Shown here piece by piece: positions 1 to 64,000 of a stretch of DNA of 64,000 nucleotides. The stretch lies in assembly GCA_001899285.1 (NCBI GenBank), contig MKWA01000010.1:62001-126000 (forward strand), in the 5' to 3' direction. Positions within the stretch are counted from its first letter, which is position 1. Each line of letters starts with the position of its first letter. The DNA comes from Rhizobiales bacterium 64-17 (lineage in GTDB: Bacteria; Pseudomonadota; Alphaproteobacteria; Rhizobiales; Xanthobacteraceae). The notes below the pieces were generated by a model. It worked only from the letters and a program-made list of their open reading frames with translations, was not told the DNA's origin and did no database searches. The position numbers and the translations under genes were made by a program.

Positions 1-133
1 ACAACAGATAGCCCGGATAATTGCCGAGATAGACGACACCAGCCGGGTCGCATTCCGACCAGCGAACGGTTCGGCGCACGATCACCGGTGCGACGGAGAC
101 CATGGCTTCGGTGGCGACGATCTCCGGGGTCAT
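1..133 (-). CDS. Acyl-CoA thioesterase, 4-hydroxybenzoyl-CoA type (partial, N-terminus only)
   Basis: Only the first 44 or so codons are in the window; the gene runs off the left edge. The visible peptide has the hot-dog thioesterase signature RTVRWSECDPAGVVYLGNY, in which the Asp of DPAGVVY is the usual catalytic residue of 4-hydroxybenzoyl-CoA/YbgC-type thioesterases. The start ATG (131-133) overlaps the stop of the upstream hydroxylase gene as ATGA, so the two are translationally coupled. With a ligase and a CoA-ester-type hydroxylase just upstream, a likely role is release of the free hydroxylated acid from its CoA ester. The substrate is inferred, not seen. Confidence 0.75.
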   Translation of the reverse strand, partial: MTPEIVATEAMVSVAPVIVRRTVRWSECDPAGVVYLGNYPGYLL

Positions 134-1290
134 TGGACGGCCGCGCTGCGCGCATCCGCGTTCTTGCGGCGCATATAATCCGCGTAGAAGCTCGGCGCAT
201 AATCCTTCAGACGCTTGTCGTCGACGCGACCGGTCCGGGTCAGGAAGTCGTGGGTGAAGTCCCACACATCGCCGCCAGACATGGCCTGGCGCACATTTTC
301 ATACCAGTTGAAGCTGCGCTCGGTCGCGACGCCGAACAGGTCGCGGATCGGCTTGCGAATTTCCACATAGCGCGGCAGCACTTTCGCCAAATCGTCACCG
401 TGCTCGGCGAACGCATCGAACAGAGCCAAAGCATCCTCCATGGCCAGCCGTGTTCCCGAGCCGATGGAAAAATGCGCCGAGCGCAACGCGTCCCCGATCA
501 GGACGTGGTTGCCGGAGAACCAGCGGTCATTGACGACAACCTTGAATGTTCGCCAGATCGACTTGTTCTCAACCAGGGGCTCGCCCTGGAGATGATCGGC
601 GAAAATTGCCTCGATCGCGAGTTTGCGCTCGGGGTCTGACAGTTTATCGAAGCCGCTTTGCGTCCACGTCTTCGCATCGCATTCCGCGACAAACGTGCTC
701 ATATCCGATTTGTAGGCATAATAATGCCCGACAAAGACGCCGTCCTTGGTATGCCGGAAGACCAGCGCGTTCGGCTTCATCGCCTTGGCCACACCGTACC
801 AGGCGAACGGATTCGTCAGCGAATAGCTGTGTGTCCCGAATGCCGCCGGGTCAGTACCACGGACGACGGAATTGGGACCATCGGCGCCGACGATGAGATC
901 GTACCCCGCAAACGCGCTCAGACCATCGACCCGGCGCTGGTGGTGCAGAACGACCCCAAGATCGAGGCACGCCTTCTGTAAAACCCCGAGCAGCTTCAAC
1001 CGCTCGATCGCCCCGCCATAGCTCGCATATTCGACCAGCACGTCCTCATCATCGAGGCAGATGCGTTGCTTGTTGTTGAAGTGCATGAGCGCGGCGAGCG
1101 CATCGGCAACCTCCGGGTCGGTTGCCTTCATCCGTTCGCGCGCCGGACCGCCGAGGGTCACGCCGAATCCGTAGGTCGCGCCGAACGGATTTTGCTCGAT
1201 CACCTCGATCTGATGAGCTGGCTGATGCCGCTTCATCAATCGCGCGAAATAAAGTCCGGCCGGACCGCCGCCGATGATGGCAATTTTCAC
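130..1290 (-). CDS. FAD-dependent aromatic monooxygenase, salicylyl-CoA/aminobenzoyl-CoA hydroxylase-like
   Basis: 386 residues. The N-terminal Rossmann motif IIGGGPAGLYFARL (residues 5-18) binds FAD. The DG motif GADGPNSVVR (135-144) and the GD motif GDALRSAHFSIGSG (266-279) place it in the class A flavin monooxygenases. The GATYGFGVTLGG stretch and the AHFSIGSGTRLAMEDA region resemble the hydroxylases that act on aryl-CoA esters (salicylyl-CoA 5-hydroxylase; N-terminal half of 2-aminobenzoyl-CoA monooxygenase) rather than the PHBH type. The GTG start overlaps the ligase stop (GTGA), and the stop overlaps the thioesterase start. Ligase, hydroxylase and thioesterase together suggest CoA-dependent ring hydroxylation, for example salicylate to gentisate. 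The exact substrate is inferred. Confidence 0.85.
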   Translation of the reverse strand: MKIAIIGGGPAGLYFARLMKRHQPAHQIEVIEQNPFGATYGFGVTLGGPARERMKATDPEVADALAALMHFNNKQRICLDDEDVLVEYASYGGAIERLKLLGVLQKACLDLGVVLHHQRRVDGLSAFAGYDLIVGADGPNSVVRGTDPAAFGTHSYSLTNPFAWYGVAKAMKPNALVFRHTKDGVFVGHYYAYKSDMSTFVAECDAKTWTQSGFDKLSDPERKLAIEAIFADHLQGEPLVENKSIWRTFKVVVNDRWFSGNHVLIGDALRSAHFSIGSGTRLAMEDALALFDAFAEHGDDLAKVLPRYVEIRKPIRDLFGVATERSFNWYENVRQAMSGGDVWDFTHDFLTRTGRVDDKRLKDYAPSFYADYMRRKNADARSAAVQ

Positions 1291-2975
1291 GATACGCCTT
1301 CCGTTGCGTGTTGACCACGCGCTTTGGCCCGCTCTAACGCTATCTCGCGCAGACGCGGTTTGGAGATTTTTCCGGCCGACGTGACCGGAAACTCGGAGAT
1401 CAGTTCAACGAACTCCGGCCACTTGAACTTGGCAAGTCCGCGCTCCTCGAGAAACACACCCAGTTCCTTCGGTGACAGGTCGGTCACGCCCGGCGCCGGA
1501 ATAACAAAAGCGCAGGCGCGCTCACCGTAACCTGGATCGGGCACCGGGATGATCGAGATCGACGCCACTTTCGGATGACCGACGGCGATCAATTCGACCT
1601 CGAGACAGTTGATCTTTTCGCCGCCGCGATTGACGACATCCTTCAAGCGGCCCTGAAAGACGATGTGCGGCTCGCCGCCGATCATCTTGATGTTGCAGAG
1701 GTCGCCAGACCGATAGAACCCGTCCGCGGTGAACGCCTCCTTGTTACGCTCCTCAGCGTCGAAATAACCGAGAATGCTGCTCGGCCCGCGAACCGCCAGT
1801 TCGCCGGTCTCGCCGGGCGGACAGTCGGTTTCGGTACCAGGGATGAGGATACGCATCTCATCGAATGGTGACGTTGGCCGCCCGCATGTTGTTTCGATCG
1901 CCTCGCGGCCGTCGCCTTTGCGACAATAGCAGATGATGCCCTCGGTCATGCCGAACAGCGGGAACACCGGCGCGCCGCGCGTCGCGTCTTCGATCCGCTT
2001 CGCGCCGCCGGGCACCGTGAAGCCTTTGACGTGGCTGAAATCGAGTTCGTCGAGCACGCCAGCAGCCTTCAACCGCATCAGGATCACCGGCGGAATGCAG
2101 ACCCAGTTGACCTTGCGCTCCTTGAGGATGCGCCGGATCGTCGCCGGCTCCATGTCCTCGCCGATCACCATTTCGCCGCCGCCGAATAGCGCCGGCCCCC
2201 AGTAGCAGATCATCGGCGCGTTATGCAGCAGGGGATTGGGCGTGTACGAGACCAGCGTGTGGTCGAGACCCTGCCACGCGATCACCGAGCGGATCTGCTG
2301 GATATATTCGTTGTGAAAGCGTGGGATGATCTTCGGGATGCCGGTGGTGCCGCCCGAGAGCTGAAAGATGCAGACCTGCCACGGGTCGCGCGGCACCGCC
2401 GCGATCAGCGCCCGTGCCTCGTCGCGGCTGACGAGAGCACTCAGCGCCTCGAAGCTGCGCACAGCCGGATCGTCATTTCCGCCGCGAACGACGATGATCT
2501 CCCGAAGACTATCAATCTCGTCGCGCATCGCCTTGGCGAACGCGACGAAATCGAATTTGGACGAATCGCCATCGACGATGTGCGCCCGCGCCGACGCGTG
2601 CCTGGCCAGATAGCCGATCTCATGCCGCCGGTGCGCGGCCAGGGTCGCCATCGGAATGAGACCGGCTTTGAGACACGCCAGATAGGCGATGACCAACTCG
2701 CGCGAATTGTTGAGCTGGAACACCACGCGATCGAGCGGCTTCAGCCCGATCGTCAGGAACGCACCGGCCAATCGGTCGGTGACATCATCGAGCACAGCAT
2801 AGGTCAGCGTTCCGCGAACGTCGGACACCGCAACCCGATCGGGGTGCGCGGCCACGATTCCGGCGAACGCCGAAACCAGCGTGACGTCCCGCAGAATTCC
2901 AGCATCCACATAGCGCTGCGTCCGGCTTTCCGGCGGATAAACAACGCCTGGGATTGGCTGCTGAACCTTGCTCAT
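1287..2975 (-). CDS. AMP-dependent aryl acid ligase (2,3-dihydroxybenzoate/salicylate-AMP ligase-like)
   Basis: 562 residues, the usual length for the ANL adenylating family. Visible motifs are the P-loop SGGTTGIPK (about residues 208-215), FGMTEG in the middle, YRSGDL (A8 region) and the C-terminal GGEKINCLEVE hinge and SAGKISKPRLRE (catalytic Lys). The N-terminus resembles EntE/DhbE-type aryl-AMP ligases. The ATG start is followed by an intact frame to a stop that overlaps the hydroxylase start. No aryl-carrier protein or siderophore gene is nearby, so it is more likely catabolic: it would activate an aromatic acid for the CoA-type hydroxylase downstream. Whether it transfers to CoA itself cannot be read from the sequence. 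Confidence 0.85.
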   Translation of the reverse strand: MSKVQQPIPGVVYPPESRTQRYVDAGILRDVTLVSAFAGIVAAHPDRVAVSDVRGTLTYAVLDDVTDRLAGAFLTIGLKPLDRVVFQLNNSRELVIAYLACLKAGLIPMATLAAHRRHEIGYLARHASARAHIVDGDSSKFDFVAFAKAMRDEIDSLREIIVVRGGNDDPAVRSFEALSALVSRDEARALIAAVPRDPWQVCIFQLSGGTTGIPKIIPRFHNEYIQQIRSVIAWQGLDHTLVSYTPNPLLHNAPMICYWGPALFGGGEMVIGEDMEPATIRRILKERKVNWVCIPPVILMRLKAAGVLDELDFSHVKGFTVPGGAKRIEDATRGAPVFPLFGMTEGIICYCRKGDGREAIETTCGRPTSPFDEMRILIPGTETDCPPGETGELAVRGPSSILGYFDAEERNKEAFTADGFYRSGDLCNIKMIGGEPHIVFQGRLKDVVNRGGEKINCLEVELIAVGHPKVASISIIPVPDPGYGERACAFVIPAPGVTDLSPKELGVFLEERGLAKFKWPEFVELISEFPVTSAGKISKPRLREIALERAKARGQHATEGVS

Positions 2976-2996
2976 CGGACTATCCGGCCTGTTGTC

Positions 2997-4208
2997 TTAG
3001 TGCTTGGCCTGCAGGAAGGAGCACTTTCCTTCCGACAGCGGCCGGAAGATTTCGTCCTTCGAAGCCGTCGCCACGCGCTCGTAGAAATCCCAGGGCTCTT
3101 TCGACTCCGATGGCTTCTTGACCTTGAACAGGAAGAAGTCGTGCAGCTTGCGGCCGTCTTCCCGAATCTTGCCCTTGCCGAACAACGGATCGTCGGTCGG
3201 CATTTTCTTCATCGCCGCGACCACCGCCGCGCCATCGCTTGGATCCTTCACGGTTGCCGCCGCCTTCAGATAATGCAGGGTCGCCGCGTAAACGCCAGCC
3301 TGGATGAAGGTCGGCATCGCACCGTGCACTTTCTCGAAGCGCTGGCTCCAGGTCCGCGTTCCCTCATTCAGGTTCCAGTAGAATGGGGTCGAGATCAGAA
3401 GTCCTTGCGCGGTTTCGAGACCCAAAGCGCGCACATCGAGAATCGTCGCCGCCAGCGCAACTAGCTTTTGCCCTGACTTGTCGAGACCGAACTCATGAGC
3501 GGCCTTGATCGAGTTGGTGGTGTCGGCGCCGCCATTCGCCAGCGCGACGACCTCCGCCTTGGACGATTGCGCCTGCAGAATGAAGGACGAGAAATCGTTC
3601 GAGCCGAGCGGATGGCGCACGGAACCCAGAACCTGACCGCCATTGGCTTTGACGACACCCGCGACGTTCTGCTCGAGATCCTTGCCGAAAGCGAAGTCAG
3701 CAGTGACGAAGAACCAGCGCTTGCCGATCGTGCGGACAGCCGACAGGCCGACGGCATGAGCGATCGCATAATTATCGAATGTCCAGTGCACCGTCGTCGG
3801 TGCGCACTGCTCGCCCGTCAGCGCCGTCGTCGCGCCGCCCGACACCAGCAGTGCCTTGTTCGCGCGCTTGGTCACCGAATTGACCGCCATCGCCACCGAC
3901 GAATTGGCAAGATCAATGATGGCATTGACGTGCTCCACATCGACCCACCGGTTGGCGATCTGCGCGCCGGTATCCGGCTTGTTCTGATGATCGGCACTGA
4001 CGACTTCGATCTTCTTGCCGCCGATCGGCTTGCCGAAATCCTCGACGGCCATCCGCGCGGCCAGCAGCGAGCCCTGTCCGGTCGGGGCGGAGAAATTGCC
4101 CGAGAAGTCGGTCAGAACGCCGATCTTGAACGTCTCCTGGGCGTGGCCCATCGTCGTCAGCGCCAGCGTGGCCAGCGCAATGACCAAGCCATGCAAACCC
4201 TTCGCCAT
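2997..4208 (-). CDS. ABC transporter substrate-binding protein, branched-chain amino acid/aromatic type
   Basis: About 403 residues with a cleavable signal peptide ending near AHAQ, then a periplasmic binding fold of the LivJ/LivK class (KIGVLTDFSGNFSAPTGQG near the mature N-terminus; repeated Rossmann-like segments). Homologues in rhizobia often bind aromatic acids or amides rather than amino acids. The ATG at 4206-4208 has a GGGAGG Shine-Dalgarno sequence about 7 bases upstream; a GTG one codon earlier is also possible. It lies 21 bases before the ligase gene on the same strand. No permease or ATPase genes are in the window, so the partner transporter is encoded elsewhere. Confidence 0.87.
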   Translation of the reverse strand: MAKGLHGLVIALATLALTTMGHAQETFKIGVLTDFSGNFSAPTGQGSLLAARMAVEDFGKPIGGKKIEVVSADHQNKPDTGAQIANRWVDVEHVNAIIDLANSSVAMAVNSVTKRANKALLVSGGATTALTGEQCAPTTVHWTFDNYAIAHAVGLSAVRTIGKRWFFVTADFAFGKDLEQNVAGVVKANGGQVLGSVRHPLGSNDFSSFILQAQSSKAEVVALANGGADTTNSIKAAHEFGLDKSGQKLVALAATILDVRALGLETAQGLLISTPFYWNLNEGTRTWSQRFEKVHGAMPTFIQAGVYAATLHYLKAAATVKDPSDGAAVVAAMKKMPTDDPLFGKGKIREDGRKLHDFFLFKVKKPSESKEPWDFYERVATASKDEIFRPLSEGKCSFLQAKH

Positions 4209-4242
4209 CACATCCCTCCCTGGTTCCGCTTTTTCTGTTTAG

Positions 4243-5034
4243 TCAGCCCGCAAGCGCGGTGACTCGCGATGCTGTGCTCTTGTTGTTGGCCGACAGCATG
4301 TAACCGGCATCGGGCATCACGGGATCAAGCCCGATCGCGCGCATCATGCGGCGCGTCGTACAGATCGAGGTCGAGGTGACCGGCAATCCGAGCTTGTCCT
4401 CGGCGCGCTGGATCGCCGCCAGCGACTGCATCTGCACGCAAGCGGACAGAACCACGGCGTCGACGCCATTTGTGTTCAGCCGCTCGATATCATCGAGCAG
4501 CAACAGCGGATCGCGCGCGCCGACCGCCACATTGTCCTCGATCGACAAGGCGATGTGGTGCTGAACGTCGATACCTTCATTCTTGATGTAGTCGACGACA
4601 AGTCCCGTCAGCATCGGCGTGTAAGGCGCAATCAGCGAGATTTTGCGAAAGCCCGCCGCTTTGAGCTCATCGACCAGGGCGCCGGCCGACGTCACCACCG
4701 ACACGTCGCGTCCGTTATCGCGCATCACAGCGGCGAGGTTACGCTCCGACTCGCGGTGATAGCCGAGCCCCATGGACATGATCGCCACCAGGCAGGCGTA
4801 GCCGACCACATCGACCGGCGCGTCCGCGAGTTCCGCCGCGCAGCGCAGGCTGTCGCGATCCATCGCCGCGAGTTCTTCCTTGGAGACCTTCTTCATGCGC
4901 ATGCGGCTGGAATGGAAGGTGAACCGCGGCCCGCCGCGTTGGTGCTCCTCCCAGCCGCGGAACAGCGCCGGGATTTCGGTCTCCATGGTCGTGTTCGAGC
5001 TCGGGACGATCTGGCCGATCCGCCGAAAATCCAT
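4243..5034 (-). CDS. Maleate cis-trans isomerase family protein
   Basis: 263 residues. The N-terminus RRIGQIVPSSNTTMETEIP is the hallmark of the Asp/Glu racemase-superfamily maleate isomerases and arylmalonate decarboxylases. Two Cys residues fall where the catalytic pair is expected: C81 in GYACLVAIMSMG and C199 in VVLSACVQMQSL. A pair of Cys favours isomerase over arylmalonate decarboxylase, which has one. The ATG at 5032-5034 is preceded by GGGGAAG, whereas the longer frame to 5070 has no such site and would run into the candidate operator at 5050-5067. Maleate isomerase gives fumarate and commonly ends gentisate or hydroxynicotinate degradation, in line with the hydroxylase genes downstream. 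Confidence 0.85.
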   Translation of the reverse strand: MDFRRIGQIVPSSNTTMETEIPALFRGWEEHQRGGPRFTFHSSRMRMKKVSKEELAAMDRDSLRCAAELADAPVDVVGYACLVAIMSMGLGYHRESERNLAAVMRDNGRDVSVVTSAGALVDELKAAGFRKISLIAPYTPMLTGLVVDYIKNEGIDVQHHIALSIEDNVAVGARDPLLLLDDIERLNTNGVDAVVLSACVQMQSLAAIQRAEDKLGLPVTSTSICTTRRMMRAIGLDPVMPDAGYMLSANNKSTASRVTALAG

Positions 5035-5049
5035 GCCGCTTCCCCATAT

Positions 5050-5067
5050 GTGTCGAATATCCGACAC
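5050..5067. promoter_or_regulatory. Candidate TetR operator between maleate isomerase and TetR genes
   Basis: GTGTCGAATATCCGACAC is an 18-base near-perfect inverted repeat with identical 6-base arms. It lies 16 bases before the isomerase ATG and about 95 bases before the divergent TetR gene. The size and symmetry suit a TetR-family dimer. The half-site CGACAC also occurs upstream of the genes starting at 7857 and 8939. Assignment to this regulator is inference. Confidence 0.45.
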
Positions 5068-5160
5068 CAACGACGGGCGAGTGTCAAGACCGGATCAGCG
5101 CGGTTTGACGACGCTTGCGGCGCTGATAGAACAACCTGACGTCAACGGGGGCCGAGCAGC

Positions 5161-5850
5161 GTGAAGACGAATGGCGACAGCGAGAACAGTCGCAAAAAGC
5201 TGGTGCGCGACCAGTTGATCAACAAGGCCGCCGAGCTTTTCGCCACGCGGGGCCTGTCCCGTACGACCTTCAATGAGATCGGTCAGGAACTGGAGTTGAG
5301 CCGCTCGGCGCTTTATCACTATTTCCGCAACAAGGACGAAATCCTCGAAGCGCTGATCAAGGATCAAACCGTCGTCCCGACCCTGTCCATGAAGGCGCTG
5401 ATTGCCGACCGTTCGCTGACGCCGACACAGCGATTGCGCCGCGCGCTGGAAATGAGCGTCGAACGCAAACTGACCGGCGGTGCCCGGTTCCGCGTGCTCG
5501 ATCAGATCGAGTTCGAAATGCCGGAAGCGTTGGCCGAGCAACACCATCGCAGCAAACGCGCCGTCCTCGATTTGTGGACCAAGATTATTGCCGACGGCAT
5601 CAAGGCCGGGGAATTTCGCGACGTTGATGTGCGGATGGCAGCGTTCGCCGTGATCGGCATGGCGAACTGGACGGCCTGGTGGTACTCGCCCGACGGCAAG
5701 AAAAGCCCGGAAGACATCGCCAAAGTGATCGCGGATTTCGGTGTCCGCGGTATCGCAACGAGCAAAGGCGATACCGCGAGCAGCTCGCTCCAGGGCGTTC
5801 AGCGCGATCTGAAGAATGCCCTGGCGGCACTTGAACGATTGACGCCATAG
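5161..5850 (+). CDS. TetR/AcrR family transcriptional regulator
   Basis: 229 residues. The N-terminal helix-turn-helix spans roughly residues 17-65, with AAELFATRGLSRTTFNEIGQ and SRSALYHYFRNKDEILE giving the typical TetR pattern (YYHF-type recognition helix). The rest is a helical ligand-binding domain of the length usual for FadR/AcrR-type regulators. The GTG start at 5161 follows a G-rich stretch. It is transcribed away from the maleate isomerase gene, and an inverted repeat in the shared intergenic region is a plausible operator. It is the only regulator in the 10-kb catabolic region and so is the likely local repressor; the effector (perhaps an aryl-CoA or an aromatic acid) is unknown. 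Confidence 0.93.
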   Translation: MKTNGDSENSRKKLVRDQLINKAAELFATRGLSRTTFNEIGQELELSRSALYHYFRNKDEILEALIKDQTVVPTLSMKALIADRSLTPTQRLRRALEMSVERKLTGGARFRVLDQIEFEMPEALAEQHHRSKRAVLDLWTKIIADGIKAGEFRDVDVRMAAFAVIGMANWTAWWYSPDGKKSPEDIAKVIADFGVRGIATSKGDTASSSLQGVQRDLKNALAALERLTP

Positions 5851-5878
5851 CGAGCGACAGGATTCACACGAACCAATG

Positions 5879-6883
5879 CTAGGTCCGTGTGGTGAAGCGC
5901 GTCTCCGGCGCAAACAGGTCGTCCACCTTGACTTTTTCCTTGGTGATCCCCTGCTCGAAGCAATACCGCGTATAGGCATCGAGCGCCGACCGGTTGGCCT
6001 CGATCCCGTAAGGCCAGTAATCCTCGCCCATCACTGATCGCGCATCATCGACGGCGTAGTGCATCAGCGGCACCGGAAAGAACGAAGCCACGATATCGCG
6101 AGCGCGCTCCAGACTGCGGTTCTTCGACTGCTCGAAAGCACGAAGCAACTCGACCGCGATCCAGCGGTTTTTCTCATAAACATCGCGACGGATGCCGACG
6201 AAATGCATGATCGGAATGATGCCCGATCGGCGCCAATAAGCGAGTTCCTCCTGCTGCAAATTCGCGAACAGATGCCGCACCTTCCCGCTTCCATTCGCAA
6301 AAGCGTTGGGCGCACGCGCCGTGAAAATCGCATCGAGTTCGCCCGCAACCAGTAGATCATTGAGCGAGCGGTCGCGAATATTCGTGTAATCGAGACCCTT
6401 CAAATGGGCCGGCGGCATCCGTTCGGGGCGCCCCTTGTCGTGAAGCCCGCCCTGGAACCAACGAGCTTGCCGGAAATCGAAACCGTGCTCGTCGCCCAAC
6501 ACCCCGCGCGCCCAAACTGCCGCGGCCATTCCCCACTCCGGGACGCCGATCCGCTTTCCATGGAGATCGGTCGGCTTCTCGATATGGGAATCCGCACGCA
6601 CATAGATCGCCGAATGCCGGAAAACACGGGAGGTGAAGACCGGGATACCGACGATATCGTCCTCGCCCTTTGAAATCGCGAGCACATGCGCGCCCAGTCC
6701 GATTTCCGCCACATCCCATTCACGGTGCCAATGCGACCGAAACAGGACATCTTCGATAACCCCGTGAACCGAGACGAGGTTGATCCCGTTCGGCTTGACA
6801 GCGCCGGTCGTCAGATCGCGAACATGTTCATAGGCACCTGCCGCGAATGACAAAGTGAGATCGGACATTTCTTTCCCCGTCAC
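5879..6883 (-). CDS. 4,5-dihydroxyphthalate decarboxylase-like / ABC-type solute-binding fold protein
   Basis: 334 residues with no signal peptide. The pattern LTLSFAAGAYEHVRDL near the start, VFTSRVFRHSAIYVR, DLHGKRIGVPEWGMAAAVWARG and ISPMHFVGIRR-like segments match the Pht5/PhtD 4,5-dihydroxyphthalate decarboxylase group, which shares the NMT1/periplasmic-binding fold. Many members act as cytoplasmic decarboxylases of hydroxylated aromatic diacids, but family annotation is often loose. The GTG start at 6883 overlaps the upstream gene stop (GTGA); an ATG five codons later is the alternative start. It is coupled to the Bug-type binding protein gene upstream. Confidence 0.8.
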   Translation of the reverse strand: MTGKEMSDLTLSFAAGAYEHVRDLTTGAVKPNGINLVSVHGVIEDVLFRSHWHREWDVAEIGLGAHVLAISKGEDDIVGIPVFTSRVFRHSAIYVRADSHIEKPTDLHGKRIGVPEWGMAAAVWARGVLGDEHGFDFRQARWFQGGLHDKGRPERMPPAHLKGLDYTNIRDRSLNDLLVAGELDAIFTARAPNAFANGSGKVRHLFANLQQEELAYWRRSGIIPIMHFVGIRRDVYEKNRWIAVELLRAFEQSKNRSLERARDIVASFFPVPLMHYAVDDARSVMGEDYWPYGIEANRSALDAYTRYCFEQGITKEKVKVDDLFAPETRFTTRT

Positions 6884-7857
6884 GATTTGCTGTTGAGCTT
6901 CTGAAGCAAGCGGCCGAAATGCTCGACGTCCCGCTTCATGGTCGGCTCGAACGTTGCCCGATCATGAAAGTTGACCCGCATGGTGCGTTTCAGGATTCCG
7001 TCGGTAAATTCCTTGTCTTTGTAAATCTCCCGAAGATCCGCCGATATCTTGGTGACAATCTCGTTGGGAAGTTTCGGTGGCCCGAATAGCGAAAACCAGT
7101 TGACGAGAACGATCCCGTCCAACCCTTCCTGAACCAAGGTCGGCAGGTTCGGGAGTTCCGGATCGCGCTCATCGCTGGCGACCGCGATCCCGGTCAGGAG
7201 GCCGCCATTCACCGGCGCTGCGACAGTGCCGGCACCGCCGATCACAAGCGCGACATGCCCACCGAGCGCATCATTGACCGCCGGCGCACATCCTTTGTAG
7301 GCGACGTGCAAAATATCGATCTTGGCTTTTTCCTTGATCAATTCGCCGATGATCTGACCGGGCGAACCTGCGCCGCACGATGCGAAAGTGATTTTGCCCG
7401 GCTCAGCCTTTGCGCGCTTGATGAGATCAGAGATCGACTTGATGCCAGATTGTTTGCTCGCGGCAATGATCTGCGTTGACGCGGACAACGACGCAATCGG
7501 CGTCAGATTCCTGACCGGATCGTTGCTGTCACGCGAGATCGTATTGGGGTTGATTGCCACATCCAGCGGCATCACCAGCAACGTGTATCCGTCTGGCGCG
7601 CTGCGGGCCACCGTTTCGCTGCCGGCGAGACCCGCAGCACCCGCGCGGTTCTCGACAATCACTTTCTGATTCCACTTTGTCGAAAGGCGCTCAGCAACGG
7701 TACGCCCCAAAAAGTCGATCCCCGCTCCTGGAGGATAGGGGACCACGATTTTGACGATCTCTGCGGGGTAATTGGTCTGCGCGTGGGTAACAGAAGCCGT
7801 TACCACGGCGAAAAATGCGGTCGCGACCGTCATCAGTCGGCTTCGCCAGCACAACAT
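6880..7857 (-). CDS. Bug/TctC family tripartite tricarboxylate transporter substrate-binding protein
   Basis: 325 residues from the ATG at 7855-7857, which has a strong GGGAGGAAG Shine-Dalgarno sequence; the longer frame to 7908 lacks one. A signal peptide (TVATAFFAVVTASVTHAQ) is followed by YPAEIVKIVVPYPPGAGIDFLGR, the characteristic N-terminal strand of Bug proteins. ENRAGAAGLAGSETVARSAPDGYTLL is the family motif that carries the substrate-carboxylate loop. No TctA/TctB membrane subunits are near, as is common for orphan Bug receptors. It is the first gene of a two-gene unit with the decarboxylase-like gene. A CGACAC-containing inverted repeat lies at about 7901-7913 in its leader. Confidence 0.92.
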   Translation of the reverse strand: MLCWRSRLMTVATAFFAVVTASVTHAQTNYPAEIVKIVVPYPPGAGIDFLGRTVAERLSTKWNQKVIVENRAGAAGLAGSETVARSAPDGYTLLVMPLDVAINPNTISRDSNDPVRNLTPIASLSASTQIIAASKQSGIKSISDLIKRAKAEPGKITFASCGAGSPGQIIGELIKEKAKIDILHVAYKGCAPAVNDALGGHVALVIGGAGTVAAPVNGGLLTGIAVASDERDPELPNLPTLVQEGLDGIVLVNWFSLFGPPKLPNEIVTKISADLREIYKDKEFTDGILKRTMRVNFHDRATFEPTMKRDVEHFGRLLQKLNSKS

Positions 7858-7900
7858 GCCTTCCTCCCATATTTTGATTTTGACACATGTAACTATTTTA

Positions 7901-7913
7901 CGACACAAGTGTC
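7901..7913. promoter_or_regulatory. Candidate operator upstream of the Bug/decarboxylase-like unit
   Basis: CGACACAAGTGTC contains an inverted repeat GACAC-AA-GTGTC about 45 bases before the ATG at 7857. It shares CGACAC with the candidate TetR operator at 5050-5067. A further GACACA lies about 20 bases closer to the gene. The function is inferred from position and shared sequence only. Confidence 0.3.
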
Positions 7914-7988
7914 AAATCTCGGGAGAGGCAGCCCGGCCTTCAACAATTCTCCAAATCTGTCCGCAAATCTGTCCGCGCCCAGACGGCC

Positions 7989-8249
7989 TTACAGCGGCTT
8001 GTTAGTCCCGACCACTCGCACCTCGTCGCGACCCCAATCCTTGATCTCGCCGATCAAGCCGCCGGTGAACAGTCCGTACCAGACCGCAGGCTTCATCTTC
8101 ATGTCCTTGCGGTTGAGCACGATCTCGCTCGGCGCCTGGATACGGTAATATCCTTGCGCGAATTTCTTGATCTCGCATCCGCCGCGCGCGCGCGCGCATT
8201 CGACGATCGGCATGAATTCAGGCACATCGAGAACGTAGAGTGTGACCAT
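7989..8249 (-). CDS. Small conserved-looking protein of unknown function, coupled to VOC dioxygenase gene
   Basis: 86 residues, soluble by inspection, with no signal peptide or membrane segment. I do not recognise a named family. The central part (YYRIQAPSEIVLNRKDMKMKPAVWYGLFTGG) suggests a folded globular domain. It starts 3 bases after the stop of the VOC gene and has codon use like its neighbours, so it is probably co-transcribed and may be an accessory or small subunit of the same enzyme. No divergent start evidence conflicts with this frame. Confidence 0.7.
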   Translation of the reverse strand: MVTLYVLDVPEFMPIVECARARGGCEIKKFAQGYYRIQAPSEIVLNRKDMKMKPAVWYGLFTGGLIGEIKDWGRDEVRVVGTNKPL

Positions 8250-8252
8250 GCT

Positions 8253-8939
8253 TCAGCCCTCGACGAATTCCGAGACAAGCTTGCCCTTGCGCCGCCAGAC
8301 CGTGTCGATGTCCTTGAGCCGCTCCGGCTGACCCCGCCGCTCATCCTCAAGCTGCATCGCAGCATCGAGCGTCATCTCCGCATCCTTGGCGTCGAGACGA
8401 TGCAGATCGCGCAGCCGTAATGTGATCTCCAGCGGATAGCCATTGGGATCGCGGAAATAGATCGATTCGAGAATCTCGTGGCGCGTATAGGGCGACACGT
8501 TCAGCCCACGCGCTTCCAGAGTTTCTTTCCATCTCACCAGCTCTTCCGGGCTTTCAACACCCCATGCGGTGTGATTGGCCGCGTAGAAGTGATGGTCCTC
8601 CGGCATGTAGCGTTCCGGACGGTCGGTGCCGAGATAATAGAAGAAGGCGATGGTCGCGCCTTTGCCGGCATCGAAAAAGAAATGCAGGAAATCCGGATGC
8701 CCCGGCGCGCCCCAGCCGCGTGCGCTGATGGTGTGGACCAGCGGAAGACCGAGAACATCGCGATAGAACTCGACGGTCTCGCGCAGCTTCCACGTCGGGC
8801 GCGCGGTGTGGTCGACACCGTCGAGACGCAGTTGGACATTATCATCCTTGGCGCGCTTGAGCGTGCTGACGTCGACATCCGCGGTGCGATAAGCCCGCTT
8901 GCTCGGATCCATGTAGGCCGAATTGCCGTGCTCACCCAT
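8253..8939 (-). CDS. VOC family (glyoxalase/extradiol dioxygenase-like) protein
   Basis: 228 residues from the ATG at 8937-8939, which follows a strong GGAGGAAACGTC site; the longer frame to 8975 has none. The vicinal-oxygen-chelate pattern is clear: WKLRETVEFYRDVLGLPLVHT, then HFFFDAGKGATIAFFYY with the first metal His, HHFYAANHTAWGV, and YFRDPNGYPLEITLRL with the final Glu ligand. Such proteins are extradiol dioxygenases or related isomerases. Its place in the locus suggests ring cleavage of a hydroxylated aromatic, but the substrate cannot be deduced. The 36 residues at the N-terminus before the VOC fold are unusual and unassigned. Confidence 0.87.
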   Translation of the reverse strand: MGEHGNSAYMDPSKRAYRTADVDVSTLKRAKDDNVQLRLDGVDHTARPTWKLRETVEFYRDVLGLPLVHTISARGWGAPGHPDFLHFFFDAGKGATIAFFYYLGTDRPERYMPEDHHFYAANHTAWGVESPEELVRWKETLEARGLNVSPYTRHEILESIYFRDPNGYPLEITLRLRDLHRLDAKDAEMTLDAAMQLEDERRGQPERLKDIDTVWRRKGKLVSEFVEG

Positions 8940-9093
8940 GACGTTTCCTCCGCTGTGATCCAACTCTTCCAACAATAACTAGGACACCTTTGCGCTTCCG
9001 GAATGGCGCGGCGCGATGCCGAGGCCGCATTCATGGCGATGGCCATCGCCATCATCGCCGATGACCGGTCCGCCTGGAACCGGCGAAACCACT

Positions 9094-9113
9094 ATTCGAC
9101 ACTATTGACGAAT
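9094..9113. promoter_or_regulatory. Candidate operator in the divergent VOC / TctC intergenic region
   Basis: Arms ATTCG and CGAAT (9094-9098 and 9109-9113) flank a 10-base centre; the left arm overlaps another CGACAC. It lies between the divergent genes starting at 8939 (minus) and 9172 (plus), so it could control both. This is weak evidence based on symmetry and shared half-site. Confidence 0.25.
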
Positions 9114-9171
9114 TTACAACAACTATGTGAAATTGACCTGAAACAACGATAATCACCTCGGGGAAACGTCC

Positions 9172-10134
9172 ATGAAGAAGCTGCTCGGCCTCTTTTGCTG
9201 TGCCGTCTTGTCCGCGCTGTGCACCACGCAGAGCCAGGCCGCCTATCCTGACAAGCCGATCAAGATCATCGTCAGCGCGCCGGCCGGCACGGCGCCCGAT
9301 CTCATTGCCCGCCTGCTCGGACCGACTCTCACCGAAATCTGGGGCGGCCAGACCATCATCGTCGAGAACAAGGCAGGCGCGAACGGCAACCTTGCCGCGG
9401 GTGAAGTCTCGCGCGCCGATCCGGACGGCTACACGCTGCTGATGACACCGGCCGGGACATTAACCGCCAACCCGTCGCTTTATCCGAAATCCGCCGTGAC
9501 CAATCTGACGCCGATCACGCAAATCGGTAGTGTTCCGTTCACGGTGTCGGTTCGTCCGTCGCTCGGCGTCAAGACACTTCCTGAATTGCTGGCGCTGATC
9601 CGGAGCAAGCCGGCGCAAATCAACTGCGCCACCACCGCCAATGGCAGCTTTCCGCATCTCGCCGCGGAGATGCTGAAACAGGACGCCAAGCTCGATTATC
9701 AGATCATCAAGCACAATGGCGGCGCCGCCGCCGGCACATCGGTCGCGGGTGAACACACCGATTTCGTGGTCGAGACCGCCGCGGTGCTCGCCCCGTTCAT
9801 CGAATCCGGCAAGCTTGTGCCGCTGGCAACAACCGGATCGGAACGCTCGTCGGCCGCGCCCAACCTGCCGACGGTCGCGGAGGCCGGCGTGCCCGGATAC
9901 AGCATGACCGGATGGATCGCGCTGGTGGGGCCGCATAACCTGCCCGACAGCATCGCCAACACGGTGCAGAAGGCTGTCGCCGAAGCACTCGCCAAACCGG
10001 GCATCCGCCAGAAGCTCGACGCGATGCGTTTCACCGTGATCGGCAATTCACCGGCGCAATTCAAGAAGGTCGTGGCCGACGAACGGGCCAAGCTGCAAAA
10101 GATCATCGAGCAGGCGGGCTTGCGGCAAGAGTGA
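9172..10134 (+). CDS. Bug/TctC family tripartite tricarboxylate transporter substrate-binding protein
   Basis: 320 residues. A signal peptide (KKLLGLFCCAVLSALCTTQSQA) is followed by YPDKPIKIIVSAPAGTAPDLIAR and VENKAGANGNLAAGEVSRADPDGYTLLM, both family hallmarks. The ATG at 9172 follows CGGGGAAACGTCC. It is the second Bug receptor in the locus and is divergent from the VOC gene. Again no TctAB subunits are adjacent. It probably feeds a carboxylate, perhaps an aromatic acid, to a transporter encoded elsewhere. The coding sequence ends 11 bases before a strong hairpin. Confidence 0.93.
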   Translation: MKKLLGLFCCAVLSALCTTQSQAAYPDKPIKIIVSAPAGTAPDLIARLLGPTLTEIWGGQTIIVENKAGANGNLAAGEVSRADPDGYTLLMTPAGTLTANPSLYPKSAVTNLTPITQIGSVPFTVSVRPSLGVKTLPELLALIRSKPAQINCATTANGSFPHLAAEMLKQDAKLDYQIIKHNGGAAAGTSVAGEHTDFVVETAAVLAPFIESGKLVPLATTGSERSSAAPNLPTVAEAGVPGYSMTGWIALVGPHNLPDSIANTVQKAVAEALAKPGIRQKLDAMRFTVIGNSPAQFKKVVADERAKLQKIIEQAGLRQE

Positions 10135-10145
10135 CGCAGCGCGAG

Positions 10146-10171
10146 GAACGGACGCGGGATCGCGTCCGTTC
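10146..10171 (+). terminator. Hairpin after the TctC-type gene
   Basis: An 11-base perfect stem (GAACGGACGCG / CGCGTCCGTTC) with a 4-base loop starts 11 bases after the stop codon at 10134. There is no U-run, so it is either a rho-dependent stabilising hairpin or a weak terminator. Confidence 0.55.
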
Positions 10172-10285
10172 ATGCCGGCTCCGCGGTCGAACCGCTCGAT
10201 CCGGCACCGCAACAGAATATTGTCGTGAAATCAGCACTGCTGCTCACGTCGTGAACCACGACATTCGACAGGGAGCCGTCGGCGA

Positions 10286-10537
10286 CTATGTCTTCGCCCG
10301 GTATTCCCAATGGATAGCGATCGCGGGAACCAGGAAAAAGACGACGTTCAGCACCTTCCAGAAGCCGATGACGTTGGCCATGTACATGCGCGTTTGATCG
10401 GCGCTAAAGCCGAAAAATGTCGCCATCGCATTCGATGTAACCCCACTGAGCGACATCAGCCAGGCGACAATGATCACCAACAGATTGATGATGAAAGCCT
10501 TGAACAGCACGTTTCTGATACGGAGCGGCGTTTCCAT
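10286..10537 (-). CDS. Small inner-membrane protein, two transmembrane segments
   Basis: 83 residues. Two clear hydrophobic helices: about residues 12-32 (LFKAFIINLLVIIVAWLM) and about 56-76 (VIGFWKVLNVVFFLVPAIAI). The ATG at 10535-10537 is followed by a frame with normal codon use. It looks like the small conserved membrane proteins of proteobacteria that carry an uncharacterised DUF, but I cannot name the family with certainty. It stands alone between the catabolic locus and the ialB gene. Confidence 0.7.
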   Translation of the reverse strand: METPLRIRNVLFKAFIINLLVIIVAWLMSLSGVTSNAMATFFGFSADQTRMYMANVIGFWKVLNVVFFLVPAIAIHWEYRAKT

Positions 10538-10596
10538 CGCACGATTCCTTCCTGACGGATCGACACGACCCTTTTAGGTCGGCAGGAGAGAGATGG

Positions 10597-10752
10597 CTAT
10601 GCGCCGATCGCGCCACCGTCTTCACGAATGATCACCACTGTGGCCGAGCGCGGCATCAATCCGTCCTGATGAGTCCAGCGACTGTGGAACCGGCCTGCGG
10701 CGAACGCCTCTGACAAAGTGGCCGCGCCGGGATGCCGTACATTGATAAGCAT
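10597..10752 (-). CDS. Possible 51-residue protein
   Basis: The frame from ATG 10750-10752 to 10597 encodes 51 residues (begins MLINVRHPGAATLSEAF, ends in ATVVIIREDGGAIGA). It forms the only plausible coding stretch in the 397-base gap between the small membrane protein and the IalB gene. There is no clear Shine-Dalgarno sequence. No family is recognised. It could equally be a chance open frame; the remainder of the gap shows nothing. Confidence 0.3.
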   Translation of the reverse strand: MLINVRHPGAATLSEAFAAGRFHSRWTHQDGLMPRSATVVIIREDGGAIGA

Positions 10753-10934
10753 GGTTTTATGTGTGGGGCGCATTGCGATGGCCGTCAGCCGCACCGAGGC
10801 TGCCGCTCGACGCGGTCGAACGGCTGGGAAAAGCCTCTCCCCCAATGCTGACGCGCAGACCGATTGATCTCGATCGAGGGCGCCGGGACTTTTCTCCGCG
10901 GACCACCCACTCCCTCGACGAGATCGCAGCAAGA

Positions 10935-11582
10935 TTATTGAATTGACCGATAAGCCTCTGCGAACTGGGTCAACGTCAGCGGCACGGTGATCGCCTGCTT
11001 CGACAGATTCTGGAATTCGACACCGAGTTGCTTGCCCGCTTTCATCGCTTTGAGCATGTCGGCGGAGACCGGCGACCCCGCATAGCAGCCTTTCAGATCG
11101 CAGGTCTGGATCACCAGTTGCAACGGCGGCTGCTCGTCGATGCGGACATTGATTCCCGCCGGCAGGAACAGGCCGACCGGCACCTGGACCATCATCACCG
11201 GCTGGCTGCCACTCGGCGGAACGCGCACGGACACTGACGCCAGCATCTGGCCGGTCTTGCCGAGGATCGCCGTCTGCTCGACCATGCATTCCGGCACGGT
11301 CTGACGGCTCGCGCTGTTGCAATGGGATCGCCACGCCGCCGCCACTGGCGCGGCCGCTTGCGCCGAGCCCGGTGCGGCAGAAGCAACGCGGCTTGCCACC
11401 TTGGTTTCGCGCGCGGGCTGGGTTCTGGTTTGCGCCGCCGGCGCGAATAGCGCCTTGTCGAAGGCCGGCTTTTGCGTCGCGTTCTGTCCCTGCGCGACGG
11501 AGCTGCCGGCCACCGCCGCGGCAATGCCGATGCCGAGAGCACCCATTCCGAAGATGCCAAGCCATGTGTTGCTGATGTGCAT
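10935..11582 (-). CDS. Invasion-associated locus B (IalB) family protein
   Basis: 215 residues from the ATG at 11580-11582, with AGGGGA upstream. A signal or anchor helix (TWLGIFGMGALGIGIAAAVAGSSVAQG) is followed by a low-complexity Ala/Thr/Arg linker. The IalB domain then begins at about residue 75: AAWRSHCNSA..CMVEQ, VRVPPSGSQPVMMVQVPVGLFLPAGI, CDLKGCYAGSPV and the closing LTLTQFAEAYR. The Cys residues and the LPAGI/PLQLVIQTCD pattern are diagnostic. In Bartonella IalB aids erythrocyte invasion, but the family is widespread in free-living rhizobia, where its role is unclear. It is periplasmic or secreted. The gene is downstream of the autotransporter on the same strand with a 35-base gap. 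Confidence 0.93.
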   Translation of the reverse strand: MHISNTWLGIFGMGALGIGIAAAVAGSSVAQGQNATQKPAFDKALFAPAAQTRTQPARETKVASRVASAAPGSAQAAAPVAAAWRSHCNSASRQTVPECMVEQTAILGKTGQMLASVSVRVPPSGSQPVMMVQVPVGLFLPAGINVRIDEQPPLQLVIQTCDLKGCYAGSPVSADMLKAMKAGKQLGVEFQNLSKQAITVPLTLTQFAEAYRSIQ

Positions 11583-11617
11583 CGTTGATCCCCTGCTGCT
11601 GTTGTCGTTGCGCGCCG

Positions 11618-14600
11618 TCACCAGCCGGCGCGGAATCCTCCGGTGATGCCGTAAGCCTGCGAACTGGAAGACCATTCGCTGGTCACGGCCGCGAACAGCG
11701 CGGCCTGCGGCGTGACCGCCAGCCGCGCGCCGAAATTGAACTTCGCCACATCGCCCGCCGCATTGACGCCCTGCGTCGTGAACAGGAAACCGGGCGCCGC
11801 ATTGAAAGACGGCCGCACCTCGCGATCGGGGGAATATTCATGCAGCCAGGCGACACGCGCGAACGGCATCAGAGTCATGCCGTTGCCCACGTGGAATCGC
11901 GATTCGAGATGCAGGCCGACTGCGCTCACCAGCGAACGCGTTTCCTGCGCCTGATAGGTCAGGCCGAGAATGCCGGGCGCGCCGGTGGCGGAGACGGTGC
12001 TGCTTTCCGCATAACCGTGCTGCCACAGCCGCGCGAATTCGACCGCCGTAAACGGCATCACCGTCAACCGGCTCACCTGGTGGCGTCGTCCAAGCTCGAT
12101 ACGGGTCGAAAGCTGATCGCTGGCGAACTTTCCGCGCGCGATCTCCGTCGGACCGACGCCCATGATCGTGCGCGTCGTATCGTTCTCGCCGCGCGCATAC
12201 TGCACATTGGCCGAGACATACCATGCGCCGCGCCGCGCCATGCCATAGAGCCCGACATGGGCCGCCTGCAGCGAGCCGGAGGTTGCGCGTTCGCTGACCG
12301 CGAAGTCACCGCGGCTGACGCCGGCGGCAATGCCCACCAGATTATCGCGCCCGACCTGCCGGTCGACACCGATCATGCCGCCGAACGTCGATTGCGAGAG
12401 ACCGGCAAAGCCGCCGCTCGCGTCGCCATTGATGGTTTGCCGTCCGCCGAAGGCGCCGCTCCAGGCGCGCCAGCGGTCTGGCTGCACCGGCCGAAGTTGC
12501 GCGAAGGCGGCGCTCGCCCGTTTCCGTCGCGGACCGTAGGACAAAGCCGTGTCGTCGTCCGGAACGATCACGCTGCCGGCATCGTCGGTTCCGTTGAACC
12601 AGGCCAGCGACTGATCCTGCAACAACGCGGCGAATTGCTGACCCGCCACGAACGCCGTCTGCTGCGCCGCGACCACGCCTTCGCCGCCGAGCGCGTCGTA
12701 AGCGCGCGCAAGACTCGGCATATCCGGCTGATCGAACAGCGCGGCGGCGATCGGAGCGAAAGCAGGCGAGCCTCCTGCGGTCTGGATCGCATTGACGGTA
12801 CTGGAAATCGAACGGAATTTCTGCGGCAGGCCGGCCGGCTGGAAATCGACGCTGTAACGAAGGACCACATCGGTCGCTGTCGGCTGAAACAGGTTGTATT
12901 GCGTGACCGCCGACGATGGCGCATCGAGCGTCAACCCGGTGTCGGTCACGCCGCCGGCCGACGACAGGATCGTGACCTCGTGCGCGCCCGGCTGGATATT
13001 GCCGCGATTGACCGGCGCCACCGACACCTTGCCAGTGACAATCGACGTTCCGCTGACGACGATCCGGTCGCCGTCGTTCGCCATGAAATCCACGCTGGCG
13101 ACATAGGTGCCGCCTGCCGATTGCGTGAAATTGCCGGTTATCGTGGTCGTCATCACCCGCCCGGCATCGCCGGGCGAAACAACGCCGTCATTGGCCAGCG
13201 TGCCGCTGCCGAGTGCGACAGTCGCACCCATGACAAACAGGCTGTCGGTCTTGTTGTTGAAGGTGTTGGCGCCGCCGCCGAGCGTGATCGAACCGATCAT
13301 CGTGCCGAAATTATCGACCGTGTCGTCGCCGTCGGTCGCCGTCATCGCAAACCCATCGACCAGCGCGACCGAGGTGACGATGCCGGAATTGCTCACCCGG
13401 TTGGCTGCACCATCGAGCAGGCCGATGCCCGCGCCGTTGCCGGCACCGCCGACAATCGTTCCGCTGTTGATGGTGACGACGATATCGCCGTTGCCATCCG
13501 TACCGATGCTCTGCGCCAGAATGCCGAATGAGTCCGTGCCTGTCGCGTGAATGTCGCCGGTTTGCGTGATGGTGACATTCGCGGCGCGGCCGGTGCCGCC
13601 TGTCGTGCCGGCAAAGCCGGTCAGCGAGCCGATCGCCTTGCTGTAACTGCGGCCGCCGCCCGCGCCGCCGCCGCCGCCGACGCTTTGCGCGAAGATACCT
13701 TCCGCGCCATCGCCCAGCGTCGTGAGCGCGCCGGTGTTGGTCACCGTCACGGCGCCACCATCGCCACCACCGCCGGCTGCGCCTGCGGTGAACGATAGCG
13801 TCTTCCCTTTTTCCGACAGCGCATAGCCGCCACCACCACCGACGCTCTGCGCCAGGATCGCATGCGCACCCGCCTCAGCCGTCGTGATCGCACCGCTGTT
13901 GATGACATCCACAACACCGCCGTTGCCGCCGGACCCGGCCGCGCCGCCGAACGCGACGGCATCGAAATCCTGCGTACCACCGGCGACGCCACCGCCACCG
14001 CCGACGCTCTGCGCGAAGATGCCGATCGCATTGACACCCGCCGTCTGCACCGCACCGGCGTTATCAACCGTCACATGACCGCCGTCGCCACCGCCTGCAC
14101 CATCGCCGCCGATGGTGACGAGGCCGGTGCCGCGCCCGCCATTACCGCCGCCGCCGCCGACGCTCTGCGCGAAGATGCCGTGGCTCAGATCGCCCTGCGT
14201 GACGAGCGTCGCGCCGGCCGCATTGGTCACGGTCACCGCACCGCCATTGCCCTGCGCGCCGCCCGAGGCGCCGACCACGACGACACTGAAACTTTGTCCG
14301 CCGGCATTGCCGCCGCCACCGCCGATGCTCTGCGCGAACACCGCGGTCGATTCACCGCCGGTCGTGGTGATGATGCCGGCATTGTCGATGGTGACGGCGC
14401 CGCCGTCGCCGATCGCGCCGCCGCCACCGCCCATTGTCACCGCGCTCAACTTGCCGCCGCCGCCATAACCGCCGCCGCCGCCGATGCTCTGCGCGGCGAT
14501 GCCGGCCGAGAACTCGCCGGAGGTCGCGATGCGACCCGCGTTGTCGATGCCGACGGTGCCGCCATTGCCGGCGGCGCTGCCGGTGCCGCCGAAGCTGAAG

Positions 14601-17600
14601 ATGCCGCCGCCGCTGCCGCCCGCACCGCTGCCGCTGTCGTTCTCGTCGTCGCCCGCCGCATAGCCGCCGCCACCGCCGACGCTCTGCGCGAAGATGCCGC
14701 CGGAGAACTGCGAGCCGGACGCGACGATGGTCGCATCCGCGCTGTTGGTGATGGCAATCTCGCCGCCCTTGCCGCTCGCGCCGCCCGAACCGCCGACGCC
14801 GATCGTGCCGGTGATGCCGGCAAGACCGTCGCCGCCATTGCCACCACCGCCACCGATGCTTTGCGTATAGATGCCGTAGGAGTTGTCGCCGGACACCTGG
14901 ATGACGCCATCGTTGACGACCGTCACCAGCTTGCCGTCGCCGGATGCGCCGCCCGAACCGCCAAGGGCGATCGAACCGCTGCGCGTGATGCTTCCCGCCT
15001 GGACCGGCACCAACAGGGTCAGCGGGTCGATCTCGAACGGCAAGGGACTGTCGACCAGCCCGGCGGTACCGGTCAGGCCATTGCCGCCGTTGCCGCCGCC
15101 TGCGCCGATGCTCTGCGCGCGGATGCCGTCAGAATGCTCGCCGGTGGTGACGATGCTGCCATGATTGGTGACGGTGACGACGCCGCCGTCATTGCCGGTA
15201 CCGCCCGCACCGCCGACGATGACCTGGAGGTTCGTCACCTTCTTCGCTCCCGACGGCGCCTTGCACACCAGGAGCAGCGTGCATTCGGTGCCGAGCGCCA
15301 TCGAGATCGAGTTGGCGCGGCCGCCGAGGCCGCCGCCACCGCCGATGCTCTGCGCCAGGATGCCGTAGGCCTCCGAACCGGCGGTGACGATGCTGCCGGA
15401 CTGATCGACCGTCACGGCGCCGCCGACATTGCCGCTGCCGCCGGAGCCGCCGACCACGACGTTGACGTTCGTGGTGTTGCCGGGATTCTCGGTCGCAGTA
15501 TCGTAATAGCCGATCAGGGCGCTGACCGCGGCGCCGCCGATACCGCCGCCGCCACCGACGCTTTGCGCGACGATCGCGGTCGCGCCTTCGCCGGTGGTGC
15601 GCAGATCGCCGACGCTCGTCACGTCGACAGCCTTGCCCTTGCCGCCGCCGGCGCCGGAACCGCCGACCGCGATGCCGATATTGATGTTGGAGCCCTCGCC
15701 CCGCGCGCCGAACACCGAGCTCATGGCGAACCCGCCATTGCCGCCACCCTTGCCGACGCTCTGCGCGAAGATGGCGTAAGTGTCCGCGCCTTCGGTGCTG
15801 ATCGAGCCGGTGTTGTTCACCGTCACAGCGCCGGCATCGCCGCCCGCGCCACCGGAACCGCCGAGCGAGACCGACATGTTCTTGCTGTCGAAGCCTGCGA
15901 ACGAGCCGGAATAGGAGAAGCCACCATTGCCGCCACCGCCGCCGACGCTTTGCGCGAAGATACCGTAGGCGCCCACGCCTTGCGTCGCGATCGCGCCATT
16001 GCGCGTCACGTTCACATCGTCGGCGTCACCGCCAGCACCACCGGTGCCGCCGAGCGCCGCACTGAATGTGGTGGAGCCGTTCGAGGGCGCGAGCGTGCCG
16101 GACACGGCGAACCCGCCATTGCCGCCGCCGCCACCGACGCTCTGCGCGAACAGGCCAACCGCACGGTCGCCCTGTGTGGCGATCATGCCGGTGCTGTCGA
16201 CTGTCACGGCCCCGGCGTTGCCACCCTGCGCGCCGCTGCCGCCCAGCGCCGCGCTCATCGCCGTGCCGTCCTCGCCGGACGTCACCGATGCCGACATGCT
16301 GAAGCCGCCGTCGCCGCCACCACCGCCGACGCTTTGCGCAAACAGGCCGAACGATCCCAAACCGGTGGTGAGAATGTTATCGACGCTGGTGACTGTCACC
16401 GCGTTACCGTCGCCGCCACTGGCGCCTGAACCACCGAGGCTGCTGCTCAGGGTCGCCGCGCCACCGCCGCCGATGGCGAGGCTGCCGGCGAAACCGCCCG
16501 AGCCGCCACCGCCGCCGACGCTCTGCGCGAACAGACCGTGTGCCCCATCGCCCGCCGTGGCGATGGTCGCCGTCGATCCGGACAGCGTCGTGCCGACATT
16601 GCTGTTGAGCGTGACGATGCCGGCATTCTGGCCGGTCCCACCGCTGCCGCCGAGCGCCATCGATCCGCCGTCCGCGCCGGTGCTGAGCGCGCTCGACACC
16701 GTGAAGCCACCATGGCCGCCGCCGCCACCGATGCTTTGCGCAAGAATGCCGTGCGACAGCTTGCCCTCGGTGACGATGACGCCGGTGAAATCCACCGTCA
16801 CGTCGGCGCCGACGCTGCCATTGCCGCCGCTGCCGCCCAGCGAGAGGCTGGCGCTGCTGCCCTCCGCGCCGGTTGACGTCAGGCTGAAGCCGCCGCTGCC
16901 GCCGCCACCGCCCACGCTTTGCGCAAAGATGCCGATCGCGCTGTCGCCATGGGTGACGATATTGCCGTCGCTCGCGACCGTGACGCCGCCACCGCGCGAT
17001 CCGCCGCCACCGCTGCCGCCAAGCGAGACACCGAACGTGCCGGTCTGTGACAGCGTCGCCGTGCCGCTGAAGCCGCCATCGCCGCCACCGCCGCCGACGC
17101 TCTGCGCGAAGATGCCGTGTGATCGCGCGCCGCTGGTTTCGATGTCGCCGTGGCTATCGACCGAAACCGCGCCGGCGTATTGACCGGAACCGCCAGAGCC
17201 GCCGAGCGCGACACCGAGATTGGCGCCGCCCGAATAAGCACCGGCCAGGCTGAAGCCGCCGGAGCCGCCGCCACCGCCGAGGCTTTGCGCGAAGATGCCC
17301 CTGGCCTGTGCGCCGGTCGTCACGATCGAACCGGTGCTGTCGACGCTGACCGCGCCGCCGATGCCGCCACCGCCGCCACTGCCACCGAGCGCCAGCGTCG
17401 CCGTCAGATTGGCCCCGACACCGCCGGAAATGGCGAAGCCGCCATTGCCGCCACCGCCACCGACGCTTTGCGCGAAGATGCCGTTGGAGCGGTCGCCGGC
17501 CGTGGCGATGTCCGTTGTGCTCGACACAGCGACGGCGTCGCTGCGCCCGCCGTCGCCGCCTTTGCCACCGATCGCCAGCGACGTGCTGACCCCGTTGCTC

Positions 17601-19642
17601 ACGGCGGCGCTGATGGCGAAACCACCGTTGCCGCCACCACCACCGAGACTTTCGGCGAAGATACCGTTGGCATGATCGCCACTGGTGCTGATCGTGCCGC
17701 CCGTTTCGACCGTCACAGCGCCGCCGATGCCGCCACCACCGCCGCTGCCGCCGAGCGCGACGCTGCCAGAAAATGTACTGCCGGCCGACGCGGCAACCGC
17801 GAAGCCGCCGTTGCCGCCACCACCGCCGACGCTCTGCGCGTGAATGCCGTCGGAGCGATCGCCTTGTGTGACAATTTCATAAGCGGTGTTGCCGAGGTCG
17901 CGCAGCACCTTGACGGCGTGACCGTCGCCACCGTCGCCGCCGCTGCCGCCGACCGACACCGCGAGGCTCGGCCCTGCGGCAATGCTGTTGCCGCCATTAC
18001 CACCGCCGCCGCCGATGCTCTCGGCCAGAATGGCCGTCGAGTCCGCGCCTTGTGTTGAAACATTGCCGGCATTGACGACCGTCACCGCACCGCCGTCGCC
18101 ACCGCCACCGCCGCTGCCGCCGACGGAGAAAATGCCACCGCTTGATCCGCCGTTGCCGCCGCCACCACCAACGCTTTGTGCGAAGATGCCCTGCGCGCTC
18201 GCGCCCTGGGTCGTGATCGTGCCGGTGTTGGTCACTGTCACGGTGCCGCCGTTCGAGGTTCCGGCGCCGTTGCCACCCATCGAAATCAGTCCGGTGGATC
18301 CACCACCGTCACCACCAGCCCCACCGACGCTTTGCGCAAAGATACCGATTGATCCACTGCCAAGCGTGAGGATCGATCCGGAATTGCCGACATCGACGAT
18401 GCCGCCTTTCCCGCCCGGCGCACCATCGCCACCGAGCGCCACGATCCCGCCCGAGCGACCGCCGCTGCCACCGCCGCCGCCGACGCTTTGTGCAAAGATG
18501 CCGTAGGAGCTTGCAACGCGCGTGACGATCCCGCCGGCATTGTCGACGATCACATGACCGCCGTCACCGGCGCTTGCGCCGTTGCTGCCGAACGCCAGCA
18601 GCGCTCCGGACGACGATGCGCCGTCGCCCGCGAAACCACCGATGCTGGCGGCGTAGATGCCGTTCGCGAACGATCCATTGGTGTCGATCAGGCTACCGGT
18701 GAGCGTCGTTACAGAGATGGCACCGCCGTCCGCCGACTTACCGGAATCCGAACCGGTCCAGCAGATCGAGCCGCTGCCGCAATTACCGGCATTACCGCCG
18801 CCGCCACCACGGCTGATCGCATGGATGCCCCCGGCATCCGCGCCTTGCGTCGTGATCGTTCCATTCAGCGTCACCGAGACCGCGCCACCCTTGCCGCCGG
18901 CACCGCCATTACCGGGATCGTTGCCGACGCCGCTCGACGTACCGCCGTTGCCGCCCTTGCCCGCGGTGCTCAGCGCCGCGATGCCGACCGCGCCGTTTCC
19001 CGTCGTGACGATGGCGCCGGTGGCGCTGACGGTGACGCTGCCGCCGTTGCCGCCGTCGCCCGCGCCCTTGCCGTTGCCGGGCAGCGCCGTCGAGTCGCCG
19101 CCGCGCCCGCCCTTGCCGCCGGTTGAACTGACATAAATGCCTTCAGCCGCTTGCGTGACAATCTGACCCGAACCATCGACCGCGACGGCCGCACCCGGTT
19201 GCAGATAATTGACGACGAGATTGGGGCCCGTCTTGCCATCTTCGCCGGCATGAGCGACGTGGTCGACGTTATGGTCTTCGCCGTTGCTGCCGTTTCCGCC
19301 CTGACCGGTCAACGACACACCGGGCGTTCCGCTCGTCGGCTGGATATCGTCGGTCAGCGAATTGATGTTCAGCGTCGTCACCGACGGCGCGGTCGAACTG
19401 ATCCCGCCGGAGATCGTATCGGTACACGTTCGCGTGGTGCCAACCTGAACGCAGGCGGCGAGTGCCGGCGTCGGCATCATGGCAATTGAAGAAACCGCGG
19501 CGAGCGGCAGCGCCGCTGAACTGAGATAGGCGATCGCCATTCTCCGCAGAGGCTGCGGCGCGCACGAACGCGGGACACGCGGCAATCCTGTCTGAAGACC
19601 TTGGCATAGGACAGCATTGCGCGAGCGAGGCTCGTTCGCCAT
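11618..19642 (-). CDS. Giant glycine-rich autotransporter adhesin with C-terminal beta-barrel
   Basis: 2,674 residues from the ATG at 19640-19642 (GGAG seven bases upstream; a GTG four codons earlier is the alternative). A long signal peptide ends near PTPALAA. The passenger, to about residue 2,250, contains about 30 imperfect repeats of 60-80 residues, each with a core like GIFAQSVGGGGGNGGFA followed by a GGSGGxGGxGGxVTV stretch and ITTxG. This is a beta-solenoid pattern. The last 280 or so residues form an autotransporter barrel (PDRWRAWSGAFGGRQ onward) with amphipathic strands, ending in Trp as required for BAM-dependent insertion. The role is probably surface adhesion or biofilm formation. 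Strong antisense open frames across it are artefacts of the GC-rich repeats. Confidence 0.95.
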   Translation of the reverse strand: MANEPRSRNAVLCQGLQTGLPRVPRSCAPQPLRRMAIAYLSSAALPLAAVSSIAMMPTPALAACVQVGTTRTCTDTISGGISSTAPSVTTLNINSLTDDIQPTSGTPGVSLTGQGGNGSNGEDHNVDHVAHAGEDGKTGPNLVVNYLQPGAAVAVDGSGQIVTQAAEGIYVSSTGGKGGRGGDSTALPGNGKGAGDGGNGGSVTVSATGAIVTTGNGAVGIAALSTAGKGGNGGTSSGVGNDPGNGGAGGKGGAVSVTLNGTITTQGADAGGIHAISRGGGGGNAGNCGSGSICWTGSDSGKSADGGAISVTTLTGSLIDTNGSFANGIYAASIGGFAGDGASSSGALLAFGSNGASAGDGGHVIVDNAGGIVTRVASSYGIFAQSVGGGGGSGGRSGGIVALGGDGAPGGKGGIVDVGNSGSILTLGSGSIGIFAQSVGGAGGDGGGSTGLISMGGNGAGTSNGGTVTVTNTGTITTQGASAQGIFAQSVGGGGGNGGSSGGIFSVGGSGGGGGDGGAVTVVNAGNVSTQGADSTAILAESIGGGGGNGGNSIAAGPSLAVSVGGSGGDGGDGHAVKVLRDLGNTAYEIVTQGDRSDGIHAQSVGGGGGNGGFAVAASAGSTFSGSVALGGSGGGGGIGGAVTVETGGTISTSGDHANGIFAESLGGGGGNGGFAISAAVSNGVSTSLAIGGKGGDGGRSDAVAVSSTTDIATAGDRSNGIFAQSVGGGGGNGGFAISGGVGANLTATLALGGSGGGGGIGGAVSVDSTGSIVTTGAQARGIFAQSLGGGGGSGGFSLAGAYSGGANLGVALGGSGGSGQYAGAVSVDSHGDIETSGARSHGIFAQSVGGGGGDGGFSGTATLSQTGTFGVSLGGSGGGGSRGGGVTVASDGNIVTHGDSAIGIFAQSVGGGGGSGGFSLTSTGAEGSSASLSLGGSGGNGSVGADVTVDFTGVIVTEGKLSHGILAQSIGGGGGHGGFTVSSALSTGADGGSMALGGSGGTGQNAGIVTLNSNVGTTLSGSTATIATAGDGAHGLFAQSVGGGGGSGGFAGSLAIGGGGAATLSSSLGGSGASGGDGNAVTVTSVDNILTTGLGSFGLFAQSVGGGGGDGGFSMSASVTSGEDGTAMSAALGGSGAQGGNAGAVTVDSTGMIATQGDRAVGLFAQSVGGGGGNGGFAVSGTLAPSNGSTTFSAALGGTGGAGGDADDVNVTRNGAIATQGVGAYGIFAQSVGGGGGNGGFSYSGSFAGFDSKNMSVSLGGSGGAGGDAGAVTVNNTGSISTEGADTYAIFAQSVGKGGGNGGFAMSSVFGARGEGSNINIGIAVGGSGAGGGKGKAVDVTSVGDLRTTGEGATAIVAQSVGGGGGIGGAAVSALIGYYDTATENPGNTTNVNVVVGGSGGSGNVGGAVTVDQSGSIVTAGSEAYGILAQSIGGGGGLGGRANSISMALGTECTLLLVCKAPSGAKKVTNLQVIVGGAGGTGNDGGVVTVTNHGSIVTTGEHSDGIRAQSIGAGGGNGGNGLTGTAGLVDSPLPFEIDPLTLLVPVQAGSITRSGSIALGGSGGASGDGKLVTVVNDGVIQVSGDNSYGIYTQSIGGGGGNGGDGLAGITGTIGVGGSGGASGKGGEIAITNSADATIVASGSQFSGGIFAQSVGGGGGYAAGDDENDSGSGAGGSGGGIFSFGGTGSAAGNGGTVGIDNAGRIATSGEFSAGIAAQSIGGGGGYGGGGKLSAVTMGGGGGAIGDGGAVTIDNAGIITTTGGESTAVFAQSIGGGGGNAGGQSFSVVVVGASGGAQGNGGAVTVTNAAGATLVTQGDLSHGIFAQSVGGGGGNGGRGTGLVTIGGDGAGGGDGGHVTVDNAGAVQTAGVNAIGIFAQSVGGGGGVAGGTQDFDAVAFGGAAGSGGNGGVVDVINSGAITTAEAGAHAILAQSVGGGGGYALSEKGKTLSFTAGAAGGGGDGGAVTVTNTGALTTLGDGAEGIFAQSVGGGGGAGGGRSYSKAIGSLTGFAGTTGGTGRAANVTITQTGDIHATGTDSFGILAQSIGTDGNGDIVVTINSGTIVGGAGNGAGIGLLDGAANRVSNSGIVTSVALVDGFAMTATDGDDTVDNFGTMIGSITLGGGANTFNNKTDSLFVMGATVALGSGTLANDGVVSPGDAGRVMTTTITGNFTQSAGGTYVASVDFMANDGDRIVVSGTSIVTGKVSVAPVNRGNIQPGAHEVTILSSAGGVTDTGLTLDAPSSAVTQYNLFQPTATDVVLRYSVDFQPAGLPQKFRSISSTVNAIQTAGGSPAFAPIAAALFDQPDMPSLARAYDALGGEGVVAAQQTAFVAGQQFAALLQDQSLAWFNGTDDAGSVIVPDDDTALSYGPRRKRASAAFAQLRPVQPDRWRAWSGAFGGRQTINGDASGGFAGLSQSTFGGMIGVDRQVGRDNLVGIAAGVSRGDFAVSERATSGSLQAAHVGLYGMARRGAWYVSANVQYARGENDTTRTIMGVGPTEIARGKFASDQLSTRIELGRRHQVSRLTVMPFTAVEFARLWQHGYAESSTVSATGAPGILGLTYQAQETRSLVSAVGLHLESRFHVGNGMTLMPFARVAWLHEYSPDREVRPSFNAAPGFLFTTQGVNAAGDVAKFNFGARLAVTPQAALFAAVTSEWSSSSQAYGITGGFRAGW
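11700..19200. repeat. Degenerate tandem coding repeats of the autotransporter passenger
   Basis: About 30 copies of a block around 200 bases long, best seen in the recurrent plus-strand string GCCGCCGCCACCGCCGA followed by CGCTCTGCGCGAAGAT-type sequence. Copies diverge mainly at third positions and in the variable loops, which points to old amplification under selection for protein rather than recent duplication. The passenger repeats lie in about 13,400-19,100; the barrel (11,618-12,450) is non-repetitive. Confidence 0.85.
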
Positions 19643-19861
19643 TCGCGGCTCCACGTTTAACAGCCAGCAATGAAAACTCTGGACGCAACGTGGCGCGGAG
19701 ATCGAATCACCAACGCATACGCGGTTAGCGATATTTCGCCAGTAAAGAGCACATAACTTTCATCAACAAGAATATGATTCGATTCCGGAGCGGAACCCTC
19801 AATCGTCCGCGCGCCCTACTATGAATATGGTATGCGCCGGGAGCGCCCGGGCGGTCGGATA

Positions 19862-21685
19862 TCAGCCGGTCTGGACGTCCGGCAGCGCGATCGGCAACAG
19901 CACGGTCACACGCGTTCCGCTGGCAAGCGGCGCGATCCGGATCTCGCCGCCGAGTTGCGCTGCTCGCTGCCGCATATTGATCAAACCGAATCCAGTCGGA
20001 TTTTCCGCATAGGCCGCACCGTCATTATCGACAATGATGGTTGCCTTTCCGTCCGTCACTTCGCCGCGAATCGCAATCACTGTCGCTGGACCGTGACGCA
20101 GCGCGTTGGTGACCGCCTCCTGCAGAATACGTAGGATGGCGAGCGCATTGCCCGGCGTCACGCCTGACACGTCCGGCAGTCCGATCATCGACCAATCGAG
20201 CGTCACGCCGGCGCGTCGCAGTTGCGGGATCAGGCGTTCGCGAAAATTCGCCAGCGCGAGTGGCAATTCGCGATCGCCGAGATCGAGCGAATAGATGACG
20301 AGCCGCAGATCGTCGAGCGCCTGCCGCGCCGCCTGTTCGATCGGCGCCGTATTGCTTCCGGGCCGCTCTGCCATGGCGATGATCGAGACGAGATGGCCGC
20401 CGATCCCGTCATGCAGATCGCGTGTCAGCCGCTCACGTTCCTGGGCGCGTACCGCATGGGCGGCCTTGACGCGCTCCTCGTGATGCAATGCCGTCAGTTC
20501 CGCCTCGCGCGCGGCAAGCCGCTGGTTCAGCGTTTCGTTGGCGTCATCGAGGCGGTCGAGCGTCGCGACAAGCCGGTGCATCAACAGCGCCAGCACGGCG
20601 GCGAGCAGAATCGGCCGCATATAGGGAGACAGCAACACCGTACCGTCGAACAGGCCGGCGCTGACGCCAGCGTCACGAACCATGAACCACGCCGTCAGAA
20701 AAAATGGCGACAGCAGAAAATAGGCTTCGGTGTTCGCACCGCGAACGGCATGCCAGGCGATCACGATCGTCGCGACAGTGATGCTGACGACGACAGCAGC
20801 CAGATAGAACGCCGCCAGGGTGTGCGGGTCAGGCAGGATATCCATCGCGACACCAGCCATCAGCGTGACCGCAAGCGCGACGATCAGCGGCCGGAACCAG
20901 CGCGGCGGCGATGCACCGACAAAGGCCAGCGCAATCCCGATGAACAGAAGACCGACACTCGGCAGCAGCGCCAGGCAATAGGGCCGCAGACCGGCAAAAG
21001 CCGGCGTCAAACCGGCAAACAGCCCAACCGATGCGGCCGAGCTCACCACGATCATTGCCGCAAGCCATGCAAACAACGGGTCGCGCGGGCGGCGCGCATA
21101 GCAGACCAGAATACCGAGGCTCAGCAGCAGATGTGCGCCGAATGCCATCGGCGCCAATCGCTCCTGTGAGAAGATCCGCATCTTGTAGGCTGGCAACAGG
21201 TCCGCCTCCTCGCCGATATAGAGCGGCGACAACAGACCTGAGATCGCCATCTCGGCATTCTCGGTTGCGACGGTCAGTTCGTTGCGGCCAGTAACCAGCG
21301 CGGTGCGCGGCAATTCGTGCAGCACCGGCGCATTGGTGAGCGGGCCCGACCAGATCGGACGCCGGCCATCGGTCAGCGGCGTGCCGTTGAGGATCAGCGC
21401 GGGGTGATGATTGACCACTCCGGCGAATACGAACAGCCGCGCCTCCGGCATCGCCGCAAGATCGAAGACCGCTTGATAGCGCGCCGTCGCCGCGCCGTCC
21501 GCCCCCCACCCGGAGCGATGCGGCAACGAGACCTGCCGAGCCGATCCGTCGTCAGCGGAATACAGCACCGTATCGATCGCGATGGCATGATCCGGCGCCG
21601 GCAAAGTGACCACATAAGCCGCCGCCGCCAGCGCCGCGTTCACGAGGACCAGCAGAATCCAGCCGAGGCGGGAGCGCACACTCAC
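19862..21685 (-). CDS. Membrane sensor histidine kinase, NarX/DegS-type, with 7TM module
   Basis: 607 residues. One N-terminal hydrophobic helix, a periplasmic beta-rich domain (about 35-180, with FVFAGVVNHHPALILNG), then seven or so membrane helices (about 180-385) as in 7TMR-DISM sensors. A short coiled coil leads to the HisKA_3 box ERERLTRDLHDGIGGHL, whose His is the phosphorylation site, and a HATPase_c domain with N box EAVTNALRHG and G box GFGLINMRQRAAQLGG. The C-terminus is at 19862. The gene overlaps the 3' end of the response-regulator gene by ATGA-type coupling. It lies just upstream of the autotransporter on the same strand, so the pair may regulate it; that is inference. Confidence 0.93.
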   Translation of the reverse strand: MSVRSRLGWILLVLVNAALAAAAYVVTLPAPDHAIAIDTVLYSADDGSARQVSLPHRSGWGADGAATARYQAVFDLAAMPEARLFVFAGVVNHHPALILNGTPLTDGRRPIWSGPLTNAPVLHELPRTALVTGRNELTVATENAEMAISGLLSPLYIGEEADLLPAYKMRIFSQERLAPMAFGAHLLLSLGILVCYARRPRDPLFAWLAAMIVVSSAASVGLFAGLTPAFAGLRPYCLALLPSVGLLFIGIALAFVGASPPRWFRPLIVALAVTLMAGVAMDILPDPHTLAAFYLAAVVVSITVATIVIAWHAVRGANTEAYFLLSPFFLTAWFMVRDAGVSAGLFDGTVLLSPYMRPILLAAVLALLMHRLVATLDRLDDANETLNQRLAAREAELTALHHEERVKAAHAVRAQERERLTRDLHDGIGGHLVSIIAMAERPGSNTAPIEQAARQALDDLRLVIYSLDLGDRELPLALANFRERLIPQLRRAGVTLDWSMIGLPDVSGVTPGNALAILRILQEAVTNALRHGPATVIAIRGEVTDGKATIIVDNDGAAYAENPTGFGLINMRQRAAQLGGEIRIAPLASGTRVTVLLPIALPDVQTG

Positions 21686-22416
21686 AGCCGGATCAGCCCG
21701 CGCCGCGAAGCTTCATAGACTGCCTCGGAGCGATTGTTGACATGCAGCTTGCGATAGATGTTTTTGATGTGGACCGGCACGGTGTGCTTGGAAATCTGCA
21801 GATGCTGGGCGATCTCCGCATAGGTGAAGCCTTTGGCAATCCCCCACAGGATATCCATCTCGCGTTCTGTGAGGCTGCGTCCGCGTTCGTTGTCCGGCAC
21901 GCTGTTGGGCGGCGGAGAAGCCTCCGCCGGCGGCACTTTTGCCGCATGATCGCCCAGACGACGGACGATGGTCCGCGCGATCCCGGGCGAGATCGGCGAG
22001 CCGCCCGCCAGCAACTGGCTGACCGCGTCGATGATGTCGATCGCCGCGCTGTCTTTGAGGAGATAGCCGGCAGCGCCTGCCTCGATCGCATCAATGACAT
22101 GGCCATCGTCAGCAAGCGCGGAAATCACCATCGCCTCCGCATTCGGATGAGCCGTGCGCAAAGCACGGATCGCCTCCACGCCATTGCCGTCCGGCAACCG
22201 CAGATCCGTGACAAGAAGATCGACCGAGCGCGCAGCGATCGCGCTCAGGGCTTCCGCCAGCGTGGCACAAATCGTCAGCGACCGAGCACGCGGCCAGTCC
22301 GACAGAATACCCGCCATCCGCTCACGCACGGGACGGTCATCCTCGACCAGGAGAATATGACAAGTCCCATCACTTTGCGGCGGCGCCGCTGGAAGCGGAT
22401 TCCTATCGACCAGCAT
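21682..22416 (-). CDS. Response regulator, NarL/FixJ family
   Basis: About 244 residues. The receiver domain begins HILLVEDDRPVRERM; the phosphoacceptor Asp is in LLVTDLRLPDGNG, and the switch Thr/Ser and Lys lie in VISALADD and YLLKDSA. A linker rich in Pro, Ala and Glu is followed by a LuxR-type helix-turn-helix (LTEREMDILWGIAKGFTYAEIAQ, HTVPVHIKNIYRKLHV). The ATG at 22414-22416 is preferred over a TTG one codon earlier; the Shine-Dalgarno sequence is weak. It is the first gene of the two-gene operon with the kinase. Confidence 0.94.
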   Translation of the reverse strand: MLVDRNPLPAAPPQSDGTCHILLVEDDRPVRERMAGILSDWPRARSLTICATLAEALSAIAARSVDLLVTDLRLPDGNGVEAIRALRTAHPNAEAMVISALADDGHVIDAIEAGAAGYLLKDSAAIDIIDAVSQLLAGGSPISPGIARTIVRRLGDHAAKVPPAEASPPPNSVPDNERGRSLTEREMDILWGIAKGFTYAEIAQHLQISKHTVPVHIKNIYRKLHVNNRSEAVYEASRRGLIRL

Positions 22417-23092
22417 CAATAAACGATCTCATTCCAAACCAACTCACATTTCGATGTGTAAAGGATACGAGCGTCAAACTCATCAAACTCGACGCTCTTA
22501 ACCCTCATGGTGTGGCCAACTCCAAGAGCCACCACCCTAAGGGCTGAGAACAGGCACCATCTCACCGATATACGCGTCAATTCGCTCCAGGCCCGGCGCA
22601 GGCACGACATCGCGCTCAGAAAGAGTCGGCGCGGGCGGCGTATCTCCCAGAGCGTCGGGCGATTGTGAATACGCGCACAAACTGTTCGTTCGTGATGATG
22701 GCCGCCGGCCCGATGGTTCCTCTCGGACGGTCCCGCCTTCTCTTCTCCATTCGGAAATTCTAGGGCCGGTTCAGGAGACGAACAGGGCTAGAAAATCGAA
22801 TTATTCCGCACGGATTCATTCGAAAATCCACCCTGACGAAAATGTGGGATCGAATGGGATATGGGATTGAGAGGAAAAGGAATTTCCCTGATCTCACCGG
22901 CCCTTAGGGGGGTGTCTGGCGGAGAGGGAGACCGCCTCCGCCTAACTCATTAAGCGCCGGCAAGCCCCGCTAGCGGGCGGAAACATCCTAAATCCCAGAT
23001 TTTATTGATTTACCGACCGCCGTTAAGACCCGATAATAGTCGGCAAGAACCGGCAGCGCGGCCGGGGGTCGTTCCGGAGGTCCCTTATAATC
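22417..23092. other. Intergenic region spanning the left border of island 1
   Basis: There is no convincing gene. Bases 22,417-22,914 are host intergenic DNA upstream of the response-regulator gene. The tRNA-derived repeat at 22,915-22,930 marks the junction. From there to 23,092 is the leader of int1, with GGAGGTCCC as Shine-Dalgarno sequence and short direct repeats (GTCGGCAAGAACCGGCA) that may be integrase arm sites. Confidence 0.6.
22915..22930. repeat. Attachment-site repeat, left end of island 1 (copy A)
   Basis: TCTGGCGGAGAGGGAG. Bases 22,917-22,930 are identical to the 3' end of tRNA-Ser(CGA) at 52,442-52,455 and to the middle copy at 36,213-36,226. It lies 163 bases before the int1 start codon. 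This is the expected outer att site of an island that uses the tRNA 3' end. Confidence 0.85.
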
Positions 23093-24310
23093 ATGCCGTT
23101 GACAGCACTACGCGTGGCTAGGCTGAAAAAACCTGGCCGCCATGGAGATGGGCACGGCCTCTATCTTCAAATTACGAACTCCGGCGTGAAATCCTGGCTC
23201 CTTCGCTACGAACGGACCGGACGCGAACGTTGGCTCGGACTTGGCCCGCTGCATACGGTTTCCCTTCACGAAGCACGAGAACGCGCCCGAAGAGCCCGCT
23301 TGCAGCTATTGGATGGCACGGACCCGATTGAGGCGAAAAAACAGGCCAAAGCCGAGCAAGCACTAGCTGCCGCCAAAACAATCACCTTCGAACAGGCAAC
23401 CACGCAATATTTCAACGCAAACGAAAAGCGCTGGAAAAACCCGAAACACCGCAATCAATTCCTCTCAAGCATGAAAGCCTATGCATTCCCAAAGTTTGGG
23501 AAGCTTCCGGTCAACGAGATTGACCGTGGACTGGTCCTCCAGGTTCTAGATGCAATCTGGCAAGATAAGACTGAAACGGCCAGCCGTGTTCGGGGGCGGA
23601 TAGAGCGCGTTCTCGATTGGGCATCAGTCCGAGGGTTTCGCTCAGGAGAGAATCCAGCACGGTGGCGCGGGCATCTTGAACATGCCCTCCCGGCGCGCGG
23701 CAATCTCGCTAAACCACAGCATCACCCTGCCCTGCCTTATCGAGAACTACCGGATTTCATCCGATTGCTCCGAACTCGGATGGGGGTAGCGGCCTGCGCG
23801 GTTGAATTCACGATCCTGACCGCAGCACGGACGGGCGAAGTAATCGGAGCGACATGGGACGAAATCAATTTGGAAGAGGCTGTCTGGACCGTGCCTGCAA
23901 GCCGCATGAAGGCGAAGAAGGAGCACCGAGTGCCGTTATCCGATAGGTCACTTGAAATCCTTCGGGCACTTCCACGCGAGCGCAACAACCCTTTCGTGTT
24001 TATCGGCCCTCACCGCAGCGGCCTATCCAATATGGCGATGGCGTCTGTACTGCGCCGAATGGACCGCAAAGACATTACCGTTCACGGCTTTCGCAGCACC
24101 TTTCGGGATTGGGCGGCCGAGCGTACCGCTTACGATAACCCCGTGGTCGAGCAAGCGTTGGCGCACACAATTGGCAATGCCGTTGAACGTGCCTATAGAC
24201 GCGGAGATATGCTGGACAAGCGGCGAAAGCTGATGAGCGATTGGGCCTCGTATTCTAATCTAACTGGATGGGCCGGGAATGAAGGCCAAGTAATACCTAT
24301 CAGAGGATAG
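23093..24310 (+). CDS. int: Tyrosine-type integrase, P4 family (island 1)
   Basis: 405 residues. The N-terminal DUF4102-type arm-binding domain (LYLQITNSGVKSWLLRYE, LGLGPLHTVSLHEARERA) is followed by a SAM-like core-binding domain (about 95-195) and the catalytic domain. Active-site residues are R246 (TAARTGEV), H331 and R334 (HGFRSTFRDW), H358 (LAHTIGN) and Y368 (ERAYRRGDML). The ATG at 23093 has GGAGG upstream. It reads inward from att copy A, as is usual for tRNA-targeting islands. Its last 72 bases recur, diverged and interrupted by a stop, at 28,579-28,650. Confidence 0.96.
   Translation: MPLTALRVARLKKPGRHGDGHGLYLQITNSGVKSWLLRYERTGRERWLGLGPLHTVSLHEARERARRARLQLLDGTDPIEAKKQAKAEQALAAAKTITFEQATTQYFNANEKRWKNPKHRNQFLSSMKAYAFPKFGKLPVNEIDRGLVLQVLDAIWQDKTETASRVRGRIERVLDWASVRGFRSGENPARWRGHLEHALPARGNLAKPQHHPALPYRELPDFIRLLRTRMGVAACAVEFTILTAARTGEVIGATWDEINLEEAVWTVPASRMKAKKEHRVPLSDRSLEILRALPRERNNPFVFIGPHRSGLSNMAMASVLRRMDRKDITVHGFRSTFRDWAAERTAYDNPVVEQALAHTIGNAVERAYRRGDMLDKRRKLMSDWASYSNLTGWAGNEGQVIPIRG
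24239..24254. repeat. 16-bp direct repeat at the int1 3' end (left end of nested element)
   Basis: GATTGGGCCTCGTATT recurs exactly at 28,579-28,594. The following 56 bases of each copy align without gaps at clearly lower identity. The pair flanks 4.3 kb that contain the TIR/SLOG cluster and the broken integrase. Confidence 0.6.
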
Positions 24311-24507
24311 GGAGCATGGCCCGCGCGCGTCACGTCTGGAGGGGGAGCAATAATCGTTTGGGCCGTGTTCTCGGCCATTATTCAATTACGTCCGGTCCGT
24401 CTATTTCGCACGGTCGCGCGAGCCGAAGTTGGCGACAAACACCAAAAAAAATCGCGGTTTCGCCGATCGGGAAATCACCGACCCGCTCTCGCGAACCTTC
24501 CACCGGC

Positions 24508-24675
24508 TCAGACGAGCCCGGCATCGATCCAGCATGAAATCGCGAAATGCCGCAGCGCAGGCCAGTTGAAGGTCTCCAGCGACTCGTTGCGCCGCTGCTT
24601 CTGCCACTTGGCGGCAAGCTTCGCGAACAAGGGCAGGAAACGCCCGCCAATCACCTCGACCGGAAGAGCCCTACC
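24508..24675 (-). pseudogene. C-terminal fragment of a second tyrosine integrase
   Basis: Read on the minus strand, this segment gives RALPVEVIGGRFLPLFAKLA, then ETFNWPALRHFAISCWIDAGLV before a stop. The FNWxALRHFAxSCWIxAGL pattern matches, as far as I recall, the HxxR block of a rhizobial tyrosine-integrase family distinct from int1. Upstream in frame a stop lies at 24,676-24,678, and the catalytic Tyr region is missing. It is therefore a remnant. The N-terminal part of a similar integrase lies at about 28,360-28,571 on the same strand, beyond the TIR/SLOG cluster. The rest of the gap 24,311-24,712 holds nothing recognisable. Confidence 0.55.
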
Positions 24676-24712
24676 TCAACGTCGATATAAAGGCGAAGCC
24701 GCGGACTTTTCG

Positions 24713-25729
24713 TCAGGTCGTGGCGACTGGGTTCCACCAAACGCGCTTGCCCTGCGCAGCTTCGTGCAACCGCAGAAGCGCGCCGTTCGCGGGGTCTCGC
24801 AATAAAACCCGATAGCCTGGCGCAATTTCATCAGGAAACTGTATCGTACTTCCAAAAGAATGAATGATCTCTGTGCACGCCTCTAGCGTCTGAAACACCA
24901 CACGCGAGATCCAAGGCATAAGGGAAACGATATTGTCGTTGTAATAGTGCTCCTTCGTCCATGGGAAGCTCCCATAAGGCCGCGACTGCGGACTGACAGC
25001 GAAGCCTTTGTCAGTGACGAAGATGTGGCCAACACTTGAATTTCCGTGAATGATCCGATCACGAGATACGCGCAATGATGCGAAGAATGGAGCGTGCTTT
25101 TCATACTGAGCGGCTACTAAAGGGGGCAAGGCGTACTTCGCGATGAGGGCCGCCGCATTCTGAGGCTTGTCGCTTGCAAAGGCGACTTTTGCAAATGTCG
25201 TGGGCATTCGATTGCGCTTCTTCAATGCCTGATCTGACTCATTCAAGAGCTTCACGCTGTCATTCCAGAACCGCGAAATAACTTCTTGAAGTAAATCGAA
25301 AATCGAGCGAGTGACGACCAACATATACTCAATCTCCGATCTGACGAACGACGCCATTAAGCCCTCATCTGCGCCCGCACGAGTAGAGTGCAAATGCTCC
25401 AGCTTAGCTGCGCTCGCCGCGAGGAGATGAAAATCGTCTTCGATTGCCGATAAAAAAGGAACTAGCTCCGGATAACTGAGACGTTGCCAAACAATTTCGA
25501 TGATGGGAATCCAAAGGTCGCTCTCCCTCGCGGCTACGGTCTTCGTCAAATAAAGCGAGTGAGCGGCGTCCATTATCTTGATCTGTATGAGGCGACCGTC
25601 GGGTCCGTCGATCCAATGGCTCCAGTTTTCGCCATCCCACACGGGCAGCATTCGCAATGTGCGGCCACCAAGTCCCGCCACATCGAGATGTTTAAGATTT
25701 GCCAATTCTTCGCGACTAACTGCCCCCAT
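24713..25729 (-). CDS. Unknown protein with HEPN-like R-x4-H motif, last gene of the TIR/SLOG cluster
   Basis: 338 residues, cytoplasmic, mostly predicted helical in its middle (about 85-235) with a beta-like N-terminal part (residues 20-70) and a short C-terminal tail. No named family is recognised. The stretch FASLRVSRDRIIHGN (about residues 216-230) contains R223-x4-H228, the spacing of HEPN ribonuclease active sites, in a helix preceded by acidic and polar residues. HEPN domains are common effectors in defence islands, but many carry the motif without catalysis. The ATG at 25729 has no clear Shine-Dalgarno sequence. A 122-base gap separates it from the SLOG gene on the same strand. The base composition is more A+T-rich than the host flanks. 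Confidence 0.75.
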   Translation of the reverse strand: MGAVSREELANLKHLDVAGLGGRTLRMLPVWDGENWSHWIDGPDGRLIQIKIMDAAHSLYLTKTVAARESDLWIPIIEIVWQRLSYPELVPFLSAIEDDFHLLAASAAKLEHLHSTRAGADEGLMASFVRSEIEYMLVVTRSIFDLLQEVISRFWNDSVKLLNESDQALKKRNRMPTTFAKVAFASDKPQNAAALIAKYALPPLVAAQYEKHAPFFASLRVSRDRIIHGNSSVGHIFVTDKGFAVSPQSRPYGSFPWTKEHYYNDNIVSLMPWISRVVFQTLEACTEIIHSFGSTIQFPDEIAPGYRVLLRDPANGALLRLHEAAQGKRVWWNPVATT

Positions 25730-25851
25730 AGCTACACTAATGATAGCTCATTTCAGCGCTGTGGCGCGGCTTTAATTTCTGATCGCACTCCCCGATATAT
25801 GTGTGACGGATTTTTGAGTTAATACACTCAGTATGAGGTATTGATTTTCGA

Positions 25852-26514
25852 TCAGCTATTCTTGGTTTGAAAAGCCCAAAGACGCTCACTCTGTGAGCTC
25901 GGCTGCTCCTCAGGAGTGGCAAAACGCATTTCTCGCTTATCGATATTGAGATGGCGGTGGAACAGAGACACATAATCAAAGTCTTTGGATAGATCCTCTG
26001 AGAAGCCCACGTCCCTTCGGGCGCCCAATTCAAGAACAGCGCCTCCTGTGGAAAGAACCGGCACGGTTGCCGCGCGCGGTTGCAACTCTCGAAATAACAA
26101 GAACTCGTCCACGACTCCACCCATGCCGCCTATGAACACGGCGGCATGGAATTTATTTTCGCGAAACATCTTCTCGCGCATATGCGCGAGGCTCTTTTCG
26201 CGGTCGCCATCTATAATGTCTGTAAGGTTGAGGTTGTGAAACCGCTTGTTCTCCTCTGGAAAGTCCTCCTCGAACAGCCTACTTTGGTAGAGCTTAACCC
26301 ACTTCCCATAGTCCACGCCCATACTCTCGGATACGACGAGTACCATGGGGGTTATGGCTGGATGACCGCCCCATACCAATGGGCGGCGTCCTAGCGTGAC
26401 ATATACGAGCGCAGTTACGGCGGCGGTTATGGCGACCGTGTCAGCGGATTTCGCGAATGCGGGTGCCCTTTTGGAATCGGGCACGCTGGCTGAAAGGAAA
26501 ATGGCGTCACTCAA
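25852..26514 (-). CDS. SLOG (STALD-type) domain protein associated with TIR
   Basis: About 220 residues. The pattern DAIFLSASVPD (residues 3-13), RPLVWGGHPAITPMV (44-58) and FIGGMGGVVDEFLLF (127-141) is that of the STALD branch of the SLOG/Rossmannoid superfamily, whose members accompany SIR2 or TIR proteins. In Thoeris ThsA a SLOG domain senses the cyclic ADP-ribose isomer made by ThsB. Here it stands alone with no SIR2 or macro domain. I prefer the TTG at 26512-26514, which overlaps the TIR gene stop as TTGA and has GGGAG at suitable distance; an upstream TTG at 26544 would lengthen it by 10 residues. Confidence 0.8.
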   Translation of the reverse strand: MSDAIFLSASVPDSKRAPAFAKSADTVAITAAVTALVYVTLGRRPLVWGGHPAITPMVLVVSESMGVDYGKWVKLYQSRLFEEDFPEENKRFHNLNLTDIIDGDREKSLAHMREKMFRENKFHAAVFIGGMGGVVDEFLLFRELQPRAATVPVLSTGGAVLELGARRDVGFSEDLSKDFDYVSLFHRHLNIDKREMRFATPEEQPSSQSERLWAFQTKNS

Positions 26515-27677
26515 GGCTTGTGCTCCCACGCCGCCAGCACCCAACTAGCTTCCGCTGACTTGATCGCACGAACTACGTCGATGTTATCATCTAACCACTT
26601 GAGATGCTCCGCCCACGCATTCGACACCCCAACGTGATCATACACAAGGATTGCCACGTCCTTGTACTGGGCGCGCCTCGCTTTCACGGCCACGTCGTTT
26701 AGCAGTTCGGCTGTTGGGATGCCCACAATTGGATATGCCCAAACCTGCCGCTTATCTTCAAGAAGTATCGACACTGCACGATGAGAGCCAATGCCAGAGA
26801 TTGACGCGCCGATGCGCTCAGCATCTGCCCGAAGTCTTCCTGTGATCGACATATACCGCGATGCAATGCTTTTGCTTCGAAGTCGTTCAACGAGGACGAT
26901 AATGTTATCGATCGTAGTCGCTACAATAGGGCCGTCCGGGCCACTAAGATCAGCAGCATCTAGGTAGACTGTCTCGGCGAGAGCAGTGAACCTGCTTGGC
27001 GTGTGACCGGGCCAGACCACACGCAGAATGTGAATCTCCTTTGCACGCGCGCGACCGAGTTCCTGAGTAGTCCACTTGCTGTTGAAATAGTTTGGCGTGT
27101 CGAGCATGACTACGACATCGGAGTCACACAACCGATGAAAGAGCACTTCTTGAAATGGCTCCCCAGGTCTGATGTCATGGGTGTCTAAGAATACGTCAAA
27201 GCCGCGTCCTGATAAGTTGTCGTGCAACTGTATCGCAGCAGCGCGCGATTCAGTGCGGCGATAGCTTACAAAAACGCGACGTTGCTTTCTAAGCAGTCCT
27301 ACAATCTCCAGCAATGCCGCAGCTAGTTCGTTCATTGCGGGATCATCATAGCGCCTGCGTAGACCGTTTGAGGATTGAAGGCATTCTGGAACATCGGTGA
27401 CGAAAGAGCCTTCGGGCCCAACACTGGGAATGATTGGCAGGCTCGCGCCAACAAGGTCTTTGACTTCCTCGACATCCTTGCTGGCGTCGCCGCCAAAATA
27501 AGTCGCAGCGAAAGCTGCTCGAAGATCGCGCGAAGCAACGGTTGACGCATCATGAATCAGGACGTCGTCGTCGATTTTAAGGCCGAAGTCCGCCAGCATC
27601 TCGGCGATAGTTTGGGTAATGCGACTGCGCTCTGCCGAGGTCGCATTACCAAGTATGGCAAGTTCGTAAAGACTCAA
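26511..27677 (-). CDS. TIR-domain protein with unknown N- and C-terminal domains
   Basis: 388 residues. The first 130 residues (YELAILGNATSAERSRITQ onward) form a domain I cannot name. The TIR domain spans about 133-265: RRVFVSYRRTESRAAAIQLH, FDVFLDTHDIRPGEPFQE, DSDVVVMLDTPNYFNSKWTTQELGRA. E206 in the TTQEL helix is the expected catalytic Glu of NAD-cleaving TIRs. A C-terminal domain (about 290-388) has alternating strands and helices. The TTG start at 27675-27677 has GAGG five bases before it. It is coupled downstream to the SLOG gene and lies 33 bases after the ThsB-like gene, so the four genes form one likely operon. It could make a nucleotide signal for the SLOG partner or be a second NADase. 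Confidence 0.85.
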   Translation of the reverse strand: MSLYELAILGNATSAERSRITQTIAEMLADFGLKIDDDVLIHDASTVASRDLRAAFAATYFGGDASKDVEEVKDLVGASLPIIPSVGPEGSFVTDVPECLQSSNGLRRRYDDPAMNELAAALLEIVGLLRKQRRVFVSYRRTESRAAAIQLHDNLSGRGFDVFLDTHDIRPGEPFQEVLFHRLCDSDVVVMLDTPNYFNSKWTTQELGRARAKEIHILRVVWPGHTPSRFTALAETVYLDAADLSGPDGPIVATTIDNIIVLVERLRSKSIASRYMSITGRLRADAERIGASISGIGSHRAVSILLEDKRQVWAYPIVGIPTAELLNDVAVKARRAQYKDVAILVYDHVGVSNAWAEHLKWLDDNIDVVRAIKSAEASWVLAAWEHKP

Positions 27678-27710
27678 GGTAACCTCGACGCAAAGTAACT
27701 CGGCAGCAGC

Positions 27711-28172
27711 TTAGCGCGGTTTTCTTTTTGCGTTCGCTACAAGCGTCTCGATGTTGTTGCTGATGCTTGCGTACACAGTTTTGCTGTCAGCACCCGGCGG
27801 ATCATATGGAGTGATCAGGTCGCTGAACGGGCTATTCCCACGAGCCGATGTTTTCTGAGTGCCGAGGTCTTTGAGACCATGAATTCGAATGCCCATGACC
27901 CCTAGCCCATCCGCCCAAGCCTTCTTGATCTCGTATTGGACCCAGGGGCGCTTTGAGGTGTTCGTTCCAATGAGAACAACGAGGCAGTCCTTGCCCTTCA
28001 TCTCAGCCGCGATCCAATTCTCAACGGCCTTGTCGCCTTTCTTCTTCACTTCCTCCCAATTTTGGCCCGAAAGCATCTGCTGGCCCTCGACAACACCCAT
28101 GTTGACGACCTGCTGTACGCGTGACGCGTCTTCGTCGTAGTAAAAGCTGTAGTAGACCTTCTTCTTCGCCAT
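27711..28172 (-). CDS. ThsB-like TIR domain protein (Thoeris-type sensor/cyclase)
   Basis: 153 residues from the ATG at 28170-28172, which follows GAGGGGGTG; the longer frame to 28316 has no supporting site. The whole protein is a MTH538/ThsB-type TIR fold: KVYYSFYYDEDASRVQQV, GDKAVENWIAAEMKGKDCLVVLIG, and TSKRPWVQYEIKKAWADG with the expected catalytic Glu at E81. ThsB proteins recognise phage infection and convert NAD to a cyclic ADP-ribose isomer. It is the first gene of the cluster. No ThsA with SIR2 is present in the window, so the effector must differ or lie elsewhere. Confidence 0.88.
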   Translation of the reverse strand: MAKKKVYYSFYYDEDASRVQQVVNMGVVEGQQMLSGQNWEEVKKKGDKAVENWIAAEMKGKDCLVVLIGTNTSKRPWVQYEIKKAWADGLGVMGIRIHGLKDLGTQKTSARGNSPFSDLITPYDPPGADSKTVYASISNNIETLVANAKRKPR

Positions 28173-28359
28173 TGAGCACCCCCTCGAAGTTGTTTCTTCA
28201 GACCCGCAACGATTGTTCAATGCACTCGCATCTCTCACGGCATTAAATATGACTGGGTACCATGTGACAGTCATGTGCCATGTAGAAAATTGTACCGAAT
28301 GGCACACGTTACGCAAAAATTCGCATAACTCACTGAAACTACTACGGGATACTGTGGGC

Positions 28360-28571
28360 TGATGCCAAAGGCGCGCAGATCGGCGCGGAATTTTGTGAGA
28401 ACGCCGACGGTCAGATGCGCGAGCGGCCGCCTGGCGATGCCCTGGTCAAAATACCGAAAGGCGTGGCTGGTTCGCGTGCTTGGCGGCGTGCCAGTCCGGA
28501 TCGCGACAGATGTAATTGCGGACATAGCCCTGGTAGGTCTGGAAATTGCGGCGCGTCATGCGCTCGCGCCG
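28360..28571 (-). pseudogene. N-terminal fragment of a tyrosine integrase, frameshifted
   Basis: On the minus strand one frame gives RMTRRNFQTYQGYVRNYIC and then DPDWHAAKHANQPRLSVF before a stop. Reading continues in another frame as FDQGIARRPLAHLTVGVLTK and FRADLRAFGIS. This is the core-binding (SAM-like) domain of a phage-type integrase, broken by one frameshift, ending where the next conserved segment should begin. Its 5' end abuts the int1-like remnant at 28,579. Together with the fragment at 24,508-24,675 it suggests one integrase whose middle was lost or replaced by the TIR/SLOG cluster. Confidence 0.5.
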
Positions 28572-28578
28572 CTGCAGG

Positions 28579-28650
28579 GATTGGGCCTCGTATTGCAATC
28601 AGACTTAGGGAGTCGATAATCAGGGTCAGGTGACACCTACTAGAGATTAA
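28579..28650 (+). pseudogene. 3'-terminal remnant of an int1-like P4 integrase
   Basis: 24 codons align without gaps to the last 24 codons of int1 (24,239-24,310): DWASY-N-T then GxVxPxR before the stop. The first 16 bases are identical; the rest differ at about two of five bases and include an in-frame TAG. It marks where the original int 3' end was displaced, so the segment 24,255-28,578 is most simply read as a later insertion at the int 3' end. Confidence 0.6.
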
Positions 28651-28655
28651 TCGGC

Positions 28656-29132
28656 ATGGCTCACCCGCCTAAACATTCGATTTCAAAAGCTCCTCCTCAA
28701 TCACCCGAAACGACAAGAACCTCCAGGCAGCTATCTAAGCGCGACCAAGTCGAGCTATCGCGGCTTATCGGCAAATACGGTCGAAGTGCCGTAGTAGAAG
28801 CCGCAAAAATGAGCCCTCTCCCCGCGAGGCGCGGTCGGCGACGCGGCGAAGATCCAGACTTCGGCCCCACAAGTATTGCCACGTTTGTTGAGATGGCCTC
28901 GAAAAGACATAGAGCCGCCGGCAGTTCAAAGCCTATCGAGGAGGCCTGGCACGATCTTTACACCGTATCGGTGGATAGCAAGAAACAACAGGAGCCCGGA
29001 CACTACCAACGCTGGCTGACAACAATGAAAAGGAAACGCAGCACCGTCCGGAAAATAGTCTCTACCGAGCTTCAAGTCGCAAGAGATTCCGCCAAACATC
29101 TGAGTGGGCGGCTGTCACGCAATAAAAAATAG
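28656..29132 (+). CDS. Hypothetical basic protein
   Basis: 158 residues, strongly basic, with a disordered N-terminus and probable helices at about 27-50 (SKRDQVELSRLIGKYGRSAVVEAA, helix-turn-helix-like spacing) and 115-150. No named family is recognised. It begins 5 bases after the integrase remnant, as a short frame also begins 5 bases after int1, so it probably followed the original integrase gene. It may be a DNA-binding accessory of the AlpA/Rep module downstream; this rests on position and charge only. Confidence 0.55.
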   Translation: MAHPPKHSISKAPPQSPETTRTSRQLSKRDQVELSRLIGKYGRSAVVEAAKMSPLPARRGRRRGEDPDFGPTSIATFVEMASKRHRAAGSSKPIEEAWHDLYTVSVDSKKQQEPGHYQRWLTTMKRKRSTVRKIVSTELQVARDSAKHLSGRLSRNKK

Positions 29133-29135
29133 GAC

Positions 29136-29161
29136 GCGATTAATTCCCGGGAATTAATCGC
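29136..29161. repeat. 26-bp perfect palindrome before the AlpA genes
   Basis: Each 13-base half reads GCGATTAATTCCC on its own strand, meeting at CCCGGG. It begins 3 bases after the stop of the 158-residue protein and ends 80 bases before the first AlpA gene. Possible roles are an operator for AlpA, a replication origin element for the Rep protein, or a terminator (no U-run is present). Confidence 0.7.
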
Positions 29162-29240
29162 ACTCTGTCCCACCAAAGCTTTTTCCGCCAAGTGTAGCGA
29201 CGATCAGCGCTGAACAGCGCCAGATACGGAGCTACCTGAG

Positions 29241-29438
29241 ATGCAGTTTCTCCACACGATTGTCCGTCTCGCCGACCTCCCGAAATATTGCGGCTTGAGG
29301 CGGACGCAGATTGAGAAATTGATCGCTGAAGCACGTTTTCCGCGCCCGGTTAAGCTCAGTGCGCGTCGTATCGGCTGGATCGAGGCCGAATTGATCGAGT
29401 GGCAGCAGCAGCGAATTGCGAACCGCGATCAGCCCTGA
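29241..29438 (+). CDS. AlpA-family excisionase/regulator, first copy
   Basis: 65 residues with the AlpA helix-turn-helix: VRLADLPKYCGLRRTQIEKLIA, then the wing FPRPVKLSARRIGWIEAELIEWQQQR, where the conserved GW..E.E...W is clear. AlpA proteins activate integrase genes or serve as recombination directionality factors in P4-like elements. It is followed after 31 bases by a second copy of the same family. It is probably the excision switch of island 1. Confidence 0.85.
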   Translation: MQFLHTIVRLADLPKYCGLRRTQIEKLIAEARFPRPVKLSARRIGWIEAELIEWQQQRIANRDQP

Positions 29439-29469
29439 CCTTCACCAATCTACTCAATAGGACATAATC

Positions 29470-29679
29470 ATGATGCGCCCTCACAAGATCATCCATCTTG
29501 CCGAAATTCAGAGCTACACCGGATTGCGGTCCCACCAGATTCGCGAATTGATCAAGTATCGCGAATTTCCTTACCCGCTGAAGCTTGGCGAGGGGCAGGT
29601 TGGGTGGCTCGAAAGTGACATTTCTGACTGGCAGGCAAACCTCATCGAGCGCCGCGAATGGAATTCGCATTGGCTCTAA
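29470..29679 (+). CDS. AlpA-family excisionase/regulator, second copy
   Basis: 69 residues: IIHLAEIQSYTGLRSHQIRELI and FPYPLKLGEGQVGWLESDISDW match AlpA. The identity to the preceding copy is moderate, so this is an old duplication or two different binding specificities. The start codon may be either of the two consecutive ATGs (29470/29473). Its 3' end lies just before the Rep-like gene, which suggests an operon. Confidence 0.83.
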   Translation: MMRPHKIIHLAEIQSYTGLRSHQIRELIKYREFPYPLKLGEGQVGWLESDISDWQANLIERREWNSHWL

Positions 29680-29693
29680 TCGAGAATTTCCCG

Positions 29694-30560
29694 ATGAACA
29701 TCACTGCGGAGAACGCCGCGTCACTGCTTGAAGATGTTGAAGTACGCGCAAGTCTGGATACGGTGGAAATTTTCTATCACAGGCCGCCGAAGGGAGTGCG
29801 AATTCGCCTGCAGGCGGCCCAAGGAAGGCGGATAGCGCTTAAAGATTGCCGCGACAAAACTGGAATGCGGCAAGGTGTTCGTATTGTCCTAAACCGACCA
29901 ACAAAGGCAGCACTTGAGGAGGTCGGCGCAGTCTTGCGGGATTTTCCTTCGGGATGCATCCGCCGGTGCGACTTGGCTTTCGATTTCCATTCGGCGCCCG
30001 ATGTCTCGGAGAAGTTGGCAACATTGATCGATGAGCACCTGATTCTGAAATGGCGCGCACGCCGGGCTATCAAGGTCCGTATTGACACGACGACTTACTG
30101 GGCCATGAAATGTCGTGGTCGGAACGTGGCGCAATATCGCAAGAAGGATGATGTCCTTCGTGTCGAGCTTCGCTTTCTCAATGCTGCCTCGGTCAAACGC
30201 GCTGGGCTCGCCGATCCCTCTCTGCTTGCGGCTCTCAACCCTGCAATTCTGGCAGATCGGAATTTTCGGCTTCGGATTCTTAAGCAGGCTTGGGTCGAAA
30301 AATGTGTCCGCCGCGCTGTCAATCGGGACCGGATCAACCACCTCAATAAGCGTCTTATTTCCAACGCAGCACGCGGCCGAACTCATCCGATTCATGATCG
30401 ATATCGCGCGCGAATTCCTGTTCGGATCAGGCACCTTCTCTCGAAAATCGATATGCAGAATTTCGTCACGACAAAAACTGTACGTTTTACCGACATTGTC
30501 CCGCTGTCAGTGTTGCGCATTCCGGTTTCGCTCGCTTGGCCTAAGCAGCCCAGGCCGTAA
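29694..30560 (+). CDS. Probable replication initiator, rolling-circle Rep/phage G2P-like
   Basis: 288 residues from ATG 29694 (an ATG at 29658 would overlap the AlpA gene). Segments CIRRCDLAFDFHSAP (about residue 93) and DVLRVELRFLNAASVKRAG (about 155) resemble the RxDLAxDF and RxExR blocks of Rep_trans and filamentous-phage gpII-type nickases. The C-terminal 100 residues are basic and end without a known domain. A catalytic Tyr cannot be pinned down by eye. Position after two AlpA genes fits a replication module of an integrative element. An alternative is an uncharacterised satellite protein. Confidence 0.5.
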   Translation: MNITAENAASLLEDVEVRASLDTVEIFYHRPPKGVRIRLQAAQGRRIALKDCRDKTGMRQGVRIVLNRPTKAALEEVGAVLRDFPSGCIRRCDLAFDFHSAPDVSEKLATLIDEHLILKWRARRAIKVRIDTTTYWAMKCRGRNVAQYRKKDDVLRVELRFLNAASVKRAGLADPSLLAALNPAILADRNFRLRILKQAWVEKCVRRAVNRDRINHLNKRLISNAARGRTHPIHDRYRARIPVRIRHLLSKIDMQNFVTTKTVRFTDIVPLSVLRIPVSLAWPKQPRP

Positions 30561-31158
30561 TAAGTACCTCAGACCCCTCACCCCTAACGAAAAAGCTAGC
30601 CATATCAGAGGCTCGGGCTAGCAAAAGGCAAGGAAGTGCACGACGCTCACGTCCATGCGTCGAGACTGATAGCAGCGCCAGCCTGAGTTATGTCGGACAT
30701 GAATCTGCACGTTGGTCAGCTATGTCTCTCAGAGTGCCTTGACCAACCTCGATGTCGTACCCATCGAGACGCAACCGAGCTACGTCACCGAATACGTCAG
30801 GGCAGTCGGCATAACTACGCCGACGTGGTGTTTTGCCGAAATCCCGGTCTGAGCTCTGACGTGCCGGATTCTCTCTACCTCAAACACCCGCTTTTCCGAT
30901 CAGGAAGAGTCGGGGGGTTCTATAGCCCCTAAAGGGGGTCCGAGCACGATCAGGCCCCGGGACGAACTCAACGAGTCATCCAAAGCCCAAGGAAGCCCGT
31001 AGAGCAGTTTTCTGGACGGGAGCACCCCCTACCAGCCTACAGGCTCTGAATTTGCTCTCTGGGCTTCTAAACTGCGCCTCGCAAATCCTGGGCCACCACA
31101 ATGGCGACTAAAGGGCATCAATGAGCTAGCGGATACCCGAATCTATAACCGCCCCGGC
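30561..31158. other. Intergenic region with a short hairpin
   Basis: There is no convincing coding frame. GCCCCTAAAGGGGGTC near 30,927-30,942 can form a short G+C-rich hairpin. The rest shows no repeats or RNA gene I can identify. Confidence 0.5.
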
Positions 31159-31389
31159 TTATTTCCCGCGAGGTCCACGTTTATGCGGGACAAGGAAAAC
31201 TGACGGGTCGACCCCAAGAACATCAGCAATTTTCCCGAGTATTTCCAAGCCGACATAAGTTGCGCCCGTCTCCAATTTACTGATGTACGTGCGATCCACG
31301 TCAGCTTCGTAAGCCAACTCCTCCTGGGAAAGGCCCTTTTCGTGCCGAAACCGGCGCAAATTTGCGGCGTAGACCTGCCTTAAATCCAT
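31159..31389 (-). CDS. XRE-family helix-turn-helix regulator
   Basis: 76 residues: ANLRRFRHEKGLSQEELAYEADVDRTYISKLETGATYVGLEILGKIADVLGVDPSVFL is a complete Cro/C1-type domain, with a short basic tail. The same layout (LSQEELA..DRTYIS..E.G) occurs in the R-M controller at 48,003-48,245, but the proteins are only distantly alike. It stands alone, so it may repress the divergent small membrane genes or act on the island's own promoters. Confidence 0.88.
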   Translation of the reverse strand: MDLRQVYAANLRRFRHEKGLSQEELAYEADVDRTYISKLETGATYVGLEILGKIADVLGVDPSVFLVPHKRGPRGK

Positions 31390-31493
31390 AGGCCGAATGG
31401 ATCGGCCTGTCGCTTTACAACCAACCGCTTTAAATCGACAAAACGGCGAGCTATAAATCGTCCGTCTGTAACCTGAGCGGTGGGCTCCTCACG

Positions 31494-31661
31494 ATGTTTT
31501 CTGGAAGATGGACAATCTTTGCGCCGCTTATAGTGGTTGCGCTGACACTCAAGTTACTTGGCTACTCATATGACGATATAGGTGCTGTTTTATGCGGCAC
31601 CATTGCAACAATCGCCCTCGGCATCGCTTGGATGTATTACCCCAGAAAACGAAGATTCTGA
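31494..31661 (+). CDS. Small membrane protein (55 residues)
   Basis: 55 residues, ATG at 31494 to TGA at 31661: MFSGRWTIFAPLIVVALTLK begins a first membrane helix, and AVLCGTIATIALGIAWMYY is a second, followed by the basic end PRKRRF. The positive-inside tail suggests an inner-membrane protein with two helices. No family is recognised. It is 23 bases before another small membrane protein gene, so the two may be a pair. Confidence 0.45.
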   Translation: MFSGRWTIFAPLIVVALTLKLLGYSYDDIGAVLCGTIATIALGIAWMYYPRKRRF

Positions 31662-31684
31662 CCGGTCATAGCGGATGCAACGCC

Positions 31685-31966
31685 ATGAAGCGTGGATTCC
31701 TGTTTGGTCTAAGCTGGTTTTTGTTTGCCTCGGTATTGATGTTTTTTAGTGAGGCCTTAAAGGGGGCAACACCCGCACCTTGGTGGGTCTGGATTATTGC
31801 AGCACTCATTGTGGGCGCTATAGGGATCAAAGTTATACGGCGGGCAAAACAGGCCCCGCCTCATGCGTCTCGTTTACAAGCAGTGATGGGTTGGCTGGCT
31901 GGCTTTTGCAGCATCAATGTAGCGGTACTAGTACTTGCTGCGGGCATAGCGATATACCTGCACTAG
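31685..31966 (+). CDS. Small membrane protein (93 residues)
   Basis: 93 residues from ATG 31685 with three hydrophobic helices (about 5-22, 30-50, 66-90): FLFGLSWFLFASVLMFFSE, WWVWIIAALIVGAIGIKVI, and a last helix with INVAVLVLAAGIAIYL. A basic loop (RRAKQAPPHASR) lies between the second and third. The longer frame to 31592 overlaps the preceding 55-residue gene and is not preferred. The function is unknown; the location in an island accessory region is the only context. Confidence 0.5.
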   Translation: MKRGFLFGLSWFLFASVLMFFSEALKGATPAPWWVWIIAALIVGAIGIKVIRRAKQAPPHASRLQAVMGWLAGFCSINVAVLVLAAGIAIYLH

Positions 31967-32119
31967 CCTGCAAAGGTTTCAGTGTGGGCGGGCTTCATGC
32001 AGCCAAAGCGCCGCCGATAGACTAGGATCGCCGCGTCATACTTGGTGAATTTGCTACCTAAGGCCGCGCTTCTCGATTGAACTAACATAGATTGCGGCTG
32101 CCGATTAATCGCCGACCGC

Positions 32120-32617
32120 TTACTCAACTAGGGAAAAAGCTATAGTTCTGGAAAAGGCAGGACCCGCCTCCGAGTTGAATTCAATTTGGATAAGTGTCAC
32201 CCCGCTTACGCCGTTAATACAGAGATTTGGCACAGCCGGAGAGGTGATGATCGGTGTCGGAATAAATTCAGCTGAGAAATTTTCAGATTTGATTTTACCG
32301 TTTGCAAGTGTTTTACGGATTCGAGCTCGATACGTCTTCGACAGCTTCGACCTGTCGGTGATTGTATAATGATTGAAAGCAAAGCAATAGCCTTGAGATT
32401 GCGTTGGTAGCCGCAAATTGCCATCGCCTTGGATCAAGACAAATATTGCCCCCCGTCGAATGTCAAAATCGTTCGCCGTATCTTCGATGAAGAAGAGAGA
32501 GCCGTAGGGAGTTTGATGCATCGCTTCTAATGGCGAAAACTTCCCTCCGAGTCCCGCTGCACAGGCCTGTGAGGCGCCAAGCGTCAAAACGGTGAGTAGG
32601 GTTATAATGCGCAACAT
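32120..32617 (-). CDS. Secreted/periplasmic protein of unknown function
   Basis: 165 residues from ATG 32615-32617. The signal peptide LRIITLLTVLTLGASQACA is followed by a beta-rich domain without recognised motifs (two Cys at CFAFNHYTITD and LCINGVSG could form a disulfide). It lies 16 bases after the coiled-coil membrane protein gene and on the same strand, so it is likely the third gene of the metallophosphoesterase operon and may act in the periplasm with it. Confidence 0.6.
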   Translation of the reverse strand: MLRIITLLTVLTLGASQACAAGLGGKFSPLEAMHQTPYGSLFFIEDTANDFDIRRGAIFVLIQGDGNLRLPTQSQGYCFAFNHYTITDRSKLSKTYRARIRKTLANGKIKSENFSAEFIPTPIITSPAVPNLCINGVSGVTLIQIEFNSEAGPAFSRTIAFSLVE

Positions 32618-32633
32618 TGTCTGTAGACCGCCT

Positions 32634-33965
32634 TCAACGTTGGGGAAGGTCGCTAAACAAATCTCGAACGCTCTTCCGCAGATAGATGGCAACAATCTTT
32701 TGCTGCTCACTGGTGGCCCTTTGACTGCCCTTGAGAATAGCTTCTGCGGCTTCATTCGAAATGGTTAGGTACCGGGCGAGAGTTGGCACGTCGAGATTTT
32801 GTGCAGCAAGGTCTGGATTCAAATCTTGTCGGGCCCAACGGTCTGGTTCGCTAGTACCATTTGCAAAAAACCGCTGGCCTTGATTTTGTACGGTTACAAT
32901 CGCTTGCTCAGACATCAGACCGGAGATTATCGCAACAAACGAAACAAAATAGGGGTTGATCGGGGCATCGCCGTTAAGACGAGATGCATCAGCGATAATG
33001 GGGACTCCCGCCTTAGCTACAATAAAGATGACAAGAGCGGTAATGGCACCAACGCTGAGACGCAGTACGTAATCACCAAAGCTTTGAATGCCGTCGCCAC
33101 GAAAAAGCGAATGAAGGATTTGCATCGAGCTGCCGAGCACGCCCATCAAAACAACGAGAATCAAGGAAAGCACGTCGGGTTGCAAAATAACGAACCAGCT
33201 TATTGCTTTACTAAACCAAGTTGACGTGGGATTTAGTTCGTAAAGTGCGTTTTCAATGCGTGCGCGGGTGGGAGCGTCAACGTTTTTCGTAATCTTTGAG
33301 AAAACAACGTCGATGCTGTCTTGGATCGATTTTATGCCACTCGCAAGAGAAGTGATCTTTTGATTAAGACCTTTGCTTTCTGCGTCGTACTCATCATACT
33401 CAGTTTTGGCGATAGCATACGCGCCGCTAATTTTATCAAACTGATCCAGTACACCTGCCAGACTGGCTTGGCCATTACGCAGACGCGCGTTCGATGCTTT
33501 CAGCCGGGCAACTTTTGCCCCATAATCTGCAGATCCGCTCAAGAAATCGCTAAGATCATTATCGATGCCGGAGAGTGACGCGGATACTTCGTAAAGCGTA
33601 TCCTTCAGTTGCTCTTTCGCCCAATTTAATCCTTGCGCTGCTTTTGTACCGCGATCTTCCAGCATCAGGTTTGCGGAATTTGCTGCTTTCAAAGCCTCGG
33701 TTTGATCGGCAATCTGCTTTCTCAGAGCGCTCCAGTCTTGTCGAACTGAATCCAGCTTCCAAATGCTCGCCGGGACCCCGTCGAATGACAGACTGAGTAT
33801 TCTTGATTGAGTCAGCGTGGAGGCGAGGGCGAATATACAGACGGTTCCTACCAGCACGGTAAGAACAATCACGAAAGTGCTGACAAAAAACTCTTTTCGG
33901 AGCCGGGTTCCGGGTCGTGCGATGCTTGCTTGAGGCGATGCCGGTTGGGCAGAACTTGCACTCAT
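32634..33965 (-). CDS. Membrane protein with periplasmic or cytoplasmic coiled coil, unknown function
   Basis: 443 residues from ATG 33963-33965, which overlaps the phosphoesterase stop as ATGA. One N-terminal membrane helix (FVSTFVIVLTVLVGTVCIFALAS after the 30-residue basic leader) is followed by a long helical region (about 55-220, heptad-like EALKAANSANL, QLKDTLYEVSASLSG) and three hydrophobic helices around 250-360 (PDVLSLILVVLMGVLGSS, YVLRLSVGAITALVIFIVAKAG, FVSFVAIISGLMS). The C-terminal 80 residues are soluble. No family is recognised. The architecture would suit a sensor or pore partner. Confidence 0.65.
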   Translation of the reverse strand: MSASSAQPASPQASIARPGTRLRKEFFVSTFVIVLTVLVGTVCIFALASTLTQSRILSLSFDGVPASIWKLDSVRQDWSALRKQIADQTEALKAANSANLMLEDRGTKAAQGLNWAKEQLKDTLYEVSASLSGIDNDLSDFLSGSADYGAKVARLKASNARLRNGQASLAGVLDQFDKISGAYAIAKTEYDEYDAESKGLNQKITSLASGIKSIQDSIDVVFSKITKNVDAPTRARIENALYELNPTSTWFSKAISWFVILQPDVLSLILVVLMGVLGSSMQILHSLFRGDGIQSFGDYVLRLSVGAITALVIFIVAKAGVPIIADASRLNGDAPINPYFVSFVAIISGLMSEQAIVTVQNQGQRFFANGTSEPDRWARQDLNPDLAAQNLDVPTLARYLTISNEAAEAILKGSQRATSEQQKIVAIYLRKSVRDLFSDLPQR

Positions 33966-35668
33966 TTTCGAACCTGCCACACAATCGGTTGTTCGATAAG
34001 ACGATATCTGAGCGGAGAGGAAGGCACGAATTTCGGTCCATCTTTTGACGGATTGGCTCTCCAGTCGCTTCGCTTTGGCACGTTGTCGAGGCCGATTGGA
34101 TATATCGTCACCGTATCGCCGACGATTTTGATGCGGAGAAAGTTTTTGTAAGTTTCCAGTCGTAGCGCGCTGAATGCGTCGTTGGTGTTGAGCCGGAAGA
34201 GATGACAGGTGATTAAAAGGTTTACGCCGAAGATTGCAGCGCCGATAAAGCCGCCCGGAACGCCCACCTCGCAGCCAAGGGCCAACAACCACAGCCAGAC
34301 GTCCCAAGGGCTACCGTTCGCGAAGTACCCGGCGTTTAGGGTCATTGCATAATTTGTGAGCGCCACCAAAGCGTAGGTGTGTGCTAGCCCTTGCAGAATT
34401 CCTGAGGCATAGACCGCGAGAACGTCGCTCTTCTCTTGCCTGCGAGTGTATCCGACAAAAACCCAGATAAAAATCGCTGCGGTTATGAGGTACAAATCGA
34501 TGCTGGACCGTAGGGTTAGCCCGATAGAGAAAAGCCAATAAAAGACGCCCAATCCGACCGCGAAATCCCAGTTGGTTAGAGGAAACCACAAATTCCGCCA
34601 CAGCAGCGCACGACTCCGCTCGCGAGTAGGATAGCAAGCGACGTTTTCGGTGGGTTCGTTGGTTGAAGGGTTACGTTTAAGCGAGACCTTGGTCGGCCTA
34701 TCGAGCCAGTTGAAAGTGATCTCATCAGGCAACTGGTGTGTGGGATGCAAGAATGCACCACCGCCACCTGATGTGATAAATTGCAATCCGTTTTCTGACG
34801 CATAACGGCTGTAGTGATGTGTGTCGCCGGAAAGTAAAATGGGGACGGATAAGCCCCGACCGAAGCTGCGCGCAATTTGAACGGCGTAGTCGACGATCTC
34901 GAACGATTTGCGGTTCGTTGTGGTGTAAAGCCAACCTGGCTCGGCGCTGCACAGGATAATCCTTGCGCCCTCGGGCATGCCCTCAGCAATTGTTTTGAAA
35001 TAGTCGGCCTGCGGTTGATCCATATCATCCGCAAGCTGAATGTCAGTGCACCACAGCCACCAGCCATCCGAAATCTGCAGAGCAAAGTAGCTCCGACGTT
35101 GACTCGTACGCCACGCGCCCATGTGCCAAGACTTGTGCCTACCGAAGAAAGCCAAAAAGTTCACGAGCCCGTCATACCAGTCATGATTGCCCGGCACCGC
35201 GTAGACTGGAATGCCGGATTCCGACGTTGGATCGGGGTCAGGGAGAGCAAACTTGTAAGGATCGCCCATCTGGTGGCGGTAGGCGTCCGCCGTTGCGGCA
35301 GGATAAACTTCGTCTCCGCCGAAAATTAGTGCTTGCCCGCGCGGTAACGTCGTGCCGCCGACGGTTAAAAATGGAGCCGCAACGAGCGTTGCAACCGCGT
35401 AGGTAGCGTCAAAACCGTCGCCTAGGTCAGCGACAAAGTCGAACCAGACGGCGCCATCAGTACCGACCGTAAGCTTGGCATCCGCGGCGCGCCTGACGAT
35501 GTCGCTTGCCGGGCACGTGTCTAATGCAGCGATCATCAACCGGCGGTCGGCATACTGGCCGAAAACGCCCGATACGATCACATTCCACAAGAGCTTAATA
35601 AGAAGAATTGGATTGAACCACCGCGTCATGCGGGGGTACGTCTTATAATCTCGAATGTCCGGCTGCAT
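33962..35668 (-). CDS. Membrane-anchored calcineurin-like metallophosphoesterase
   Basis: 568 residues from ATG 35666-35668 (GGGGCG upstream). Metal-binding blocks are in order: ADLGDG (80-85), GGDEVYP (117-123), GNHDW (160-164), and SGDTHHYSR (about 277). This is the metallophosphoesterase core with both Asp-bridged metals and GNH(D/E). One hydrophobic segment precedes it (IKLLWNVIVSGVFG, 24-37), and about five membrane helices follow (about 370-510), so the catalytic domain is tethered. No substrate can be deduced. The stop overlaps the start of the coiled-coil membrane protein. The protein lacks a signal peptide, so the enzyme is probably on the cytoplasmic face. Confidence 0.8.
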   Translation of the reverse strand: MQPDIRDYKTYPRMTRWFNPILLIKLLWNVIVSGVFGQYADRRLMIAALDTCPASDIVRRAADAKLTVGTDGAVWFDFVADLGDGFDATYAVATLVAAPFLTVGGTTLPRGQALIFGGDEVYPAATADAYRHQMGDPYKFALPDPDPTSESGIPVYAVPGNHDWYDGLVNFLAFFGRHKSWHMGAWRTSQRRSYFALQISDGWWLWCTDIQLADDMDQPQADYFKTIAEGMPEGARIILCSAEPGWLYTTTNRKSFEIVDYAVQIARSFGRGLSVPILLSGDTHHYSRYASENGLQFITSGGGGAFLHPTHQLPDEITFNWLDRPTKVSLKRNPSTNEPTENVACYPTRERSRALLWRNLWFPLTNWDFAVGLGVFYWLFSIGLTLRSSIDLYLITAAIFIWVFVGYTRRQEKSDVLAVYASGILQGLAHTYALVALTNYAMTLNAGYFANGSPWDVWLWLLALGCEVGVPGGFIGAAIFGVNLLITCHLFRLNTNDAFSALRLETYKNFLRIKIVGDTVTIYPIGLDNVPKRSDWRANPSKDGPKFVPSSPLRYRLIEQPIVWQVRK

Positions 35669-36307
35669 TTTAGCGCCCCAAAAATCCCCACTGAACTTTA
35701 GGTTGCGCCGATTAAAATAACAACGTGCCTCTGTAGGCTGACTTATATTTTCACGAACGCAGTAAGTCGCTTTCGGCGTTGACTCGTCGGCCGCGGTGAG
35801 CAGTCGCAACCACTCGCGGCTTGATTTGTCGGTGGGTTATCCGTTTGGGTACGGACCCACCAATTTGACCTCGGCCCTATGCGATCTCTCTTTGCCTTGC
35901 GGATATCGAAAGCGTGAATGGCAAACTGCGGGATGCGCTGTCCAACGGCGACATCTTCTACACGTTGAAACCCAAATGGTGTCGGGAACCGGCGTCTCTA
36001 CAATACGGTTAGACCCGATCGGCCACGAGCACCTGCGGCGCAATCTAGCCGGCAACAACAATGACTGAGACATCAGTTATAAATTAGCAATCCAACCGGA
36101 CGTTCAGCGGAGACCGTAAGAATGATCTACGGTTCGGCAAGGAGCAAAGAGGGGGGCCTAGCCGGGGGTTTGGAGAATTAGACAGATAATTATTAGGTAT
36201 TTCAATATGGTATGGCGGAGAGGGAGGACGGCAAACAGGCGCAAAAGAGGCCGATTTATTGGCACTTCTGACGCCATGCCCTGAGGCGCTACAGCCCAAG
36301 CTACAAT
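35669..36307. other. Intergenic region spanning the island 1 / island 2 junction
   Basis: There is no gene I can support. It contains the middle tRNA-derived repeat (36,211-36,227). A plus-strand frame of 90 codons (35,796-36,068) has no family resemblance or start signal. The region is more A+T-rich than the flanking host DNA. Confidence 0.5.
36211..36227. repeat. Attachment-site repeat between islands 1 and 2 (copy B)
   Basis: TATGGCGGAGAGGGAGG; bases 36,213-36,227 match the tRNA-Ser 3' end exactly over 15 bases. This is the right border of island 1 and the left border of island 2 and shows that the two islands sit in tandem at one site. Confidence 0.85.
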
Positions 36308-38362
36308 TCAATCCTCCTCGCCGCTGCCAGGGAATTGCACCACGTTGCTTTCGTCATCGTCAAGCGGTCGAGGCGCAATCCAATAGCGCACTTCCTTTTG
36401 TCCGGCATGGGCTCCGGGAGGCAGCGCGTCGGCATAGTAGCCATAGAGGATCGGCTTGCGCTTGCCGCGCCCGCGCGTGGCGTTCCTGAGCATGTGCATG
36501 ATGTCGCTGATGCCTTGCTCATGCGCCTCCTGAGCCGACTGCCCCTCGCGAGGTTCCATCATGTCCGGGAAGTGGGCAGCCAATTCCAAGGCCAGCATCT
36601 GATTGGTGATCCGCACCGAAAGGTCATAGGCTTGGTGCCGGTCAAGTATCTCGCGCACCGCGCGGCGCAGACGGCGCTGCTTGTCCGTCAGCTTGTCGTG
36701 GTAATCGACCACGCGCTCCTCGGCTTCGCCAGCATTTTTCGTCGGGACCAGAACGGGCACGCGGTCATAGCGCCCCGGCTTCGTCTTTTCCCGGATTAGG
36801 AACGCGGCCTGATAGTCGGTCGGCCCAAGCCGGTTGTGCTTCATGGTGGCGTACACTACCGCCCCCTGACGTTTAACCGAGATAACTTGGTCGGCCATTT
36901 GCTCGAAGTCAGAGGAGCCCTTGGTCCCGCGCTCGGCATCCTTGCCTTCATGCGCGACCAGTACGGCGAGCGCGTTAAAGCGTCCGGCGAAGCTGTAGCC
37001 GGACTGCGCGGCCTGGGTCATGACTTCATCGTTGTTTTTCTTTTGCCCGATAAGGCCACGCGCCGTGGTGTCGAGCACCACAATGTTCGGCCTAATCGAC
37101 GCCACGGCATTGCAGGCATCCGTGACCTGTTGCGGGTCCAGTAGCTGCGGAATGGTCGGCACAAGCGCGAAGCGTCCGGTCGCAACAAGGTCCTCGACCG
37201 TCTTTCCGAAGTGCTCGCAAATCGCGGGGATACGGGACCGCGCGGCGTCATAGGCCGCTTCCCCGAGGAAGTAGGCAGTGCTCGCGTTGTCGTTGTTGAA
37301 CACAAGGCCGATGGTACTGGTCAGCATGATACCCGTCTTGTGAACGCCCTTCGGCCCGCTCAGGATGGCGACACAGCCCTCCTCGGTACGCATGAGCAAG
37401 CGGCCTTCATCCCAATAGCTCGGCGGCTCGGAATTTTCCGCCGCCGCCAAGTCGAGCGGGTCAAAAGGGCCGCGTCCTTTCCGTACCTCCTCGGGAGGGG
37501 CTTTGTATTCAGCGAACACGGTACTGGCCGGTCGCGTCGCCTTGGCGCCCTGGTCATTCTGGCGGTGCTTGCCCGCGTTGCGCGCCTTGGTCGCCAATTC
37601 GTCATCGGACCACGGCGGAACGCAATGCGGGTTCCAGTGCTCGCGGAGCAATTCGAGCGCCTTGTCCTCGGAAAGATAGTCTTGCAAGTACGCGAGGAGT
37701 TTGAAGGTGCGGTTGTCGCCGCCAGCACCTTCAATCGCCACGTCGCCCTCGGCCACAAGGTCTTGTAGGAAGCGCGTGAGCCGTTCCACGTCAGCCGCAG
37801 TGTCCAGCTCGGCACCGGGCGGGCGCTTCACCGCGTCATGCTTCGGCTGCGCGCACAGGGCCAGCAACCAGTCGGGAGCCGGGGCGATCCCATAGTCACC
37901 AGTGATGTTGTACGGCTTATCGTCAATCGTGCAGCCGGGGCCTACAACGTAGCCACCATGACCGCCGACATTGCCGCGCACATCAATGCCGCCAAGTAGT
38001 GACGCCTTGCCAGCCGACACGGGCGCAGTGCCGAGCCAATACAGATGATAGCCGCCGCTCGGCGTCTCGACCGTCAACGTGAACGGCGCGGCACCGTGCT
38101 CCAATTCCAAGTCCTCGAAAGACTTGCGCCCGTTGATCTTGCCCTTGGTGTCAATGTCGAGAATGAATTGTCCCTCGCGCGGCGCTACGCCGTAATTCAT
38201 GTCGGGCGCAGCTTCAAACCAGCGCGCAATCGTATCGGCGTCCGTAGTGGCAACGTCCGGCCAGCTAACGCCATAGGGCGGCTTCTTGCTGTTGGCCGCG
38301 AGCGGAATGATACGCCACCCCTTGGCGGCGAGGCCGAGCGCGCATTTTCGTTTGTCGATCAT
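36308..38362 (-). CDS. Primase-polymerase/RepA-like helicase fusion
   Basis: 684 residues. The N-terminal archaeo-eukaryotic primase-like domain (about 1-190) has the catalytic pair in LDIDTKGK (D69, D71) and the SGGYHLYW block. A helical segment (PriCT-like, about 200-270) follows. The C-terminal ATPase (about 310-560) has a Walker A variant SGPKGVHKT and Walker B NIVVLDTTARG, as in RepA/DnaB-type helicases of phages and plasmids. It is the replication protein of island 2 and would act at an origin such as the iteron array near 45 kb. The ATG at 38,360-38,362 starts the gene. Confidence 0.9.
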   Translation of the reverse strand: MIDKRKCALGLAAKGWRIIPLAANSKKPPYGVSWPDVATTDADTIARWFEAAPDMNYGVAPREGQFILDIDTKGKINGRKSFEDLELEHGAAPFTLTVETPSGGYHLYWLGTAPVSAGKASLLGGIDVRGNVGGHGGYVVGPGCTIDDKPYNITGDYGIAPAPDWLLALCAQPKHDAVKRPPGAELDTAADVERLTRFLQDLVAEGDVAIEGAGGDNRTFKLLAYLQDYLSEDKALELLREHWNPHCVPPWSDDELATKARNAGKHRQNDQGAKATRPASTVFAEYKAPPEEVRKGRGPFDPLDLAAAENSEPPSYWDEGRLLMRTEEGCVAILSGPKGVHKTGIMLTSTIGLVFNNDNASTAYFLGEAAYDAARSRIPAICEHFGKTVEDLVATGRFALVPTIPQLLDPQQVTDACNAVASIRPNIVVLDTTARGLIGQKKNNDEVMTQAAQSGYSFAGRFNALAVLVAHEGKDAERGTKGSSDFEQMADQVISVKRQGAVVYATMKHNRLGPTDYQAAFLIREKTKPGRYDRVPVLVPTKNAGEAEERVVDYHDKLTDKQRRLRRAVREILDRHQAYDLSVRITNQMLALELAAHFPDMMEPREGQSAQEAHEQGISDIMHMLRNATRGRGKRKPILYGYYADALPPGAHAGQKEVRYWIAPRPLDDDESNVVQFPGSGEED

Positions 38363-38457
38363 AGTTCACCTGTCAGTCACGCCTCGCCGTTAATCCGAAG
38401 GCTAGCCGTCTGTCCGCAGCGTCGGCAAAGCAGGACACTCTAAATGTCCTGCTTTGG

Positions 38458-38652
38458 TCAGCTATCAATTCCGAAGTATTCATCCTCCGCTCCGGGGTCG
38501 AGGCGCGCTTGTCCGCCAGTCGGCAGCTTGGCCTTCTTTCGATTGCGCGGGTCGCGGAAGGTAAAGAAGTCGCGGTTGTACGGATCACAGCCGCGATAAT
38601 TGTTGTCGAGCACGGGCCGCACAGGCGGCAGCTTTTCGTCGTCCTTTGCCAT
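38458..38652 (-). CDS. Small hypothetical protein next to terminase
   Basis: 64 residues, hydrophilic, Pro/Arg/Asp-rich (PPVRPVLDNNYRGCDPYNRD). No family is recognised. It lies 9 bases after the large terminase gene and 95 bases before the primase gene on the same strand, so it is in the same transcription unit. A low-complexity tail argues against an enzyme. Its codon use matches its neighbours. Confidence 0.6.
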   Translation of the reverse strand: MAKDDEKLPPVRPVLDNNYRGCDPYNRDFFTFRDPRNRKKAKLPTGGQARLDPGAEDEYFGIDS

Positions 38653-38661
38653 CGCGCTCTC

Positions 38662-40182
38662 CTAGATCGGCTTTCCAGTGAAAATGTCCCAATCGCGCTT
38701 TTGCTGCGGCTGCCGGTACTGCGACGCGAAGCCGCGCATTTCGATGTAGCGGAGCTGCTTAATGCCCATGACTAGGACGCGCGTCGCGTCCATGAGATCG
38801 CAAAATTCGCGGACCACCTTGCGGTCCTTGCGATGGTAGCTGCGGTATTCCTCGAACCAGTCGCGGCAATGCGCGGCGACCTTAAGCTTGCCGGTCGCAA
38901 GGCGCGTGCTGACGTGCGTAATGCCGTCCTCTAAGCCCGGCGACTTGTTGCGGTCATCGGTGACGTACTTAGAGGCCATGACCAGACCGGCCCGCTTGTA
39001 CTGGTCGCGCAACGTGTCGCCGGTCATGGCGTCGCCGGGTTGTTCGCTATCTCGCGGATAGACCACGATGGCGTCGCCATAGGGGTGCTGCCGGATGGCC
39101 TGCACCTGCGTGGGAATGTTGACGCCCTTTAGCTTGATGCAATCGACGATGTAGAGCACGTCGCTGTGCATGTCATAGAAGGCGAGCACCGCGCCGAAGG
39201 CGCTGGCCGAGCCGCCATGCGTAATGTCAACGCCCCATCCGACTTTGATCCAGGGCTGGCTCTCGAAAACAGCCGGATCGACGTTGTGGATGATGCTTTG
39301 CTCCTGGTACGGATACACGCTGCCCGAACCTTGCGCGGGCTCACCGAAAATTCGCATCGGACGATCTTGCTCGGGCGTGCGCGCAATGATCTCCTCGACC
39401 TGTTGCTTGGTAAGATGCTCGGCGTCGAAAAGCGTCATGCGCCACGTCTTGCGGAGCGGCGCAGGCTCCTCATACCGCATGTAAAGCTGATCGCGGCCTT
39501 CGGTCGGCGTCAGCGTGACGCACGCACGGCTATTCGGCACAGCAGTGAGACGCGCGAGACATTCAAGATAGGTGCGAATGGGTCCAGGTTCGTCCCATCG
39601 GAATTGATCGAGCGTGGCACCGGCAAAGGCGCTGATGTCCTGCTCCATGGTGCGGAAGCCGATGTTGCCCGTGCCGCCAGTGGCGCGGCGCACAGTGATG
39701 TTATCGACAACACCTTGGCGCCCCGCCTGCATGATCGGCTTCCCAACGATTTCGTCGAGCGCAAGGAAGCCGGTGCCGAGCCCGTTCGGATCGTCCACGT
39801 TGCCGACAAGATTGAGCTGCATCGTCTGTTTCTGCACTTGGCTCGAAGTGCTGACGATCCACGACATATATTCATGCGGACGGTGGATTTTCGGCGGCTT
39901 GAGGAACTTCCGATTTGTCGGACCAATCCACTCCTCGTAATTCCCGGTCGCATCCTGCGCTTCGACCGCCATGCTGATGCTCGACTTTCCCGACTGCGAC
40001 GCGGCGATAAGCCGGATTTCCGTAAGACGCGGGTCCGCGTTCGCGAAGTCGCGTTGTTTCGCGCTCGGCTTGAAGAAGTCGCGGCGACGATATTTCAGAT
40101 TGTACTCGCGCGCACTCAGCAGCTTTTTCTGATGCTTGCGGATTTCATTCGGGTCCGGCCCGTACTCTACCGTATCAGTCAT
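38662..40182 (-). CDS. Phage terminase large subunit
   Basis: 506 residues. The ATPase part has Walker A ASQSGKS (61-67) with a Gln-Ser in place of the usual Arg/Lys pattern, and Walker B FRWDEP (195-199) with the catalytic Glu198. The C-terminal nuclease begins with GWGVDITHGGSASAFGA (about 318), where D is a metal ligand, and continues with DSEQ and DDRNKSPGLEDG. The overall length fits large terminases. It starts 8 bases inside the small-subunit gene. No portal, capsid or tail genes follow, so any packaging would need a helper phage or serve another use. Confidence 0.88.
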   Translation of the reverse strand: MTDTVEYGPDPNEIRKHQKKLLSAREYNLKYRRRDFFKPSAKQRDFANADPRLTEIRLIAASQSGKSSISMAVEAQDATGNYEEWIGPTNRKFLKPPKIHRPHEYMSWIVSTSSQVQKQTMQLNLVGNVDDPNGLGTGFLALDEIVGKPIMQAGRQGVVDNITVRRATGGTGNIGFRTMEQDISAFAGATLDQFRWDEPGPIRTYLECLARLTAVPNSRACVTLTPTEGRDQLYMRYEEPAPLRKTWRMTLFDAEHLTKQQVEEIIARTPEQDRPMRIFGEPAQGSGSVYPYQEQSIIHNVDPAVFESQPWIKVGWGVDITHGGSASAFGAVLAFYDMHSDVLYIVDCIKLKGVNIPTQVQAIRQHPYGDAIVVYPRDSEQPGDAMTGDTLRDQYKRAGLVMASKYVTDDRNKSPGLEDGITHVSTRLATGKLKVAAHCRDWFEEYRSYHRKDRKVVREFCDLMDATRVLVMGIKQLRYIEMRGFASQYRQPQQKRDWDIFTGKPI

Positions 40183-40786
40183 TGGACTTCACCTCGATGT
40201 ACTCCACGTCGATTACCTGCGCCGCATCTTCGACCGCGATCATCTTTTCGTACCGAAGCAATCCGCTGTAGCCGAACCACTCCTCTAGGAATTGGCGCGT
40301 GGCGCCGCTCGCCTTGAACGCGCGCAACGCTTTGAGATTTTCCGCGTCCCGGTCCACAACCTCGACCTTCACATTCTGGTCAATGCGCTGCACCGCAGGG
40401 TCCGTGCGCGCCAAGATGACTTCAATCGCCTTAAGCTTGGCCTTCGGATCAAACGTGGTGAGCAACTCCCGCAAAGAGCCGATGGCCTCGGGTGCCATGC
40501 TGCGAAGCGCCTTTTGCGCTTCCTCCACTAGCGCGGCGACAACGCGCGGACGTTGCGACAGGCGCAGCGCGGTCTTTGCCATCGTCTCAGCCGTACTGTG
40601 CGGGAGGCCGTAGCCCGCGTGGCGAGCGGCTTGCGCCTTGTTCATGCCCGCGAGCATGTTCAAGACAAACTCGCGCTCTTTCGGCAGACACACCCTCATC
40701 GCCGGGCCGAGATCATCCGTCTCAGTCTCGACTAGCGCGGGCGGCTTTATGCCAAGCAATTCATCGTCGGGATCAACTTCGGCCAT
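40175..40786 (-). CDS. Phage terminase small subunit
   Basis: 203 residues from ATG 40784-40786. The N-terminal part contains KEREFVLNMLAGMNKAQAARHAGYG, the helix-turn-helix of small terminases, followed by a central helical oligomerisation region (ETMAKTALRLSQRPRVVAALVEEAQKAL), and a C-terminal tail that ends in acidic residues. Its end overlaps the large subunit start by 8 bases, the classical TerS-TerL arrangement. TerS recognises the pac/cos site; in satellites a dedicated TerS redirects packaging. Confidence 0.85.
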   Translation of the reverse strand: MAEVDPDDELLGIKPPALVETETDDLGPAMRVCLPKEREFVLNMLAGMNKAQAARHAGYGLPHSTAETMAKTALRLSQRPRVVAALVEEAQKALRSMAPEAIGSLRELLTTFDPKAKLKAIEVILARTDPAVQRIDQNVKVEVVDRDAENLKALRAFKASGATRQFLEEWFGYSGLLRYEKMIAVEDAAQVIDVEYIEVKSND

Positions 40787-40797
40787 GGCACTTCTCG

Positions 40798-41067
40798 TTA
40801 AATGGCGCGGCGCTTGCCGCCATCGCGCATCGACCGCATCGCACCGAATTGCATGGTGCTCGTTTCGTGCAGCGGCCAATAGGTCCCGTACTCACCGCGC
40901 GCGTGCTTCCGCGCGTAGTACCGCTTGATCGCGAAGGCATCTTCGAGCGACGGCTTGCCGAGCGGAATGGATTTGTCGAGGAACGGCTTGCAGTCCTCGT
41001 AAGCGCGGCGAAGTTGATCGCGCACACGCGCTTTGGCTCTTTCATCCTCGGTCAATTCGGCACGCAT
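40798..41067 (-). CDS. Small hypothetical protein before TerS
   Basis: 89 residues from ATG 41065-41067 with AGGAGA nine bases upstream. Mostly helical and charged (TEDERAKARVRDQLRRAYEDC, AFAIKRYYARKHARGEY). No family recognised. It is 11 bases upstream of terS in the same direction. A longer frame to 41160 has no ribosome-binding site. Confidence 0.65.
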   Translation of the reverse strand: MRAELTEDERAKARVRDQLRRAYEDCKPFLDKSIPLGKPSLEDAFAIKRYYARKHARGEYGTYWPLHETSTMQFGAMRSMRDGGKRRAI

Positions 41068-41166
41068 GACACTCTCCTGAACTATTGGCCGGTATCGCTT
41101 CTCCCGTCGCGGCGACCGTGAGCCTGCGACACCGGCCTTTCGCAGTGCTGTTGGGGACACCGCGAA

Positions 41167-42048
41167 TTATTTTTTCGTTCCGTAACGCGCCTCGCGCGCT
41201 TCGATCATGCGACCGGCAGCCGCCAGCGCCAGATAGGCGTCCGCGCTCGACCACGCATGATTGGCAAACATTTCGTTGCGGAAGTCCTCGGGGAAGCGCG
41301 ATAGCGTCAACTCGGCGTAGTGCATGATCTCGTTGATGTTGCCACTACGTTTTAGGATTTCGCCTTGCGCCTTCATTTCCAGTTCGCGCGCGGCATCGCT
41401 CAGGCCATCCAGGTGATTGATAGTCGCCACGGTTTCGCGAACAATCGACTGCGCCTGCGACAACGGGATTTGCGCGGCGTGCAGGGCGTCCTTAAACATA
41501 AGGTTCGCCTCGGCTACTTCCGTTTCGTCGAGCGCGGCGATCTCTTTCGGGTCGAATTGAAAGCTGTAGTCGTCCGGCGAATTGCCCGCCGTCAACGCGG
41601 GGTCGCCTTGCACGCGAAGCCGCTCGTTCGCTTCATTGAGCGTCACGTTTTCGGGAGGCGTCGGCGCCGTGATTTTGAGATCGGCAAGGTCAACGCCTTC
41701 GGCCTTGGCCGCTGCGGCAATGGTCGCATCGTCCACCTTGCCCTTAAGCGCAATCAGCGCGTCGCGGCGTTGCTCGTAAGGCAAATGGCTCGCCGCCGTG
41801 GGCGGACGCACCGTTTCGCCGGAAGTCGTCTTGCCGCCGCCAGTGTTCGCGGGCGGCGTGAAGCCCATCGTGTCACCGGGCTTCGGCGCAGGCGCATCCG
41901 TGCCAGCGGCAGGCGCAGCGCGGTATCCGGCAGCGGCGCGCTCTTGTTCGGAATATCCGTGGCGAGCATAGATCGCGTCGGCGGACGCTAGGGTTTCTGC
42001 CGAGAGGCCGGGCGGCGCGGGCGCAATCGGGGGCAAGCTGTCACTCAT
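41167..42048 (-). CDS. Hypothetical helical protein, possibly scaffold-like
   Basis: 293 residues. The N-terminal 90 residues are Pro/Ala/Gly/Thr-rich and probably disordered; the rest is alpha-helical (RRDALIALKGKVDDATIAAAAKAEG, IPLSQAQSIVRETVATINHLDGL, INEIMHYAELTLSRFPEDFRN). Composition and position next to terminase genes recall phage scaffold-type or internal proteins, but no motif proves it. No capsid gene accompanies it. Its 3' end lies 99 bases before the 89-residue gene and its 5' end overlaps the following small gene by 8 bases. Confidence 0.6.
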   Translation of the reverse strand: MSDSLPPIAPAPPGLSAETLASADAIYARHGYSEQERAAAGYRAAPAAGTDAPAPKPGDTMGFTPPANTGGGKTTSGETVRPPTAASHLPYEQRRDALIALKGKVDDATIAAAAKAEGVDLADLKITAPTPPENVTLNEANERLRVQGDPALTAGNSPDDYSFQFDPKEIAALDETEVAEANLMFKDALHAAQIPLSQAQSIVRETVATINHLDGLSDAARELEMKAQGEILKRSGNINEIMHYAELTLSRFPEDFRNEMFANHAWSSADAYLALAAAGRMIEAREARYGTKK

Positions 42049-42226
42049 GGTCCTTCTCCATCAGGCGCAAGTAAACGGTTTCCTCGGTGGCGGAACGGTC
42101 AACGCCCTCTAGCTCCAAGGATATGATCGTGGGGTCGTTGCCCCCGATTTGTTGTCCGCGAGCAAGAGTCAGTACGAGCTTGGTGGCTTTGGTGATCGTC
42201 GGGGTTCTCTTACGCATCGTCGTCAT
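42041..42226 (-). CDS. Small hypothetical protein
   Basis: 61 residues. MTTMRKRTPTITKATKLVLT then a segment ending EETVYLRLMEKDHE. No family recognised. It overlaps the 293-residue gene by 8 bases and the upstream gene by 17 bases, an arrangement typical of compact phage-like gene blocks. Either of two ATGs (42226, 42217) could start it. Confidence 0.5.
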   Translation of the reverse strand: MTTMRKRTPTITKATKLVLTLARGQQIGGNDPTIISLELEGVDRSATEETVYLRLMEKDHE

Positions 42227-42842
42227 CCACTAGAACAACGCCACCATGAGCAACGTGGCCTTGCAGCCGAATAGGATTGCCGTGCAGCGGCGCCATGGGC
42301 GTAATCGTCAATCGCATCGCAGTGCCGCTCGACTGCACGCGGTAAACTCGCTGCGCGCCTTCGGCGTAACTTTGGGGCACCGGCATCCCATCGGGGCCAA
42401 TCGCAATCGACAGGACCACCATGGCGTCATGCGGAAGCAACGCGATCAAATCGCTCGCGGCTTGGAACACGCGATCATCCGGTTGCGTGGAGAGCATGTC
42501 GCCGGACAATTCGAGCAACACAACTACAGACGCATTGCGGTGCTCGGCGCCAATCGCATCCATGACCAGAGCGAGAAGCGCAACGCCGGTCAACGAGCGC
42601 CGCCAGTCCTTGACCGCGATCAGGCGCTTGACCAGTTCGGGATTGTGCTCGCGCGCGGAGAGCCACAGGGCGAAGCGGTCACGCAACACCGCACCATCGC
42701 CGGGCGTATCGACCAGAGCGAGGATGACCGCGTTGCTGGTCGCGGCTTCCTGGAAGGCGGCTTCATAGGCGACTGCCGCCTGATTATTGCCGTTGTGGCC
42801 CAGGAACAGGTTCGTGACGCCGTTTTGGAGGAGCGGGCGCAT
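42210..42842 (-). CDS. Hypothetical protein, alpha/beta fold
   Basis: 210 residues from ATG 42840-42842, one base after the stop of the upstream gene. Hydrophobic strands alternate with helices (SNAVILALVDTPGDGA, VALLALVMDAIGAEHRNASVVVLLELSG, DAMVVLSIAIGPDG) as in a Rossmann-like fold, but without nucleotide-binding motifs. The C-terminus ends in acidic residues. Unknown function. The longer frame to 43,034 is antisense-type translation of a GC-rich region and is not used. Confidence 0.6.
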   Translation of the reverse strand: MRPLLQNGVTNLFLGHNGNNQAAVAYEAAFQEAATSNAVILALVDTPGDGAVLRDRFALWLSAREHNPELVKRLIAVKDWRRSLTGVALLALVMDAIGAEHRNASVVVLLELSGDMLSTQPDDRVFQAASDLIALLPHDAMVVLSIAIGPDGMPVPQSYAEGAQRVYRVQSSGTAMRLTITPMAPLHGNPIRLQGHVAHGGVVLVDDDDA

Positions 42843-42843
42843 G

Positions 42844-43677
42844 TCACGACATCCTGCGCTTGCCGAGGCCAGCCATGACGTGCGAGGCATCGACGTGAGG
42901 TAGCGCCGTCTCAGCCTGCGGTTCGGCTTTCGGCGTCTCGGCCTTGGGGCGCTCGACTTTCTGCGGCGACGCGACCGGCTGCGCTTTGAGCCCTTCCGCA
43001 CGTCGCACCAGATAATCGTTAGCTTCGGTCGCAACCTCGACCAGCGGCTTCAACTTGTTCGGGTTGCCAGCAAGCATGAGCACGCGGGCGCCGGGGAACG
43101 GAGGCGGCGCACTGCCATCAAGCGGAGGCGGCGCACTCAGCCGCCACAGCTCCTGCTCGACCATGGACGTGACATCGTTGCGTCCGAGCAAGAGGCCACC
43201 GATGTGCTGCCCGAGATCGGGCTGCCACAGCATGACGTTGGCGTTCAGATCGTGGTGCTCGCGCCAACCCTCGACCGCGAGGGCAATACCGTCCGCGATC
43301 TTCTTCATCGCCGCCTGCCGCTTCGCGGCGAAATCCCTGGCGATGGCAATAGACGCGGAGCCGCGCGTGGCCTTCAACCCCTCCTCGGCTTCGGCCTTGC
43401 GCCGTCCGGCCTCGCGCAACGCGGCAAGGTTCTTTTTCAATTCGCCGTCGATACGCTGCGCTTCCTGGTCGAGCTTTTTGTAGCGGTCGTCATCGTCGAG
43501 CGCGTAGCGGTCGCGCGCTTCCTCGGTATCGGCAAACTTCTTGCGAAGCGTCGTTTGCTTGGCGACCAGCTCGGCCTCGACCTGCACCGCAGCCTGGACA
43601 ATCTTGATGGCCTTCGTCACTTCCGGCGCAACGCTGTCGCCGCCAGTGAAGCTCTTGATCGTGTCGATGATCGGCAT
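42844..43677 (-). CDS. Hypothetical protein with coiled coil and basic low-complexity tail
   Basis: 277 residues from ATG 43675-43677, with AGGAGAGAACC in front; a TTG five codons earlier is not needed. A long helix (about 35-105: QVEAELVAKQTTLRKKFADT, KKLDQEAQRIDGELKKNLAAL) suggests a coiled coil. A globular middle follows (IGGLLLGRNDVTSMVEQELW), and then Pro/Ala/Lys-rich KVERPKAETPKAEPQAETA. No family recognised. It is first in the minus-strand run of terminase-associated genes and faces the excisionase gene. Confidence 0.6.
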   Translation of the reverse strand: MPIIDTIKSFTGGDSVAPEVTKAIKIVQAAVQVEAELVAKQTTLRKKFADTEEARDRYALDDDDRYKKLDQEAQRIDGELKKNLAALREAGRRKAEAEEGLKATRGSASIAIARDFAAKRQAAMKKIADGIALAVEGWREHHDLNANVMLWQPDLGQHIGGLLLGRNDVTSMVEQELWRLSAPPPLDGSAPPPFPGARVLMLAGNPNKLKPLVEVATEANDYLVRRAEGLKAQPVASPQKVERPKAETPKAEPQAETALPHVDASHVMAGLGKRRMS

Positions 43678-43820
43678 GGTTCTCTCCTGCAATTTCGATC
43701 TTGCGGAAATTTTAGTGCGCGGGAGAAACCAGCGTCCAACAAGGACAATTCAAGTGTCCTTTTTTGTCGCCGCGCGATGGCGGGCGCACAATGACGGCAA
43801 GCTACGAAAAGGAGGACACC

Positions 43821-44006
43821 ATGCCGTCCGACATGAAAGGTGCGCTCACCGTCAAGGAATTTTGCGCGCAGTACAAAATCGGCCTCACCAAAGCCTATGA
43901 CATGATCGCCAATGGTGAATTGCGCGCGGTCAAGATCGGCAGCCTCACGCGCCTGCTCGCGAAGGACGTGCTGGCCTGGGAAAAATCCTTAGTGGTTAAG
44001 GATTGA
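43821..44006 (+). CDS. Excisionase/MerR-like helix-turn-helix DNA-binding protein
   Basis: 61 residues from ATG 43821, with AGGAGGACACC upstream. TVKEFCAQYKIGLTKAYDMIANGELRAVKIGSLTRLLAKDVLAWEKS is a full excisionase-family (helix-turn-helix type 17) domain. Such proteins control excision or prophage gene expression. It is divergent from the terminase-associated block and could be the RDF of island 2. It is only 4 bases from the next gene on the same strand. Confidence 0.85.
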   Translation: MPSDMKGALTVKEFCAQYKIGLTKAYDMIANGELRAVKIGSLTRLLAKDVLAWEKSLVVKD

Positions 44007-44010
44007 GGCC

Positions 44011-44274
44011 GTGCCTATCGACCCCAGGTGGCTGCCGCCTAACGCGCGGGAGCCCGAGATTCTGGTGACGTTTCTCAGTGCGCCCGGCACTCCGTTCTTT
44101 GTCGCGCTCTCGCGCGTGCTGGCATGGCGACGGCTTCCCGGCGATCCCTACGCGCAGGTTCGCGTCTATCCGTTTCACTGCAACAATGATCCGACCTATT
44201 GGGGCCATCGCGTCGTAGAGGACGACGATGGCTTCCCGGTGCTGCGCTTTCCTGGGGTCGTGACGCGGAGCTAG
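44011..44274 (+). CDS. Hypothetical protein
   Basis: 87 residues, GTG start 4 bases after the excisionase stop, so the two are probably co-translated. EILVTFLSAPGTPFFVALSRVLAWRRLPG gives a hydrophobic helix-like segment; the rest is polar (CNNDPTYWGHRVVEDDDGFPVL). No family is recognised. The composition suggests a small soluble or peripheral protein. Confidence 0.55.
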   Translation: MPIDPRWLPPNAREPEILVTFLSAPGTPFFVALSRVLAWRRLPGDPYAQVRVYPFHCNNDPTYWGHRVVEDDDGFPVLRFPGVVTRS

Positions 44275-44901
44275 GCGCGTCGCCGGCACATGAGGCTTCG
44301 GCCTGCACGGTGCTCGGCAGCGCAGGTAGGGCAACTTCACACTACTTAACTCGGTTTGAGACGCGGCCCGCGCGCAACGGTGGTTACACAGAAAATTCGT
44401 GTGTGCGCGATTGGCGGGGGTGGCCCCACCCTACCCCCGGTCTTTTCGGGCTCGATCCGAAGGGTTTAAGCCATCGCGCTTGTGGCCTAGCTTGTAGCAT
44501 GGCACTGCATCGACGTTATAAACCCAATAATATCAATATGATAGTGGATCGGTTTAGCGGCTGACGTATCCGCCTAGCTGCCAATGCGAGCCGGTCGAGC
44601 CGGTCGAGCTGGTCGAGATCGAGCCCAGGACCGTCAGAGGGCAGCCGGAATACCCTCTACCTTGCAGGGCTTGCGCAACCGATTTTGTGAGCTGTGCGCC
44701 TTTCGGTCGAGCTGGCAAGGCTCCAGGCGCCCGGCAAAACCCGTGGCACTTGTCGAGCTACGCGCGCGAGGCGGAATGGTCCCACCCATCGCAATCTAGC
44801 CAACCGCTCACTACGTCACCACGCCAACCGTCACCACGCCAATGGGCTGTGACTTATACACTCGCCGTTTTTCCGAGTTCACTTAGCGGGGCTTTGCGCC
44901 C
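44275..44901. other. Non-coding region before the iteron array
   Basis: No convincing gene. It contains a short run of imperfect 9-base repeats (unit like CCGGTCGAG, about 44,590-44,625) and a GC-rich stretch. The region is continuous with the hairpin and iteron-like array that follow, so it may be part of the island 2 origin region. Confidence 0.5.
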
Positions 44902-44923
44902 ATGTCCCCCTATCGGGGGACAT
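44902..44923. repeat. Perfect hairpin beside the iteron array
   Basis: ATGTCCCCC and GGGGGACAT form a perfect 9-base stem with a 4-base loop (TATC). It lies 3 bases before the first copy of the array. It could be a terminator without a U-run, or an origin hairpin. Confidence 0.7.
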
Positions 44924-44925
44924 AC

Positions 44926-45093
44926 ATGAGCGCAGAAATTGCCGAACATGAGCGCAAACATGAGCGCCAACATGAGCGCGAAGGTTGACCGCTGATTTCA
45001 TTGACCTTTTAGGCACGGACATGAGCGCGAATATGAGCGCGAACATGAGCGCGCTCATCAATCCAACATGAGCGCAAACATGAGCGCGCTCAT
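44926..45093. repeat. Iteron-like array of ATGAGCGC repeats
   Basis: Nine direct copies of ATGAGCGC start at 44926, 44948, 44960, 44972, 45021, 45033, 45045, 45068 and 45080. Within each cluster the spacing is exactly 12 bases (consensus AACATGAGCGCA). The copies at 45,045 and 45,080 extend into the 14-base perfect palindrome ATGAGCGCGCTCAT. An A+T-rich tract (about 45,106-45,136) adjoins. This layout suits an origin or a multi-site operator. The 12-base period also allows a Met-Ser-Ala-Asn coding repeat, but the frame stops after the cluster. Confidence 0.75.
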
Positions 45094-45136
45094 GCAGGAA
45101 CAATGAGACAAAAATCGAAATTCTGATTTTGTACTT

Positions 45137-45364
45137 TTATTGCGCGAGAGGCAGCCCGGCATCTAGCAAGGCATCCTCTCGCTGCTTCGCCGTGCGCCGC
45201 TCAAGCCGGGCAATGCGCCGCGACCGTCGCCGGTCCTCGCGGGCTGCAACGCGCTGCGGCTGCCAGTAATAGCGGCGGGAGGCTTCGCGCTGTAACTGCC
45301 TGCGCCGCTCCTCGCGTTGCTCGGTCGATCTGATCCGCACGGGCTCTCTCCTCGACGACATCAT
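45137..45364 (-). CDS. Small Arg-rich hypothetical protein
   Basis: 75 residues, very basic with alternating Arg and Glu (EQREERRRQLQREASRRYYWQ, RRIARLERRTAKQREDALL), so probably a helix or coiled coil. Either of two adjacent Met codons could start it. No family. It lies between the iteron array and the divergent 97-residue gene; it could be a nucleic-acid-binding accessory, which is inference from charge. Confidence 0.45.
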   Translation of the reverse strand: MMSSRREPVRIRSTEQREERRRQLQREASRRYYWQPQRVAAREDRRRSRRIARLERRTAKQREDALLDAGLPLAQ

Positions 45365-45493
45365 AGCACACCACGCGGATCGTCCCCACCACTTGGCGAC
45401 ATAAGCCTTAATTCACCATGCCGAGCGATCAAGCTTGTCCGCGCATCGGTCCGCTTCTTATGTAAGACATGTTCTTACAATGGAGGCGATCTA

Positions 45494-45787
45494 ATGAGCA
45501 TGTTCAACAAGCGGCACTATCAGGCGGTCGCGGAGGCGATGCAAGAAGCTGTGCGGGACATCCGCGCCAAGGAGCCGAAGTGCAACGCCACCGACATCGT
45601 TGACGGCGTGAACTACGCGATTGACCACCTGTGCGAGACGTTCATTCGCGACAATTCCAGCTTTAGGCCCGAGCTATTCCGTGCGGCGTGTGAGCCCGGC
45701 GCCAACGTGCGGGCTCGCACGGTCGAAGGCGCAGCCAAGGGACCGTTGACCGCTCGCCTTGCCGCTTTGCGGGAGGCTACACGATGA
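45494..45787 (+). CDS. Hypothetical protein
   Basis: 97 residues from ATG 45494, preceded by TGGAGGCGATCTA. FNKRHYQAVAEAMQEAVRDIRAKEP and TDIVDGVNYAIDHLCETFIRDNSSFRPELFRAAC suggest helices; similar small proteins occur in phage-like elements of alphaproteobacteria, but I cannot name a family. Its stop overlaps the start of the next gene as ATGA. It begins a compact plus-strand run. Confidence 0.7.
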   Translation: MSMFNKRHYQAVAEAMQEAVRDIRAKEPKCNATDIVDGVNYAIDHLCETFIRDNSSFRPELFRAACEPGANVRARTVEGAAKGPLTARLAALREATR

Positions 45788-45951
45788 TCCGGCTTATTGA
45801 ACAACATGGTGCAATCGAAATCTGGCAAGTGGACGGCGAGTTCTATGTTTACGGCGTTACCGACAGTGGTGATCCGCGCGTTTGCCCATCGCTCGGAATG
45901 GCCCGCGAGGTAGCTGCGCAGCCCGCCCCGATGCGGGAGGCGCAGTCATGA
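45784..45951 (+). CDS. Small hypothetical protein (55 residues)
   Basis: 55 residues, ATG 45784 to TGA 45951: IRLIEQHGAIEIWQVDGEFYVYGVTDSGDP then a Pro/Ala-rich tail. It overlaps the upstream stop by 4 bases and the downstream start by 4 bases (ATGA at both ends), a strong sign of a coupled gene trio. The beta-hairpin-like pattern suggests a small fold. No family recognised. Confidence 0.6.
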   Translation: MIRLIEQHGAIEIWQVDGEFYVYGVTDSGDPRVCPSLGMAREVAAQPAPMREAQS

Positions 45952-46430
45952 AAGAGCATGGCCCCGAGTACAACGTCACGTCGCCCGCGCTTGTGCGCTT
46001 CCGCAAACTTGCGAACGGCAGAACGCTCACGCGCGAGGAGCGGCAAGCCTACGGCGCCGCAGTCGAGGCGGCAGTGCTGGCAGCGCAGCGGCGCCAGCTA
46101 CGTTCCGCAGCCGAGCCCGAACATCGTCCTAACTGCGCTTCGCGGTCGTGGCCCAATAAGCCGGGCGAGGTAGGCGAAGTGATACGGCGCCAGCAACGGG
46201 CAGCATTGGCCCGCTGTGCCGAGCAAGAGCGGCGCGCTCGCACTCCCGATCAATGGGAGAAGATGTATCGCGAGGCGATGCCCGAGGGCTTTGTGCCTTC
46301 ATGGGAGCGCGAAGCCGCAGCCGAACGTGAGGCGATGGCGGAGGCGCAAGCGATAGCCGAGCGCGTCATGGCGGGCGGGCCGATCTTCCCCGAGCCGATT
46401 GCAGAGAAGGCGTTGCCATGTGCTGCATAG
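45948..46430 (+). CDS. Hypothetical charged helical protein
   Basis: 160 residues from ATG 45948, overlapping the previous stop (ATGA). The protein is rich in Glu, Arg and Ala with helices such as LTREERQAYGAAVEAAVLAAQ and REREAMAEAQAIAERVM-like runs. No enzyme motif is seen. It is the last gene of the trio 45,494-46,430; its end faces a small membrane protein gene on the other strand. Confidence 0.6.
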   Translation: MKEHGPEYNVTSPALVRFRKLANGRTLTREERQAYGAAVEAAVLAAQRRQLRSAAEPEHRPNCASRSWPNKPGEVGEVIRRQQRAALARCAEQERRARTPDQWEKMYREAMPEGFVPSWEREAAAEREAMAEAQAIAERVMAGGPIFPEPIAEKALPCAA

Positions 46431-46468
46431 ACCACGGCACAGTGATGGCGATCTAGCAGCCAAGCGCG

Positions 46469-46618
46469 TCAGCGAAGCATGTACCAGATCGCCGCAGCGA
46501 CGATGACGACTATCGCAACACTGGCAATCGCTCGCCAGTCGTAACGCTCGCGCCAAGGCAACGCTTTCCAGCGTTCATGCGCCTCGCGCTCGTAAGCGTC
46601 CCATGCCCGCCAGCCCAT
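46469..46618 (-). CDS. Small membrane protein (49 residues)
   Basis: 49 residues, ATG 46616-46618 to TGA 46469. A charged amphipathic half (DAYEREAHERWKALPWRERY) precedes one hydrophobic helix (AIASVAIVVIVAAAIWYML). GAGG lies six bases before the ATG. It starts 8 bases after the stop of the zinc-ribbon gene on the same strand. No family is recognised. Confidence 0.5.
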   Translation of the reverse strand: MGWRAWDAYEREAHERWKALPWRERYDWRAIASVAIVVIVAAAIWYMLR

Positions 46619-46625
46619 ATGCGCC

Positions 46626-46985
46626 TCAGATCGAGGGATGTGCCGCCAAGGCTACTATGCGCGGGCGCCCGTGACCATTGCATCGCGGGCAGCGCACATC
46701 GCGCAAGACAATGCGGATAGATGCATCCGGGTCGCGTGGCTTGACCCGCAAATCTAGATCGGTGATGCCGCCGCAGCTCTCACACAGGACTACAAGCCAA
46801 GGGTGACGGGCGGCAAGCGCGGTTCCGATTGTCGGCCAGAAGCCGGCGCTACTCTTGGCCGAAAGCCGCGCATTGAAGTGGCGCACGACTAGCAGGGCGT
46901 CTTGCTCCTCAGCCCGAGCGCGCCGCATCCGCTCGACCAGTTCGACCATTTCATGTGTGCGCGGACGGCGGTATTGCTCTGGCAC
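46626..46985 (-). CDS. Zinc-ribbon hypothetical protein
   Basis: 119 residues. Two CxxC pairs, CESCGG (about 68-73) and CPRCNGHG (about 99-106), form a zinc ribbon like that of small rhizobial proteins with similar layout. The N-terminal half is helical (RTHEMVELVERMRRARAEEQDALL). It could bind DNA or act as an adaptor; no activity is known. It starts 10 bases after the restriction nuclease stop and may be co-transcribed with it. Confidence 0.65.
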   Translation of the reverse strand: MPEQYRRPRTHEMVELVERMRRARAEEQDALLVVRHFNARLSAKSSAGFWPTIGTALAARHPWLVVLCESCGGITDLDLRVKPRDPDASIRIVLRDVRCPRCNGHGRPRIVALAAHPSI

Positions 46986-46995
46986 GGGCGCACCA

Positions 46996-48003
46996 TCAGA
47001 GTGGGAACAACGGCAGGTCGTTTAGAATTGTCTGCGCGCACTCCACCGGCCGTTCGGCCAGATAGGTTGATGTCACTGCCTTCGTCGGCTCACCGCCGCG
47101 CATGAGTGACACAAGCGACGCGGCGTTGTAGTGCCCTTCAACGTCCGCGCCTTCAAACGAGCCCATGTGAACATGGAAACGGAAGGCGGCGCCGCGCAGC
47201 ACTTCCTCAATCAGATATTTCAGCACGTTCGCTTCAAAGAGCGGCTGATAGAGACGGTCGCTGCGAGTCGTGCGCTTAACTGCAATCGCGAAAAGGAATG
47301 AGCGGCCTTCCAACGTGCCTTCCAGTTTTTCGTGCGTTTTCTCCAGGATCAGGCGCGCTTGTTCTCCCAGGTTGGGAAGCGGGTCCAGGAACGGCGCAAA
47401 CTCTGGCGGCATAGGATCAGGAATGCGGATGCCCACGATGTCCGGCGATGACAGTCCTAGCTCCATCCCCCGCAGCTTCAGTGCTTGCTCGTGCGCCTGA
47501 ATGCGCGTCCTCACTTCGCTCTTGAACAAGCGCGTCGTGTCGTATCCGCGTGGCAGCTTCAAAATCGCCGCCTTTCGCGACGGGGTTGCGACAGTGCCGT
47601 TCGGTGTCGTGAACACCTTGGACGGCCACGGCAGCCCGTCCATGAATTTGTTCCAGGCAGCAAACGCATTCCAGATGGCGCCGGCTTCCATCAGCTCGAA
47701 AACATCGCCCTCGACTTTCGCGAGTGCTGAGCCGCTGAAAGCAAATCCTGCCCCGTACAACACTGACAATGCGCCATGCGCGTTGGAGCGGAATTGGCCC
47801 AGGTATTCGCCAAAGGTACGCGTTGGATCAGGATCATTATCGGTGCCAGGCATGAAGTCGCCAAACGTGCATTGCATGGCGACGCTTTGTTTGAGACGGA
47901 AGTCGGTGTTGCGGCCCCTCACCCGGTTCACGCGCCGGTCCTCAACGCAAGTGCCATACGGGCACGCGGGGCAGACTGTCGCTTGATTGAACTGGAACGG
48001 CAT
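46996..48003 (-). CDS. Type II restriction endonuclease, NgoMIV/Cfr10I/Bse634I-like
   Basis: 335 residues. The catalytic pattern of the NgoMIV/Cfr10I/Bse634I group is visible: SSPDIVG (D188), then FAIAVKRTTRSDR with K243 and E257 in LFEANVLKY, exactly 14 residues apart as in that family. RSDR after the Lys is also typical. The family cuts CCGG-centred sites (GCCGGC, RCCGGY), and a C5-cytosine methylase lies next door. The N-terminus has an extra Cys-rich segment (CPACPYGTC). It overlaps the controller gene by one base (TAATG), as in controller-regulated systems. The exact site is not readable from sequence. Confidence 0.72.
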   Translation of the reverse strand: MPFQFNQATVCPACPYGTCVEDRRVNRVRGRNTDFRLKQSVAMQCTFGDFMPGTDNDPDPTRTFGEYLGQFRSNAHGALSVLYGAGFAFSGSALAKVEGDVFELMEAGAIWNAFAAWNKFMDGLPWPSKVFTTPNGTVATPSRKAAILKLPRGYDTTRLFKSEVRTRIQAHEQALKLRGMELGLSSPDIVGIRIPDPMPPEFAPFLDPLPNLGEQARLILEKTHEKLEGTLEGRSFLFAIAVKRTTRSDRLYQPLFEANVLKYLIEEVLRGAAFRFHVHMGSFEGADVEGHYNAASLVSLMRGGEPTKAVTSTYLAERPVECAQTILNDLPLFPL

Positions 48004-48245
48004 TATGAGGCCCCGCCTTTCCCGCGCGACAGCTCGCGCGCAGTGGCGAAGATCACGTCCAGGTCCACTCCGAGCGCAGTGGATAACCTCTGTAGAACAT
48101 CGAGCGTGGGGTTGCGCCGACCCCGCTCTATGCCGCTCACATATGTACGGTCGAGCCCGGCACGGTCGGCTAGGTCCTCTTGGCTCAGACGGACTAGCTC
48201 ACGGTGCTTACGAACTGCGGGTCCAAAATGCTTGGCAAGGTTCAC
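48003..48245 (-). CDS. Restriction-modification controller (C) protein, XRE family
   Basis: 80 residues: VRKHRELVRLSQEDLADRAGLDRTYVSGIERGRRNPTLDVLQRLSTALG is a full helix-turn-helix of the type found in C proteins. It overlaps the nuclease start (TAATG) and is divergent from the methylase, so it is the expected timing regulator: it represses its own/R promoter at high level and lets methylase build up first. Inverted repeats lie in the 160-base divergent region. Confidence 0.88.
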   Translation of the reverse strand: MNLAKHFGPAVRKHRELVRLSQEDLADRAGLDRTYVSGIERGRRNPTLDVLQRLSTALGVDLDVIFATARELSRGKGGAS

Positions 48246-48262
48246 GCGCCCAAGCTAATCGA

Positions 48263-48297
48263 GTCCGTGACTACCCATCCACGGACCCACAGTCACG
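48263..48297. promoter_or_regulatory. Candidate C-box operators in the R-M divergent promoter region
   Basis: Two overlapping inverted repeats: GTCCGTG (48,263-48,269) with CACGGAC (48,280-48,286), and CGTGACT (48,266-48,272) with AGTCACG (48,291-48,297). They sit 18-52 bases before the controller start codon, where C-protein dimers usually bind. Binding is inferred. Confidence 0.5.
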
Positions 48298-48405
48298 GGT
48301 CTGTTTTCCCCTAACTACTTGGTCCTTGACGCGGATTCGCGGCTCAGGTAGGTCTTTGTTCATGATTTGGTCGTAGCTAATGAGTCACATGTTGGAGGCG
48401 GGGCT

Positions 48406-49647
48406 ATGGGCCAACTGACTGCGGTATCGCTCTTTGCCGGCTGTGGTGGCTTTTGCGAGGGTATCGAGCTGGCCGGCTTCAAGATCAAATGCGCAGTCGA
48501 GCTAGACCGCTTCGCAGCGGAAACCTACCGGCACAACTTCCCCAAGACGCCGCTCTTTGAAGGTGACGTGGCCACCTTCCTGAACACACGCGGCGCCGAT
48601 CACGTCAAGCAATACGGGCTCGCCAACGTCGATCTCGTTTTCGGCGGGCCGCCCTGCCAGGGCTACAGCCAAATCGGCACTCGCGATTTGCATGATCCGC
48701 GCAACCGCTTGTTCGAAGAATTTGCGCGCGTCGTCGCGACGCTGAAGCCCAAGCTTTTCCTCATGGAGAATGTGCCGAACTTGCTCTTGCTGAACAAAGG
48801 GCACTTCCGCGATTTGATCCTTGAGGAATTTGCGCGCATTGGCTACCGCAACACGACATACCTAAAGGTGACGGCCAGCGACTTTGGCGTTCCCCAGGTG
48901 CGCCAGCGCGTCGTGTTTGTTGGCATCCGTGACGGGCTCGCGCTTGACGGCGAACTGCGCGAGTTTTGCCAAGGGCTTTTGAATACGCGGAAGCGTTCTG
49001 AGCCGTTCACGGTCAAAGATGCGATTAGCGACTTGCCGTCAAGCGTGGTGCCGAGCGGCGAAGTCATGCCGTACCCAAACAAGGGCCGCGCGCTATCTGA
49101 ATTTCAGAAAATGATGCGGCTCGACACGCACGCGGCGCCGTACCGCTTGGCCGCGAAATGGCGGCGCGGGCACGGTAAGGAAAAGCCCGTGCTTCACAAT
49201 CACCACACGAAAGAAATTCTGGAACGCCGCGCGCACCTGATCTCATTCCTTAAGCCGGGCGAAAAAGCCGATAGCCTGCCGAAAAGAATTTGGAATGGTA
49301 AGCGTCCTGAAAAGTGGCGGCGTTTACATCCTGATCTGCCGTCCTACACGATACTCGCACAGATGCACCGTGACTTAAGTGAGTGGGTGCATCCGCGCCT
49401 GAGCCGCTGGATTACTGTCCGCGAAGCCGCGCGCCTTCAATCGTTTCACGATGGCTTTGTTTTTGTCGGGAGCGAGTGGCAGCAATTGAAGCAAATCGGC
49501 AATGCGGTCCCGCCACTCTTGGCCTATGCGTTGGGCCTGATGGCTAAGGGCACGCTACGGAAATTGAAAAACGCGACGGCCAAGCACAAGCTGGCGACGC
49601 CTACGCGGCGCGATTTGCTGGTGGAGTACGTACAGCCTGCCGCTTAG
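48406..49647 (+). CDS. DNA (cytosine-5-)-methyltransferase
   Basis: 413 residues from ATG 48406 (GGAGG nine bases before). All C5-methylase blocks are present: FAGCGGFCEG (motif I), VELDRFA (II), GGPPCQGYSQ (motif IV, catalytic C84), MENVPN (VI), QVRQRVVFVG (VIII) and QIGNAVPPLLA (X). The variable target-recognition region (about 180-330) is long. It protects the host against the nuclease encoded divergently. Its 3' end overlaps the convergent vsr gene by 47 bases. Confidence 0.96.
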   Translation: MGQLTAVSLFAGCGGFCEGIELAGFKIKCAVELDRFAAETYRHNFPKTPLFEGDVATFLNTRGADHVKQYGLANVDLVFGGPPCQGYSQIGTRDLHDPRNRLFEEFARVVATLKPKLFLMENVPNLLLLNKGHFRDLILEEFARIGYRNTTYLKVTASDFGVPQVRQRVVFVGIRDGLALDGELREFCQGLLNTRKRSEPFTVKDAISDLPSSVVPSGEVMPYPNKGRALSEFQKMMRLDTHAAPYRLAAKWRRGHGKEKPVLHNHHTKEILERRAHLISFLKPGEKADSLPKRIWNGKRPEKWRRLHPDLPSYTILAQMHRDLSEWVHPRLSRWITVREAARLQSFHDGFVFVGSEWQQLKQIGNAVPPLLAYALGLMAKGTLRKLKNATAKHKLATPTRRDLLVEYVQPAA

Positions 49648-50059
49648 GCGCGTTCTTAATCCGGGTGGCGAGACGCTTCAGCGTTACCGGCGACTGTAGC
49701 TGGCACTCCCAAACCGTAAGGACCTTCCACCCGTCAGCTTCAAGCGCGCTCTCATTGCGTGCATCGCGCTCGCGGTTCTTTCGGACCTTTTCAATCCAGA
49801 ATGCCGAGTTTGACTTGACTGCGCGCGTGCCATCTACACAGCGTTCGCAGCCGTGCCAGAAACAGCCGTGAACAAAGACACAAATCCGGCGCGACGGAAA
49901 CACTAGATCAGGCTTGCCCGGCAGTCCGCTCTTGTGGAGTCGGAAGCGCAAGCCCGCGCTATGCAGGTAACGGCGGACTTTCAGCTCAGGCGTCGTGTTG
50001 CGGCTGCGAATGTTCGCCATTATGGCGCTGCGCCGCTCGGGCGAAACGGTATCGGCCAC
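49601..50059 (-). CDS. vsr: Very short patch repair endonuclease (Vsr)
   Basis: 152 residues. IRSRNTTPELKVRRYLHSAGLRFR, GKPDLVFPSRRICVFVHGCFWHGC (D51, H64, H69) and NESALEADGWKVLTVWECQL are the Vsr signature; the zinc-binding Cys/His cluster is complete. Vsr nicks T:G mismatches that arise when 5-methylcytosine deaminates, so it fits beside a C5-methylase. The gene is convergent with the methylase and their coding ends overlap by 47 bases. Confidence 0.95.
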   Translation of the reverse strand: MADTVSPERRSAIMANIRSRNTTPELKVRRYLHSAGLRFRLHKSGLPGKPDLVFPSRRICVFVHGCFWHGCERCVDGTRAVKSNSAFWIEKVRKNRERDARNESALEADGWKVLTVWECQLQSPVTLKRLATRIKNAPKRQAVRTPPANRAA

Positions 50060-50235
50060 GGTTGTGCCTAGACGTACAAGTGATTGAGACGAAGCCCTGG
50101 ATACTTTACGCGCTCGACCAGCTCGCGCAATGCCTTAACCGGCAACTGCATCGGCGCATAGACCGAAACGAATTGCTTTTACGCCTCGATTGCCTTACAA
50201 TTGCAGTCATTGCGTGACACTCAAGGGCGAAGGCA

Positions 50236-50403
50236 ATGGGCAACAAGTCGGCGTCGCTAACCGTGCGTTTAGAGCCCGCGCTTAAGGCGCGGCTCGAAAA
50301 GTTGGCCGAGGAGGAGCGGCGCAGCGTGTCGGATTATGTGGCGCTCGAATTGGAGCGCGCAGTCGAGGAAGCCGCGAAGCGCAAGAAGCAAACGAAAGCT
50401 TAG
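50236..50403 (+). CDS. Ribbon-helix-helix (CopG/Arc-like) protein, 55 residues
   Basis: 55 residues, ATG 50236 to TAG 50403: SASLTVRLEPALKARLEKLA (the RHH strand and first helix), then SVSDYVALELERAVEEAAKR (second helix) and a Lys-rich tail. This is a typical small RHH DNA-binding protein, such as an antitoxin or an island repressor. No toxin gene can be seen directly beside it on the same strand. Confidence 0.7.
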   Translation: MGNKSASLTVRLEPALKARLEKLAEEERRSVSDYVALELERAVEEAAKRKKQTKA

Positions 50404-50412
50404 GATAGCCGC

Positions 50413-51051
50413 CTAGTCATCCTCAGAATTTGCCAGGGCAATCGTCCTGTCCCTGGTCAATCCCAATTCCTTCTTGATACGGCCAACCGTGCGCTTCACC
50501 GATTTGGGGAGTTTGACGTGCTGGACACCAGCAACGTCAGGAACCACACCTATAGTGATTTCAAAATCCTGTTTCGCAAATTGCTTATTAAGCTCCACAG
50601 TTAATGCCGCCTCTAACTCGGCGGCGGGCACACCTTCTTTTTCTAATTTGTTTTGAAGGCGCTTCAAAAATTCCGTCAGCTTGGGATCACTCACTGCTAC
50701 GTATTTTTCTGTCACCCTCACGGAGCGAAAAGTGTGTAGCAGCTTGTCGATCTCAGCAGGCGAAAACTCCTCGCCGTTCGCCGCCGCGTTGATCGCACCC
50801 TCACGCAGCATCTTCGTCAAAAGACCGCCAGTGCGGCCAGAGCGGATATGCTCCTGAGCGTATCGCTTGGCGTCTTTCTCGCCCATGCGGTTCGCCAGCA
50901 GAGCGTAAGCTTTGTCGAAGTAGCCCTGCGCTTCCGCGATCTTCTCGGCTTGCGCGGCAATGTCGCTCGCACGCTTGCGGGCACCTTTGCGCGCCAGATC
51001 GCGCAAAGCTTCATTGTGATTGATCTTTAGGTCTTTCCTAGGCGACGGCAT
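50413..51051 (-). CDS. Hypothetical protein downstream of integrase
   Basis: 212 residues from ATG 51049-51051, overlapping the integrase stop by 14 bases. The first half is helical and basic (SPRKDLKINHNEALRDLARKG, RASDIAAQAEKIAEAQGYFDKAYALLANRMG); a middle region has paired helices (FSPAEIDKLLHTFRSVRVTEKY) and the end is basic. No recognised family. Its linkage to int2 suggests an accessory to recombination or island maintenance. Confidence 0.6.
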   Translation of the reverse strand: MPSPRKDLKINHNEALRDLARKGARKRASDIAAQAEKIAEAQGYFDKAYALLANRMGEKDAKRYAQEHIRSGRTGGLLTKMLREGAINAAANGEEFSPAEIDKLLHTFRSVRVTEKYVAVSDPKLTEFLKRLQNKLEKEGVPAAELEAALTVELNKQFAKQDFEITIGVVPDVAGVQHVKLPKSVKRTVGRIKKELGLTRDRTIALANSEDD

Positions 51052-52288
51052 GGCTCGCCTCCCGCAACGGGACCACATTGTTAGTCGTGCTCGGAGGCGC
51101 CTGACAGTAATCGGCCCACATGGTCATAAGCCGCGTGCGCTTCTCTAAGCCAGTGCCGCGACGGTACGCCGCCTCGGCCTTGTCAGTGATACCGTGCGCC
51201 AATGCAAACTCGACCGTCTCGCGGTCGAAGCCGGAACGATCTCCCGCCCAATCGCGGAAGGTCGAGCGGAAGCCGTGCGCGGTCACGTCACGCTTCATGC
51301 GGCGCAGAAGCATAAGGAAGGCCATGGTGCTGAGCGGCTTATCGCCCTGGCCGGGAAACACGTAGCCCTCGCGCGTCGGCATCGCCTCCAATATCTCGAC
51401 GGCGCGCGGCGACAACGGGACAACGTGCTCGCGTCCCGCCTTCATGCGCTCAGCCGGAACGATCCACAGCTTGGCGTCCAAGTCGATCTCGGCCCAAGTG
51501 CAGCCGAGCACTTCGCCAGTGCGCGCGGCGGTCAAGATCGCAAACTCCAAAGCGCGAGCCGCCACAGCGGGACGTTCCCGCAGCTCGCCCATGAACACGG
51601 GCAGCTCGACATACGGCATGGCTTCATGATGCTTCACGGCGCCCGTGGGCTTCGCCAGCATGTGTTTAAGGTGGCCTTGCCAGCGCGCGGGATTGAGCCC
51701 TTCGGCGCGATAACCGCCAATGGTGGCGAAGTTCAAGATCGCCTCGATACGGCCTCGCACGCGCGTGGCGGTTTCGTGCTTGTCGTTCCAGATCGGGCGC
51801 AACACTTGCAGCACCTGGGGCGTATCAATCGAGCCCACGGGCAGCTTGCCGATGATCGGGAAGGCGTAAGCTTCCAGGGTCGAAAGCCACTGCGCCCGAT
51901 GCTTGGCATTGCGCCAGCTCTTTTCATGGGTCGCGACATACTCGCGGGCGCACGCCTCGAAACTGATCGCCCTGGCGGCTTCGAGCTGCGCCTGGGTCCG
52001 CTCGGCCTTGCGGGCGGAAATCGGGTCAACGCCGTCGAGGAGAAGCTTGCGGGCGTCCTGGGCTCTCACCCTGGCCTCCGCCAAGCTGACGAGATCGAAA
52101 GGCCCGAGCCCCATCCAGTGGGCTCGACCGTGGAGCTGATACCGCAGCGCCCAGGACGCGGTGGTGGTATCGCTGTCCTTGACCGCCTGCACGCGCAGCA
52201 CGAGCCCGTTGCCGTCCGCATGGACGCCAGGGACCCGCGCGACCTTCCGCAGCGTGGCCGTGTTCAAACGCTCTTTCACGCGAGGCAT
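51038..52288 (-). CDS. int: Tyrosine-type integrase, P4 family (island 2)
   Basis: 416 residues. The DUF4102-type N-terminus (LVLRVQAVKDSDTTTASWALRYQ, LGPFDLVSLAEARVRAQ) and catalytic residues R256 (TAARTGEVLG), H338/R341 (HGFRSTFRDW), H365 (LAHGI) and Y375 (AAYRRGTG) are intact. It resembles int1 over its full length but is clearly diverged. It starts 153 bases from the tRNA-Ser 3' end, as is typical for tRNA-targeting integrases. It probably inserted island 2 at the tRNA. Confidence 0.96.
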   Translation of the reverse strand: MPRVKERLNTATLRKVARVPGVHADGNGLVLRVQAVKDSDTTTASWALRYQLHGRAHWMGLGPFDLVSLAEARVRAQDARKLLLDGVDPISARKAERTQAQLEAARAISFEACAREYVATHEKSWRNAKHRAQWLSTLEAYAFPIIGKLPVGSIDTPQVLQVLRPIWNDKHETATRVRGRIEAILNFATIGGYRAEGLNPARWQGHLKHMLAKPTGAVKHHEAMPYVELPVFMGELRERPAVAARALEFAILTAARTGEVLGCTWAEIDLDAKLWIVPAERMKAGREHVVPLSPRAVEILEAMPTREGYVFPGQGDKPLSTMAFLMLLRRMKRDVTAHGFRSTFRDWAGDRSGFDRETVEFALAHGITDKAEAAYRRGTGLEKRTRLMTMWADYCQAPPSTTNNVVPLREASHAVA

Positions 52289-52441
52289 GGTACGCGCCTC
52301 CTGCTACTGGCTATGCTACAATTGTGGGGCGAAGGCAGGCGAATGTCAACGGTAGCAAGCGGACCGCTTACATCAAAAAGCGCTTATAATTAACGGTTTT
52401 TGGTTAATCGCGAAAACGAGCGAAAGCCTACGGAAGCGTTC

Positions 52442-52456
52442 TGGCGGAGAGGGAGG
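52442..52456. repeat. Attachment-site repeat, right end of island 2 within tRNA-Ser (copy C)
   Basis: TGGCGGAGAGGGAGG is the 3' end of the tRNA gene (CCA end at 52,442). It is identical to 36,213-36,227 over 15 bases and to 22,917-22,930 over 14. This copy keeps the tRNA intact. Confidence 0.88.
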
Positions 52457-52531
52457 GATTCGAACCCCCGATACCCTTGCGAGTATGCCGCATTTCGAGT
52501 GCGGTGCTTTCAACCACTCAGCCACCTCTCC
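52442..52531 (-). tRNA. tRNA-Ser(CGA), target of island integration
   Basis: 90 bases on the minus strand with acceptor stem GGAGAGG/CCTCTCC, encoded CCA, long variable arm (as in class II tRNAs) and anticodon loop CTCGAAA, giving anticodon CGA. The TTCGAAT T-loop is present. The tRNA 3' end is the attachment core that also occurs at 36,213 and 22,917. Confidence 0.95.
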
Positions 52532-52859
52532 ATCAGGGGTCGGCGGGGCGCCAGGCCCCGGAGCGGACGCCGCTATCTAGCCAAGCAGGCCCGCACAGGC
52601 AAGGACAGACACGGGCGGGATCGGCTATAATGCCGGCTTATTGGACCGCGAACCGCGGGCAGTCTTGGGGCAAGGCTGTGGGGCGAGGCTATGAGGCAAG
52701 ACTGTGAGGCAAGACTGCAAAGGCAGAGTTTGAGCGTAAGGCCGCGAAGCAAGACCTGGGACTCATCTCAAGACACCCCTTGGGGCATAGGAAAAGCCTC
52801 GCCGATGATCGTCCCCCATGACCATCCGCCCACGACCATCCGCCTATGACAATCCGCCA
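52532..52859. other. Intergenic region with degenerate short repeats
   Basis: No gene. Imperfect repeats of GGCAAGACTG-type sequence occur at about 52,660-52,760, and an imperfect 14-15-base repeat (ATGACCATCCGCCC-like) at about 52,817-52,863 runs into the start of the kinase gene. This is host DNA beyond the island. Confidence 0.5.
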
Positions 52860-54404
52860 ATGACCCTCATGGAACGGACATTTCCCTGGCGCCAGCTTCT
52901 AGGCGTCACACTGATGGTCGGTGTGGTGGCGCTCGCCAGTTATATCCTGGTGGCGCAAACCGGACTGAGCCGCGGCACAGTCCTGTTCGTGGTGCCGGTG
53001 CTGGTCGCGGCAGCGCGCTGGGGCGTGCTGCCCGCCGTCGTTGCCGCGGCGCTCGGAACCGCCGCCTCGGCCTTCTTCTTCTATCCACCGCTCTACACCT
53101 TCTGGGTCAGCGATCCGCAGGAGGTCATCAATCTCGGCCTGTTCCTGATCGTCGCCGTGGTCACCGGCCATCTAGCGACCCAGTTGCGCACCCAGGCAGA
53201 ACTCGCCCGGCAGCGCGAGATCGAGATGCGCGACCTCTATGCCTTCTCACGCCGTCTCGCCGCCGCCTTCGCCGTGTCCGACATTCACGCCGCGATCGAG
53301 GATCACCTCGCCAATGTGATGCAGCACAGGGTCGTCCTGTTTCCGGCGGCGCGCGACGAGATCGAGGGCGGCACCGCCCGACGCAATCCCGATGCGGTGC
53401 CGCTGCCGGTACGCCATGTGGTCGGCAATCTCAGCGCCGGCGGCGCGCCGCCGGCCGAAGGCGTCAGCGTCGCGGACGACAGCGGCAATTTCTGGCTGGT
53501 GCGCGCGATCTCGCCGAAGACCGCGGCATTCGGCATGATCGCCGTCGATCTCGGCAAGGCATCGCAGCGCGAGCTGGAAGAGCATCGCGCGCACATCAAT
53601 CATGTGCTGGCCGACGCCGATGCGACGCTAGAGCGGCTCGGCGTCGGCAACGCCATCAACGAGGCGCGGATGCGCTCGCAGACCGACCAGTTCCGCGAGG
53701 CGCTGATCGGCTCGGTGTCGCACGAATTGCGCACGCCGCTCGCCTCGATCCTTGGCGCCGCGACGGTGTTGTCGGCCGCGCCCGCGGTGGCCGGCGATGG
53801 CAAATTATCGGCGCTCGCCAACGACGTGCGCGACGAGGCGGAACGGCTCAACCACGACATTCAGAATTTGCTCGACGCGACGCGCATCAGCAGCAACGGC
53901 GTCAAGCCGCGCAACGAATGGACGGACCCCGCCGACATCATCAATTCCGCGGTGGAGCGCTGCCGGCGCCGCATTGGCTCCCGGCAGTTGACCCTCGATG
54001 TGCCGCACGATCTGCCGCTGGTTCTGGTGGATTCCGCGTTGGTAACCCAGGCGCTGGTGCAGGTGTTCGACAACGCCGCCAAATATTCGCCGCCGCAATC
54101 CCGCATCGCATTCTCGGCACGCGCGCAGCACGGCGAGTTGATGTTCGCGGTGCAGGACGAAGGCATCGGCCTCACCGAGCAGGAAAAGATCCGGTTGTGG
54201 GATCGCTTCTTCCGCGGCGAGCGCCATCTCAACGTCACCAGCGGTTCGGGCCTCGGCCTGTGGATCGCGCACGCTTTCGTCGCCGCCAACGGCGGACGGA
54301 TTTTCGCTGAGAGCCCCGGCGTCGGCCGCGGCACGACTGTTTCGATCGAACTGCCGGTCACCCAGGCCGCAGTTGCGCAATACGAAGGTGACACCGATGA
54401 ATAA
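52860..54404 (+). CDS. Sensor histidine kinase, KdpD-like C-terminal module
   Basis: 514 residues from ATG 52860 (MTLMERTFPW); an in-frame ATG at 52818 would add 14 residues encoded by repeats. Three to four membrane helices (about 10-105, with LFVVPVLVAAARWGVLP and ASAFFFYPPLYTFWVSDPQ, the DUF4118/KdpD membrane signature) are followed by a GAF-like region, then HisKA with VSHELRTPLASILGA (His phosphosite) and HATPase_c with DNAAKYSPP, DEGIGL and GSGLGLWI. It lacks the N-terminal KdpD and USP domains, and no kdpFABC genes are near, so the signal may not be potassium. Its stop overlaps the regulator gene start by 8 bases. Confidence 0.93.
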   Translation: MTLMERTFPWRQLLGVTLMVGVVALASYILVAQTGLSRGTVLFVVPVLVAAARWGVLPAVVAAALGTAASAFFFYPPLYTFWVSDPQEVINLGLFLIVAVVTGHLATQLRTQAELARQREIEMRDLYAFSRRLAAAFAVSDIHAAIEDHLANVMQHRVVLFPAARDEIEGGTARRNPDAVPLPVRHVVGNLSAGGAPPAEGVSVADDSGNFWLVRAISPKTAAFGMIAVDLGKASQRELEEHRAHINHVLADADATLERLGVGNAINEARMRSQTDQFREALIGSVSHELRTPLASILGAATVLSAAPAVAGDGKLSALANDVRDEAERLNHDIQNLLDATRISSNGVKPRNEWTDPADIINSAVERCRRRIGSRQLTLDVPHDLPLVLVDSALVTQALVQVFDNAAKYSPPQSRIAFSARAQHGELMFAVQDEGIGLTEQEKIRLWDRFFRGERHLNVTSGSGLGLWIAHAFVAANGGRIFAESPGVGRGTTVSIELPVTQAAVAQYEGDTDE

Positions 54405-55182
54405 GACCGCCCCTGTCGTGCTGGTCATCGACGACGAAGTGCAGATCCGCCGCTTTCTGCGCACCGGCTTCGAGCTCAACGGCTTCGTCGTGTACGAGGC
54501 CGGTACTGGCAACGAAGCGATCCGCATGCTGACGCAACGGCCGGTCGATCTGGTGATCGTCGATCTCGGTTTACCCGACACCGACGGCGCCGACGTGGTG
54601 GAGAGCATTCGTGCCTGGTCCACCGTGCCGGTGATCGTGCTGTCGGTGCGCTCCAGCGAAACCGAGAAGGTGCATCTGCTCGAACTCGGCGCCGACGATT
54701 ACGTGGTCAAGCCGTTCGGCATGGCGGAGTTGCTGGCGCGCGTGCGCGTCGCGTTGCGCCGGCAGAGCCGCGCGCAGAGCGGCGAGCCGATCGTGCGGAT
54801 CGGTCCCCTGAGCATCGACCTCGCCGCACGCGCGGTGTCGCTCCACGACAAGCGCCTGACGCTAACGCCGAAGGAATACCGGTTGCTGCAGGTGCTGGCG
54901 CAGCACGCCGGCAACGTCGTCACCCACCAGCATCTCCTGAAAGATGTGTGGGGCTCGATCCACGTCCACGACACGCATTATCTGCGCATCTTCGTGCGCA
55001 AGCTGCGCCAGAAGATCGAAGCGGACCCGAACAGCCCGAAGATCCTGGTGACGGAACTGGGCGTCGGTTACCGCCTCGCCCAGTCGCTCGACGCCGACCT
55101 GCCAGCCTGGCCCGAAACGGGCGCGCCGGGCGACGCCGCCGCGGACAAGGCCGACACCAGAACGGAAGCCAAAACCGAGTAA
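54397..55182 (+). CDS. Response regulator, OmpR/KdpE family
   Basis: 261 residues from ATG 54397. The receiver domain (VVLVIDDEVQIRRFLRTG, phosphoacceptor Asp in DLVIVDLGLPDTDG, YVVKPF switch Lys) is followed by an OmpR-type winged helix (LTPKEYRLLQVLAQHAGNVVTHQHLL, HYLRIFVRKLRQKIE). The closest pattern is KdpE. The tail after about residue 230 is Ala/Asp-rich. It forms an operon with the kinase. A hairpin (55,295-55,312) follows about 110 bases later. Confidence 0.94.
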   Translation: MNKTAPVVLVIDDEVQIRRFLRTGFELNGFVVYEAGTGNEAIRMLTQRPVDLVIVDLGLPDTDGADVVESIRAWSTVPVIVLSVRSSETEKVHLLELGADDYVVKPFGMAELLARVRVALRRQSRAQSGEPIVRIGPLSIDLAARAVSLHDKRLTLTPKEYRLLQVLAQHAGNVVTHQHLLKDVWGSIHVHDTHYLRIFVRKLRQKIEADPNSPKILVTELGVGYRLAQSLDADLPAWPETGAPGDAAADKADTRTEAKTE

Positions 55183-55441
55183 TCGGGCCCGGCCCTTGCC
55201 GGAAACAGCCCTCCTTGGAACTCCTTTGGAACCCGCCGCAAGGGGCCGGTTTTCTTGACTCATCGGCCTGATCAGCCCATAAGCATGCCGCGCGGCGGGC
55301 CTCACGGCCCGCTGATGCTGTTTGGGTCAGGCTGATCGCCCCTGTGGCACCAGCTAACCCATTGAAAAACATAACTTTCGACTGAAAGAAGCCGGTCCGG
55401 GATGGTCCCGAGCGCCGGGGTTGAACACGAAAGAAAGAACG
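55183..55441. other. Intergenic leader before rplU
   Basis: Contains the hairpin GCGGGCC/GGCCCGC (55,295-55,312, four-base loop), which may end the two-component operon, then an A-rich tract before the rplU start. A second GC-rich hairpin (about 55,390-55,415) could be part of the ribosomal leader, but I cannot show that L21 regulates it. Confidence 0.45.
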
Positions 55442-55828
55442 ATGTTCGCAGTCATCAAGACCGGCGGTAAGCAATATCGCGTTGCCGCCGAAGACGTGAT
55501 CCGGGTCGACCGGGTCGAGGGCGAGCCGGGTTCGGTCGTCCAGTTCGGCGAAGTCCTGGCCGTGGGCGGGGACAAGCCGCAGGTCGGCGCTCCGCTGGTG
55601 TCGGGCGCCACTGTCGCGGGCGAGCTCATCGAGCACAGCCGCGGCGACAAGGTGATCGCTTTCAAGAAGCGGCGCCGCAAGAATTCCCGCCGCAAGCGGG
55701 GCTATCGGCACGAGTTTTCGGTGATCCGCATCACCGAGATTCTGACCGAGGGCAAGAAGCCGTCGGACAAGGCGCCGCCCCGCCCGAAGCGGGAAAAGAA
55801 GGTCGCCGCCGCTGCCGACAACAAGTAA
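55442..55828 (+). CDS. rplU: 50S ribosomal protein L21
   Basis: 128 residues from ATG 55442. FAVIKTGGKQYRVAAEDVIRV is the L21 N-terminus, and KVIAFKKRRRKNSRRKRGYRHEFSVIRITEI the RNA-binding end, followed by a Lys/Ala-rich extension found in alphaproteobacteria. It begins the rplU-rpmA operon, 52 bases before rpmA. Essential; assembles early in the 50S subunit. Confidence 0.98.
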   Translation: MFAVIKTGGKQYRVAAEDVIRVDRVEGEPGSVVQFGEVLAVGGDKPQVGAPLVSGATVAGELIEHSRGDKVIAFKKRRRKNSRRKRGYRHEFSVIRITEILTEGKKPSDKAPPRPKREKKVAAAADNK

Positions 55829-55880
55829 GTGATTCCGTCACGGAATCGGTGTAGATAGAGACAGAATTCGAGAGGCCATC

Positions 55881-56153
55881 ATGGCACACAAAAAAGCAGG
55901 CGGATCTTCGCGCAACGGCCGTGACTCGGCCGGCAAGCGCCTCGGCCTCAAGGCCTCCGGCGACCAGCAGGTCATCGCCGGCAACATTATCGTGCGTCAG
56001 CGCGGCACCCAGTGGCATCCGGGCCGCAATGTCGGCATGGGCCGTGACCACACGCTGTTCGCTCTCACCAACGGAAAAGTCCAGTTCGCCACGAAAAGCA
56101 AAGGCCGCTGTTACGTGTCCGTCGTACCGACGATGGAAGCTGCGGCCGAATAG
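55881..56153 (+). CDS. rpmA: 50S ribosomal protein L27
   Basis: 90 residues with the canonical start [21 protein letters not shown] and [23 protein letters not shown]27 reaches the peptidyl transferase centre. The gene follows rplU and ends about 60 bases before a strong terminator, so the ribosomal operon stops there. Confidence 0.98.
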
Positions 56154-56216
56154 ACGGTGGATCAAATCGAGGTCCGCCGGTGTTTCGTCAAACCCGGTGG
56201 CCCTCAAAGGGCTCGA

Positions 56217-56257
56217 AGAGGGGGAGACGGGACACCGTCTCCCCCTCTCTCTTTTTG
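56217..56257 (+). terminator. Rho-independent terminator after rpmA
   Basis: A perfect 12-base stem AGAGGGGGAGAC / GTCTCCCCCTCT (56,217-56,228 and 56,237-56,248) with an 8-base loop is followed by CTCTTTTT. It lies between rpmA and the acetyltransferase gene. Confidence 0.9.
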
Positions 56258-56274
56258 CAACGGAGCCCTGTGCC

Positions 56275-56877
56275 ATGACCCTGCTCGAAAGACCGCTCTC
56301 GGAGAGCTACCGGGAAACCAGCCCTATCGTCCTTGAGACCAAGCGGCTGACCCTGCGCGCGCCGCGCCTCAAGGACGCAAAAACGGTCGCCATGCTCGCG
56401 AATGATCGCCGCATCGCCGAGAACACCGCGCGCATCCCACATCCCTACAAACTGTCGGACGCCGAGGGATTTCTGGCGCGTGCCAACACCGCCGGCGGCG
56501 AAACCGCATTCCTCATCACGCTGCGCGACGGCACCGTGATCGGTTCGTGCGGATTGATGGCGCTCGAAGGACAGCCGCCCGAACTCGGCTACTGGCTCGG
56601 CGTCGATCACTGGGGCAAGGGCTACGCCACCGAAGCCGTGCACGCGGTGATCGATCACGCCTTCACCGATCTCGATTGCGACGCGCTGCAGGCCGGCGCG
56701 CGCGTGACCAATCCGGGTTCGCGCCGCGTGCTGGAGAAGTGCGGTTTCCAGTGGACCGGCGTCGGCCTCTACCGCATCCGCGCGCTCGCGAGTTCCGCGC
56801 CGATCGATCGGTTCCGGCTCGATCGCGGCATCTGGCATTCGCTCAAGACCTGGGGCCGCGCGCGCAAACTGAGCTGA
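56275..56877 (+). CDS. GNAT N-acetyltransferase, RimJ/RimL type
   Basis: 200 residues from ATG 56275. VLETKRLTLRAPRLKDAKTVA begins the fold; FLITLRDGTVIGSCGLM and LGYWLGVDHWGKGYATEAVHAVIDHAF include the acetyl-CoA binding motif (HWGKGYATEA, the R/Q-x-x-G-x-G/A equivalent), and NPGSRRVLEKCGFQWTG is the closing motif. In rhizobia this gene commonly lies between rpmA and obgE. The substrate is unknown; protein N-terminal or small-molecule acetylation is possible. Confidence 0.93.
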   Translation: MTLLERPLSESYRETSPIVLETKRLTLRAPRLKDAKTVAMLANDRRIAENTARIPHPYKLSDAEGFLARANTAGGETAFLITLRDGTVIGSCGLMALEGQPPELGYWLGVDHWGKGYATEAVHAVIDHAFTDLDCDALQAGARVTNPGSRRVLEKCGFQWTGVGLYRIRALASSAPIDRFRLDRGIWHSLKTWGRARKLS

Positions 56878-57421
56878 TCGCGCGACGAAAATTGAAAGGA
56901 TGCAGGCGGCATGCGCGAGCGTGCCGCCTGTTTTGTTGCTGTCGGTTGCGCACGGATTTTTGCTGAATCCGCGCGGCGCTTTGCGACAGAATCGGTGTCG
57001 TATTTTTCGCGCGATGTCGCAGGTGCAGCGTGTTGACACGCTCGCGCATCGGGCGCAGGATTTTCGTGTCACGTGAGACGGCACCGCTGAACGTCATGTG
57101 CGTTCGAAGAACCCCTGAGTGCGGCGTGTGCGTTTCACCAGCGAGGCTCTCACGCGGAGGAGTGCATGCCACCGGCGCAGCAAGGCCGCGATGATCGCTC
57201 CGGCACCGTTCGGACCAGAGCGTAGCGGCCAACCCCACGAACAACGCGCCGCGAGCGGGTCCAGTTGAATCTGGATGATGGGCTGCATCAGTCAGGCAAA
57301 GCCCAACCTCACCCGCTCCCGGCAGCGTTTCCTTTTACGCGCAATCTTTGTGAGTCTTTGGACGCCGAAATTTTTTGAGACGGCGCGCTCTTTCTTTTCT
57401 CAAACCGATATCGGTCACGCC
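56878..57421. other. Intergenic region, GNAT to EamA
   Basis: 544 bases without a gene I can support. Short frames on both strands lack start signals. No recognisable RNA or repeat; the region is flanked by the convergent 3' ends of the GNAT (plus) and EamA (minus) genes. Confidence 0.6.
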
Positions 57422-58318
57422 TCAATCCGCCGCCGGCGGAAACGGCGGATGAGCGAGCCTGCGCTCGCGCATGAAGATATAGATGCCGGCGGCGATGATC
57501 ACCGCGCAGCCGATCAGCATCGCCGTCTGCGGCACGTCGCCGAAGAACCAGAAGCCCAGCAGGATCGCCCAGACGATCGTCGTGTACTGATACGGCACCA
57601 CCACCGACGGCGGCGCGACGATCAGCGAGCGGTTGATGCACATATGCGCACCCATGGCGACAATCCCGAGCAGCAGCAATAAGCCAAGATCGGCCGTGCT
57701 CATCGGCGTCCAGGTGAACGGCGCCACCACCGCGCCGAACGCCACAGCGCCGAGCATCTGCCATGAGACCAGCACCACGTCGCTGGTGCCGCGCACCAGC
57801 CGCGTGCAGATCATCAGCAACGAAAACGAGAAACTGCCGACCAGCGCCACCAGTGCCGGCACGCTCAGGCTGTCCGCCGACGGCTGCAGCGCGATGATGA
57901 CGCCGCCAAAGCCGACGATCACCGCCGACCAGCGCCGCCAGCCGACCGGCTCGCGCAACAGCGTCGCCGCCATCGCGGTGACGTAGATCGGGCCGGCAAG
58001 GTAGTAGGTCATCACGTCGGCGAGCGGCAGCGACGTCAGCGCCCAGTAGAATAGCGCCACCTCACCGGTGGCAAATACCGCGCGCAGAAGCTGGATGCCC
58101 GGCCGCGGCGCCCGGATGAAGGCCCCCGCCCCCTCGCGGACCGCGAACGGCGCCAGCACGGCCAGCGCCGCCAGGCTGCGGATCAGCAGCACCTGGCCGA
58201 CCGAATAGGTCGCCACCAGCCACTTGCCGAGCGCATCGTTGAGCGCGAACAAGAAAATCCCCACCAGCATCAGGGCAATGCCGGCGGCGGTGGAGGAGGC
58301 AGGCTGTTGTGAAGTCAT
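57422..58318 (-). CDS. DMT-superfamily transporter, EamA type
   Basis: 298 residues with ten hydrophobic helices in two homologous EamA halves (ALMLVGIFLFALNDALGKWLV opens the first; VALVGSFSFSLLMICTRLV the second). LPLADVMTYYLAGPIYVTAMAATLLREP is the typical loop and helix of the family. The ATG at 58,316-58,318 is divergent from obgE by about 40 bases. Likely an inner-membrane exporter of amino acids or other metabolites; substrate unknown. Confidence 0.92.
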   Translation of the reverse strand: MTSQQPASSTAAGIALMLVGIFLFALNDALGKWLVATYSVGQVLLIRSLAALAVLAPFAVREGAGAFIRAPRPGIQLLRAVFATGEVALFYWALTSLPLADVMTYYLAGPIYVTAMAATLLREPVGWRRWSAVIVGFGGVIIALQPSADSLSVPALVALVGSFSFSLLMICTRLVRGTSDVVLVSWQMLGAVAFGAVVAPFTWTPMSTADLGLLLLLGIVAMGAHMCINRSLIVAPPSVVVPYQYTTIVWAILLGFWFFGDVPQTAMLIGCAVIIAAGIYIFMRERRLAHPPFPPAAD

Positions 58319-58326
58319 CGCGTTGA

Positions 58327-59370
<1,044 letters not shown>

Positions 59371-59487
59371 GGATCGCTTCAGCGACTCCCACCCCGCTTC
59401 ATCCTGAGGTGGCTTCGCCAAACACCACCCCGCGTGCTAGGAGGAACCCGCGCATCCCGACCGGTTCTCCTTCGCAAACCGCCACCT

Positions 59488-60609
59488 ATGCCGAAATCGC
59501 CCTCGCTCAAAAACTTCCGCCGCATCGTCATCAAGGTCGGCTCGTCGCTGCTGGTCGACAGCGCCGCCGGCCGGATCAAGCGCGCGTGGCTGACCTCGCT
59601 GGCCGAGGACATCGCCCAGTTGCATAAGGACAAGCGCGACGTGCTCGTCGTGTCGTCGGGCTCGATCGCACTCGGCCGCGCGGTGCTCAAGCTCCCGGCC
59701 GGTCCGCTCAAACTCGAGGAGAGCCAGGCCGCCGCCGCCGTCGGTCAGATCGCGCTGGCGCGCACCTGGTCGGAAGTGCTCGGCGCGCACGACATCACCG
59801 CCGGTCAGGTGCTGGTGACGCTGTCGGACACGGAAGAGCGCCGCCGCTATCTCAATGCGCGCTCGACCATCAACCGACTGCTGAAATGGCGCGCGGTGCC
59901 GGTGATCAACGAGAACGACACGGTGGCGACCACCGAGATCCGGTTCGGCGACAACGACCGGCTCGGCGCGCGCGTCGCCACCATGGTCAGCGCCGATTTG
60001 TTGATCCTGCTGTCCGACATTGACGGCCTGTACGACAAGCCGCCCGGACCGAACCGCGACGCCAGGCTCATCCCGCTGGTGGAGCGCATCACGCCGGAGA
60101 TCGAGGCGATGGCCGGCGTGTCGCATTCTGCCACCGCGCGTGGCGGCATGATCACCAAGATCGAAGCGGCGAAGATCGCCACCACCGCCGGCACGCATAT
60201 GGTGATCGCACCGGGCCATGTGAAAAATCCCGTCGGCAGCATTGGCAAGGGCGGCGTCTGCACCTGGTTCATGACACCGGCGAATCCGGTGACGTCGCGC
60301 AAGAAGTGGATCGCCGGATCACTGGAGCCGCGCGGCACGCTGCTGATCGATGCCGGCGCGGTTGCGGCGCTACGCCGGGGCAAGAGCCTGCTCGCAGCGG
60401 GCGTCACGCGCATCGAAGGCCAGTTCGGGCGCGGCGATGCGGTGCTGATCCGCGGCCCGGACGGCGCCGAGATCGGCCGCGGACTGATCGGCTACGACGC
60501 CGACGAAGCGCAGGCGATCCGCGGCAAGGGCTCGTCGGACATCCTCACCATCCTCGGCGCCGGCGGCCGGGCCGAGATGATCCATCGCGACGATCTTGTC
60601 CTGGGATGA
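59488..60609 (+). CDS. proB: Glutamate 5-kinase
   Basis: 373 residues from ATG 59488. The amino acid kinase domain includes [33 protein letters not shown] and [13 protein letters not shown]; the C-terminal PUA domain follows at about 280-365 ([23 protein letters not shown]). First step of proline synthesis from glutamate. The gene lies 117 bases after obgE and is followed by a terminator; proA is about 900 bases downstream. Confidence 0.97.
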
Positions 60610-61110
60610 CTTGGCGCGTGCTCGCGGGAGCGTGATGGGAACCAGATGCGGTTTCGCGCTTTGATAAAGCGCGACGCAGTTTGGAAAGGTGCTTCAGGCG
60701 GGCGCCTAACCGGTGAAGGCGATTGACCGATCGCCCTTAAACCCCGGCCCCAGGGCCGGGGTTTTTGCGTGACCCGGATCACATCCCCAAAAATGGTTTG
60801 GCCCAAAAATGGTTTGGGGAGCCGACCGGGGCTCCCCAAAGACAAACGCGAACGCAACGCAGACTCAACGCAACAAACTCAAACGCAACGACTTCACGCA
60901 ACTCTTTGCACGCCAACGCCACACGCAACGAACGCGACAGCACAACGCGAATGCAACACCGGCGGACTCGAACACCAACAACGCCGGAACAACACGACTC
61001 GGCCAGCGGCCGACCTGAGGGCGGTTGACCACCCGACCGCGGCGAAATCAGGGCAGGGAGTCCGCTTGCGCCGAAAGTCGAACGGCGTTCTCCACAGGCC
61101 CGGTCAAGGG
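60610..61110. other. Intergenic region proB to small gene: terminator, short tandem repeat and AC-rich tract
   Basis: After the terminator, an exact repeat CCCAAAAATGGTTTGG occurs twice (about 60,786-60,816). From about 60,840 to 60,990 the plus strand is unusually rich in ACGCAAC-like A/C words with few T or G. No coding frame is convincing; a transcribed leader or decayed sequence are both possible. Confidence 0.5.
60739..60768 (+). terminator. Rho-independent terminator after proB
   Basis: AAACCCCGGCCC and GGGCCGGGGTTT (60,739-60,750 and 60,753-60,764) form a strong 12-base stem with a 2-base loop, followed by TT in the terminating T-run. It lies about 130 bases after the proB stop. Confidence 0.9.
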
Positions 61111-61305
61111 TCAGCGGCGGCGGGTCGGCCGCCGGCCCTGCACCCGGCGTCCCGGCCGGCTTTTGGCCGGCGCGGCCGGCAATTCCATCAGGGTTCCATC
61201 GGGGAACTCGATATAGCGGGAGAATCCGCCACCCAGACGGCCTTCGACGATATATTTGGTGCCTTCGGGCAAACGCGCCGGAAGACGGCTCGAATACGCG
61301 GCCAT
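61111..61305 (-). CDS. Small basic hypothetical protein upstream of proA
   Basis: 64 residues from ATG 61303-61305, with a strong GGAGGAG site six bases before it. AAYSSRLPARLPEGTKYIVEGR and FSRYIEFPDGTLMEL give a short beta-rich core, and the C-terminal third is Arg/Pro-rich, suggesting nucleic-acid binding. No named family. The longer frame to 61518 is not supported. It is divergent from proA. Confidence 0.7.
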   Translation of the reverse strand: MAAYSSRLPARLPEGTKYIVEGRLGGGFSRYIEFPDGTLMELPAAPAKSRPGRRVQGRRPTRRR

Positions 61306-61501
61306 GAAACTCCTCCGCATCTGGCAACCTTCGGTCTGGCTGCAACCTTCGCGGGTCAATGTGTAGGCCGGACGACAGTTTCGCGGCAGCGGCGGGGCGG
61401 TGCGGGTTATCCCCATAATCCCCGTATTACCCCGGTCTCGCGGTGGTTCCGGCGACGTGATAGGAAACAGCCACGAGACAGCCGGCCGGACTTTGCGCGC
61501 G

Positions 61502-62794
61502 ATGACGACCCCACTCAAACCTATTGAAAAGACTGATGGATTGACCGCCGTGATGGGCGATCTCGGCCGTCAGGCGCGGGCCGCCGCGCGGGTGCTGGCG
61601 CTCGCCCCGGCGGCGCAGAAGGATCAGGCGCTCGCCGCCATGGCGCAGGCGATCCGCGACCAGCAGGCGGCGATTCTCGCCGCCAATGCCGAGGACGTCG
61701 CCGCCGCCAAGGCGGCCGGAATTTCCGGGGCGTTGCTCGACCGGCTGGTGCTCGACGACAAGCGCGTCGCCGCCATGGCCGAAGGCATCGACGTGATCCG
61801 CGCGCTGGCCGACCCGGTCGGCCATGTCACCGAGCGCTGGACGCGGCCCAACGGCATGACCATCGAGCGCGTGCGTGTGCCGATCGGCGTCATCGGCATC
61901 ATCTATGAGAGCCGCCCGAACGTGACGGCGGATGCCGGCGCGCTCTGTATCAAGGCCGGCAATGCCGCGATCCTGCGCGGCGGCTCCGACAGCTTCCGTT
62001 CCTCGCGCGCGATCCAGGCAGCGCTCGCCGCCGGGCTGCGCGCCGCAGGTCTTCCCGAGGCGGCGATCCAGCTCGTCCCCACCCGCGACCGCGCCGCCGT
62101 CGGCATGATGCTCACCGGCCTCGACGGCGCGATCGAGGTGATCGTCCCGCGCGGCGGCAAGAGCCTGGTCGAGCGCGTGCAGGCGGAAGCGCGCGTGCCG
62201 GTATTCGCGCATCTCGAAGGCGTCAACCACGTCTATGTCGACAAGGCGGCCGATCCGGCGATGGCGATGACCATCGTGCGCAACGCCAAGCTGCGCCGCA
62301 CCGGCGTCTGCGGCGCGGCGGAGACGCTGCTGGTCGACAAGGCCGCCCCGGCACAGGAATTGAAGCAACTGGTCGACATGCTGCTCGACGCCGGCTGCGA
62401 GGTGCGCGGCGACGCCGCGACGCAAGCCGTCGATGCGCGCGTCAAGCCGGCGCGCGACGACGACTGGTCAACCGAATATCTCGACGCGATCATCGCCGCG
62501 AAAGTCGTTGATGGCGTCGACGGCGCGATCGCGCATATCGATCGCTACGGCTCGCATCACACCGATGCGATCGTCACCCAGGATCAGGCCACGGCCGACA
62601 AGTTTCTCAACGAGGTCGATTCCGCCATCGTCCTGCACAACGCCTCGACGCAATTCGCCGACGGCGGCGAATTCGGCTTCGGCGCGGAGATCGGCATCGC
62701 CACCGGCAAGCTGCACGCACGCGGCCCGGTCGGCGTGGAGCAGTTGACGAGCTTCAAATACCGGGTGCGGGGCACGGGCCAGATCCGGCCGTGA
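61502..62794 (+). CDS. proA: Gamma-glutamyl phosphate reductase
   Basis: 430 residues from ATG 61502. The aldehyde dehydrogenase-type fold shows [39 protein letters not shown], and [14 protein letters not shown] with the catalytic Cys. Converts glutamyl-5-phosphate to the semialdehyde. An insertion of about 10 residues after [14 protein letters not shown] ([12 protein letters not shown]) is of alphaproteobacterial type. Its stop overlaps nadD (GTGA). Confidence 0.97.
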
Positions 62795-63450
62795 GTATTT
62801 TTCCGCCTCACGCGCCGGGCCTGAAGATCGGGCTGTTCGGCGGCACGTTCGATCCGCCGCACGACGCGCATCTCGGCGCGGCGCTGCTGGCGATGAAGAA
62901 GATCGGCCTCGACCGCGTCTGGTGGCTGGTGACGCCCGGCAATCCGCTGAAGAACACCAGCGGCCTCGCGCCGCTCGCGCAACGCATCGCCGCCGCCAAG
63001 GCACTGACGCATCATCCGCGCATCGACGTCACCGGCCTCGAGGCCGAGATCAATACGCGCTACACTTACGACACGGTGCATTATCTCGTGCATCGTTTTC
63101 CGCGCGTGCGCTTCGTCTGGATCATGGGCGCGGACAATCTGCGCCACTTCCACCGCTGGCAGAACTGGCGCGGCATCGCCAATCTGGTGCCGATCGCGGT
63201 GATCGACCGGCTCGGCCCGAGCCTCTACGCGCCGGGCGGCGTCGCCGGTCAGGCACTGGCCCGGTTCCGTATTCCCGAATCCAAGTTGCGCAGCCTGCCG
63301 GACCGCAAGCCGCCGGCCTGGGCCTATCTGCATGGCTTGAAATCGCCGCTGTCGTCCACCGCGCTACGCGCGCTGCGCCGCAAGGGTGACGATCCCAAGC
63401 AGGGCGACAAAAGCGGCGATGGCACCGACGGTGCCGAATTGCTATCCTGA
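62791..63450 (+). CDS. nadD: Nicotinate-nucleotide adenylyltransferase
   Basis: 219 residues, GTG start overlapping the proA stop. [22 protein letters not shown] is the (H/T)xGH-type nucleotidyl-transferase motif of Nad[24 protein letters not shown] and the closing [14 protein letters not shown] (the ISSTxIR equivalent) confirm it. Makes deamido-NAD+ in NAD synthesis. In rhizobia it is followed by rsfS as here. Confidence 0.96.
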
Positions 63451-63991
63451 CGGCGGTTGTCGCCGTCGAACCGACCGAGTTCAGCAAGGACCGAACACCC
63501 TGTCCAAATCCGCGCTTCCGCGGGCGAAGCAAAAGAAGCCCGCAACCGCTGCGAAAAAAAGCAGCGCCAAGCCGAGCCGCCCGAAGACGGGCAGCGCCAA
63601 GAAACCAGCCGCGAAAAAATCCGCCGTCGCCGCGCCTGAGGCAGCCGATCTGCGCGCCGCGCAGGAAACGCTGCGCATCGTCCTCAAGAGCCTCGACGAC
63701 ATGAAGGCGGAAGACAGCGTGACCATCGACCTCGCCGGCAAGACCTCGATCGGCGACTACATGGTGGTGTCGTCCGGCCGCTCGCAGCGCCATGTCGCCA
63801 GCATCGCCGACGAGATCACCAGGAACTTGAAAAAGGCCGGCCGCCACGGCGTGCACAGCGAAGGCAAGCAGATCGCCGACTGGGTGCTGATCGACGCCGG
63901 CGACGTGATCGTGCATGTGTTCCGGCCCGAGGTCCGCGCCTTCTACAATATCGAGAAGATGTGGTCGCAGCCGGAGCGGCGCGCTGACTGA
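63419..63991 (+). CDS. rsfS: Ribosome silencing factor RsfS
   Basis: About 190 residues. The RsfS domain (about 100-185) is clear: LRIVLKSLDDMKAEDSVTIDLAGK, YMVVSSGRSQRHVASIADEI, IADWVLIDAGDVIVHVFRPEVRAFYNIEKMW. It blocks association of the ribosomal subunits by binding L14. The start is uncertain: ATG 63419 or 63386 overlap nadD, whereas the Lys/Ala-rich extension could begin at a CTG at 63500, which has AAGGA eight bases upstream. The end lies 9 bases from the window edge. Confidence 0.9.
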   Translation: MAPTVPNCYPDGGCRRRTDRVQQGPNTLSKSALPRAKQKKPATAAKKSSAKPSRPKTGSAKKPAAKKSAVAAPEAADLRAAQETLRIVLKSLDDMKAEDSVTIDLAGKTSIGDYMVVSSGRSQRHVASIADEITRNLKKAGRHGVHSEGKQIADWVLIDAGDVIVHVFRPEVRAFYNIEKMWSQPERRAD

Positions 63992-64000
63992 GGCACCGGC

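Follow-up and report, generated by a model that had tools for sequence, protein, structure and literature searches.

Type III Thoeris genes of Rhizobiales bacterium 64-17, located on a probably mobile island, with a putative relay from a ThsB-like TIR through a stand-alone SLOG protein to a second TIR

Judged by the sequences of its two core genes, a locus of Rhizobiales bacterium 64-17 belongs to the already named type III Thoeris and does not represent a new system. It lies in a 64,000-nt stretch of DNA (GCA_001899285.1, contig MKWA01000010.1, forward-strand positions 62,001-126,000), designated the window, whose coordinates are used throughout (Table 1). We propose, with a probability of roughly 0.6, that the locus is island cargo that works as a relay: the ThsB-like TIR protein (TIR1) would sense a phage component and convert NAD+ to a small signal molecule of ADP-ribose type, most probably a cyclic ADP-ribose isomer like those employed by type I Thoeris. 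The stand-alone SLOG protein ThcA would bind this signal and, perhaps by direct contact, activate TIR2 (ThcB4), the partner with which it co-evolves; TIR2 would then degrade NAD+ and halt the cell before phage completion. The TIR sensors would be exchangeable between loci.

Table 1. Features of the locus and of the island carrying it (window coordinates)
Feature	Position	Strand	Basis or remark
TIR1, ThsB-like TIR, 153 aa from ATG	27711-28172	-	ORF; Pfam, PADLOC
TIR2, ThcB4 of type III Thoeris, 388 aa, TTG start	26511-27677	-	ORF; NCBIfam
ThcA, stand-alone SLOG (LD_cluster3), 220 aa from TTG	25852-26514	-	ORF; Pfam, NCBIfam
338-residue protein, family not recognised	24713-25729	-	ORF
Tyrosine integrase, one island end	23093-24310	+	Pfam PF00589, PF22022, PF13356
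16-base direct repeat, candidate left attachment site	22915-22930	.	exact copy at 52440-52455
16-base direct repeat, candidate right attachment site	52440-52455	.	14 bases are the 3' end of tRNA-Ser(CGA)
tRNA-Ser(CGA)	52442-52531		overlaps right 16-base repeat

An earlier note on this DNA had described four genes on the same strand. All four reading frames were indeed recovered, as were the gap of 33 bases between the first and the second TIR gene and the overlap of the SLOG gene with the latter by TTGA (26511-26514). The list of open reading frames offers a longer start for ThcA at 26544; the TTG start used here overlaps the stop codon of TIR2. The Thoeris genes are likely carried as cargo on a mobile, integrated island. 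In the loci of six relatives, both the tRNA and its outer flank are conserved and no match to the island was found; an empty integration site was not shown there, the left flank being without match and two of these loci having less than 300 bases beyond the tRNA.

ThcA scored 250.2 bits against NCBIfam model NF058525 (ThcA, Thoeris type III equivalog; cut-off 110) over profile positions 1-184 of 184, and TIR2 reached 464.8 bits against NF058526 (ThcB4, Thoeris type III equivalog; cut-off 220) over positions 1-375 of 375. These matches rule out a new defence system, and the "new variant" of nucleotide-signal defence suggested before is one whose two core genes NCBIfam already names Thoeris type III. 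The number 4 in ThcB4 implies further ThcB TIR proteins. TIR2 also matched TIR_2 of Pfam (8.1e-18) and PDLC00434 (ThsB) of PADLOC (1.1e-80 over residues 3-381). Its TIR domain covers residues ~135-242, and the N- and C-terminal regions, which had been taken for new domains, are those of its family, because a single NCBIfam model spans residues 4-379. E206, correctly pointed out in the earlier note, is kept in 78/78 aligned TIR2 rows, and the TIR2 family profile matched the TIR domain of the NADase SARM1 (1.8e-4); we regard TIR2 as a putative effector NADase. A search for phage homologues of TIR2 found none.

The SLOG protein had been considered STALD-type. This identity is ruled out, since Pfam assigned ThcA to LD_cluster3 (PF18180, 5.2e-72), whereas STALD (PF18185) gave no match at E up to 1. 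However distant, a kinship is detectable: the ThcA profile aligned with nine ThsA STALD domains (96.3%, E 1.7e-9), and S8, R113 and E137, which are kept in 80/80 ThcA rows, fell on invariant S, R and E residues of the STALD set. An excerpt of PMC7272460 describes Ser288, Phe357, Arg371 and Glu403 of ThsA as conserved at a putative ligand site. Going by this alignment, ThcA is remotely related to the receptor domain (STALD) of ThsA and is a putative signal receptor.

TIR1 carries a ThsB-type TIR as in type I Thoeris (Pfam ThsB_TIR PF08937, 1.9e-24; PADLOC ThsB, 4.8e-55; PDB chain 8wcf, 3.5e-35, and ThsB1 9b7d, 8e-13). NCBIfam gave nothing above cut-off for this protein, the sole type III TIR model touched scoring 11.1 bits, below its cut-off. 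The catalytic glutamate assigned before, E81, is kept in 83/83 aligned ThsB-like rows, and TIR1 is a putative infection sensor and signal producer. Since residue 7 is Tyr where 72/74 aligned relatives have Phe, TIR1 may make a different product from its relatives. An excerpt of PMC11204291 describes an active-site tyrosine for type II Thoeris, to which Tyr7, mapped by motif only, may or may not correspond.

The SIR2 and STALD domains of type I ThsA are both missing from the matches obtained. None of the four proteins has a SIR2 domain in Pfam, and the genome gave 0 matches each for SIR2_2 (PF13289) and STALD (PF18185); by these two profiles, the idea of a SIR2 or ThsA partner elsewhere in the genome was rejected. 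Nor was a macro or peptidase match found in the four proteins by Pfam, so that the TM-macro ThsA of type II is not among them. The description of the locus as Thoeris-like without SIR2 was borne out, and the TIR-TIR-SLOG set is conserved elsewhere.

Related SLOG loci were examined as the best 80 of 113 found. In 79/80 of them a ThcB4-like TIR gene lies directly upstream of the SLOG gene, a pairing which, together with the TTGA overlap, marks ThcB4 and ThcA as adjacent genes of one operon; in the exceptional locus (L035), the C-terminal 60 residues of TIR2 are still present, with 55% identity. A ThsB-like TIR was present within 4 kb of the SLOG gene in 70/80 loci, with two or more in 11. The expected co-conservation therefore held for TIR-TIR-SLOG and failed for the fourth gene (0/80). 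Neither the TIR glutamates nor the three SLOG residues are lost in homologues. Mirror-tree comparison over 56 rows yielded r 0.90 for TIR2-ThcA, versus 0.26 for TIR2-TIR1 and 0.27 for ThcA-TIR1. Full independence of TIR1 from the core is nevertheless rejected, because its correlation is weak but not zero (above 2000/2000 permutations over all 56 rows) and is high in one subset, the 17 loci with TIR1 directly downstream (r 0.70 and 0.82). By this pattern, ThcA and ThcB4 are a constant, co-evolving pair and the ThsB-like TIR is a changeable partner.

The two TIR proteins could have swapped roles, a reading which we consider unlikely, if the most serious of the alternatives. TIR2 would then be a signal maker regulated by ThcA, and the executioner would be either ThcA itself, e.g. 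as a LOG-like nucleotide hydrolase, or the product of a gene elsewhere. The name ThcB suggests a signal maker, as B marks ThsB-like producers and PADLOC places TIR2 under ThsB; TIR2 always travels with ThcA, and a GGMxG...E motif, resembling that of LOG-type SLOG enzymes, is invariant in 80/80 ThcA rows. However, the variable genes here are the ThsB-like TIRs, while the receptor ThcA keeps TIR2 as its constant partner. Type I Thoeris provides a precedent, in that ThsB genes vary in number alongside one effector (excerpt of PMC11204291).

We prefer the order from ThsB-like TIR1 to ThcA to TIR2. The two best plasmid matches of TIR1 (50% and 48% identity) adjoin SIR2-STALD ThsA genes. In a quick tree of the TIR1/ThsB family (74 rows, without bootstrap), type I ThsB genes are nested among those of ThcA loci, and the type I label changes 7 times, at least 6 of which are forced by starred branches; TIR1 of this locus sits on a long branch and belongs to no starred set. 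Partner labels are nonetheless more clustered than in shuffles, which needed 9.6 changes on average against the 7 of the tree, with only 2 to 4 of 500 reaching so low a number. The ThsB-like sensor gene seems to be traded between Thoeris types. Tentatively, and with somewhat less than even confidence, Thoeris sensors may form a shared pool, with types I and III reading the same signal alphabet and a ThsB-like TIR transferable from a SIR2-SLOG effector to one composed of SLOG plus TIR, or back; type III would then be a relay in which a first TIR enzyme activates a second by way of a SLOG receptor that stands alone.

The 338-residue protein, previously put forward as candidate effector, could be a HEPN ribonuclease triggered through ThcA at this particular locus, which we judge improbable. 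Its gene starts 122 bases past ThcA on the same strand. The R-x4-6-H motif is a mark of HEPN proteins, and R223-x4-H228, rightly noted before, is kept in 4/4 aligned homologues (27-44% identity), as are E132, E134 and R141; the protein is HEPN-like by this motif only. Some related loci carry a SLOG-patatin gene, which could be the effector there, and accessory effectors therefore occur. However, the 338-residue protein was found at 0/80 ThcA loci (best 80 of 113), and the surroundings of its homologues (three full-length, one fragment) are without TIR1, TIR2 or ThcA matches, one homologue standing last in a ubiquitin-like gene operon. Promoter and terminator scans were uninformative. Pfam, PADLOC, NCBIfam and PHROGs gave no match at E up to 1, and the best PDB profile hit was weak (E 0.28). 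No other copy was present among 100 relatives or 385 class genomes; a profile search of 398 phylum genomes found three others (one full length, one partial, one weak with six stops), sets of 300 and 214 genomes matched the same genomes again, and 3 of 72,556 plasmid records matched, one being a short fragment. None was found in phage records or in viral contigs passing a pattern filter. Since it is absent from these 80 ThcA loci and its few relatives have other genes as neighbours, the protein probably does not belong to the system, and its gene is probably unlinked cargo.

Least probable of all, if only just, is that the locus survives on an old island as a relic, decayed or inactive. The divergence of TIR1 (its long branch and unusual Tyr7) and apparent partial repeats of an integrase end inside the island at 24239 and 28579 might suggest this, but the reading frames of TIR1, TIR2 and ThcA are all intact and their TIR glutamates and SLOG residues retained.

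Taken together, these results place the Thoeris locus without SIR2 in a family that NCBIfam already has, which corrects the claim of novelty. What emerges is a testable division of labour: ThcA and ThcB4 would form the constant part, and a ThsB-like sensor, also encountered next to SIR2-type ThsA, the part that changes. Should both types use the same signal, a single sensor library could be screened against several effectors, and the phage sponges already described for type I may be expected to block type III too.

Among known systems, SARM1 and other TIR NADases share with TIR2 the catalytic glutamate, and the TIR2 family profile matches SARM1 TIR chains; TIR2, whose NADase activity is putative, differs in its N- and C-terminal regions. 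Type II (TM-macro ThsA) and type IV (caspase-like) Thoeris have in common with the proposed relay the nucleotide signals made by TIR proteins (excerpts of PMC12847820 and PMC11204291), but the four proteins here are without Pfam macro or peptidase match. Type I (SIR2-STALD ThsA plus ThsB) is nearer: TIR1 reaches 50% identity with ThsB proteins encoded beside SIR2-STALD ThsA, and ThcA is distantly related to the STALD receptor domain. Here, however, no SIR2 is present, the SLOG is separate and of LD_cluster3, and a larger second TIR would take the place of the effector. Neither type III Thoeris nor Thoeris ThcA was found by name in open-licence PubMed Central papers; both may be in print elsewhere, and a published type III mechanism may differ from that proposed here. 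Although TIR1 falls short of every NCBIfam cut-off and an unrelated gene for the 338-residue protein follows, the locus agrees with type III in that ThcA and ThcB4 exceed their equivalog cut-offs end to end and are encoded by adjacent, overlapping genes, as in related loci.

All four minus-strand open reading frames claimed in the earlier note proved to be real, and the intergenic gap, gene overlap and motif residues described there were all correct on checking. The smaller TIR protein, TIR1, matched the ThsB_TIR family of Pfam (1.9e-24), the ThsB models of PADLOC (4.8e-55) and solved ThsB-like chains (8wcf, 3.5e-35; ThsB1 9b7d, 8e-13), with nothing above cut-off in NCBIfam. The product of the SLOG gene, previously regarded as STALD-type, was assigned to LD_cluster3 instead (PF18180, 5.2e-72) and gave no STALD match in Pfam. 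The equivalog models of NCBIfam (June 2026) include ThcB4 and ThcA under the name Thoeris type III. The larger TIR protein, TIR2, scored 464.8 bits against the former (cut-off 220) and the SLOG protein, hereafter ThcA, 250.2 bits against the latter (cut-off 110), with each model covered in full; one PADLOC ThsB model also spans TIR2 end to end (1.1e-80). Because of these matches the TIR2-ThcA core is of a known kind, and the proposed novelty of the TIR-SLOG locus falls, ThcB4 and ThcA having been named in NCBIfam already. In the open-licence PubMed Central papers searched, neither the phrase "type III Thoeris" nor Thoeris together with ThcA was found; passages of PMC12847820 discuss types I, II and IV, and passages of PMC12948488 types I and II.

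Coordinates of the Thoeris-like genes, the flanking integrase genes and patatin genes of related loci
Feature	Stretch	Position	Strand	Remarks
TIR1	window	28172-27711	minus	153 aa
TIR2	window	27677-26511	minus	388 aa; TIR domain ~135-242
ThcA (SLOG gene)	window	26514-25852	minus	TTG start at 26514, within TIR2 stop
Fourth gene	window		minus	starts 122 bases past ThcA stop
Integrase gene	window	23093-24310		just within left end of island
Integrase gene	window	51041-52288		just within right end of island
Patatin-like phospholipase	L055	5174-6790		inside TIR array
Patatin-like phospholipase	L099	6467-8080		inside TIR array; E. coli plasmid stretch

Scanning the contigs of 84,980 species genomes yielded 113 SLOG relatives, the best 80 of which were used; among the groups that appear in their record titles are Pseudomonadota, a cyanobacterium, Acidobacteria and Chitinophagaceae. 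Since the DNA per locus spans 3.2 to 16.7 kb, neighbours may be missing for some loci. Among these best 80 of 113, a TIR2-like gene lies immediately upstream of the SLOG gene in 79, and the sole exception (L035) still retains the final 60 residues of TIR2. A ThsB-like TIR is found within 4 kb in 70 of the 80 loci, with at least two copies in 11. E206 is present in 78/78 TIR2 rows (three of the 80 loci omitted as too short), E81 in 83/83 ThsB-like rows, and ThcA residues S8, R113, G129-M131, G133 and E137 in 80/80 rows (one locus omitted). The genome of the window itself contains a single PF18180 match, which is ThcA, and gave no SIR2_2 or STALD match, in agreement with the suggested absence of a SIR2 partner. 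Two TIR_2 matches were detected in this genome, one being TIR2; the other protein (G000:C24:266982-267176, L087) lies within a 310-codon open frame.

The genes of the locus differ in how they co-vary. All three genes are present in 70 rows, of which 56 remain after dereplication. Over these 56 the correlation of pairwise distances is 0.90 between TIR2 and ThcA, as against 0.26-0.27 for TIR1 with either of them (Spearman approximately zero), where the TIR1 row is the best match to the window TIR1 at each locus and thus a possible source of noise. Full independence of TIR1 is nevertheless disfavored: its weak correlation with the core exceeds 2000/2000 permutations, and correlations reach 0.70 and 0.82 where TIR1 lies immediately downstream (17 loci), compared to 0.39 and 0.43 where it lies immediately upstream, as in the window (21 loci).

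TIR1 is likewise mobile among plasmid records. We examined the best 60 of 74 TIR1 plasmid matches for partners, comparing them with 60 of the 223 ThsA records and two further individual ones. A ThcA match lies within 6 kb of 20 of these 60 and a SIR2 ThsA match within 6 kb of 14; none has both, and 26 have neither among the listed records. The two top matches (50% and 48%) belong to type I, their partners carrying SIR2_2 and STALD according to Pfam. A quick tree without bootstrap was built from 74 TIR1 rows, 64 of ThcA loci and 10 of nine SIR2 loci, after exclusion of 25 of 99 rows below 60 bits; for seven of these nine, the basis of the type I label is the "SIR2 family protein" annotation together with C-terminal alignment with two Pfam-checked STALD domains. 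This tree requires 7 changes of partner label, no fewer than 6 of them forced by branches with SH-aLRT of at least 95, and labels are clustered beyond shuffles. The window TIR1 sits on a long branch and falls in no highly supported set. This interleaving of TIR1-like sensors between Thoeris types is our own computation. Separately, on a Dietzia plasmid (L097, 4995-5910) and in two further listed records, a HIT-domain gene lies next to or overlapping ThsB-like TIR genes and is a possible further Thoeris-like partner.

For the 338-residue protein encoded by the fourth gene, Pfam, PADLOC, NCBIfam and PHROGs gave no hit with an E-value of 1 or less, and a single-sequence search found no PDB match. 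Its few homologues are on plasmids of Rhizobium hidalgonense (44%) and Bradyrhizobium quebecense (27%) and in another genome (33%), plus fragments. E132, E134, R141, R220, R223 and H228 are invariant over four aligned rows, compatible by motif with a HEPN ribonuclease. The homologue neighbourhoods yielded no TIR1, TIR2 or ThcA matches, the Bradyrhizobium homologue sitting behind a multiubiquitin, E2, ThiF operon, and therefore the gene looks like roaming cargo. Sequences resembling promoters and terminators occurred at about the chance rate and speak neither for nor against co-transcription.

All four genes lie in a stretch bounded by copies of a 16-base repeat (22915-22930 and 52440-52455), 14 bases of the latter being the 3' end of tRNA-Ser. 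G+C is 0.63-0.68 at 18-22 kb and drops to 0.50-0.57 at 23-30 kb, and between the repeats are found a Prim-Pol primase, a terminase, a Cfr10I/Bse634I-type endonuclease, a C5 methylase and a Vsr gene. The stretch 22915-52455 (~29.5 kb) probably represents a composite island of integrated elements at tRNA-Ser; comparison with loci of six relatives did not demonstrate an empty integration site. A 16-base sequence close to the left integrase gene's 3' end (24239-24254) recurs at 28579-28594, beyond the Thoeris genes, as if left over from an older integrase end.

Neighbours of ThcA were clustered for 67 dereplicated loci and the window. A patatin family occurs in 7 clustered loci (~540-560 aa in six), fused to an LD_cluster2 SLOG domain in both loci scanned, and is possibly a second signal-reading effector. 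In seven loci (L068, L069, L071, L077, L080, L006, L018) the surroundings of ThcA include a ~139-aa family that shows hydrophobic stretches by eye and could be a membrane partner. Three linked families (~378, 220 and 208 aa) adjoin ThcA in 15 loci, e.g. L055, L063, L074 and L078, perhaps reflecting a shared integration hot spot.

In type I Thoeris, as described in parts of PMC11204291, phage is sensed by ThsB proteins producing cyclic ADP-ribose isomers, which are bound by the SLOG domain of ThsA, and several ThsB may serve one ThsA. By the simplest transfer, the variable TIR1-like proteins would be sensors, ThcA the receptor and TIR2 the constant effector; we infer these roles, like ligand, contact and defence. 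Searched as a profile, TIR2 gives a match to the NADase SARM1 (1.8e-4). A 42-row ThcA profile matched nine ThsA STALD domains (96.3% probability, E 1.7e-9), aligning S8, R113 and E137 with S29, R116 and E150, all invariant in the nine-domain set; against the PDB it gave just one non-significant match, 7uxt (E 0.049). By order and motif, these residues would correspond to Ser288, Arg371 and Glu403 of the putative ligand site, which includes Phe357, in an excerpt of the ThsA structure paper (PMC7272460). Residue F85 of ThcA falls on the Phe and is absent from the list of 90%-conserved columns.

Residue 7 of the window TIR1 is Tyr, this position being Phe in 72/74 rows and Ser in one. It may match the Tyr of nucleoside deoxyribosyltransferases, and Tyr7 could alter the product. 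According to PMC11204291, type II sensors are set apart by an active-site tyrosine at a position that is Phe or Ala in the remaining NADase TIRs; as likened by motif, Tyr7 of TIR1 perhaps occupies this type II position.
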